Source: Leptolyngbya sp. FACHB-8
GTDB lineage: Bacteria; Cyanobacteriota; Cyanobacteriia; Elainellales; Elainellaceae
Reading direction: 5' to 3'
Assembly (NCBI RefSeq): GCF_014695575.1
Contig: NZ_JACJOO010000014.1
Location: 1-34,788, forward strand
DNA length: 34,788 nucleotides
Position 1 is the stretch's first letter, and the number at the start of each line of letters is the position of its first letter. This document shows positions 1 to 34,788 of the stretch, one piece after another. The notes under the pieces are model-generated. The model ran no database searches and had not been told where the DNA came from. It saw nothing but the letters and a program-made list of their open reading frames with translations. Both the position numbers and the translations under genes were made by a program.

Positions 1-2
1 TG

Positions 3-194
3 TTACTCCAAGTCGGTCGAGATGTTAACCCTCTCAGTCCAGTTACTCATTTACTATCTCAAGCATCATCGGATTCCAGTATTTACTTAAATCATTCTCT
101 ACTGTGCAACGCCGTTGTTTTAGCAGATGAAAAATATAAGGAGCAAGAAAAACTAATTCTAGCGAACCACTGTAACCTGAATGGCTGTAGCTGA
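3..194 (+). CDS. possible C-terminal end of a gene cut by the window edge
   Basis: Frame 3 is open from the left edge to a TGA at 192-194, giving 63 codons without a start. The end of the translation (NAVVLADEKYKEQEKL) has a protein-like composition, and the frame stops just before the convergent diguanylate cyclase gene. I recognise no domain. An open frame of this length can occur by chance in DNA of this composition, so this is a weak call that needs the sequence to the left. Confidence 0.25.
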   Translation, partial: LLQVGRDVNPLSPVTHLLSQASSDSSIYLNHSLLCNAVVLADEKYKEQEKLILANHCNLNGCS

Positions 195-195
195 A

Positions 196-1230
196 TTACT
201 CAGTGCCAGTGGTGTAGCAATTTCGTCCCTGCAGTTTAGCAGCATATAAGGCCCGATCTGCGGCAGCAATAAGTTTTTGGGGTGACCCAGTTTTTGTAGA
301 GGCAATACTCGCAATCCCCAAACTAATGGAGACGACTGTGCTAACGTCTGAGCACGCATGGGGTATTGCCAATGCTTTTATAGCTTGCTGGATCTGCTCA
401 GCGATCGCAACTGCACCAGACAAGTGGGTATCCGGTAGAATGACCGCAAACTCCTCACCCCCATAGCGTGCAACTAGATCCGTTGCCCGTTTAACAGTTG
501 CTTGAACCACCTGGGCAATCTTAATTAAGCAAAGATCCCCCGTTTGATGACCGTAGTAATCGTTGTAGCGTTTGAAAGAGTCAATATCAAACATAATCAG
601 CGAGAGTGGTTCCTGGCTTGTTACAGAGTTTCGCCACACTTGTGCCAGATAATCATCAAACTTCCGTCGATTTGCTACGTGAGTTAAACCATCCAAGGTT
701 ACTAGTTGTTCTAATTCAGCATTGGCTGCCTGAAGAGATTGCTCTAAGCGACGGCGTTCAGTAATGTCAAAGACAAACAAGTAGTAGCCAATAATTTGGT
801 TACTGGTATCAAAGGCTGGAGTCAAACAACTACTGAGATAGACGCACTGACCATCAAGATAGGTCATTTCAAATTCAAAACTTTGAGGTTCCCCTATTAA
901 GACACGATCAATATGGCTCTTTATAGAAGCATAAGCTTTAGAACCAATGACATCCCAAACATATTTATTGAGAATGCTTTCCCGAGGCCGGTTGAAACGA
1001 ACTTCGTAAAATCGATTCACAAATTGGTAGCGTAATTCGGCATTAACAAAGGCAATACCCGCATCAATAGAGTCGAGAATCTGTTGCCGCAGTTCTTTAC
1101 TTTCACGTAAAGCAGATTCAGCCTGAAGGCGGTCTTGCTTCTCCAGTTGAAGTTGGGTCTTAGTTTGATGGAGTTCCAGAGCAAGCTGACTGACCCGTTG
1201 CTCCAACTGATAGATGTAATCAACATCCAT
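196..1230 (-). CDS. PAS-GGDEF diguanylate cyclase
   Basis: Predicted to make cyclic di-GMP from two GTP. A coiled coil fills residues 1-45, a PAS domain about 45-165 (ending in the FDITERRR linker seen in PAS proteins), and a GGDEF domain about 172-340. Catalytic features are present: LDGLTHVANRR, the metal-binding FDIDSFK at 214-220, and the active-site GGEEF at 257-261. The inhibitory I-site RATD (RxxD) lies at 248-251, five residues before GGEEF, so product feedback inhibition is expected. There is no transmembrane segment or signal peptide, so the protein should be cytoplasmic, with the PAS domain sensing a small ligand or partner. It starts at ATG without a clear ribosome binding site. 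It is transcribed alone. Confidence 0.92.
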   Translation of the reverse strand: MDVDYIYQLEQRVSQLALELHQTKTQLQLEKQDRLQAESALRESKELRQQILDSIDAGIAFVNAELRYQFVNRFYEVRFNRPRESILNKYVWDVIGSKAYASIKSHIDRVLIGEPQSFEFEMTYLDGQCVYLSSCLTPAFDTSNQIIGYYLFVFDITERRRLEQSLQAANAELEQLVTLDGLTHVANRRKFDDYLAQVWRNSVTSQEPLSLIMFDIDSFKRYNDYYGHQTGDLCLIKIAQVVQATVKRATDLVARYGGEEFAVILPDTHLSGAVAIAEQIQQAIKALAIPHACSDVSTVVSISLGIASIASTKTGSPQKLIAAADRALYAAKLQGRNCYTTGTE

Positions 1231-1435
1231 TTGTACAGCTCGTTGACACGCCGTAGATGCTCAAGCAGCAATTACCTGAGAATCTTCTATCATACCGCTC
1301 AAATCGATACTGGCGCTTCAGAGAAACAACTTCATAAGGCTGGTGGAGGCATAGCAAAAATACTGATCCTATTGCTATACTCACATCTTCTTTCTAAGAC
1401 TAAAAAACAGAAGGGTGCTTTTTAGTGGCTCTTAA

Positions 1436-1465
1436 GGGAAGTGAGGGCGATCGCTCGCACTTCCC
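1436..1465. repeat. 30-bp palindrome centred on a HIP1 site
   Basis: GGGAAGTG (1436-1443) and CACTTCCC (1458-1465) are inverted around a central GCGATCGC at 1447-1454, whose midpoint is exactly the midpoint of the palindrome. Only one interior position fails to pair and one is a G.T pair. It lies about 205 bp upstream of the diguanylate cyclase start. Confidence 0.6.
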
Positions 1466-1890
1466 CCATTGTGAAAAAAACAGTAAATTTCCTGAGAATA
1501 TATTCTGCGTAATTGCTGTTGATACTTACTGACTTTCTAAGTAGATCAACTAAATCAAACACAAAATCCAAAGCGCTACATCATCTACGCTAAGAGCAGT
1601 GTAGCGTCTTGAATCTCATACTTGTTTTCTATATGCGAAATCCACAAAAATCAACCTTTGAAAAAGTTTTAAAGCACGATTTAGTGTCAGCAATAAAGTA
1701 ATAATTCCCTTCTGAAAACATTGATTCTGTCTCAGAGATTTCAGAGGAGCTTCTTGGGCCTAACTGCAGCGTTTATTCACTTCCATACTGTTGGCAATCA
1801 AAGATAAGTTATCAAGCCTAAAAAATCATGTTGCTGGTTTCGCAGACAGCATAGCTTTTTATACAGCACTTTTCAAGTCTATGAGGCACA

Positions 1891-1939
1891 AGTTATTTTT
1901 GTGAGAGCCTCGCTCCGCGAGGCTCTCACAAAAATAACT
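1891..1939. repeat. perfect hairpin, 23-bp arms, 3-nt loop (family E)
   Basis: Arms 1891-1913 and 1917-1939 are exact reverse complements around the loop TCC. A looser outer stem (ACAGCACTTTT about 1863-1873 with AAAGCGCTGT about 1956-1965) encloses it. No clear target duplication is visible. The hairpin near 5992 has similar outer sequence (TATACAGCACT) but unrelated inner arms. Confidence 0.7.
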
Positions 1940-2075
1940 GCATTTTATTCAAGCGCAAAGCGCTGTAATTTTACGTTTAATTGAGTTGCCCGTCTTAGTA
2001 AAGATTAAATTTATTGTTTCAAGCTTACAAAGATGAATTGGTAAACTTTGAGTACTTTCAGCAAGGAATGCCGTT

Positions 2076-3016
2076 GTGAATATCTCAATTCGGCTCCTTC
2101 AAGAGAATGAGTTAGCAGAGGCTGACCATATCTTTCGGCTTGCCTTCGGCACTTTTATTGGATTGCCAAAGCCTACTGAGTTTGGCGGTAATGCCAGCTA
2201 TATTTAACCTCGGTGGCAGATTGATCCAACAGCGGCATTTGATGCTGAGGTTGATGGGCAACTGGTTGGTTCTAATATAGCCGCTTCTTGGGGTAGTGTT
2301 AGCACCTTTGGGCCGTTGACCGTCCACCCTTACTTCTGGGGGTAAGGTGTTGCTCAACGTTTAATTGAGGCGGCGATCGCTCAATTTTCCCAATGGGAAA
2401 CGCGACAGGCAGGATTATTTACTTTTCCCAATAGTTCAAAGCATCACGCGCTTTATCAGAAGTTTGGCTTCTACCCACGCTTTCTAACCTTTGTTATGGC
2501 AAAACCAATTGCGTTAAGCCAGCAGAGCTTCCCCGTAACAAAATATTCAGATCTCGATCCACAACAACAATCTCACTGTCTCAGGGAGTGTTTTCAGCTC
2601 ACCGATGCTATTTATTCTGGGCTAGATTTGTCCCGAGAAATTCAAGCCGTTCACACTCAAAATTTAGGCGACACTGTTCTTCGGGGGATGGAACAAGCCT
2701 AGTAGGTTTTGCTATTTGTCAGTGTGGAGCATCCAGCGAAGCAGGTAGCGATGCGTGTTACATCAAGTTTGGAGCAGTACACCCAGGAAAACAGGCTGGC
2801 GAACAATTTGAACAGTTACTCAATTCATGTGAAGTTTATGAAGCTACTCGATCCATGCCGCGTCTTGTTGCTGGAGTAAATACCAATCGTGATGTAGCCT
2901 ATTCCAAAATGGTCGCTCGACGTTTTCGTACGGAAATTGTAGGTTTAGTTATGCACAAGCCCAATGACCCTGGTTACAACCGCCCGGACGTTTTTGTATT
3001 AGACGATTGGCGCTAA
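2076..3016 (+). pseudogene. broken two-domain GNAT acetyltransferase
   Basis: A GTG at 2076, eight bases after an AAGGAA ribosome-binding sequence, opens a frame that reads as a GNAT protein (IRLLQENELAEADHIFRLAF...). The frame holds in-frame TAA stops at 2205-2207 and 2343-2345. The second falls inside the acetyl-CoA loop, where YFWG*GVAQRLIEAA should read like GxGxA. Reading continues through ALYQKFGFYPRF to a stop at 2700-2702, and homologous-looking sequence resumes in another frame (SLVGFAICQCG to VFVLDDWR, ending 3016), so there is also a frameshift near 2690-2700. Two stops and one shift argue against sequencing error alone. An intact but differently organised tandem-GNAT gene lies at 33296-34267. 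Confidence 0.82.
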
Positions 3017-3040
3017 TACTACGTAATGGCAATTAACTCA

Positions 3041-3081
3041 TATTTGAAGATGGAGAGTACTCCGCATCCCATCTTCAAATA
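3041..3081. repeat. imperfect hairpin after the GNAT pseudogene
   Basis: Arms of 13 bp (3041-3053 and 3069-3081) surround a 15-nt loop that contains the small palindrome GAGTACTC. It starts 24 bp after the pseudogene stop and could have served as its terminator, but there is no T-run. Confidence 0.45.
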
Positions 3082-3133
3082 TAGGCAAAGTTAAGTCATC
3101 GAGTACTACTAGTGAAAACAGAACCGAGAAGCT

Positions 3134-3952
3134 ATGAAACCAATTTCAAAGACAGCCTTTTATTGTTGTGGCGTACGAATGCAAGATGCTAAACATAATA
3201 ATCCTATATGCGGTGACATCTATGCTGAAGCCTTTATGAATGAAGATGGATTAAAAATTTTCGAAGCCTTTAAAGACGAAACAGCTCCCAATGCCTCCAA
3301 CGCCACTCGACACCGCATTATTGATGATTTCTTACGTCAAGAACTTCTCGCAAATCCTAATCTACACATTGTGATTATTGGCGCAGGATTTGATAGCCGT
3401 GCTTACCGAATTCAAGGGGGCACCTGGATAGAACTCGATGAACCGCAAGTAATTGCGTACAAGAATGAGCGCCTACCTGCTTCAAATTGCGAGAATGAGC
3501 TTCACCGCATCTCCATAGACTTTTCAAGCGAATCGCTCGAAGAGAAACTTTCCCCATTCTTAAATAATAATTCAGTGGTGGTCGTCATAGAAGGCGTTTT
3601 AATGTACTTAGAGGAGGAAGCAATCGATCAATCGCTTCAAATATTACGCCGCCTCTTTCCAACACATAAGCTTATTTGTGATCTTATGAGTAGGAACTTT
3701 TTCGAAAAATTCAGTAAATCATTTCATAAAAAGATTGCAGATGTGGGAACAACTTTTAAGTTTACTGCCGACCATCCTGAAGCAGTCTTTCTACAAAATG
3801 GCTATAGCCAAATAAAAAAGATTTCCATTATCGAAACAGCAGTAGAGCTTAAGGCAGTCAGAGTACCCAAAATTGCTTTAAAGACAGTATTACGTACTCT
3901 AGCGAGCGGCTATGCAATTTATATATTTAATCTGCCTAGTGTTCTTATCTAA
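3134..3952 (+). CDS. class I SAM-dependent methyltransferase, LCM/COG3315 family
   Basis: A 272-residue protein of the leucine carboxyl methyltransferase-like family, whose bacterial members often O-methylate small molecules or natural products. The SAM-binding motif I reads VIIGAGFDSRAYR at about residues 79-91, followed by the acidic GGTWIELDEPQV segment and the later VVVVIEGVLMYLEEE, all typical of this family. No signal peptide is present. It stands alone between the acetyltransferase pseudogene and a palindrome-rich gap, with AT-rich sequence like its surroundings, so horizontal acquisition is plausible. The substrate cannot be read from sequence. The start ATG has only a weak upstream GAGAAG. 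Confidence 0.85.
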   Translation: MKPISKTAFYCCGVRMQDAKHNNPICGDIYAEAFMNEDGLKIFEAFKDETAPNASNATRHRIIDDFLRQELLANPNLHIVIIGAGFDSRAYRIQGGTWIELDEPQVIAYKNERLPASNCENELHRISIDFSSESLEEKLSPFLNNNSVVVVIEGVLMYLEEEAIDQSLQILRRLFPTHKLICDLMSRNFFEKFSKSFHKKIADVGTTFKFTADHPEAVFLQNGYSQIKKISIIETAVELKAVRVPKIALKTVLRTLASGYAIYIFNLPSVLI

Positions 3953-4003
3953 AACTATTTCCGGCGCTTTTCAAGCCAGTTCTTAAGAAGTAGGTGATTG
4001 TAA

Positions 4004-4073
4004 TTAAATATAAGACCCAAAGGCTATGCTCTCTGCTTCACAAACGGCATATTTTTTTGGGTTTTATATTTAA
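4004..4073. repeat. inverted repeat with 18-bp arms
   Basis: Arms 4004-4021 and 4056-4073 are reverse complements apart from one G.T pair, around a 34-nt interior. Short outer arms AAGTAG (near 3988) and CTACTT (near 4085) extend the structure. It follows the methyltransferase gene by about 50 bp. Confidence 0.5.
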
Positions 4074-4297
4074 ATAGGCTGAGCTACTTATAATTACCAG
4101 TATTTTCTTGCGCCCACTTCATCTTTCAAAATCAATTTCATAAATTAGTTAGAAATGCTACAAGTAGGCGCTCATATTCAAACGTGGCACCTCACCTATA
4201 ACGACAGCGTTAAATGTAATTAAGCAGAAGAAAATTATTAAGATATAGCAGATAAAATCGGAGACCTTGCGGATCTATTCTGTCTACTTTAGTGTCC

Positions 4298-4403
4298 GCT
4301 CAAGAAGGGTGCATCCCAGTTTTGTTAATGTGGCGGGCTTCGCCCGCCACATTAACAAAACTGGGTTTTCAATCTGCAAAAGTGGGATGTACCCGCTCAA
4401 GAA
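4298..4403. mobile_element. family C palindromic MITE-like element with 9-bp target duplication
   Basis: The element proper is 4307-4394 (88 bp). Its ends are inverted repeats GGGTGCATCCCA (4307-4318) and TGGGATGTACCC (4383-4394), one mismatch. The direct repeat GCTCAAGAA directly abuts both ends (4298-4306 and 4395-4403). Inside is a perfect 24-bp-arm hairpin (4315-4338, 4342-4365) with loop TTC. The left side lacks about 21 bp that the right side has between two CCCA/TGGG copies, which looks like a deletion between short direct repeats. The element ends 37 bp before the lipoprotein start codon. No transposase is encoded. Confidence 0.78.
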
Positions 4404-4431
4404 TCTGTTGTGATTGTTTGTTAGTTCAGCT

Positions 4432-5208
4432 ATGAAAAAGATTAGCAATTTGATGGTCGTAAAGTATTTAGCTGCCTGTGTTTGTATCGCAGCAACTATG
4501 ACGTTGGTAAGTTGCAATAATAGTACGGGCTCTCAAGCAGATGCCGGCGATTCATCCCCCAGTGTAAGTGCCGCTGCTAACGAACAGGTTGAAAAAGTGA
4601 AGCCTGCAATCGGGACAGGAAATGTACAGGGGCAAGTCTTCTACAATGAAAAACTTGTTGAGAATATCGAGGTCAAACTATGTGAAACCTTCAATCAATT
4701 CGTTGGCGGCTGTGATGGGAAAAGCTATACAGCTAAAACTGGCAAAGATGGCTACTATGTCGTTAAAAACGTAGAGCCAAGGACGTACCAAGCTCTATTA
4801 ACACGTGTTTTCAATACAGATTCCTATATCTTTGCAACAACGGGAGTAGCAGGCATTAGTGCAACTGAGTACAATGTTACCGCTGATAAAACCCTCTTTA
4901 TTGATCCCACAAACCTTTTCAAGGTTGATTTGAAGCTGGTGAATCCTGCTGCTGCTGCAAAGGTTAGCGCTCAGAATTTAGAACTACGCTGGGATGCATA
5001 CCCTGATGCCGCCTATTACCGATTTAGCATCTATCCCGAAGATGTTAGTGTCACTGCCAATTACATCAATGAGCGTGTTGAGGGTACAAGCTTTGCGCTT
5101 GATCAGCTTTTACCAAAAGGTACTTATCGTTGGGTCGTTGAAGCTTACAACAGCAATGATCAAAAACTAGCAGAAAGTGCCGACGACATTAAATTTACAA
5201 TTCAGTAA
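4432..5208 (+). CDS. lipoprotein with carboxypeptidase-regulatory-like and FnIII-like domains
   Basis: Predicted membrane-anchored lipoprotein of 258 residues. It has a basic n-region (MKK), a hydrophobic stretch, and a lipobox LVSC with the modified Cys at residue 28. Then follows a low-complexity Ser/Ala linker to about 55, a beta-sandwich resembling CarboxypepD_reg/Cna-B (about 60-125; GNVQGQVFYNEKLVENIEVKL, later GKDGYYVVKNVEPRTYQALL), and a C-terminal fibronectin-III-like region (about 165-258; LELRWDAYPDAAYYRFSIY, GTYRWVVEAYN). The ATG at 4432 is chosen over an upstream in-frame TTG because it begins a canonical signal peptide. No enzymatic motif is seen; a surface or scaffold role is inference. 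Confidence 0.82.
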   Translation: MKKISNLMVVKYLAACVCIAATMTLVSCNNSTGSQADAGDSSPSVSAAANEQVEKVKPAIGTGNVQGQVFYNEKLVENIEVKLCETFNQFVGGCDGKSYTAKTGKDGYYVVKNVEPRTYQALLTRVFNTDSYIFATTGVAGISATEYNVTADKTLFIDPTNLFKVDLKLVNPAAAAKVSAQNLELRWDAYPDAAYYRFSIYPEDVSVTANYINERVEGTSFALDQLLPKGTYRWVVEAYNSNDQKLAESADDIKFTIQ

Positions 5209-5216
5209 TACAGCAT

Positions 5217-5294
5217 TTTCCAATCTAATAAGGCCTGAGGGAGGGGTATGGGACAAAGTTCCACACCCCTTCTTGTGCCCGGTTAGATGGGAAA
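5217..5294. repeat. nested inverted repeat after the lipoprotein gene, possible terminator
   Basis: Outer arms TTTCCAATCTAA (5217-5228) and TTAGATGGGAAA (5283-5294) enclose a 13-bp stem (5242-5254 with 5258-5270, loop AAA, two non-Watson-Crick positions). It begins nine bases after the lipoprotein stop. There is no poly-T tail, so it may be another palindromic element rather than a classical terminator. Confidence 0.5.
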
Positions 5295-5371
5295 GGGGTA
5301 TAGGTTCTAATATCAAATCTGTTGAAGGCTAGCTGCACGATGGCCTTTCAACACAAGCACGAATTTTAGTT

Positions 5372-5452
5372 GACCTGAGTTCACATGAAGGGCGTTTTCG
5401 AGTGGACTTCGCATATAAAAATGCACGCTTCAGCCTATTCTGAACTGAGGGT
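5372..5452. mobile_element. degraded family A palindromic element
   Basis: Both ends match family A: GACCTGAGTT at the left with AAGGGCGTTTTCGAGTG following, and CTGAACTGAGGGT at the right. The two internal hairpins are mostly deleted, leaving 81 bp against 123-124 bp for the intact copies. Orientation matches the copy at 6819. No convincing flanking duplication remains. The gap 5209-5556 holds nothing else I can support. Confidence 0.65.
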
Positions 5453-5556
5453 ATTTACGAAAGAGTCGCTCAGCTGAAGAATGCAAATAAAAGCCATTTC
5501 ACAGCTATTTCATCACGAGAATCTAATCTTAGATCAGCAACTCCCTGATCCTACTT

Positions 5557-5904
5557 ATGATGATCTCCAGGTCTACCATCGATAGCTTGAAAGCGCAATA
5601 TGCTGCAGAAGGCCGCTTTGGCCCCATGTCTGACCTGTTTTACCTGCCTGACGACATTCTGATGGAAGAGTACGATGCAGCACTCTTGGGCAGTAACCAT
5701 AGTTACTCCATGGAAGATTGTTGGCAGGAAGCCATTCGTCGAGGGCTGATTGCAGTAACAGGATCAGCTTCTGCCCAGCCAAAATTCACTATTGGCTTAT
5801 GGCAGCAGCTAAAACTTCTGAAAAACGTACTCATATCATCCACCCAAGCAACCCGAAAATTCAAAGATAGCTTGTTGCTGAGAGGAGACATGAGGGAGGG
5901 ATAA
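5557..5904 (+). CDS. unrecognised 115-residue protein
   Basis: The product is not recognised. The frame begins with two ATG codons (5557 and 5560), is soluble in character, and has an acidic N-terminal half (SDLFYLPDDILMEEYDAALLG) followed by a basic C-terminus rich in Lys, Thr and Ser. There is no signal peptide, membrane segment or known motif, and no clear ribosome binding site. It sits alone in the AT-rich left region, between palindromic repeats. The non-random N-terminal half makes a real gene more likely than not, but it could be a decayed fragment. Confidence 0.5.
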   Translation: MMISRSTIDSLKAQYAAEGRFGPMSDLFYLPDDILMEEYDAALLGSNHSYSMEDCWQEAIRRGLIAVTGSASAQPKFTIGLWQQLKLLKNVLISSTQATRKFKDSLLLRGDMREG

Positions 5905-5991
5905 AATAGAATGAGAAACCGTAGTTTTCCATTCCACTCATAGCCCTCATTCAGCAACACCAAAATAGAGAAGGCTATACAGCACTGTGTG

Positions 5992-6053
5992 AGTTGATTA
6001 AGTACAGAAGGGAGTGTGTGGTGCCACACATTCCCTTCTGTACTTAATCAACT
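5992..6053. repeat. hairpin with 30-bp arms and 2-nt loop (family E)
   Basis: Arms 5992-6021 and 6024-6053 pair at 29 of 30 positions around a TG loop. The flanks TATACAGCACT (left) and GCTATAGTGC (right) resemble the outer sequence of the 1891 hairpin. The hexamer GCTATA occurs in direct orientation on both sides (5974, 6062), a possible trace of a duplication. Confidence 0.7.
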
Positions 6054-6111
6054 TGAATACCGCTATAGTGCAACAAAGTTGAACGTAAGTATAGTGGCAA
6101 CCAAACAGCAA

Positions 6112-6157
6112 ATAAGCAGATAAATCAGGTATGGAATACCCTAACTTATCTGCTTAT
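6112..6157. repeat. imperfect inverted repeat downstream of yggT
   Basis: Left arm 6112-6132 and right arm 6136-6157 share AAGCAGATAA / TTATCTGCTT with a bulge and mismatches near the tip. It lies about 90 bp past the yggT stop. A terminator role is possible but no T-run supports it. Confidence 0.4.
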
Positions 6158-6246
6158 CTATACGGTAATAGCGAAACCTGGCAAAGACAATAGCAGCGAT
6201 TCTAGCCAGCTTTGGCTCACCATCCGCTCCTGTCTTCAGACATCTA

Positions 6247-6525
6247 TCAATAGGACGTGTAGGCAGTCATAGCCGCTGCGGAAGCAACAGCCTGAGTTAG
6301 GAACTGCAGAACAAAAATTGCCAGGATGGGAGACAAGTCAATACCCCCAATTGGGGGGATGACACGACGGAATAGATTAAGGTAGGGGTCAACCAACTGG
6401 CTCAGAGTGGTGAAGGGTTGGCTGTACCAGTTAATATTCGGGAACCAGCTCAGCAGAACCCGAATGATAATCAGAACAAAGTAAATCTGAAGAAAATACG
6501 CCAGGGAATTCGCAATCAGAGCCAT
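6247..6525 (-). CDS. yggT: YggT family (Ycf19-like) membrane protein
   Basis: A 92-residue integral membrane protein. Two hydrophobic segments (about 5-27 and 65-90) flank the family's conserved middle, WYSQPFTTLSQLVDPYLNLFRRVIPPIGGIDLSPILA. Cyanobacterial and plastid relatives (Ycf19/CCB3-like) are linked to membrane-protein or cytochrome assembly and to cell organisation, but the exact job is unsettled. Length equals the usual single YggT unit. The start is ATG without a visible Shine-Dalgarno sequence. A family B element lies 85 bp upstream, in the likely promoter region. Confidence 0.9.
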   Translation of the reverse strand: MALIANSLAYFLQIYFVLIIIRVLLSWFPNINWYSQPFTTLSQLVDPYLNLFRRVIPPIGGIDLSPILAIFVLQFLTQAVASAAAMTAYTSY

Positions 6526-6600
6526 AATCGGTTGTGCTTAAACGTTCTTTTCCAGTCTAACGAATAGATTAGCGTCATATAGGGGAAATGGGTAGTGTCC

Positions 6601-6750
6601 TAAATCTAGCAGCAATTCTCAGTATGAGCTTCAAAGCTGAGAGTTCGTGCCCGAAGGGCACGAACTCTCAGCTTTGAAGCTCGAAAATAGCCCGCCGAAG
6701 GCGGGCTATTTTCGGTTTGGATTTCAAAATGAGAATTGCTGTAAATCTAG
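6601..6750. mobile_element. family B two-hairpin element, copy 1, with 9-bp target duplication
   Basis: The element 6610-6741 (132 bp) starts with CAGCAATTCTCA and ends with its reverse complement (6730-6741). The 9-mer TAAATCTAG abuts both ends (6601-6609, 6742-6750). Inside are two perfect hairpins: 6626-6652 with 6656-6682 (27-bp arms, loop GAA) and 6682-6696 with 6700-6714 (15-bp arms, loop GAA). Its reverse complement aligns end to end with the copy at 18051, with the first hairpin conserved and the second different. No reading frame is inside. Confidence 0.88.
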
Positions 6751-6818
6751 AGATAGGGTGTGAAGAGCATGTAAAAAGGGGTACTTTGGTTATCTCAAAT
6801 TGAAGTGACACCGTTTTT

Positions 6819-6942
6819 AACCTGAGTTCGGGTTAAGGGCGTTTTCGAGTGCCGCGCGTTTCGCGGCACTCGAAAATGCTCATTTTGGCGTGCGCTTTGC
6901 GCACGCCAAAATGAGCACTGCAGCTTATCCCGAACTGAGGTT
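6819..6942. mobile_element. family A two-hairpin element, copy 1
   Basis: Outer inverted repeats 6819-6837 and 6924-6942 (AACCTGAGTTCGGGTTAAG type) pair at 17 of 19 positions. They enclose hairpin 1 (6842-6856 with 6862-6876) and hairpin 2 (6877-6895 with 6899-6917, loop TTT). It is inverted relative to the copies at 20116 and 32996. It ends 55 bp beyond the 3' end of menE. Only short T-runs flank it, so no target duplication is certain. Confidence 0.8.
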
Positions 6943-6997
6943 TTTTATGTGAAAACTGCTCAGAATGGCAGCTTCATATCAGTTTGGAGTGACCAGC

Positions 6998-8341
6998 CTA
7001 TTTGCTTAACTGGGATTCTTGCTTCCCTTCTATGTGTCGTTGGGCGATCGCCTCAAGAGCAGCGCGATTGAGTTTCCCCTGAGGGGTGCGGGGCAGGGTT
7101 AGTACAGGAATCCAATGTTTTGGGTGTTTGAAGCGGCTGAGGTGAGGGGCAAGAGAGGCAAGGATTTGGGTTGGGGTGACCGTGGAAGGGGCGGGAACAT
7201 AGATGGCTGTAATTGCTTCACCCCAATGGCGATCGCCGACCCCTATCACTGCTACATCCTCGACTAATCCCGTTGCACGAATAGCCGCTTCCACTTCAGC
7301 TGGAAATACATTCTCGCCACCCGTAATAATTTTGTCGCTGGCGCGTCCCCTCAAGTGTAAGCGCCCAACCTCATCTATACAACCAACATCATCCGTTTTG
7401 AAAGCCTCACCGTTTTTGAAAGATTTGGGGAAATATCCAAGAGCGAGGGACTTCGCTTGGATGTGAACAATCCCCGACTCAAGCGTTATCTGAGCGTGAG
7501 GAAGAATTTGATACCCACTTTTATGCAACAAGAAATCGTCGGGCTTTTGAGTAGCAACCTGGGAGGCCGTTTCCGTCATGCCATAGGTAGGAGCAAGGCG
7601 AAGCCCATGATGGTGAGCCTGTTCTAGGAGTGCCGGCCAGGGCGGGGCACCACCCAGGAGAATCGTGCCAAACTGCTGGAGCCAGGAAATCGTTTCAGGT
7701 CGCTGAATCAACCGTTGTAATTGGGTCGGCACCAGAGATAGGAAAAAACCTGCTGGGTCAAAGGTTGGCAGCACACCAGCTTCCAAAGATTTGAAGGGAT
7801 GAATAGCGAGGGTGCCCTGGGTAAGGAGCGATCGCAGTACCTGCATCAACCCGCTGACATGGTAAAGGGGCAACACGCAGCAGGAGTGAATAGGCGAGCA
7901 TTCGAAGAATTGTTGAAAGCCCCAAACAGAAGCGCCAAGGGTGCTCCAGGTGTGCGTGGCAAAGCGGATTTGTCCAGAAGTGCCGCCCGTAGGAATCAGG
8001 ATGTGGGGAGTCGGAAGTAGTAAGGGGGCAAGGGGGTGCGGCAGTGCAGGAACAGAGGTGTCAGTCAGCGTATGGGTGGGGCGGGTGAGGTCAAGCGCCT
8101 GCTCCCATTCCCGAGGGGACCAGTGAGGGTTACCCAGGATAGCGGTATGGTGGGCCGCAACGGTGGCAAGAAAGCTGGCGAGGAAAGCAGCAGAATCCGC
8201 TTCGGCCAGGAGGATGGAGCTGGAAGTAGGGAGCGCGGTCAGTTCCACCAGTCGTTTGTGAAACTGCGTTCTAAAGTGATTTGGGTCGAGGCCGATGAGC
8301 CAATCGCGGTCTAGGGCGTGTTGGAGGAGAGGCGATGCCAT
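6998..8341 (-). CDS. menE: 2-succinylbenzoate-CoA ligase MenE
   Basis: Activates o-succinylbenzoate with ATP and CoA in phylloquinone (vitamin K1, the photosystem I quinone) synthesis. This is a 447-residue ANL-superfamily enzyme. The P-loop PTGGTSG is at 118-124, YGMTETAS at 253-260, TDDVG at 316-320, RGRASDKIITGGENVFP at 331-347, and the catalytic C-terminal lysine in PQGKLNR at 423. The frame extends upstream to 8518, but the added residues read as proline/arginine-rich non-homologous sequence. The ATG at 8341 (MASPLLQHALDRDWLIG) gives the family length and starts within the end of menC, overlapping it by 31 bp, so the two are cotranscribed and probably translationally coupled. Confidence 0.93.
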   Translation of the reverse strand: MASPLLQHALDRDWLIGLDPNHFRTQFHKRLVELTALPTSSSILLAEADSAAFLASFLATVAAHHTAILGNPHWSPREWEQALDLTRPTHTLTDTSVPALPHPLAPLLLPTPHILIPTGGTSGQIRFATHTWSTLGASVWGFQQFFECSPIHSCCVLPLYHVSGLMQVLRSLLTQGTLAIHPFKSLEAGVLPTFDPAGFFLSLVPTQLQRLIQRPETISWLQQFGTILLGGAPPWPALLEQAHHHGLRLAPTYGMTETASQVATQKPDDFLLHKSGYQILPHAQITLESGIVHIQAKSLALGYFPKSFKNGEAFKTDDVGCIDEVGRLHLRGRASDKIITGGENVFPAEVEAAIRATGLVEDVAVIGVGDRHWGEAITAIYVPAPSTVTPTQILASLAPHLSRFKHPKHWIPVLTLPRTPQGKLNRAALEAIAQRHIEGKQESQLSK

Positions 8342-9282
8342 AGGGTTGCGGGGTCGGAGCTGTGGAACCCGTCGTTGGGGAACCAGCGCTGGGTACCCAG
8401 GCCGGGAACGCGCTGGGGGTAAGGGAGGTTCGGCAAAAGGCGATGGGTGAGATATTGGTGAGCGATCGCCGTTTCGAACACGGAGGATAGTACCACAGCA
8501 GGACGGTGCTTCTGGCAAAAAGTTTGTAAATCCTGCGGGAAGCCAGCGATCGCTGCCTTCACCACAAATACCCCACGCCAGCCCTGGTGATAATAACGCT
8601 TCAGGTCAGCCAGGGTCGCCACAGACTCATCCAAGGCAATGGGGGTGGGAAAGCGATCGCCCAATTTCTGCATCGCCTCTACCTGATGGGCCGAGAGCGG
8701 CTGCTCTAAAAATTCAATTTGGGGGTAGTCAGCACAAGCATCAAGCCACTGCTCAGCCTCTTCCAGAGACAAGCCTCCATTCGCATCCAAACGGAGGCTA
8801 GCCTCTTGGGGCAGCTCAGCCAGCAAGTTTCTCAAGGTTGCAATTTCCTCCACTACAGGAGCCACACCAATCTTCCACTTAAAGGTGCGGTAATCGCTTT
8901 CCCAATAGGGTTGCCAGGCCGTGAAGGCTGCTAGTCCAGTAGGTAACAATGCACAGGGAAGTGACGATGGAACCAGCTCAAGGGGATGACACAGCGTTTC
9001 CCAGGCGATCGCCAGGCCAAACTGACAGGCAGGATGGGTACTGGGAATAGCCGCAAGCGTGGGAGGGGAGAGGCGATCGCCCAGACCGCGACAAAGCGTT
9101 TCTGCGTCCTCTAATGTTTCGCTGCCAAACCAGGGCAACGGAGCAATTTCACCAAAACCAACTCGACCGTTTTCATCTTCTAGCCGTATCACAATGCCCT
9201 GCCGTTCCCGCCATACCCCATGATGGGTCTGCAATGGCTGACGAAAGGTGCGTCGGTAAATGCACCATGCGAAATGAACCAT
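8311..9282 (-). CDS. menC: o-succinylbenzoate synthase MenC
   Basis: Dehydrates SHCHC to o-succinylbenzoate, the step before MenE. It is an enolase-superfamily protein of 323 residues. The catalytic set is visible: K135 and K137 in FKWKIG, metal ligands D166 (LRLDANGG), E193 (EFLEQPL) and D218 (ALDES), and K242 in FVVKAAI. The start ATG has a GAGGTG Shine-Dalgarno-like sequence close upstream on the minus strand. A 24-bp-arm hairpin (9303-9353) sits immediately upstream, and its outer arm may pair with this GGTGAA sequence. The first gene of the menC-menE pair. Confidence 0.94.
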   Translation of the reverse strand: MVHFAWCIYRRTFRQPLQTHHGVWRERQGIVIRLEDENGRVGFGEIAPLPWFGSETLEDAETLCRGLGDRLSPPTLAAIPSTHPACQFGLAIAWETLCHPLELVPSSLPCALLPTGLAAFTAWQPYWESDYRTFKWKIGVAPVVEEIATLRNLLAELPQEASLRLDANGGLSLEEAEQWLDACADYPQIEFLEQPLSAHQVEAMQKLGDRFPTPIALDESVATLADLKRYYHQGWRGVFVVKAAIAGFPQDLQTFCQKHRPAVVLSSVFETAIAHQYLTHRLLPNLPYPQRVPGLGTQRWFPNDGFHSSDPATLWHRLSSNTP

Positions 9283-9302
9283 TTCACCTCATCAAAGCTT
9301 AC

Positions 9303-9353
9303 GCATTTTTGTTGTGTGGGGTGGGCGTCGCCCACCCCACACAACAAAAATGC
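9303..9353. repeat. perfect 24-bp-arm hairpin just upstream of menC
   Basis: Arms 9303-9326 and 9330-9353 are exact reverse complements around the loop GTC. Outer arms TTCACC (9283-9288) and GGTGAA (9363-9368) also pair. Read as menC leader RNA, the outer stem would include the GAGGTGAA ribosome-binding region. No target duplication is evident. Confidence 0.72.
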
Positions 9354-9485
9354 TCTACGTATGGTGAACTTGCGTCAGTCCTACTCATGATTGCAATACC
9401 CAGCGGTTGTAGCAACAGGAGAGTTTAGAATTATCCTCCACACTCTCCTTTTGCTGCAACCAAATTCAATTTCCTGGGGTTCAGA

Positions 9486-9548
9486 CCTGTGGATGGGGTG
9501 TGATGGAAGGGGCAGAAGTGCCCCTTCCTATCACACCCCATCCACAGG
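9486..9548. repeat. hairpin with about 29-bp arms, loop GAAG
   Basis: Left arm 9486-9514 and right arm 9519-9548 pair throughout, apart from one extra base in the right arm. The arms are G-rich and C-rich respectively (GATGGGGTGTGAT and its complement). Flanks show no duplication. Confidence 0.7.
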
Positions 9549-9978
9549 CTTTAGATATAACCAACAAGCTCAACCATAAATTTATGCAACAGACTAATAC
9601 TTTGTGATGAAGGCATTAGTCTATCTCTCGAAAGAGTAACCGTTAACGATGAGCTTGCCAGAAAATTTTAACCAGACTTAATAGGTCTTTATACCCACCA
9701 AGAAGCCTGATTTTGCGACGTTTTGGAGCATAAATGCTGATAGGAACTCCGTCTAAAGTTAAGTTTTGTTAAATCTCCATCTATCAAAAGGCAGATGACA
9801 GGAGCCGGGGATCATTGCCTGACAAGCTTAATACTTCTTGAGGTCGATCCACCGCTCCGTAGGTACCCCTAATCGGGTGATGTCGATCTTTGGGTAAGCT
9901 CCTAAGGTGAAGGTAAGAGCAGTGTTTAGCTCTTATCGAAAACGTTCCCTTCTAACACATTTGACTAAGGAGTCTCGT

Positions 9979-10068
9979 ATGTTCGTCGCACTTCTCCTGT
10001 TTGCCGGTTATGGTGCTGCTTGTGCCATTTTCATTAACCAGGTTGCTGCTCCCGCAGAAGAAAAGTAA
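9979..10068 (+). CDS. 29-residue single-pass membrane peptide
   Basis: ATG at 9979, preceded by AAGGAG nine bases upstream, encodes a 29-residue peptide: a hydrophobic, Ala/Gly-rich helix (residues 2-19, FVALLLFAGYGAACAIFI) followed by a short charged tail ending AEEK. The pattern fits the small single-span proteins of cyanobacterial thylakoid complexes, but it does not match PetG, PetL, PetN, PsaI, PsaJ, PsaM, PsbX or Psb30 as I know them, so I give no name. The strong ribosome binding site and ideal hydrophobicity argue that it is real. It is convergent with the ABC transporter gene, 62 bp away. Confidence 0.6.
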   Translation: MFVALLLFAGYGAACAIFINQVAAPAEEK

Positions 10069-10130
10069 ACTTCCTCTGCTAATCACGCTTCCAGGTATTT
10101 TCTGGCATCCAATCGCTGCATCAACGCCGT

Positions 10131-12149
10131 TCAGGAAAATACATTGGCATCCACTTGATAGTTCTCTAAAGGTGACATCTTCCAGGTACCATCGCCGTGT
10201 AGCTCCAACACATAATTGTGATATTTGAGTAAGCTTGGCCGATGGCCGACACTGATAAAGGTTGTATCCTTACTCTTCAACTGATCATAGAGCCGTTGTT
10301 CATTACCTAGATCTAGAGCGCTGGTCGCTTCATCCAGTACCGCATAACGAGGATTAGTTAAGAGTAAACGGGCAAACGCAAGCCGTTGTTGTTCTCCTAG
10401 AGAAAGGACGGTTGCCCAGTCCAGTTCCACATCAAAACCCCCGACTCGGTCGGGTAAATCCTTTAAGTTAACCTGTTGCAGTGCTGCATGGAAGTCATCG
10501 TTATTCACGGTGGCATCCACCAGATTCGGATACAGCAACTGATCACGTAGAGTTCCCAGTAGCATGTAGGGCCGTTGGGGTAGGAACATCATCTCCGTGA
10601 GACCAGGCCGTACAATGCGTCCATCTCCACTGTTCCAAAGCCCAGCGATCGCCCGCAACAGGGAACTCTTCCCCGCTCCGCTGGGGCCAACGATCACAAG
10701 ACCCTGGCCCGCCTGTAGCGTGGCGCTTAAGTTCTGCACTAGCATTCGCTGGCTACGGGGGGTTAGTAGAGTAACCCCTTCCAATGCAATTCGATCGTCC
10801 TCTACGGTTTGAATTTCCGCTGTGGTATCTGCGCGCTCCTCTTCTTGCTCGTTGAGTACTACAGCAAAGGTTTCTAGACGGTTAACCCCAGCCGCAAATT
10901 CGCTGAGCCGGTTGATTTGTGTCACCACTAGGGCAAAGGCTTCAAAAATTTGGGCAAAAGCAAAGTTCGCCTGACTAATATCCCCGAACTGAATCTCGCC
11001 TGCAAAGTATTTGGGAGCCAGAATAATAGACGGCAGAATGTAAGTGGCGTAACGATAGGGAGTACGGAAGAAGGCCAAATTTCGCTGCCAACCGATCAGG
11101 AAATTGTAGTTCCGTAGAACTTCAACAAAGCGCCGTCGTAGTTGTCCAACTTCTTGATCCTCACCCTGGTAAAAGGCGATGGATTCAGCATTATCCCGAA
11201 CATGCACCAGTCCATAACGGAAGTCGGCCTCTTTCCTGAGCTGATTGAAGTTCAGGGCAATTAGCCGACGTCCTAAAACGGCAATGACGCCTGTACCAAA
11301 AATGGCGTAGCCTACCAGGAAAATCGCCAGAAAACCAGATTTTGATAGCAGGATTCCGGTAAACGACAAGACGTCGATGAACGCCCCCAGGAAGATCAGG
11401 AAAAACGACAGACTGTTTTCTGTAAAGGCGCGAATATCCTGAGAAATCCGCTGGTCTGGGTTATCGATTTCACTGTTGCTGTTGATGTCATAGTAGGCGC
11501 GATCGGCGAAGTAACGCCCCAAAAACTTACCCGTCATCCAATCCCGCCAGCGTAGCCCAAGCAAGCCCTCTGTGTACTGGTAGTAGACAACAAAGGGAGT
11601 GGCAATCGCAAAAACCCCGGCATAGACAATAAAAAATCGCCAGAAGGTAGGGGCATCTCGTTCTGACAGCGCTGTGGTGAAGTAGTTCCCCACATAGCTG
11701 ATCATCACGTTCATGCCACTAACGGAGAGGGACAATGCCAACAGCAACACGAGAAAGGCCCACTGCTTCCAGCGGGGTAACACGTTTCCCCGAGCGGCAA
11801 AAAATCCGAGTGCTGGAATTAGAAGCCCGGCCAACACCACAAAGATAAATGGTGGGCTAAAGATCCCGCGACTAATGCTAACCATCCCCCCGGCCGTTTG
11901 TCCCATAAACTCTGGGAAGAGCAGCTGCAACAACAAGGTAATCGCGGCCACAACAATGGCTAGAGTCGCGAATAGGAACAGAATCAAAAGTGCAATGAGG
12001 ACAAAGAACACCTTTCCGCCATTGCGCTCGGTGGGATACCAATAGGGTTGGGCGATCGCCACAAAGCGGTGCCACAATTGCGTGTCAAAGCGGTTTAAGC
12101 GATTTTCTGGGGAGGTGGGAGTGTTACCGTTACCGTTACCGTTGGTCAT
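10131..12149 (-). CDS. SbmA/BacA-YddA type ABC transporter (fused permease-ATPase)
   Basis: A 672-residue half-transporter of the ABC_membrane_2 family (COG4178). Members include bacterial YddA, the ATPase-fused BacA relatives that import peptides and corrinoids, and peroxisomal ABCD proteins. About six membrane segments lie between residues 46 and 292. The nucleotide-binding domain has Walker A GPSGAGKS at 488-495, the signature LSLGEQQR at 582-589, Walker B AVLDE at 603-607 and H-loop His636. It should dimerise in the cytoplasmic or thylakoid membrane. The frame reaches 12188, but I start at the ATG 12149 (MTNGNGNGN), as the upstream 13 residues look non-coding. A short NG repeat opens the protein. 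Substrate unknown. Confidence 0.88.
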   Translation of the reverse strand: MTNGNGNGNTPTSPENRLNRFDTQLWHRFVAIAQPYWYPTERNGGKVFFVLIALLILFLFATLAIVVAAITLLLQLLFPEFMGQTAGGMVSISRGIFSPPFIFVVLAGLLIPALGFFAARGNVLPRWKQWAFLVLLLALSLSVSGMNVMISYVGNYFTTALSERDAPTFWRFFIVYAGVFAIATPFVVYYQYTEGLLGLRWRDWMTGKFLGRYFADRAYYDINSNSEIDNPDQRISQDIRAFTENSLSFFLIFLGAFIDVLSFTGILLSKSGFLAIFLVGYAIFGTGVIAVLGRRLIALNFNQLRKEADFRYGLVHVRDNAESIAFYQGEDQEVGQLRRRFVEVLRNYNFLIGWQRNLAFFRTPYRYATYILPSIILAPKYFAGEIQFGDISQANFAFAQIFEAFALVVTQINRLSEFAAGVNRLETFAVVLNEQEEERADTTAEIQTVEDDRIALEGVTLLTPRSQRMLVQNLSATLQAGQGLVIVGPSGAGKSSLLRAIAGLWNSGDGRIVRPGLTEMMFLPQRPYMLLGTLRDQLLYPNLVDATVNNDDFHAALQQVNLKDLPDRVGGFDVELDWATVLSLGEQQRLAFARLLLTNPRYAVLDEATSALDLGNEQRLYDQLKSKDTTFISVGHRPSLLKYHNYVLELHGDGTWKMSPLENYQVDANVFS

Positions 12150-12439
12150 AGGAGCAACCAGAGGAGAGCACAAGCAGTCAAGCCACACTCATGATTTGCA
12201 CAAGAACCCTAAAACCCAGTCTTGCCAGCACAAAATGATGACAGCACCAGGTTTTAAGTTTTAGTACAAACTACGAGCATAGGAATAATACGGGTGGATG
12301 AGCCATTTGTAACTGCCATTGTATAGCGATCGCTATTTTTGTCAGGGCAGAAGCAGATGGGAGATGCTCAGTTCCCTCCGCTGTAAACTGTTGATGTGTT
12401 TGTCTGAAGGACACGAAACTGTAGCGGTTACAGCAGGTT

Positions 12440-13321
12440 TTAAGGCAAATAGGGCTGGACAGCTGAGAGGACTAACTCAGGGGTCTCTAAATGGGGGAGA
12501 ACACCGGATTGGGCGATCGTACAGAAACCTTGAATCGTCTTCGGATTCAACGCCGCCAGCCGTTGCCCCTGGGGTAGGGTTGAGAACCAGGCCCGTTCAC
12601 CCCATACCAGAACTGTTGGTACCGTTAGATCGGGCATATAGCGGGCCAGATCAAAGCACAGGTCTCCCCGTAGAGAAGCCAGGGCACTGTATTCGGCATT
12701 GAGTTGCTGTGCAGAGGCCAGATAAGCTGCGACCATTTCAGGGGTAATGCGATCGGTGCGGGCAAAGAGAAACCGCTCCATAAAGTTGCGGATTGCCAGT
12801 TCGTTCGCGGCTCCCAGGGAGTAAATGGCCTGGTTGAGTCCAGGGGTACGCGCCAACTGAGCCGCCATGTTTTGAGCATAGCTTTCACCAAAGTCGCTGA
12901 AGCCTGACGGGCATACCAGAATGAGCTGCCGAAATAACTCGGGTCGCCGGATGGCAAGTCGTATCGCCAACCCCCCAGTTAGGGACGTGGCAAAAACAAT
13001 GGGTGGCTCTGAGGCAACGGACTCCAGCAATTCCGTTAGTTGCAGGAAATAGTCTTCAGGTTGGTAGTCGCGCTGCAAATGGGTTGATTGACCCCAACCA
13101 ACCAAATCTGGTGCGCAGATGGGAAAGCGATTTGCCAGCGCCGGATAAAATTTCGACCACTCGTAGGCCGAAGATCCGCCTCCCAGGCTATGGAGAAACA
13201 CAAGTGTTGGGGCACTCTGGGGTGGATGCCAGAGTGCCCCCGTATTGCGATAGCAGGCCATGACGCCGAGGGTAGTGGCGATCGCCCCCTGCTCAAACCC
13301 GGGCGGTTGAAATTGCAGCAT
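12440..13321 (-). CDS. alpha/beta-fold hydrolase with unusual nucleophile elbow
   Basis: A 293-residue alpha/beta hydrolase. The oxyanion segment FLHSLGGGSSAYEW is at about 43-55 and DLVGWGQST at 72-80. The nucleophile elbow reads FATSLTGG (Ser113), so the usual first and last glycines of GxSxG are Ala and Thr. His is in GVLPHLETPE near the C-terminus. The usual acid site after VLVWGE reads RAWFS instead of containing Asp, so the acid may be supplied elsewhere or be missing. The ATG 13321 follows AAGG by eight bases and is preferred over an upstream in-frame start at 13366. It follows the McdB-like gene by about 105 bp on the same strand. Substrate unknown. Confidence 0.85.
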   Translation of the reverse strand: MLQFQPPGFEQGAIATTLGVMACYRNTGALWHPPQSAPTLVFLHSLGGGSSAYEWSKFYPALANRFPICAPDLVGWGQSTHLQRDYQPEDYFLQLTELLESVASEPPIVFATSLTGGLAIRLAIRRPELFRQLILVCPSGFSDFGESYAQNMAAQLARTPGLNQAIYSLGAANELAIRNFMERFLFARTDRITPEMVAAYLASAQQLNAEYSALASLRGDLCFDLARYMPDLTVPTVLVWGERAWFSTLPQGQRLAALNPKTIQGFCTIAQSGVLPHLETPELVLSAVQPYLP

Positions 13322-13426
13322 AGGGTTACCTTGCCAAATTTTAAGTGCCAAAAACTCGACACTCAAACGTTAAAATCAAAGATTTTTTGAGGGCTCAATG
13401 ACCCTCAAAAAATCCTTAACAGACTG

Positions 13427-14098
13427 CTAATCGACCCAGCCAATGTCATCATTGCTGAGCTGAGTGGAGGGAATTTCAATTGCAACCGGGTGCTGCAAGA
13501 CACGCCATAACTCGGTTGAAGCACTGACCTGAACTTGCCGTCGCAGCGTCCCTGGAGGCGGCTCGGCTGGTGCTGGGGGAGCAGCCGGTGGCTGCTGTGC
13601 TAAGGGCGCGGGCGGCGCAGCCGGGGGGGCAGGGGGAGCGGCTTTACGGGCGGTTTCTTCGGCCTGTCGTTGCTCCGTCAATCCCCGAATCATTTGTTTG
13701 GCATCCTCCAGCTCTTTGCGCAGCTGGTCGGAACTCCGCAGATCTGCCTGGAGCTTCTGGACAGTGGCGTCCCGTTCCGATAAATCCTTTTGCAGCGTTT
13801 CAATCTGGCGTTGCAGAATACCTTCCTGGGTCTGGGCTTCCTCCAGTTTCGACTGAAGATCCGCGAGGGTTTCCTGCAGCGCAGCAACCTCGCCGTGACC
13901 ATCTTGCTCTGCCGGAGGAGCTTCAGGGGTCGCCTCTGGCTTGGCGGCAGACTTGGATGCAGCGGGTCGGGCCATTCCCTTGGCCTTAGACCGGCTAGCT
14001 GCAGGCTTAGCCGGGGGTTTTTCCGTTGTATCCTCCTCATTGCCGGGTCGCTGCGCTTCCTCCCGCAGAAGATCCGACAGTCGTTTTCGCGTTGCCAT
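13427..14098 (-). CDS. McdB-like coiled-coil partner of the adjacent ParA ATPase
   Basis: A 223-residue low-complexity protein. The basic N-terminus MATRKRLSDLLREEAQ is followed by a charged Ala/Pro/Lys region (20-68), a heptad-rich, glutamine-rich coiled coil (about 70-150), a proline/alanine tract (153-183) and a short C-terminal segment ending IGWVD, with Trp221 third from the end. This layout of a disordered basic N-terminus, Q-rich coiled coil and Trp in the last few residues is that described for McdB, which distributes carboxysomes with the ATPase McdA. The ATG overlaps the stop of the ParA gene by one base (TAATG), so coupling is expected. The McdB call is an inference from architecture; another ParA-linked adaptor is possible. 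Confidence 0.6.
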   Translation of the reverse strand: MATRKRLSDLLREEAQRPGNEEDTTEKPPAKPAASRSKAKGMARPAASKSAAKPEATPEAPPAEQDGHGEVAALQETLADLQSKLEEAQTQEGILQRQIETLQKDLSERDATVQKLQADLRSSDQLRKELEDAKQMIRGLTEQRQAEETARKAAPPAPPAAPPAPLAQQPPAAPPAPAEPPPGTLRRQVQVSASTELWRVLQHPVAIEIPSTQLSNDDIGWVD

Positions 14099-14748
14099 TA
14101 GTCCCTCCAATCTCGCTGAATTTCTTCTGCTACCCGCCGGTAGTCGGCTTCGGCTTCCCGTGCATTTTTACCACGCCATTGCAACACTGACATCCCATCC
14201 AGGGCAGCCCGTTCATGGGCTTTATAGGCACGTACAAAGGCATGGCAGGCCGGGATACCTAACTCCATTAGAGTCTTTTGTGCCTCCAGGGCTTCTCCCA
14301 GGCTACGGGGATCGACCCGTGTTAGCAAGACCCGATAACTAACTCCGGTGGGAATGACGGCTTCTCGCACGGTTTCGATCAATGCCGTCAAATCCATCGG
14401 GGCCGGGGGAGTGGGCAATACCAGATAGTCGGCGGCAGGAACCACCGTCCTTATCGCATCCGATGCTAAGGCCGGCGGAGTATCTACTACCACAACAGAA
14501 TAATCTGACAGTTGCCGCAATTCCTGAAGCAAAACTGGATCTGTTTCCTGGGCCAGGTCAAACCCCAGGTCTTTAGAGCGGCGCTCAAACCACCAGGTTG
14601 CCGATTTTTGCGGGTCAGAATCAACCAGCAAAACCCGGTGATTCTCAGCCAAACTAGCAGCCAGGTTGACCGATGTGGTGGTTTTGCCCACCCCGCCTTT
14701 GCCATTGAGTACGACCAGCACCCGAGGAGAGCGCCTTGTGGCTGCCAT
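14098..14748 (-). CDS. ParA/MinD-family ATPase, McdA-like candidate
   Basis: A 216-residue Walker-type ATPase. The deviant Walker A GKGGVGKTT is at 16-24, with the signature lysine K17; switch I DSDPQKSATWWFERR is near 45-60; Walker B is VVVVDTPPA. Such proteins position plasmids, chromosomes or large complexes by ATP-dependent binding to the nucleoid. The next gene encodes a coiled-coil protein with McdB features, so this may be a type 2 McdA, the class that keeps the signature lysine. No parS-like site or other partition gene is visible. An in-frame TTG at 14778 after AGGA is an alternative start; I prefer the ATG just before the conserved core. Confidence 0.85.
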   Translation of the reverse strand: MAATRRSPRVLVVLNGKGGVGKTTTSVNLAASLAENHRVLLVDSDPQKSATWWFERRSKDLGFDLAQETDPVLLQELRQLSDYSVVVVDTPPALASDAIRTVVPAADYLVLPTPPAPMDLTALIETVREAVIPTGVSYRVLLTRVDPRSLGEALEAQKTLMELGIPACHAFVRAYKAHERAALDGMSVLQWRGKNAREAEADYRRVAEEIQRDWRD

Positions 14749-14921
14749 TGGTGTTTTCGTCTTCTGTCGCTGCGCCAAGTGCGTCCTACCCTATCGCTTG
14801 CTATGGGCGAATGATAGCGCTAGTTGTGGGGGATGCGATCGCCTTCATCATTTAACTTGAGAATTCCATACTCTTGATAGGGGAATCGATTCCCCATCAA
14901 CAGCAATAAAAAACAAGAAAA

Positions 14922-15284
14922 TTACTCTACCCCATTGCCAAACGGCTCCAACATGCAGCCATGAATGCGCCAGTCGCCGTCTGGCTGCCGCTGCATGATG
15001 TAAATAGCACGCACAATTTGACCATGCGGCGACATCAGCACCACTGTTTGGGCGGGTAGACCTTCCATATCCACAATGCCCTCAAATAGCACCGAGCGAG
15101 GGCGGTAAACGGCCACGTAGGCCGTCTTGACCATTTTCATGAAGGTCTCAGGATCACCAAACTGGGCCTGAATACTGGGGCTGGCAAAGGCAAAGGCGGC
15201 GGCGGCATCATCCCGCTGGAAGGCATCCAGTTGTTGGGTAATGAGTTGGCGGATGGTGTCGCGATCGCGCTCCGTCAGATACAT
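14922..15284 (-). CDS. DUF4864 domain protein
   Basis: A 120-residue protein with the NTF2-like DUF4864 pattern: TIRQLITQQLDAFQRDDAAAAFAFASP near the start, FMKMVKTAYVAVYRPRSVLF in the middle, and GDWRIHGCMLEP at the end. Function of the family is unknown; NTF2-like folds bind small molecules or act as adaptors. The frame extends upstream to 15374 with an arginine-rich segment that does not fit the family, so I start at the ATG 15284 (MYLTERDRDTI). No signal peptide. It lies 173 bp upstream of the ParA-like gene on the same strand. Confidence 0.85.
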   Translation of the reverse strand: MYLTERDRDTIRQLITQQLDAFQRDDAAAAFAFASPSIQAQFGDPETFMKMVKTAYVAVYRPRSVLFEGIVDMEGLPAQTVVLMSPHGQIVRAIYIMQRQPDGDWRIHGCMLEPFGNGVE

Positions 15285-15440
15285 GGCAACAGTAGGGGTA
15301 GCAAGACGATGGGCCAGGAGGTATCCCCTTCGTCGGCAGACAGTTGCCACTCTTAAACCCAGGGGGTTACCCACTTTTTATTCTACGATTCTGAGCAGTC
15401 TGCACCGGATTTTGCCAGGGCCTGCTTCAGGGTCTGCTTT

Positions 15441-15486
15441 AAAGGGTATTTTTTCGTACGCGTCGCACCCGAAAAATTGACCCTTT
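15441..15486. repeat. family H hairpin, copy 1
   Basis: AAAGGGTATTTTTTCG (15441-15456) faces CGAAAAATTGACCCTTT (15470-15486). GGGCCTGCTT precedes it at 15419-15427, recalling the GGGCCTGTTTTAAAG end of the copy at 21779. It lies just downstream of the GH116 gene. Confidence 0.5.
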
Positions 15487-15520
15487 CATTTCCGGGCGAT
15501 CGCCAACGCCTTTCCCACCG

Positions 15521-17944
15521 CTATCCGGCTCCCCACAGTTCATATACCGCCCAGATGGCCATCGCCCGCAGGTAGTGGCTGGCTCGAAACGTTCCGACCG
15601 ACGTAATCGCCTCTGGGGTACGGAACTGAAGCCCGTTATCATACACCTGCTGCACCACGGTTTCTGTCAACCGCATGCCCTCATCCCGCAAGCCCATCTG
15701 AATAAGGAACGCCGCCAAACCGAAGTTAATGCCCGTCCAAACCTCCAGGGGGTGGGTGTCATTGGGATTCACCGGAGAACCGTCCGGTCGCAAGCCATTG
15801 GCTGCCCCAAACTGGCCTCCATGAAATTTGAGGAAGCAAGTGTCATACACCGTCTTGAGGGCCGATCGCGCACAATCCTCAGGCACTACATGGGGCAGAT
15901 TCAGCAGGCGCGCGTAGAACTGACCGCAGAGCTGATCTGCCATCACCACATCGGAGCCACTGCCCGTATCCAAACGATAGTAGGAGCCATTCCAGAGGGC
16001 ATCGTGATAAATCGCGCGGGATTGGGCCAGCCAGTCCTTCCAACGGCTCATCTCGGCAGGCTCAGAGTCCAATTCCTTCGCAATGGCGATCGCGGTTTCC
16101 AGGGCTGCAATCCACAGCCCACCACAGTAGGCACTAATCCCCTGCATGCGCCAATCATCAAAGGTCTGATCTGGCGCACCGGAGTTTTCAGGGATGCCAT
16201 CACCATCCAGGTCAAAGCTTTTGAGGTAATCCAGAGCCGCGACGATAGCGGGCCAGCACTCCTGTAAGAAAGCGCGATCGCTCCCCCCCGTCATCACAAA
16301 ATCGCGGTAGACCAGCAGCACAAAGTCACTGCCCAGGTCTTTCCAAAGGTTGCAGTCCTGGTAGCTGGTGTAGTTGGTCCGCTCCCAGGGGTGCTCGTTC
16401 GGAGCCCCCAAGTCGTGAGGAGTCGCGTTGGCAACCTTGCGGGGCACATCGGGGCTCTCTTGCCCCTGGGTGAAGTAGTAGCCGATTTTGCGCAGGCGGG
16501 CATCCTCTGCGGGAATCGAGCGAGCAAAGGCTCGCATCACCGCCTTTTCCAACTCGGGAAACAGATGCAGGAGCGCGAAAGAACCATAGAGGCGCACATC
16601 CAGGCTTTCGTACCAGCGGTAGTCCAGGCATTCCACCACAGCGAATTGGCCGACTGGGTCGCGATCGCTGGCGGCACTCCACAAGGTTGCACCATCGGTC
16701 AGGTCATACAACTCGTTGAACAGGCCCATCTTGAACGTGTCCGATAAGTCAGTACGGCTCAAAATAGGCTGTTGCCATTGCTGAATTTGCTGCTGCCAAT
16801 CCTGCCAGTGAACCAGCCCCAGACGGGCGATCGCCCAGCTATTCTCGCCATTCCGTTCAAAGAAGTCGGTATATCGCCGAAAGTAAGTCACCCCCTTGGC
16901 AAACTCCATGACCGGAAAATCCCAGGACAGCACAAAGGGAATCTGGCGGGTTTCACCTGGGGCCAGGGTAAAGCGGAGGGCGATCGCACACCCGACCTGC
17001 TCCCCTTCTCCTGCGGGTGTAGCGTCATGAACGTTGGGTAGAGAGCCATCCTGAGAGAAGGGTCGCCACAGCTCTGCCCCATCCCCGGCCGGGTTCCAGC
17101 GGGTGTGGTAAAACAGTTCGTCAGTGGGATGAAGATGGGTCGCGATCGCCCACTCTCCCTCACCCTCTTTGACCTCCTGCCCATCCAGGCGGCGACGACG
17201 CATAACACAGCCCACGAGTGGCCCGTCCTGCACCCATTCCGTAAAGTTGCCCGTGCTGTCTCCTAGAGGCGGTTGGTACTCGTAAACTGGGCTGCCATCA
17301 TCCCGCACACGCACTTCGGGAGCGGCCAGCGTGTTCGTAAACCAGCCCACCAAGTTTTGCCAGGTGAGGGCAAGACTAAGGGTCAGGGGTTGGTCTGTGG
17401 GGTTGTGAGCTGTCCACAAAAATATGGCGAGCGGGTAGCTGGTTTCCTGATAATTGTGAGGCAGGATGGGCGAAAACTGCTCGCAGGTCACCTGAGCCTG
17501 AAGCACCTTTTCATAGGTGAACCAGCTGCGAGGATAGAGTGCCTGGTACATCCCAGTGCCATCCCCCTGATCCTCAGTCTTTGCAACAACCCCGGCTGAC
17601 GTTGTCGCAGGGTACCAATTCCAACTGGCGAGGGAACCATCCTCAGCGGCTTCCGTGCTGAGCGCGTAAGCCTGGGTGCGATCGCCCCCCTGCTCGAAAA
17701 TACTGAACTGACAGGCCGGAATGGATTTGAATACATGCTCCCCAGCGTCAATGTGCCAGAGGTTAAAGTCACCTCGGTGCGATCGCCCGATACACCCAGC
17801 CCCAAAACCACCCAGGGGCATCCCGTGAAATGGCCCATCGTCCAGGTTGCTGGCGTAGCGAACGGTATAGGGCTTCTCCCAACCCAGGCCAATGGGACGA
17901 GACCAGGCGCAGGTGGGAATGGTGGGCAGTGTCGAGGAATTCAT
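15521..17944 (-). CDS. GH116 family glycoside hydrolase (GBA2-like beta-glucosidase/glucosylceramidase)
   Basis: An 807-residue enzyme of family GH116, annotated in bacteria as non-lysosomal glucosylceramidase. It has an N-terminal beta-sandwich region (about 20-345; MPLGGFGAGCIGRS, FNLWHIDAGEH) and a C-terminal (alpha/alpha)6 catalytic domain. By motif comparison with human GBA2, the nucleophile is E438 in VVECLDYRWYESLDVRLYGS and the acid/base D592 in ENSGAPDQTFDDW. The C-terminal WTGINFGLAAFLIQMG is typical. There is no signal peptide, so it should act in the cytoplasm, perhaps on glucosyl lipids or glucosides. An in-frame start at 17983 is possible. Divergent from the DUF2993 gene, with a family B element between. 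Confidence 0.88.
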   Translation of the reverse strand: MNSSTLPTIPTCAWSRPIGLGWEKPYTVRYASNLDDGPFHGMPLGGFGAGCIGRSHRGDFNLWHIDAGEHVFKSIPACQFSIFEQGGDRTQAYALSTEAAEDGSLASWNWYPATTSAGVVAKTEDQGDGTGMYQALYPRSWFTYEKVLQAQVTCEQFSPILPHNYQETSYPLAIFLWTAHNPTDQPLTLSLALTWQNLVGWFTNTLAAPEVRVRDDGSPVYEYQPPLGDSTGNFTEWVQDGPLVGCVMRRRRLDGQEVKEGEGEWAIATHLHPTDELFYHTRWNPAGDGAELWRPFSQDGSLPNVHDATPAGEGEQVGCAIALRFTLAPGETRQIPFVLSWDFPVMEFAKGVTYFRRYTDFFERNGENSWAIARLGLVHWQDWQQQIQQWQQPILSRTDLSDTFKMGLFNELYDLTDGATLWSAASDRDPVGQFAVVECLDYRWYESLDVRLYGSFALLHLFPELEKAVMRAFARSIPAEDARLRKIGYYFTQGQESPDVPRKVANATPHDLGAPNEHPWERTNYTSYQDCNLWKDLGSDFVLLVYRDFVMTGGSDRAFLQECWPAIVAALDYLKSFDLDGDGIPENSGAPDQTFDDWRMQGISAYCGGLWIAALETAIAIAKELDSEPAEMSRWKDWLAQSRAIYHDALWNGSYYRLDTGSGSDVVMADQLCGQFYARLLNLPHVVPEDCARSALKTVYDTCFLKFHGGQFGAANGLRPDGSPVNPNDTHPLEVWTGINFGLAAFLIQMGLRDEGMRLTETVVQQVYDNGLQFRTPEAITSVGTFRASHYLRAMAIWAVYELWGAG

Positions 17945-18041
17945 GCAGAGATGGCTAGGTGAAACGGAACGTCTTCCACTCATACCCCATCTTGGTGATC
18001 AGGAGCGCAAATCAGAGGTAAATCCGAAAGCACAGCACACG

Positions 18042-18191
18042 TTGTTTCTTCAGCAATTCTCATTTTGGAATCCAGTCGGAAAACCGCTCGCCTAGGGCGA
18101 GCGGTTTTCCGACTTCAAATCCGAGAGTTCGTGCCCGTAGGGCACGAACTCTCGGATTTGAAGCTCATAATGAGAATTGCTGTTGTTTCTT
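18042..18191. mobile_element. family B two-hairpin element, copy 2, with 9-bp target duplication
   Basis: The element 18051-18182 (132 bp) has perfect 14-bp terminal inverted repeats (CAGCAATTCTCATT and complement). The 9-mer TTGTTTCTT abuts both ends (18042-18050, 18183-18191). Inside are hairpins 18074-18092 with 18096-18114 (19-bp arms, loop TAG) and 18113-18136 with 18140-18163 (24-bp arms, loop GTA). It lies between the divergent GH116 and DUF2993 genes. Confidence 0.9.
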
Positions 18192-18355
18192 TGGATTTCT
18201 GGCTTCATTAGGACTGTTGTGCAGCGAAGTTGCCCAACCTTCTAGAACCTCAAAAAACAGTTCATGGAAGTCTATTGCAACCCGTGGGTGGGAGAGCAGA
18301 GCCTCTCATAACCAAATGCTAGACTTGCCCTACGTCTCTCTTGCTAAGTCTGTTT

Positions 18356-19162
18356 ATGGAATTTCTGACCCTGCTTCTAATCACTTTGATGGGCCTGGTC
18401 TCTCCGGTGGGATTTGTAGCCGATCGCCTGGCAGCAGACGCCCTACGCCAGCGGCTGGAGTCTGCCGAAGACCTGGATGTGCGCATTGACAATGCTCCTA
18501 GCTATCGGCTGGCACAGGGACGGGTGCAGCGGGTGCGGGTGGCCGGAGAAGGGATCGTGCCTTTGGAAGGGGTCCGAATTGAAGAACTGAACCTGGAAGC
18601 CGAGGGCGTAGCTCTTGATCCAGGGGAGTTGCGGGATGGCACCGTGGAGCTGAAGGGACCCCTGGAGGCGGGTATCCAACTCGTGCTAACAGAAGAAGAT
18701 TTGAATCAAGCATTGCAGTCTCCGGTCGTTACCGAGTGGCTGGAGGATGCCAGTGTGCAGGTGCCGGGTGCGGCCTCAATCGGGATGGAGCGCTACACGC
18801 TGCTCAATCCTCAGATTCAGCTTTTAGAGGGCGATTCCCAGGGGGATGGCAGAGGCGATCGCCTGCGGTTTCAAGTTACCCTTCAAGAACGCCGCAATCG
18901 GCGACAGATCCCGATTGAATTGGAGTCGGGCTTTGCCATTGATGGAAGCCGAAGGGTGCGCTTAATTGACCCGGCTGTGTCGGTGGAAGGGGTAGCGGTA
19001 CCTGCTGAGTTGCTACAGGCCTTAACGCAGGGGGGCGTAGTAGATCTGCAGACGCTGGGGGGCGAGGAGATTTTGGTACGGTTGCTACAATTAGAGGTAG
19101 AAGACGATCAGGTCGCGATCGCCGCCTGGGTCAGGGTTGCACCCGAACGTAACACCCCTTGA
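18356..19162 (+). CDS. DUF2993 (LmeA-like) protein
   Basis: A 268-residue protein with an N-terminal hydrophobic segment (MEFLTLLLITLMGLVSPVGFVAD), probably an anchor or export signal, followed by the DUF2993 domain. Typical features are the early VADRLAADALRQRLESAEDLDVRIDNAPSY, then a repeated beta pattern (VRIEELNLEAEGVALDPG) and EEDLNQALQSP. DUF2993 proteins are common in cyanobacteria and actinobacteria; mycobacterial LmeA acts in cell-envelope mannan processing, while the cyanobacterial role is unknown. The ATG 18356 is preferred over a TTG five codons upstream. It is followed by the GerMN gene on the same strand after 190 bp. Confidence 0.87.
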   Translation: MEFLTLLLITLMGLVSPVGFVADRLAADALRQRLESAEDLDVRIDNAPSYRLAQGRVQRVRVAGEGIVPLEGVRIEELNLEAEGVALDPGELRDGTVELKGPLEAGIQLVLTEEDLNQALQSPVVTEWLEDASVQVPGAASIGMERYTLLNPQIQLLEGDSQGDGRGDRLRFQVTLQERRNRRQIPIELESGFAIDGSRRVRLIDPAVSVEGVAVPAELLQALTQGGVVDLQTLGGEEILVRLLQLEVEDDQVAIAAWVRVAPERNTP

Positions 19163-19352
19163 ATAGGCTTAGCAGACACGGGCTTCTAATACATCTAGCG
19201 CCCTAGAAATTCAGTCCTTCTTTTCAAACAACGTTGGGCTTCCGGAAATATGTGGGGTGCTGTTGTAGTCACAAACTCAAGACCCCGCCACCCCTGTCGC
19301 CCCATTGGGTAGCTGAGTCTTCCTGGTTGCATTTCAACCTGAGGAGAACTAT

Positions 19353-20090
19353 ATGAACGACGAACCACTTCAGCATCATTCGCTCGAATCCTCTCCAAAA
19401 CGCCAATTTCGCTCCAGATTACCCCTGGGTGCTGTGACAACTCTGGCTGCCGTAGTCGTGGCAACGGGCAGTGCAACCGCGTGGTGGACATGGCAAACCC
19501 TCAGCACCCGTAAAGCTACCGTTACCCCTCCGGACACTGAAACGGTCATGCCTGCGGACCCCACGGGTGCATCTGATGTCGGTAAGGAACCCGTTGTTCA
19601 ATCTCCTACTCAGTCCGATACCGCTTCCTCGGGTTCTGCTGCCAGGGCTGAGATGCGATCGGTGTCAGTTTACTGGGTGAAAGACACGGGCACCCATCTG
19701 GAGGTCGTACCATCACCCATTTCTATCGAGGCGAATCAACCTCCTGAGGCTTTGCTTCAACAGTCGTTTGACCATCTCCTGAAAGGGCCAGAGACAACCT
19801 CTCAAGCAAGCGTTGCCTCCACTATTCCAGCCGAAACTCGCATTAATTCTCTGGAGATTCGTCCCGATGGAATCCATGTCGATTTAAACCAGGCGTTTAC
19901 CACTGGCGGTGGCAGTGCGTCTATGGTGGGCCGTCTGGGGCAGGTCATATACACGGCCACCACTCTCGACCCCAATGCGAATGTCTGGATCTCCGTGAAC
20001 GGAACACCCCTAGAAACTTTAGGTGGCGAAGGGGCTATGGTTTCCCAGCCTATGACTCGACAAGCCTTCGACCAAGACTTTGCCCTCTAA
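19353..20090 (+). CDS. GerMN domain protein, membrane-anchored
   Basis: A 245-residue protein. A basic cytoplasmic N-terminus (to about 24) and one membrane span (LGAVTTLAAVVVATGSATAWWTW, about 25-47) are followed by a Thr/Ser/Pro-rich linker and a GerMN domain from about 105 (VSVYWVKDTGTHLEVVPSPI, ALLQQSFDHLLKGPE, INSLEIRPDGIHVDLNQAF). GerMN domains occur in spore-germination GerM and in envelope lipoproteins, and are thought to bind or scaffold envelope parts. GAGGAG lies eight bases before the ATG, giving a confident start. The stop is 25 bp before a family A element. Confidence 0.9.
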   Translation: MNDEPLQHHSLESSPKRQFRSRLPLGAVTTLAAVVVATGSATAWWTWQTLSTRKATVTPPDTETVMPADPTGASDVGKEPVVQSPTQSDTASSGSAARAEMRSVSVYWVKDTGTHLEVVPSPISIEANQPPEALLQQSFDHLLKGPETTSQASVASTIPAETRINSLEIRPDGIHVDLNQAFTTGGGSASMVGRLGQVIYTATTLDPNANVWISVNGTPLETLGGEGAMVSQPMTRQAFDQDFAL

Positions 20091-20115
20091 TATCAAACTA
20101 GAACCTGTTTTTATC

Positions 20116-20238
20116 AACCTCAGTTCGGGATAAGCTGAAGTGCTCATTTTGGTGTGCGCTCTCGCACACCAAAATGAGTGTTTTCGAGTGCCGCGCAACG
20201 CGCGGCACTCGAAAACACCCTTAACCCGAACTCAGATT
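20116..20238. mobile_element. family A two-hairpin element, copy 2
   Basis: Outer repeats 20116-20134 and 20220-20238 pair at 16 of 19 positions. Hairpins are 20143-20158 with 20163-20178 (loop CTCT) and 20180-20196 with 20200-20216 (loop AAC). Its strand matches the copy at 32996 and is opposite to 6819. The sequence is about 90 percent alike to copy 1 by eye. A further small hairpin (TTATTTGAACGTGCGC and complement, about 20240-20275) follows directly. The rest of the gap to 20534 holds nothing I can support. Confidence 0.8.
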
Positions 20239-20534
20239 TATTATTTGAACGTGCGCTTGCGCACGTTCAAATAACAGTGGTCTGTCAATGAGCTTTTTTG
20301 TTTACCTTGAAAAAGCGTGAGTTCTTACCGGCTCGACCACCAAAACCCGTTTTATGGGTGAGGCATACACCATCTGCCTCGTCCACAGAACAGAAACATG
20401 CTGCAACTTATGCCAGGATTTACAAAATTTGGACGTTTCCATAAAGTCTTACTTTTCTGTCCTGGGCAGGACTGTGGGAAACAGTGCAAACGGTAAGATA
20501 TTTTGTGGATATCCGAAAAATAGGTTTTGGGCGG

Positions 20535-20825
20535 ATGCAAGATTTGCAGGCAGAACTGGCAGGCCGAATGGGCGAAGCAGAATGGGATTGGCTCGCACCC
20601 CATGCGGAGCGCGATGCACTGGTCATGGTTTCTTCCCAACTCGATCTGCTAGATGTAGGCGTAGCGATCGCCAGTGATAACACCACTCATGTACAACGAT
20701 GGATTGATGAGCGCTTGCTGGTTAAACCCACACGCGATCAACTTCATGTTTGGAGTAAGTCTCCCGGTAAGCGCTTCAATGCGCTGATCTTACAGCCTTA
20801 TGTGCTAATTCAAGACGTTGCCTAA
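20535..20825 (+). CDS. DUF2288 domain protein
   Basis: A 96-residue protein matching the DUF2288 pattern: AELAGRMGEAEWDWLAPHAERDALVMVSSQLDLLDVGVAIASDNTTHVQRWIDERLLVKPT, ending FNALILQPYVLIQDVA. Function of this family is unknown. It is small, soluble and acidic, common in cyanobacteria and proteobacteria. The ATG 20535 matches the usual N-terminal boundary; a GTG at 20484 would add 17 residues. Followed 54 bp later by a tandem array of hairpin repeats. Confidence 0.85.
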   Translation: MQDLQAELAGRMGEAEWDWLAPHAERDALVMVSSQLDLLDVGVAIASDNTTHVQRWIDERLLVKPTRDQLHVWSKSPGKRFNALILQPYVLIQDVA

Positions 20826-20878
20826 TCAAGTCGAGCTGGCTGAATCGAGCTTGACCATTCCACATTGATATCAAATCT

Positions 20879-21026
20879 AATTCAAAGAGGGGGAGTGCTT
20901 AGCGCTCCCCCTCTCCAACGTAGTTACGAATTCGAAGAAGAGGAGTGCAAAGCGCTTTCCTCGTCCAACATATCTACAAATTCGAACAGGGGGAGGTGTA
21001 AAGCACTCCCCCCCAACATAGCTACG
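20879..21026. repeat. tandem array of three hairpin units (50, 50, 48 bp)
   Basis: Units 20879-20928, 20929-20978 and 20979-21026 each begin AATTC, then carry a G-rich/C-rich hairpin (GGGGGAGTGC...GCGCTCCCCC in unit 1), then a linker like CCAACGTAGTTACG. The linker is better conserved than the hairpin stems. The start of a fourth unit (AATT) overlaps the stop region of the YdcF-like gene at 21030. The array lies between the convergent DUF2288 and YdcF-like genes and may end both transcripts. Confidence 0.8.
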
Positions 21027-21029
21027 AAT

Positions 21030-21716
21030 TTATTTGTGAATTTTGGGAGCCTGTAGTTGACCGGCCCGGTAGCGATGTCCTAAGGATGCCCCTGTATGAC
21101 CGGTAGCAACCCAGAGCAGCGATCGCGCAGCATCTCGGGCCACCTTGTTCCAGGGCTCAGAGGGCTTCTCAGTGGGTACGGGCAACGGTTGAAATTCAAT
21201 ACCACGGCTGCCGAACACAATGGTGCCAATTACTTGGGCTCGCCGCATGTGGTAGTCGGACGTCACCAAGTACAAGCTGTGGATATTCTGCATATCAAAT
21301 TCATCCACTAGGCTGGTGAAGTTCGTGACGGTATCCACAGCCCGATAGTCCAGGTGAAGCCGTTCGAGATCAATACCATACTCTTCAGTGAAGAGCCAGG
21401 TGGAATACTCTTCGGGGCTACCGGAGGAAACCCAGATGGGCAAGTCGGGATGAGCCTGAGCAAATTCTGCAGCATAGGCTTCGCGATCGGGAGAACCTCC
21501 CAGCACCAAAATGGCTTGAGGCTTCAATACCCAGGAGCGCACCTGCCAATAGGCCAAACCGCACACTATCAATATGAGAAAAACTTTGAGCAGCCATTGA
21601 ATTCTACGGCTCTTCTTTCGCCTAATAGCGGGTATCCGCCGACGACTGACCGTTGCAGCAGGCGATCGGTTTTGTCGTCCCGGGAATCGCCTATTCTGAA
21701 ATTTAGCCTCACCCAT
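21030..21716 (-). CDS. YdcF/SanA-type DUF218 membrane protein
   Basis: A 228-residue protein with a strongly basic N-terminus (1-40), one membrane span (WLLKVFLILIVCGLAYW, about 40-57) and a DUF218 domain: AILVLGGSPDREAYAAEFAQ, LPIWVSSGSPEEY, a TVTNFTSLVDEF helix and the diagnostic LVTSDYHMRRAQVIGTIVFG. Relatives (SanA, ElyC, YdcF) act in envelope maintenance; the biochemical role is not settled. The gene begins with ATG. Its last codons run into the tandem hairpin array, so the extreme C-terminus (APKIHK) may vary between relatives. Confidence 0.88.
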   Translation of the reverse strand: MGEAKFQNRRFPGRQNRSPAATVSRRRIPAIRRKKSRRIQWLLKVFLILIVCGLAYWQVRSWVLKPQAILVLGGSPDREAYAAEFAQAHPDLPIWVSSGSPEEYSTWLFTEEYGIDLERLHLDYRAVDTVTNFTSLVDEFDMQNIHSLYLVTSDYHMRRAQVIGTIVFGSRGIEFQPLPVPTEKPSEPWNKVARDAARSLLWVATGHTGASLGHRYRAGQLQAPKIHK

Positions 21717-21778
21717 GTGCCACTCATTCCTACCCTGACCCTGTTACAGGCCTTCCCAGATCAACCCTATCACTCTAC

Positions 21779-22057
21779 ACTAGGGCCTGTTTTAAAGGGG
21801 TATTTTTCCGTGCGTTTTGTACACGCAAAAACAACTCCTTCAGGCACTTCTAAAACACGTTCTACCTTCCTATATTCCCGCTACAAGAACGGAATTTTTT
21901 TGGGATCGCAAATCCAAATCTGCTCTCAACGTCAAACTTTAGGTTTAACGGTCTAGAACCAGGAAAATACCAGGAACTGCTTTAAAGGTCGTTGTTTCCA
22001 CACGTGCTTCGCGCACGAAAAACCGTCCCTTTGAACCAGCCTTAAAACACGCCCTAG
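21779..22057. repeat. family H inverted-repeat element reaching the stop of the TonB-like gene
   Basis: CTAGGGCCTGTTTTAA begins near 21779 and its near-complement TTAAAACACGCCCTAG ends near 22057 (one mismatch), bracketing about 280 bp. Within it are two degenerate hairpins with the family H tip (TTTTTCCGTGCG near 21806, CGCGCACGAAAAAC near 22011). The right terminal repeat supplies the TAG stop of the TonB-like gene at 22054-22056. No coding frame inside is credible, although an overlapping plus-strand frame exists. Confidence 0.5.
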
Positions 22058-23226
22058 CCAGCATCACTCGGGGCATTATTGGATGGCCCATTTTCTAACC
22101 TTTCCAAGTAGGGCTCGCAAACATCCGGATCAGGTGTAAAGGTGACGACGACTCGATAGGCAAGGCGTTTATCTTTTGCCTCAAAGTTGTGATCCTGAGC
22201 AATTTGCTTGGCTTGCTCATTCAAAAACCCGTAACCTGAACTCTGAATAATCGCTGGTGTAGACTCCTCCAGAGGCTTACCGTCAGGCCCAACCACTAAC
22301 CCAACAATGGCTGTACCCTCCAACCGTTGAATACACGCTTCTTCAGGGTAAGGAGCAGCAATTTCAACCAGCGGAAAATCTTCGCTGTCCGGATCATAGA
22401 TGCTGGGGTCGTAATCCTCACCCACTAGAGTGAGTGACTCTGTTAACCAGTCCACATCCGCCTGAGTTCGTTCATTAGCGGTAGTACCCGTTCCGTTGTA
22501 TGCGAAGAGCTCTGGCTGTTCTGTTTGAGCCCGCCGAGCAGTAGCCAGTTGAGAAGATGGGGTTTGGCGTGTATAGTTTGGTCGATTGAAGCGAGGCCGC
22601 CCGCTATTAGTAGCGGGTTGAGACGGATTATCCGGTGGATTAGCCGGAGTTTCCCCCGTTGGTGGCTGCTGAGCTGAATTGGCAGGAGGGCTGGAGGGTG
22701 GACTAGCTGGAGGGGATGCCGGAGGGGATGCTGGAGGACTGGCCGGAGGAGATGCTGGAGGACTGGCCGGAGGGGATGCTGGAGGTCGGGCAGCCGTTCG
22801 ATCCGGAATCTGCACGCGTGTTGGTTGGCGGAAACTGGGGCGATAGGAGGAAGACACCTCAGGCGGTGGCGGCGGTACAAAAAATGGCGGCAAAATGGGC
22901 GAGAAGCGCACCTGGGGACGGCCTGGTCCCTGCGTTAGGGGCGTATTTTGAGGAACCGGCAGTGAGGATGAAGGAGCCACTTCAGGCAGGGGCACGTCAT
23001 TGGTTAGAAAGTCAGGCAGGCGCTCTTTCTCGGCCGGGGATAGCTCGACCAACTCGACGGGCCGCTGAATTTCTGACTCGCTGCGGCGATCGCTTGCTGG
23101 TAGAAACGGCGCCACCGCCCAAAACAACACATGGAATCCCAGCGAACCCACAACCCCCCAAAACATAGGGTCGTTCCATAGGGGGCGCGAGTATAGGGAG
23201 GAGTGGGATGTGTCCGTGTAGGTCAT
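22054..23226 (-). CDS. TonB-like energy transducer with PPAS repeat tract
   Basis: A 390-residue envelope protein. One N-terminal membrane span (FWGVVGSLGFHVLFWAVAPFL, about 22-42) is followed by a long proline-rich linker and a TonB C-terminal-like domain (about 287-375; APYPEEACIQRLEGTAIVGLVVGPDGKPLEES, SSGYGFLNEQAKQIA). It should span the periplasm and couple inner-membrane energy to an outer-membrane receptor. Residues 148-178 are about seven copies of PPAS, encoded by a 12-bp repeat. No ExbB/ExbD gene is nearby. The ATG 23226 is used; a TTG three codons upstream is possible. The stop lies in a repeat element. Confidence 0.85.
   Translation of the reverse strand: MTYTDTSHSSLYSRPLWNDPMFWGVVGSLGFHVLFWAVAPFLPASDRRSESEIQRPVELVELSPAEKERLPDFLTNDVPLPEVAPSSSLPVPQNTPLTQGPGRPQVRFSPILPPFFVPPPPPEVSSSYRPSFRQPTRVQIPDRTAARPPASPPASPPASPPASPPASPPASPPASPPSSPPANSAQQPPTGETPANPPDNPSQPATNSGRPRFNRPNYTRQTPSSQLATARRAQTEQPELFAYNGTGTTANERTQADVDWLTESLTLVGEDYDPSIYDPDSEDFPLVEIAAPYPEEACIQRLEGTAIVGLVVGPDGKPLEESTPAIIQSSGYGFLNEQAKQIAQDHNFEAKDKRLAYRVVVTFTPDPDVCEPYLERLENGPSNNAPSDAG
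22687..22780 (-). repeat. 12/24-bp coding tandem repeat (PPAS) in the TonB-like gene
   Basis: A degenerate 12-bp repeat encodes Pro-Pro-Ala-Ser. Inside it two 24-bp units (22733-22756 and 22757-22780) differ at one base, indicating recent duplication. Since units are multiples of three, copy-number change keeps the frame and only lengthens the periplasmic linker. Confidence 0.8.
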
Positions 23227-23430
23227 AGCCGTCAAAGATACGGGTCGATCTTTACAAAGGATAGCAGGGGAGTGGAGAAGCAGGGGGTTCGAGGAACTTT
23301 CGGGATGAAGCCTTCGAGCAACTTAATTCTGCTGGGGGCGAGAACTTCCTCGAAAACTTCGCCCTGCAAAAGAGTTCATTGTACTGATGACCTTGCATAG
23401 TTCGCTTATTTCGTACCCTCTGTCTCTACT

Positions 23431-24135
23431 TCAAGCCACCTGCACAATCAGCAGGGAGAAATACGGCAGTTTCAAGTGGGGGCGATCGCTCAAATCTGCA
23501 TAAATTACCTGGTTGGGCTGTGTGGCTCGTTCGACCACATAGCTAGATTGCAAGAGCTGATGCCGTTGCAACACCTGCCACACCTGTTCGTAAACTGAGC
23601 TTACCTTCATTAGAACAATAACCTCGGAGTGGGCGATCGCCGTTTCCAAATCTGCAACAGTGTAGAGGGCCGGGAGGATGGTGAGGCGTTGCGATCGCAC
23701 GGTTAGAGGAACTCCCAGTGCTGCTGCCGCCGCCATGGGAGATGAAATCCCAGGCACCGTTTCCACCTGTGCTTCTGGGTGGAACTGTTGCAAGGTCTGC
23801 GCCAGATAGGTGAAGGTGCTGTAAAAACTCACATCCCCTTCTGACACAAACACCACATCCTTTCCCAGACGTAAAAAATCCCAAACGGTTTCCGCAGCCG
23901 TTTTCCAGGCATGCTCTAACACATCGTCCTCTTGAACATAGGGAAATTCCAGGGGTAACTCTTGCTGCCCTGGCTGAATCCAGGGTGCAACGATCTGCTG
24001 GGCAACCCCTGGCTTTCCATGTAACCCTGCCGGAAAGGCCACCACCGGAGCCTGTTGCAACAACCGCAGTCCCTTGACCGTAATCAGTTCAGGATCCCCT
24101 GGCCCAGCACCAACCCCATACAAAACCCCAACCAT
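23431..24135 (-). CDS. cobI: precorrin-2 C20-methyltransferase
   Basis: Methylates C20 of precorrin-2 or its cobalt form with SAM, in corrin-ring (cobamide) synthesis. A 234-residue member of the tetrapyrrole methylase family. The N-terminal [16 protein letters not shown] is the cofactor/substrate loop, [15 protein letters not shown] is typical of CobI/CbiL, and [20 protein letters not shown] follows. The ATG 24135 (MVGVLYGVG) is preferred over an upstream GTG at 24159. No cobalamin riboswitch is recognisable upstream, and no other cob gene is adjacent, as is usual for scattered cyanobacterial corrin genes. Confidence 0.92.
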
Positions 24136-24186
24136 GACGAATTTCTCAAAACAGACCACGCTCTACTCTAGCGAGTTACAGGCATC

Positions 24187-24241
24187 TGTTTGAAAGTCAT
24201 TTTTTCGGGGACAAAGCGCACGAAAAAATGGCTTTCAAACA
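24187..24241. repeat. family H hairpin, copy with 21-bp arms
   Basis: Arms 24187-24207 and 24221-24241 pair at 20 of 21 positions, enclosing GGGACAAAGCGCA. The stem tip TTTTTTCG...CGAAAAAA is shared with the hairpins at 15441, 21806 and 34419. Confidence 0.6.
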
Positions 24242-24334
24242 AACCCCAGGCTTACGCCAGTCCACTACGAAAAAGCGTAAGTCGGTGCTTTGTTACCTGT
24301 AAAACTCAGATTTTTTTGCTATTGCCCTGTACTG

Positions 24335-24420
24335 ATACCCAATCAATGTGAAGCTGCACAGAATAGTGTGGGACGCATAGCGTCCCACACTATTCTGTGC
24401 AGCTTCATAAAAAACGGTAT
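24335..24420. mobile_element. family D palindrome, copy 1
   Basis: Ends ATACC / GGTAT bracket 86 bp. The core is a hairpin of 28 perfect bp (24349-24376 with 24380-24407, loop ATA). The outer part of each arm (TGAAGCTGCACAGAAT) is identical to family D copy 2 at 28111, while the inner part differs. No target duplication is evident. It lies about 110 bp before the gamma-glutamyltransferase start. Confidence 0.72.
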
Positions 24421-24529
24421 GAGGGAATTTTGGTTCCTTTGGCCAGCGACAGCATGAATTAAACGTGCAAACCATAGCGAAATCGCAAGTGCCGTGAAAT
24501 GATTGGACGGTTGCTTGGAGGGTTGTGTC

Positions 24530-26128
24530 GTGAACGTTGAAAACTTGACAGTGTACCCCTATCCATCAGGGCGGCGAGTGGTGATGGGGAAGCGCTGCGC
24601 CCTGGCTACTAGCCAACCTCTGGCCACGACAGCCGGGCTCGAAATGATTTGTGCCGGGGGCAATGCCGTGGATGCAGCGGTGGCCATGGCGATCGCCCTC
24701 ACTGTCGTCGAACCCACCTCCAATGGCATTGGCTCTGACGCCTTTGCCATCGTCTGGGATGGAGCGCTTCATGGCCTGAATGCCTCCGGGAAAAGTGCTC
24801 AGAATCTCTCCCTAGCTGCTTTTGAAGAACACTCTCAGGTGCCATTGTACGGCTGGCTACCCGTGACCGTATCAGGCGCTATCTCCAGCTGGCGTGCTTT
24901 ATGGGAGCGGTGGGGCAAGTTGCCGTTTGAGAAATTGTTTGAACCCGCCATTCGGTTCGCTGAGGAAGGCTACCCCGTTTCCCCCGAAACGGCTCGTGCC
25001 TGGAAGCGGGCCGAGCCGCTATTTCTGTCGCTGCAAGGTCAGGAGTTTGAAGCGTTTAAGCAGGTGTTTTTTGCGGGCGATCGCGCACCCAGAGCAGGGG
25101 AAATTTGGCGTAGCCCAGGCCATGCCGCAACCCTACGGGAACTGGCTGAAACAGGGGGCGAGAGTTTCTATCAGGGCAAACTGGCTGAAAAAATCACCCA
25201 ATTTGCTGCCGATACAGGTGGCTTCCTCACTCTCGAAGACTACGCTAACCATCAACCTGATTGGGTTGATCCCATTAGCACCACCTATCGTGATCTCACG
25301 GTTTGGGAAATTCCCCCCAACGGCCAGGGCATTGCCGCTTTGATGGCCTTGAATATTCTTGAGGGATTTGACCTGGCCCGATACCCCCGAGACTCCATCG
25401 AAAGCTTCCACCTGCAAATTGAAGCTATGAAGCTTGCCTTTGCCGATGTGTATCGCCATGTGGCCGACCCCACTCACATGGCCATATCGGTCGAGCAGAT
25501 GTTGGATAAGGGTTATGCCAGCGATCGCCGTGCCCTGATTCAAGACACCGCGATTCCCCTGGCAAACCCCGGTCTGCCCAAAGGTGGCACTGTCTACCTG
25601 GCTGCCGCCGATGGCGAACTCATGGTGTCGCTCATTCAATCCAACTTTGAGGGCTTTGGTAGCGGCATTCTCGTTCCGGGCACTGGCATTGCGCTACACA
25701 ACCGTGGCTCTGGTTTTACCCTGATGGCCAATCATCCCAACCAATTTGCGCCGGGCAAGCGTCCCTTCCACACCATCATCCCTGGCTTTCTTACGCGAGA
25801 TGGGCAACCCGTTGGCCCGTTTGGTGTTATGGGGGCACCCATGCAACCCCAGGGACATGTGCAGGTCGTCGTCAATATGACCGACTATCACCTCAATCCC
25901 CAGGCCGCCCTGGACGCCCCTCGATGGCGCTTCCTGGAGGGGAACACTGTACTGCTAGAACAAACCGTTCCCCGCTTCGTCACTAGCGGGTTGAGCGATC
26001 GCGGTCACGCGGTCAAAGTCACTGGAGGCGTCGAGTTTTTTGGTAAAGGCCAGATAGTGCTCCGCTCTGGAGAAGCGCTCATAGCAGCGTCGGAGCCGAG
26101 GGCAGATGGAGGGGCGATAGTGCTCTAG
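24530..26128 (+). CDS. ggt: gamma-glutamyltransferase family protein
   Basis: An Ntn-type hydrolase/transferase that would cleave the gamma-glutamyl bond of glutathione or related amides. 532 residues. The early ATSQPLATTAGLEMICAGGNAVDAAVAMAIALTVVEP is the family signature. The autoprocessing nucleophile is the Thr of KGGTVYLAAADGE, after which the small subunit begins. GFGSGILVPGTGIALHNRGSGF and PFHTIIPGFL follow. No signal peptide is present, so this resembles the cytoplasmic YwrD-type branch rather than periplasmic enterobacterial GGT. GTG 24530 is chosen because GGAGGG lies seven bases upstream; a TTG at 24503 lacks this. Confidence 0.9.
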   Translation: MNVENLTVYPYPSGRRVVMGKRCALATSQPLATTAGLEMICAGGNAVDAAVAMAIALTVVEPTSNGIGSDAFAIVWDGALHGLNASGKSAQNLSLAAFEEHSQVPLYGWLPVTVSGAISSWRALWERWGKLPFEKLFEPAIRFAEEGYPVSPETARAWKRAEPLFLSLQGQEFEAFKQVFFAGDRAPRAGEIWRSPGHAATLRELAETGGESFYQGKLAEKITQFAADTGGFLTLEDYANHQPDWVDPISTTYRDLTVWEIPPNGQGIAALMALNILEGFDLARYPRDSIESFHLQIEAMKLAFADVYRHVADPTHMAISVEQMLDKGYASDRRALIQDTAIPLANPGLPKGGTVYLAAADGELMVSLIQSNFEGFGSGILVPGTGIALHNRGSGFTLMANHPNQFAPGKRPFHTIIPGFLTRDGQPVGPFGVMGAPMQPQGHVQVVVNMTDYHLNPQAALDAPRWRFLEGNTVLLEQTVPRFVTSGLSDRGHAVKVTGGVEFFGKGQIVLRSGEALIAASEPRADGGAIVL

Positions 26129-26186
26129 ACGTCAAGGGGCACGAAATGCCCCTTTCACCACACCTATTTGAAACTTACCCCTGACC

Positions 26187-26606
26187 ATGCTCCCAACGCC
26201 CCTCCACGCGATCGCCCTCCGCCTCTGCCCAGGACAAGACCTGCGGTTAGAACTGGATGCCCTGGTGCAGAAAAAACAGTGGAAGGCGGCCTGTGTGCTG
26301 ACCTGTGTCGGAAGTTTGACGCGGGCAACTCTGCGGCTAGCTGGCCAACTCAACGGCACTACCTATCAGGGACCGTTTGAAATTGTGTCGTTGACTGGGG
26401 TCATGGGGGTAGCGGGATCGCATTATCATATGGCGATCGCAAACTCTACCGGGCAAACATTGGGAGGTCATGTGTTGCCAGGCTGCTGTATCTACACCAC
26501 AGCTGAACTGGTGATTGGCGTGTTACCCGCTCTTCACTTCACACGAGAACTCTGTTCCTTAAGCGGGTATTCAGAGCTGAAAGTTTGCCCCCATGAGAAA
26601 GAATGA
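26187..26606 (+). CDS. PPC/DUF296 domain protein
   Basis: A 139-residue stand-alone PPC (DUF296) protein. In plants this domain is joined to AT-hooks; in bacteria it stands alone, and its function is unclear despite frequent annotation as DNA-binding. Visible features are LRLCPGQDLRLELDALVQ, CVGSLTRATLRLA, EIVSLTGVMGVAGSHYHMAIANSTGQTLGGHVLPGCCIYTTAELVIG. It forms a trimer in known structures. It follows the gamma-glutamyltransferase gene by 58 bp on the same strand and may be cotranscribed. No clear ribosome binding site. Confidence 0.88.
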   Translation: MLPTPLHAIALRLCPGQDLRLELDALVQKKQWKAACVLTCVGSLTRATLRLAGQLNGTTYQGPFEIVSLTGVMGVAGSHYHMAIANSTGQTLGGHVLPGCCIYTTAELVIGVLPALHFTRELCSLSGYSELKVCPHEKE

Positions 26607-26730
26607 TACAGAGTAGGCAATTTACGCATCTTTACTCTATGTTGATGGGCTACTCAACCCGTCTATCGACATATTTCCTACTTGACAACAGATACCCTTG
26701 CGTTTTGGTCAATCTTCCACGCTAGGCTAA

Positions 26731-27846
<1,116 letters not shown>

Positions 27847-27876
27847 TCAATTGGCTATTTGCAATTTCAATCAATA

Positions 27877-27920
27877 ATATTAGAAGCCGCAGTTCTTGAA
27901 AGAACTGCGGCTTCTAATAT
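27877..27920. repeat. perfect 21-bp-arm hairpin after gap
   Basis: Arms 27877-27897 and 27900-27920 are exact complements with only GA between them. It starts 30 bp past the gap stop. It may halt transcription, but no U-tract follows, so an intrinsic terminator of the classical kind is not shown. Confidence 0.65.
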
Positions 27921-28110
27921 AAATGCGATTAATCGCACGAAGTAGCGTTAAGTTAGCGAAACGGATCACAGTAAATTGAAATACCCTTCAGGTTATTGGA
28001 TTAGCAAAATATAGGATCATACATGGCTTGTGGAATACTTTTGAAAAGCTAGTTTTAACAAACCGAAAAACAGGATCTGGACACTATCTAAAGTACTAAT
28101 TTGCAATGTA

Positions 28111-28202
28111 ATACTAAATCAATATGAAGCTGCACAGAATGAGGGTGGGGGCGCGTATGCGCCCCCACCCTCATTCTGTGCAGCTTCATATAAAAACGGT
28201 AT
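28111..28202. mobile_element. family D palindrome, copy 2
   Basis: Ends ATACT and GGTAT bracket 92 bp. The hairpin has 33 perfect base pairs (28122-28154 with 28159-28191, loop GTAT). The outer half equals copy 1 at 24335; the inner half (GAGGGTGGGGGCGC) replaces AGTGTGGGACGC, on both arms. Flanking similarity to copy 1 continues as AATCAAT on the left and AAAACGGTAT on the right. Confidence 0.75.
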
Positions 28203-28356
28203 AAGGAGTTGTATTTCTTTAGAAACTATGGCTTCTTACATTATTTATCTGTAATGCCAATATTTAATAGCAATACAAACCCTACACTTTAAGTTCTCTA
28301 AAGTTTATAAGTGCGATCGCCTTACCATTTGTATCATCTGAATTAATGAATTGTTA

Positions 28357-28384
28357 TTGACAAAGCGTGAAGTTAAAGTATGAA
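28357..28384 (+). promoter_or_regulatory. candidate sigma-70-type promoter of the ABC operon
   Basis: TTGACA (28357-28362), a 16-bp spacer and TATGAA (28379-28384), about 90 bp upstream of the binding-protein gene. The -35 is consensus; the -10 is weaker. No operator is recognised. Confidence 0.4.
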
Positions 28385-28474
28385 TTTTTGATTGATTCAC
28401 ACTTTAGATAGATGACAATGAGAGACGCATAGAGGTTTGAAAGCTAATCAAAAAAGCTCTAAATTCCTAATATT

Positions 28475-29818
28475 ATGATGCTTTTCAAGAAACTTCTTAG
28501 ACATAACAGTTCTCAGTGGCAAGTACATCTGCGATCGCGTTCTCTCCGGGTTTGGATTGCTGCGCTGATTGGATGTTTAACCTGCTTTCTAGTTCTACTG
28601 CCGGTTTTCTCTCAGCAACCTGTCGAAATTCGTTTCCTCATGCTGGCGCCGGAGACACCGCTTTTTGCTCCCTTAATCGAGGAGTTTGAGCGAGAAAACC
28701 CCGACATTCGTATTCGCATGGTGGAAGGGCCAAATGCTACCAACTTAGTCGAGGATTTATACACCTCCGCCTTGTTGTTGGGTAGCTCTCCCTACGACTT
28801 GATCAACCTGGATGTGGTGTGGACCGCTAAATTTGCAGCGGCAGGGTGGTTGATGGATTTGAGCGATCGCGCCACTCCCCAGGAACTAGCCCAACACCTC
28901 GAAACCAGCATTGAAGCCGGACGCTACCAGGACAAGCTCTACCGCATTCCCTGGCGCACAGATGCTGGTGTTTTGTTCTACCGCAAAGACTTACTACAAG
29001 AAGCCGGGCTTCAACAGCCCCAAACGTTCACCGATTTACTAGAGGTCTCTAAAACCCTGCAACAAAAGACCGGTGTGGATTGGGGCTATCTCTGGCAAGG
29101 GCGGCAGTACGAAGGGGTTGCTGCCATGTTTGTAGAAGTGTTGTCAGGCTTTGGTGGTTATTGGATTAACCCCGAAACCCTGGAGGTTGGGCTGGATCAA
29201 CCCGAAGCCATCAACGCTGTGAATTTCCTGCGGGGCACTGTTCGCCAAGGAGTGTCACCGGGCGGCGTTACCACCTATCAGGAAGAAGAAGTACGCCGTC
29301 TGTTTCAAAGTGGTGGAGCGGCCTTTATGCGCAACTGGCCCTATGCCATACCACTGCTGAACTCGGAAGAGTCAGCCGTGCGTAATAAAGTCGGCATTCG
29401 CCCCATGCTCAGTATGCCAGGTGGCCAACCTGGAAGTTGTCTGGGTGGATGGGGATGGGGTATTCTCAGTTCCACCCCGCACCCCGAGGAAGCCTGGCGG
29501 GTGCTGCAATACTTCACGAGCGAACGGGTGCAGCGCATTAATGCATTGAAAGGCTATCTGCCCAGCCTACGTTCACTGTACGAAGACCCCGAAATTCTAG
29601 CCGAATTTCCCCATTACGCCGAGATGGCACAGGTGTTCGAAAAGACGGTGCTGCGGCCTTCAATTGCTCAGTATGCTCAAGCCTCTGACATTTTACAGCG
29701 CTATCTCAGTGCCGTCTTCTCAGGCCGCATGGCCCCAGAAGATGCCATGCAAACCGCTGCCAGTGAAACTCGCAGTTTACTGGGACGACTCAGTTCAGCA
29801 CAGGAGGCACGGGGATGA
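28475..29818 (+). CDS. ABC transporter sugar/compatible-solute binding protein
   Basis: Periplasmic solute-binding protein of the MalE-like class (447 residues), first gene of a four-gene importer. Its position and architecture match cyanobacterial importers for glucosylglycerol, trehalose or sucrose. A long basic N-terminus precedes a hydrophobic segment (VWIAALIGCLTCFLVLLPVFS) with possible signal peptidase cleavage after FSQ. LIGC at residues 31-34 fits a lipobox but is in the middle of the hydrophobic stretch. The binding domain shows PLIEEFERENPDIRIRMVEGP, YRIPWRTDAGVLFYRKDLL and FMRNWPYAIPLL. Its stop overlaps the next start by four bases (ATGA). Confidence 0.9.
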   Translation: MMLFKKLLRHNSSQWQVHLRSRSLRVWIAALIGCLTCFLVLLPVFSQQPVEIRFLMLAPETPLFAPLIEEFERENPDIRIRMVEGPNATNLVEDLYTSALLLGSSPYDLINLDVVWTAKFAAAGWLMDLSDRATPQELAQHLETSIEAGRYQDKLYRIPWRTDAGVLFYRKDLLQEAGLQQPQTFTDLLEVSKTLQQKTGVDWGYLWQGRQYEGVAAMFVEVLSGFGGYWINPETLEVGLDQPEAINAVNFLRGTVRQGVSPGGVTTYQEEEVRRLFQSGGAAFMRNWPYAIPLLNSEESAVRNKVGIRPMLSMPGGQPGSCLGGWGWGILSSTPHPEEAWRVLQYFTSERVQRINALKGYLPSLRSLYEDPEILAEFPHYAEMAQVFEKTVLRPSIAQYAQASDILQRYLSAVFSGRMAPEDAMQTAASETRSLLGRLSSAQEARG

Positions 29819-30735
29819 CCCAGGCTACTAATACCGATGTCATTGTGCAGCGCGATCGCCGCATTGGCTGGCTGCTCTTACTCCCTGCCCTCCTGCTCCT
29901 CATCGCGGTATTCGCTTTTCCCATCGGGCGCGCCTTCTGGCAAAGTTTCTACACCCAAAACCTGGGTACTGAACTCCAACCTCAATTCTCCGGTCTAGAA
30001 AACTATGGCCGCATGATGCAGGATGGACGTTTTTGGCAGACCCTGGGCAACACAACGGTATTCACCGTCGTATCGGTCCTTCTGGAATTTGTGTTGGGGT
30101 TGGCGATCGCCCTCGTTCTCAATCAAGCTTTCCGTGGCCGTAACATCGTTCGTACCATTGCCATCCTGCCCTGGGCCTTGCCCACTGCCCTGATCGCTCT
30201 GGCTTGGGCCTGGATTTTTAATGATCAGTATGGTGTCGTCAACGACCTGTTACGCCGAGTTGGGCTGATTGACCAGGGCATCAACTGGTTAGGCAACCCC
30301 AATCTAGCGATGATGGCCGTCATCATCGCGGATGTCTGGAAAACGACCCCCTTCATCAGCATCCTGCTCCTGGCAGGCCTGCAATCCATTCCCGACGACC
30401 TCTACGAAGCTCACCGAATCGACGGGGCAACTCCCTGGCAGAGCTTCCAACGCATCACCCTCCCCCTGCTGATGCCCCAGATTGTCATCGCCCTCGTATT
30501 CCGATTTGCCCAGTCCTTCGGCATCTTCGACCTGATCGCTGTTATGACTGGCGGTGGTCCCGGTGGTGCGACGGAAACCGTCTCTCTATACATTTACGCC
30601 ACGGTGATGCGCTACCTCGACTTTGGTTACGGAGCCGCTCTCGTCGTCGTCACATTCCTGCTGCTCGTGCTGGCTGTGGCGATCGCTGCCTTCTTCCTCA
30701 ACCGCTCCCGCGCCAAGACCAGCGCTGCCCCCTAA
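29815..30735 (+). CDS. sugar ABC transporter permease, MalF-like
   Basis: Inner-membrane permease of 306 residues with about six membrane spans (first: WLLLLPALLLLIAVFAFPIG). The EAA loop that docks with the ATPase reads EAHRIDGATPWQSFQRITLPLLMPQ near residues 201-225. MTGGGPGGATETVSLYIY in the last third is typical of MalF/UgpA-type subunits. It overlaps the binding-protein gene by four bases, so translation is coupled, and should pair with the MalG-like subunit encoded 45 bp downstream. Confidence 0.93.
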   Translation: MTQATNTDVIVQRDRRIGWLLLLPALLLLIAVFAFPIGRAFWQSFYTQNLGTELQPQFSGLENYGRMMQDGRFWQTLGNTTVFTVVSVLLEFVLGLAIALVLNQAFRGRNIVRTIAILPWALPTALIALAWAWIFNDQYGVVNDLLRRVGLIDQGINWLGNPNLAMMAVIIADVWKTTPFISILLLAGLQSIPDDLYEAHRIDGATPWQSFQRITLPLLMPQIVIALVFRFAQSFGIFDLIAVMTGGGPGGATETVSLYIYATVMRYLDFGYGAALVVVTFLLLVLAVAIAAFFLNRSRAKTSAAP

Positions 30736-30780
30736 CCCTATCCACTCATCCACCCCTGTCTGCACCCTAACGCTACCCCC

Positions 30781-31644
30781 ATGACTACCACTGCCACCGC
30801 ACCCACCCAAACCACCCACTCCACCCGCCGCTGGCTCCTCCCTCTCAGCGTCATTCTGGTTGTGCTCTTCTGTCTGGCTCCCGTGTTGTGGCAGTTACTG
30901 ACCTCCGTCAAAACCAACCCCGACATCTCAGCTATCCCTACGGTGTACCTGCCTCGCGAGTTCACCCTGGATCATTATCGGGAACTGTTTGTGCGGCGAC
31001 CGTTTTTGAACTATATGTTCAATAGCTTGCTGGTGGCCTTGCTTTCCACAATCCTGGCTCTGGGGCTGGGAGCCCCGGCAGCTTACGCACTGGCCCGGTT
31101 GCGGTTACAGGGCCAACGCATCATTCTGGCCGGAATTCTCATCGTCACCCTATTTCCCCCGATCCTTCTATTCCTGGGTTTACTCAACGTTGTGCAGGCT
31201 CTCAACCTGGGCAATAACTATCTGGCGTTGATTCTGCCCTATGCGGCGATCAACTTGCCGCTGACGATTCTGGTTATGCGTAGCTTCTTCCAACAATTAC
31301 CCAAGGATTTGGAAGACTCCGCTAAGGTTGATGGCTACAGCACCGTTGGTCTACTGCTCCACATCGTTCTTCCCCTTACACTCCCCGCTCTCGCCACCAC
31401 GGGAATTCTCACCTTTATCTCGGCCTGGAACGAGTTCATCTTCGCCCTCACCTTTATCACCGAGGAGTCTATGAAAACCGTTCCCGTTGCGGCCTCCCAA
31501 ATTGGTGGAGCCTCCATTTTTGAAATCCCTTACGGCCCCATTGCTGCTGCCACCGTAGTTGGCACGCTCCCCCTCGTTGCCCTCGTCCTCCTGTTTCAGC
31601 GCCAAATCATTAAAGGCCTTACCTCGGGGGCGGTCAAAGGCTAG
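30781..31644 (+). CDS. sugar ABC transporter permease, MalG-like
   Basis: Second permease of the importer, 287 residues, about six spans. The N-terminal segment after LLTSVKTNPDISAIPTVYLP is typical of carbohydrate MalG/UgpE-type subunits. The EAA loop reads EDSAKVDGYSTVGLLLHIVLPLTLPAL near 178-204. It ends with the usual QRQIIKGLTSGAVKG. The early residues are Thr-rich (MTTTATAPTQTTHSTRR). Separated from the ATPase gene by 71 bp that include a T-run, yet still co-directional. Confidence 0.93.
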   Translation: MTTTATAPTQTTHSTRRWLLPLSVILVVLFCLAPVLWQLLTSVKTNPDISAIPTVYLPREFTLDHYRELFVRRPFLNYMFNSLLVALLSTILALGLGAPAAYALARLRLQGQRIILAGILIVTLFPPILLFLGLLNVVQALNLGNNYLALILPYAAINLPLTILVMRSFFQQLPKDLEDSAKVDGYSTVGLLLHIVLPLTLPALATTGILTFISAWNEFIFALTFITEESMKTVPVAASQIGGASIFEIPYGPIAAATVVGTLPLVALVLLFQRQIIKGLTSGAVKG

Positions 31645-31715
31645 CCAACTTTTTTTCATGTGCTCCACGCCTGAGAAACCAAACCATTACCCGTTATCAA
31701 TTACCCCTTAAAAAA

Positions 31716-32834
31716 ATGACCAGCATTGAATCTAAGCCCACCCACTCCGCTACCGCCACGCGTTCCACCCTGGAACTGCGGGGCCTTAACAAAACCTTTA
31801 GCCCAACGGTCATCCCGGTCAAAAACCTCGATCTCAGCGTCGATCGGGGAGAATTTCTCACTCTGTTGGGGCCATCGGGCTGCGGTAAATCGACGGTGTT
31901 GCGGATGATTGCAGGTCTGGAGCAGCCAACTCGGGGGCAGGTGTTGTTAGAGGGTAAGGACGTAACGCGTTTGGGACCGGGCGATCGCAACATGTCTATG
32001 GTGTTTCAGAGCTACGCCCTCTACCCACATATGACGGTGGCCGAAAACATTGCTTCGGGTCTCAAACTGCGCAAAGTTCCTCGTCATGAGATTGAGGAGC
32101 GGATTCAAGAAGTGGGGAATTTCTTGGGGCTGCAACCTCTGCTAAACCGTCGTCCTAGCCAGCTTTCGGGGGGGCAACGACAGCGGGTAGCCGTCGCCCG
32201 AGCCCTGGTTCGCCGCCCCTCTGTATTTCTCTTAGACGAACCTCTGAGTAACCTGGATGCCCTGTTGCGGGAGAATGTGCGCGCTGAGCTGAAGCAACTC
32301 TTTGAACATCAACAGGCTCCTGTCGTATACGTAACCCACGACCAGACCGAGGCGATGACGTTATCTACTAAAGTTGCTATTCTCAGCGAGGGCCATTTAC
32401 AGCAGTTAGATACACCTCACCGCATCTACACCCATCCGGCCAATCGTTTTGTCGCCGGATTTGTCGGCAGCCCTCAAATGAACTTCCTGATGTTGCCCTG
32501 CGAGGGACAGACCGCAATTTTGGGGCACTCTCGCATTCCCTTGCCTCGAGCCGTCCCACCCAGTACCCGCCGCATCGTGTTGGGAATTCGCCCAGAACAT
32601 GTGCAGGTGGCGCAGGGCGATCGCGCCACCGTCTCCGGCGAAATCTTCCTGGTAGAAAACCTGGGTATGCACAACCTGGTGAGTGTTCGCGTCCCCGATA
32701 TCGAAGGGCAACCAACTCTGCGTCTACTGCTCACCCCCGATCGCCATCCCACCGGTCAACAACTGCACCTCACCTTTCCCCCACAAGATATGCACTGGTT
32801 TGATGCTGAAACTGGAGATGCTTTACGTGATTAA
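31716..32834 (+). CDS. sugar ABC transporter ATP-binding protein, MalK/UgpC-like
   Basis: ATPase subunit of 372 residues that powers the importer. Walker [10 protein letters not shown] is at 52-60, the Q-loop in [17 protein letters not shown], signature LSGGQRQR at 150-157, Walker B FLLDE at 171-175, and H-loop His208 in VTHDQTEAM. The C-terminal TOBE/MalK regulatory region (about 235-372; [33 protein letters not shown]) marks the MalK class. Having the ATPase gene in the same operon makes this a complete dedicated system, unlike Synechocystis, where the glucosylglycerol ATPase gene ggtA is encoded apart. Confidence 0.94.
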
Positions 32835-32855
32835 ATCAGGACATCTTCATGAATG

Positions 32856-32890
32856 CTATGTGTGACGGATAATACCCATCACACACATAG
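32856..32890 (+). terminator. hairpin after the ABC operon, possible terminator
   Basis: CTATGTGTG (32856-32864) pairs with CACACATAG (32882-32890), 22 bp past the ATPase stop. No strong T-run follows, so termination is only suggested by position. From there to 32984 I see only a loose inverted repeat (GAAGGGGGAGA with TCTCTCCTTC near 32911-32950). Confidence 0.35.
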
Positions 32891-32984
32891 TTGTCATCAT
32901 AGTTTGTATCGAAGGGGGAGAAGCAGAATTTCATTTAATCTCTCCTTCTGGTACAGGCTTTTTGATCACATCTACATCGTTAAT

Positions 32985-33130
32985 ATTTTAGCCCTAACGT
33001 CAGTTCGGGATAAGCCGAACCGCCCATTATTGCGTGCGCGTTGCACACGCAATAATGGGCTTTTTCGAGTGCCGCGCTTCGCGCGGCACTCGAAAAAGCC
33101 CTTAACCCGAACTGAGGTTATTTTAGCCCT
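32985..33130. mobile_element. family A two-hairpin element, copy 3, with 11-bp target duplication
   Basis: The element 32996-33119 (124 bp) is flanked on both sides by ATTTTAGCCCT (32985-32995 and 33120-33130). Outer repeats of the AACNTCAGTTCGGGATAAG type pair at the ends. Hairpin 1 (33022-33036 with 33046-33060) differs in sequence from the other copies on both arms. Hairpin 2 (33060-33077 with 33081-33098, loop TTC) is conserved. GGGC at 33057-33060 can pair with either hairpin. It lies between the convergent ABC operon and acetyltransferase gene. Confidence 0.9.
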
Positions 33131-33180
33131 AGTATCGAAATTTAATAAGTTGTAACTGAATGGCACTGATGTAAAAGATT

Positions 33181-33215
33181 TAGATTCCCGGTTTTTTAGA
33201 AAAACCGGGAATCTA
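33181..33215. repeat. 16-bp-arm hairpin of TAGATTCCCGG type
   Basis: Arms 33181-33196 and 33200-33215 are perfect complements. The hairpin at 34461-34493 has a comparable CCCGG/CCGGG core. It is about 80 bp past the 3' end of the acetyltransferase gene. Confidence 0.6.
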
Positions 33216-33295
33216 GGTACTCAGATTTCGCTTATTTCAGTGATATTCACCTGTAACTCTTTTTGTGACCCTTCTGATGTAGCTAAATGTCGCAA

Positions 33296-34267
33296 TTAAC
33301 ACACTCGTTTATGGAATGTGATGAAGCGGCGGAACTCTTCAAACCCAGCAGAGCGATACAAGCCTAGTGCACCGTTAGGATTATCTACATCAACGCCCAG
33401 CAAAGCACTATTCATACCCGCAGCGACCAGCCGGTGCAGACCTGCTAGTAGCATGGCGCGACCTAACCCCTGCCGACGAAAACCCCGACGCGTTCCCAGT
33501 AAATTGATCCAGCCTTCTTGTTGACCCGATCGCGCATTTTCCTGCATATCGATCTGGGCATAGCAGAACGCGGCCAGGGTACCGTCTGGAGAAACGGCAA
33601 CAAAATCCATCGAAGCATCATAGTTCGACATGCTGGTGTAGTAGCGATACTCCTCCAGAGTCATCGGATGGTGGTTCCAGTGGTCGATGAAGGACTGATT
33701 AAACATCTCCACCCAGGCTTCTGCATCCACTTCAGGGTCAACCTGTCGAATGTAAAATCCGTCAGGTAGCTGAGGTTCTGGAACAGGTTCGATGAGCGAT
33801 CGCCGCATTCGAAAGAAGTACCGTACCGGCGAACAGCCAAACTGCTCATACTGAGCGATGCGTTCAACAAATGTATCTCGGCAGCCCATTCGCAATTCAA
33901 CAGCTTGGGATGGCTCCGTGGAAAGCAGCCGCAATCGCTGTTCAGCCCATGCCAAAATATCGTTTTCTAGCCCTTGTCCTCGGGCATCGGGATGCACAAA
34001 GAAGTGCAAGTATCCTTCACGATTATTCGCAGAGATAGGCCGCCAGAGAGTCGCAACGGCTTGTAGGGTTTCATCGCGATCGCGCCATACCTGAAGATCC
34101 TGATCACGGTCAAAGCAGGGGTCGTTGAAATCCTCCTGAAGTTCACTAGCGGAAGTACCGCCATCCAGCTCATCAACAGTAGCGCAAAGGTTATAGAGGT
34201 CAGCGATCGCCTCCAATTCTGTATCGCTGCTAAGGGATTGGCGGCAGAAATTGCTCAAAGTCGCCAT
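33296..34267 (-). CDS. tandem-GNAT acetyltransferase
   Basis: A 323-residue protein with two GNAT folds, the arrangement of mycothiol synthase-like proteins. The N-terminal domain (about 10-155) holds HFFVHPDARGQGLENDILAWA. The C-terminal domain (about 170-323) holds the full acetyl-CoA loop RRGFRRQGLGRAMLLAGL and the ending VDVDNPNGALGLYRSAGFEEFRRFITFHKR. The second domain is probably catalytic. Cyanobacteria do not make mycothiol, so the substrate is unknown. GGGAGG five bases before the ATG at 34267 fixes the start; the frame extends 23 residues further without such support. Confidence 0.9.
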   Translation of the reverse strand: MATLSNFCRQSLSSDTELEAIADLYNLCATVDELDGGTSASELQEDFNDPCFDRDQDLQVWRDRDETLQAVATLWRPISANNREGYLHFFVHPDARGQGLENDILAWAEQRLRLLSTEPSQAVELRMGCRDTFVERIAQYEQFGCSPVRYFFRMRRSLIEPVPEPQLPDGFYIRQVDPEVDAEAWVEMFNQSFIDHWNHHPMTLEEYRYYTSMSNYDASMDFVAVSPDGTLAAFCYAQIDMQENARSGQQEGWINLLGTRRGFRRQGLGRAMLLAGLHRLVAAGMNSALLGVDVDNPNGALGLYRSAGFEEFRRFITFHKRVC

Positions 34268-34460
34268 GGTAGCCTCCCATCGGCTGTACACATTCACAGC
34301 GGAAATATATTGGATTTCCGACAATGTATTACACATACTACATTGAAATTAAATATCTGGCACTCACCCATTTGGGTACTTTCTTTTCCAAGAAATTTCA
34401 GAGGCGGTTTGAGAAGTTAATTTTTCGTACACGACGGGCACGAAATTCGAAATAAGATCC

Positions 34461-34493
34461 AGAAACCCGGTGTCTTTAAAACACCGGGTTTCT
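34461..34493. repeat. 13-bp-arm hairpin of AGAAACCCGG type
   Basis: AGAAACCCGGTGT (34461-34473) and its exact complement (34481-34493) enclose CTTTAAA. Confidence 0.6.
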
Positions 34494-34530
34494 AGAATCC
34501 AACAAATTAGCCCTACTGAACCACGCATAT

Positions 34531-34631
34531 CTAGTAGGCTGCGGCCTAAGTTCGCAACCTATGTTTTTGTGTGAGGTGCGAAGCACTCCACACAAAAACA
34601 TAGGTGATGGATTTCCGCCTCAGCATACTAG
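34531..34631. mobile_element. palindromic element with CTAGTA ends
   Basis: CTAGTAGGCTGCGGC at the left (34531 on) and the complement of CTAGTATGCTGAGGCGG at the right (to 34631) form imperfect terminal repeats. They enclose a 23-bp-arm hairpin (34557-34579 with 34583-34605, loop GAA, two mismatches). The overall plan is like families A to D. No flanking duplication is visible. Confidence 0.6.
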
Positions 34632-34711
34632 TGGGTCATCTGGCGTGAGTATTGCCATTTCAGGTGGAGCATTTCAGGCCACCAAGGACTGGGTTACAGC
34701 CCCAGACCCTC

Positions 34712-34788
34712 CTAATCGATGCTTAGGTCGTTTAGATCGCGCTCGTTGTCGTCGTGCCGCTCGCTTGCCACCCCACTCAAACGGTGTT
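34712..34788 (-). CDS. possible C-terminal end of a gene cut by the window edge
   Basis: On the minus strand, the frame entering from the right edge reads [20 protein letters not shown] and then LSID before a TAG at 34712-34714. The charged, acidic composition is protein-like and the stop is natural. Other frames in the same stretch are also open, including one on the plus strand. No family can be assigned. Confidence 0.3.

Follow-up and report, generated by a model that had tools for sequence, protein, structure and literature searches.

Hairpin loops in both orientations in a high-copy family of probable MITEs from Leptolyngbya sp. FACHB-8

Two short elements in the window

The window, by which we mean the whole stretch of 34,788 nucleotides of contig NZ_JACJOO010000014.1 of Leptolyngbya sp. 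FACHB-8 that was analysed, contains two elements of 132 bp, each with perfect 12-bp terminal inverted repeats (TIRs) of the sequence CAGCAATTCTCA. Re-reading of the sequence reproduced the coordinates, the length and the shared ends that the original prediction had given for both copies. Copy 1 (6610–6741, on the forward strand when the GTATG-type end is put first) was recognized from its TIRs, its target site duplication (TSD) and its family membership, and the TIR search placed its ends at 6610–6621 (forward strand) and 6730–6741 (reverse strand). Copy 2 (18051–18182, reverse strand) has its TIRs at 18051–18062 (forward strand) and 18171–18182 (reverse strand). Its reversed orientation is apparent from its complementarity to copy 1, which amounts to 83% across 132 nt. 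The exact sequence CAGCAATTCTCA occurs four times in the window, only at the four ends of the two copies. With two mismatches allowed there are six further sites, where 3.5 (sd 1.9) matches are expected in shuffled sequences.

Different perfect 9-bp direct repeats flank the two copies, as the original prediction had stated. At copy 1 the repeat TAAATCTAG at 6601–6609 is matched exactly at 6742–6750, and at copy 2 the repeat TTGTTTCTT at 18042–18050 is matched exactly at 18183–18191. Inside, each element holds two hairpins. Inverted-repeat listing and folding identified hairpin 1 of copy 1 (6626–6682, forward strand), with a perfect stem of 27 bp and a GAA loop at 6653–6655. Its end is touched by the 5' side of hairpin 2 (6682–6714, forward strand), found by folding, with a stem of 15 bp and a GAA loop at 6697–6699. 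In copy 2, sequence and folding place hairpin 2 at 18075–18113 on the reverse strand (loop TAG on the forward strand, 18093–18095). Hairpin 1 follows at 18113–18163 on the reverse strand, with a perfect 24-bp stem (loop GTA on the forward strand, 18137–18139), again from inverted-repeat listing and folding. With DNA parameters, the strands of the two copies folded with z-scores of −17.2 and −17.9, and 0 of 200 shuffles folded equally well.

A dispersed family with 9-bp target duplications

The genome search and the tabulation of flanking 9-mers suggested in the original prediction revealed a large family. The assembly, a draft of 95 contigs, contains 75 copies with exact TIRs, while a reversed-pattern control gave none. 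Among the 102 copies collected in total, 72 have exact 9-bp TSDs, 18 have one mismatch and 12 lack a matching 9-mer even when one mismatch is allowed. Exact 9-mers are expected only 0.017 times per 102 copies with shuffled partners, and the alternatives of 8-bp and 10-bp TSDs fail across the 102 copies. Together with TIR shuffles and folding z-scores, these TSD statistics reject chance repeats. The 12 copies without duplications are of the kind that the original prediction held to speak against transposition, which they do not overturn.

One copy (L038) is inserted in a repeat of another family, family A; excising the element and one 9-mer rebuilds this 124-bp repeat without gaps. The exact TSDs, this empty site and a related insertion sequence (IS) that matches the elements in its ends and in TSD length uphold the claim of transposition with 9-bp staggered cuts. 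The further claim of a cut-and-paste enzyme goes beyond this evidence, because such TSDs equally fit copy-out modes. Open frames of at least 150 codons are interrupted by only 7 of 98 copies, against 210 of 320 random points, and the targets are mostly intergenic and have no obvious motif. In the sister genome G001 the region of copy 1 is syntenic and lacks the element, with intergenic DNA too diverged for base-level comparison, and the flanks of copy 2 match different contigs.

The family contains two subfamilies that differ in the second stem (AAAATAGCCCGCC versus AAAACCGC.CGCC), with many copies each. Hence, the second hairpin differs between the two window copies, as had been noted, but this difference reflects two many-copy subfamilies, and hairpin 1, described as conserved, varies among copies too, with paired changes. 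A subfamily of 82–84 bp is also mobile, with exact TSDs in five of its six copies.

The elements are short, multicopy, transposase-less and bounded by TIRs, they have 9-bp TSDs, and they share their ends with an autonomous IS, as in miniature inverted-repeat transposable elements (MITEs). Because of these shared ends, the TSDs, the empty site, the same-ended IS in relatives and the failure to detect a transposase in the assembly, we consider it very likely that the two 132-bp elements are genuine members of a high-copy MITE family of non-autonomous IS derivatives.

A probable partner insertion sequence

An IS with the same ends, which the original prediction had suggested looking for, is present in relatives, and none was detected in the assembly of Leptolyngbya sp. 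FACHB-8 itself. In the relative G023, a 1,420-bp IS is bounded by the same 12-bp ends, lies between exact 9-bp TSDs (L128, L129) and encodes a DDE-type transposase of 435 amino acids. Two of the five TIR pairs of ~1.4 kb that were fetched have exact TSDs (both in the same genome), one has a one-mismatch TSD and two have none. Ten short elements of 131–154 bp from relatives gave five exact TSDs, one with one mismatch, one with two mismatches and three with six or more.

Further relatives reside on plasmids. A TSD-guided search for their ends, which required a TSD of 8–10 bp and specified no end sequence, found ISs of 1.87–1.89 kb on Nostocales plasmids (L162–L164) that end in CAGCAATTCTCATTTT and are flanked by exact 9-bp TSDs; in two of the six plasmid relatives no ends were found. 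The ends of L165 could not be located. The transposases of L162–L164 are 49–50% identical to the G023 protein in an alignment of eight related transposases, and the range becomes 47–50% when L165, an ISNCY-annotated IS on plasmid Cy782202 of Gloeothece verrucosa, is included. Apart from this annotation, no ISNCY model appeared among the NCBIfam matches of the eight aligned proteins at E 0.01.

The G023 transposase does not reach the curated cut-offs of Pfam and NCBIfam and is weakly related to DDE_Tnp_1/IS4 models. Its score for DDE_Tnp_1_assoc, the domain that we take to mark ISAs1, is 17.4 bits against a cut-off of 32.3, and three of the eight aligned proteins match this domain at E 0.01 (best 9.7e-6). 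An assignment to ISAs1 is therefore not supported. The same applies to IS4, for which the G023 protein scored 20.5 bits against 152 with the NCBIfam model, and six of the eight proteins match weakly (best E 4.5e-6).

The original description of the elements as non-autonomous is sustained. No transposase was found among the 20 of 72 listed open reading frames of the window that were scanned with Pfam. A profile of the eight related transposases gave no match in the assembly, window included, and found nine full-length proteins in the positive control G023. Searches of the genome with PF13808 and with the G023 transposase as query gave no matches. A PDB search by sequence was likewise negative. 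Among the loci extracted from the genome, a search for two TIRs separated by 200–4,000 bp and accompanied by a near-matching 9-mer gave nothing but a nested insertion (L101) and one pair truncated by the end of L001; 43 of these loci (L031–L073) extend only ~500 bp from the copy, too short for a 1.4-kb IS. By eye, 13 loci with unpaired or crowded ends proved to be contig breaks, decayed or truncated copies and nested insertions, without an IS; of the inexact TIRs, 308 were counted and 100 listed.

When named genomes were scanned for a 22-mer, eight contigs were hit. Two Nostoc contigs have a 165-bp TIR pair without a TSD, one Competibacter contig (L107) has a 143-bp pair whose TSD contains two mismatches, and two archaeal contigs from metagenome-assembled genomes have a 2,040-bp pair without a TSD; the other three have no TIR pair. 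A literature search with the TIR sequence as term yielded nothing related, judged by title and abstract.

These comparisons point to mobilization in trans by the IS of the relatives, which Leptolyngbya sp. FACHB-8 itself would have lost. An IS of ~1.4 kb with one DDE-type transposase recognizing CAGCAATTCTCA ends would move the MITEs. This enzyme would pair both ends over a short loop of duplex DNA, and the element would be inserted by a 9-bp staggered cut.

Hairpins and element lengths

The stems remain Watson-Crick paired while their sequence changes between copies, and each 3-nt loop is found in either orientation. In 77 of the 79 copies of 132 bp the counts were TAC 25/GTA 21, GAA 9/TTC 9, AAA 22/TTT 19 and GAA 20/TTC 12; this tally left out 23 copies of other lengths, one with unrelated hairpins and one chimera. 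Opposite orientations are found even between otherwise identical copies. As a control, 91 further 3-mer windows in the element were compared, of which 85 had no copy pair related by exact inversion. The remaining six had 1, 2, 66, 69, 220 and 276 of 2,926 pairs; among the four with the highest counts, the rarer form was present in 1, 1, 5 and 4 of 77 copies, whereas the loops are near 1:1. Loop flipping and paired stems recur in another genus with unrelated stems, where the tally of 131-bp copies left out 9 of 40 copies because of their other lengths; of G220, 4 of the 6 copies were fetched. The orientation of the copies in that tally is backed by pairing, with at least 22 of 26 and at least 20 of 25 pairs in every copy. 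Despite unrelated stems, the hairpin centres lie near positions 45 and 88.

The modal lengths of 11 interior families that share these ends are 122, 122, 131, 132, 132, 132, 133, 141, 142, 142 and 143 bp. These fall into classes of 122, 131–133 and 141–143 bp, one helical turn apart, a grouping made post hoc. The phasing is weaker if each family contributes all its distinct lengths, one count apiece, rather than its modal length (at 10.5 bp, R 0.45 and p 0.0016; the best period is 11.8). The mobile 82–84-bp subfamily lies ~1.5–2 bp off phase, and the 165-bp Nostoc element fits poorly. Nevertheless, the lengths suggest that helical phasing of the two ends sets element length, which would place both ends on one face of the DNA.

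The paired changes might be explained by selection on an RNA or terminator structure that keeps the stems paired through ordinary compensatory mutations. This would agree with the finding that, outside the shared arm, 19 of the 37 stem pairs show two or more Watson-Crick types, with the very stable folding and with hairpin positions that are kept in unrelated genomes. Yet, selection for pairing does not predict a near 1:1 ratio of exact reverse complements in the unpaired loops, and 8 of the 19 variable pairs involve transversional swaps. Moreover, the excess of G-T wobbles among broken pairs is not significant (33 versus 22 A-C cells, p 0.18, the cells not being independent; 14 versus 14 kinds), three sampled families that share the ends (L130, L135, L214) show no strong hairpin, and the window has no Rfam match. 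We consider RNA selection rather improbable, and even less probable that the inversions are sequencing or assembly artefacts of palindromic repeats. Random orientation by an assembler would indeed give near 1:1 ratios, also among otherwise identical copies, and the genome is a multi-contig draft. However, an overlap of 78 bases between two contigs at one break suggests a k of ~77. Since no loop is more than 46 bases away from one end of its element, a single k-mer would then cover both the loop and unique flank. The same flips are also found in copies within a 3.97-Mb contig of G267 and a 4.93-Mb contig of G174, and loop 2 of G267 is uneven (TTA 6/TAA 1), albeit with few copies. The stem and loop pattern agrees better with strand-switching of DNA than with RNA selection.

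For the lengths, common descent from a few founder MITEs offers an explanation that does not need helical phasing. Some interior families may be distantly related (e.g. L141 with L130), and the two largest families contain a scatter of minor copies of 117–137 bp. We regard founder descent as unlikely, though less so than the alternatives for the hairpins, since two families each hold two length classes 10–11 bp apart (131/141 and 132/143) and the periodicity at 10.0 bp survives merging by hand to 9 or 7 families (R 0.94 and 0.92; p < 2e-5 and 0.0002). The 143-bp element of Competibacter also argues against it. Finally, the short, palindromic, largely intergenic and numerous copies resemble REP or REPIN repeats moved by a RAYT-like enzyme. 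To our knowledge, such repeats are RAYT-linked and have neither TSDs, 9-bp ones included, nor TIRs of this kind or other ends of DDE-type ISs. The 9-bp TSDs and the 12-bp TIRs shared with a DDE-transposase IS contradict a REP origin, which is scarcely credible.

The hairpins are probably dispensable for movement and would evolve by strand-switch copying between arms, which would keep stems near-perfect and flip loops. Tentatively, in a reading that we hold to be slightly less likely than not, we combine both patterns. In this joint reading the hairpins would maintain themselves, with flips outpacing mutation in the rest of the element and arm-to-arm copying that includes the shared middle arm; near-perfect stems would therefore persist without RNA selection. 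An independent same-face preference of the transposase would confine MITE birth and hairpin turnover largely to elements of 122, 132 or 142 bp, whose hairpins would be centred about one third and two thirds of the way along.

Comparison with known systems

The 132-bp elements can be likened by host group and size to Nezha, which is reportedly of similar length. Nezha is a cyanobacterial MITE (Zhou et al., 2008, as cited in PMC10969869). As described in the parts of PMC10969869 drawn on here, bacterial MITEs are short, TIR-bounded, TSD-flanked and intergenic, give stem-loop transcripts and can be mobilized by ISs in trans. Our family shares the structural and positional traits of this class, its transcripts would be able to form stem-loops, and it would likewise be mobilized in trans. 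It differs from that description in its two near-perfect hairpins that touch in a shared arm, loops in both orientations, GC-rich stem ends and length classes one helical turn apart. The Nostocales plasmid ISs share ends and 9-bp TSDs with the MITEs, but are full ISs with a transposase.

REPINs of Pseudomonas fluorescens are likewise miniature, mobile, extragenic hairpin DNA in which two-sided compensatory changes are common, but they consist of two REP sequences and are linked to RAYT transposases; loop inversion is not met in the excerpted account (PMC3116915). Small hairpin inversions of 5–50 bp, bounded by stem-loop inverted repeats of 11–24 bp, are reported from chloroplasts (Kim and Lee, 2005, via an excerpt of PMC12928735). 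Those occur in plant plastids, whereas here about a hundred copies in one bacterial genome have arms that change in concert. Similarly, quasipalindrome template-switch mutagenesis in E. coli rewrites a hairpin arm from its partner into perfect stems, in laboratory reporters rather than in a natural repeat family (PMC7202029, in part). A ~10-bp periodic preference in end-to-end distance is described for IS50 (Goryshin et al., 1994, via PMC3464196), and ~10-bp periodicity for Paramecium IES lengths (PMC3464196, in part). Here, the periodicity appears in natural bacterial MITE lengths with one set of ends.

Implications

As a MITE family, these elements are ordinary. However, with about a hundred related hairpins and loop orientation as a readout, the copies look like a natural record of template switching at hairpins. 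They also look like a record of a helical-phase limit on bringing short transposon ends together. Both processes are usually studied in engineered constructs.

A family of miniature elements

Copy 1 (6610-6741, forward strand) and copy 2 (18051-18182, reverse strand) of family B each span 132 bp, with perfect CAGCAATTCTCA inverted repeats at both ends and, on the outside, perfect 9-bp duplications whose sequence differs between the two copies, which confirms this part of the original prediction. They lie in opposite orientation and are 83% alike. Copy 1 has a YGGT-family gene on one side and, on the other, a gene for an AMP-binding enzyme, which adjoins a menC-like gene; copy 2 is bordered by an LmeA-like gene and one for a GH116 glycoside hydrolase. 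The GCGATCGC motifs (HIP1), like the hosts of the closest plasmid transposases, point to a cyanobacterium. In agreement with the expectation that the window lacks a transposase, none was found among the 20 of 72 listed ORFs that were scanned against Pfam.

The exact end pair, spaced 114-144 bp apart, occurred 75 times in the genome of Leptolyngbya sp. FACHB-8, and a reversed control pattern 0 times. A directional form of the pattern gave 72 matches; these, two more of the 75 and diverged copies make up a set of 102 copies with at most one mismatch per end. The length was 132 bp in 79 copies and different in 23, among which were six copies of a one-hairpin form (82-84 bp). Tabulating the flanking 9-mers of the other genomic copies, as had been proposed, extended the pattern seen in the window: the duplication was exact in 72 of the 102 copies, one position off in 18, two off in 5 and more in 7, versus 0.017 exact matches per round with shuffled partners. 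The 9-mers next outward never matched at more than 5 of 9 positions. The 72 exact targets had an A+T content of ~60%, and no fixed target motif was seen among them. The interpretation of the window elements as members of a MITE family, a type already known, is supported.

Some loci are more complex. At L044:501-773, two family B copies have one 9-mer in common, with ACACTACAA present three times; the second copy is a chimera, in which the arms of hairpin 1 come from two subfamilies with the junction at the loop. At L065:324-990, the first and second of three tRNA-Val (tac) genes are separated by an intact copy (501-632), which adjoins a decayed family B end.

Insertion and its targets

Empty sites demonstrate that family B copies arrived by insertion. 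In locus L038 the element lies within a repeat of family A. Once it is removed with one 9-mer, the joined flanks align to intact family A over 124 bases without a gap (99/124 identical); leaving the 9-mer in place introduces 9 gaps. Two other loci agree, with 1 gap after removal of the 9-mer versus 10 otherwise at L026, and 2 versus 11 at L013, where the interrupted sequence is an older copy of family B. Family B is strongly biased to intergenic sites, through target choice or selection: with flanks joined, 7 of 98 copies interrupted stop-to-stop frames of at least 150 codons, versus 210 of 320 random points.

Probable partner insertion sequence

The original prediction considered the elements non-autonomous and proposed a search for an insertion sequence with the same ends. 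Such a sequence was found in relatives. The 17-bp end was matched in 40 of 98 genomes searched, a sample in which 35 besides the own genome belong to its genus or family. In four genomes (G023, G018, G015, G062), two ends 1,410-1,420 bp apart enclose a transposase gene, which is split into two frames in G062. The 9-bp duplications were exact in the two G023 copies and had one mismatch in G062; none was found at the end pairs of G018 and G015. The 435-aa transposase of G023 matched DDE_Tnp_1 weakly (21.6 bits, below the cut-off of 23), and D127, D216 and E338, among the invariant columns of an alignment of eight related transposases, are candidate DDE residues.

Plasmid relatives from Calothrix, Anabaena and Nostoc (49-50% in that alignment) have CAGCAATTCTCATTTT ends with exact 9-bp duplications, and a Saccharobesus relative (33%) has CAGCAATTATTGGT ends with an exact 9-bp duplication. 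The duplication is here partly a criterion, because the search left the end sequence free and demanded a near-exact 8-10-bp duplication; under this requirement, no ends were found for two of six relatives. A profile of the eight transposases recovered 9 full-length copies from G023, and no copy from the own genome or from G001, G013, G058 or G059, in line with non-autonomy. Family B is best read as a MITE that outlived its helper in its own genome. An alternative explanation might be that the helper transposase sits on unassembled DNA of this genome.

Distribution and other hairpin repeats

Among 388 genomes of the class, 39 carry the 114-144-bp form, spread over 17 of 157 genera. Outside the cyanobacteria, a Candidatus Competibacter contig has a pair of near-matching ends that span 143 bp and whose 9-bp duplication has two mismatches (L107:7365-7507), and two archaeal MAG contigs carry TIR-like ends 2,040 bp apart without a 9-bp duplication (L108:5603-7642, L111:2019-4058). 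An element of 165 bp that has the CAGCAATTCTCATTTTGAAATC end is found in two Nostoc contigs (L112:1746-1910, L113:1612-1776), in flanking sequence similar to each other and without a 9-bp duplication.

Family A (window 6819-6942, 20116-20238 and 32996-33119) consists of two-hairpin elements of ~124 bp; its architecture resembles that of family B, but its ends (AACCTCAGTTCGGG) are unrelated. In the loci fetched, 25 copies were counted. By eye, their flanks suggest a 4-bp duplication, and their loops occur in both orientations. At L101:1758-2017, a family A element has inserted into a family B copy, duplicating 4 bp (CAAA), and the 260-bp composite is still bounded by a one-mismatch 9-bp duplication. 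A third hairpin repeat, starting with TATACAGCACT, occurs at 1860-1939 and 5976-6053, and similar sequence is found next to family B copies at some loci (L019, L034). A pair of perfect hairpins related to each other (AAGCTGCACAGAAT, with arms of 28-33 bp) lies ~3.8 kb apart at 24332-24407 and 28111-28205.

Loop inversion

In the 77 canonical copies, 3,354 of 3,465 stem cells were Watson-Crick. Two or more Watson-Crick types were found at 19 of 37 pairs outside the shared arm, including transversional swaps at 8 of these 19. Broken pairs comprised 33 G-T, 22 A-C and 8 other, a wobble preference that was not significant (p 0.18). The 3-nt loops of these copies came in both orientations, a given sequence and its reverse complement having similar counts, both in hairpin 1 (TAC 25/GTA 21, GAA 9/TTC 9, GAC 7/GTC 3, other 3) and in hairpin 2 (AAA 22/TTT 19, GAA 20/TTC 12, other 4). 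Among 24 copy pairs identical outside both loops, loop 1 was unchanged in 13, inverted in 7 and altered in another way in 4; for loop 2 these numbers were 11, 11 and 2. Since loops flip among otherwise identical copies, inversion seems to happen often compared with substitution elsewhere in the element.

It is unlikely that these inversions are an assembly artefact. A single contig overlap of 78 bases in the own genome suggests an assembly k of ~77, whereas each loop lies at most 46 bases from an element end. The stronger point against an artefact comes from another genus (G267, G174, G220), with the same ends as family B and unrelated stems, where loops flip in copies that G267 and G174 carry inside contigs of 3.97 Mb and 4.93 Mb, respectively. 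There, G267 has loop 1 as TAA 10/TTA 5 and GAA 3/TTC 2, and loop 2 as TAC 7/GTA 6 and TTA 6/TAA 1; G174 has loop 1 as TTC 3/GAA 3 and TTT 1/AAA 1, and loop 2 as AAC 3/GTT 2 plus three single forms. Target duplications were exact in 9/26, 6/10 and 4/4 copies of G267, G174 and G220, respectively, with one mismatch in 10/26, 2/10 and 0/4.

The simplest mechanism for the inversions would be strand switching between the hairpin arms, which we infer as their cause. Strand switching is known for quasipalindromes in E. coli (PMC7202029). In the G267/G174 genus, both outer arms are complementary to the middle one. Among 31 copies, all three arm 11-mers were equal in 13, the middle arm agreed with exactly one outer arm in 15 and with neither in 2, and the outer arms agreed against the middle arm in 1. 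This fits arm changes that pass through the middle arm, although selection for pairing would look similar. Small stem-loop inversions in chloroplasts resemble those of family B (PMC12928735), and REPINs also show paired hairpin changes (PMC3116915), so that such changes are not new to the hairpins of miniature mobile DNA. Titles and opening lines of abstracts in the openly licensed literature, among the matches listed, describe neither this MITE family nor loop inversion in bacterial MITEs. Loop inversions are well supported as an observation, and moderately as a mechanism.

Hairpin position and length classes

In the own family the two hairpins are centred at 45 and 89 (3 copies tested), in G174/G267 at 45 and 88 (2 copies) and in genome G012 at 45 and 87 (1 copy), and genome G013 has one centre, at 46 (2 copies). 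Stems are unrelated among these four groups despite the near-equal positions. Three loci with the same ends (L130, L135, L214) showed no strong hairpin, and hairpins are therefore probably not required for movement.

Clustering 152 distinct elements of 114-144 bp by interior gave 11 families with modal lengths of 122, 122, 131, 132, 132, 132, 133, 141, 142, 142 and 143, where one mode was nearly tied (141 in 6 members, 131 in 5) and one two-member family was split 122/137. In a post hoc test, lengths were phased at 10.0 bp (R 0.93), a value reached in 0 of 20,000 uniform draws. Merging families by hand gave p below 2e-5 with 9 families and 0.0002 with 7; with all distinct lengths counted, phasing was weaker (p 0.0016 at 10.5 bp). 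Outside the sample, a 154-bp element (L140) and the 143-bp Competibacter pair fit reasonably, and the 82-84-bp form and the 165-bp Nostoc element fit poorly. In a similar way, IS50 transposition depends on helical phase (Goryshin 1994, cited in PMC3464196), and the lengths of Paramecium IES show a 10-bp periodicity (PMC3464196). The length classes are well supported as an observation, and moderately as a mechanism. Together with the loop inversions, they are what gives family B its value beyond that of an ordinary MITE.
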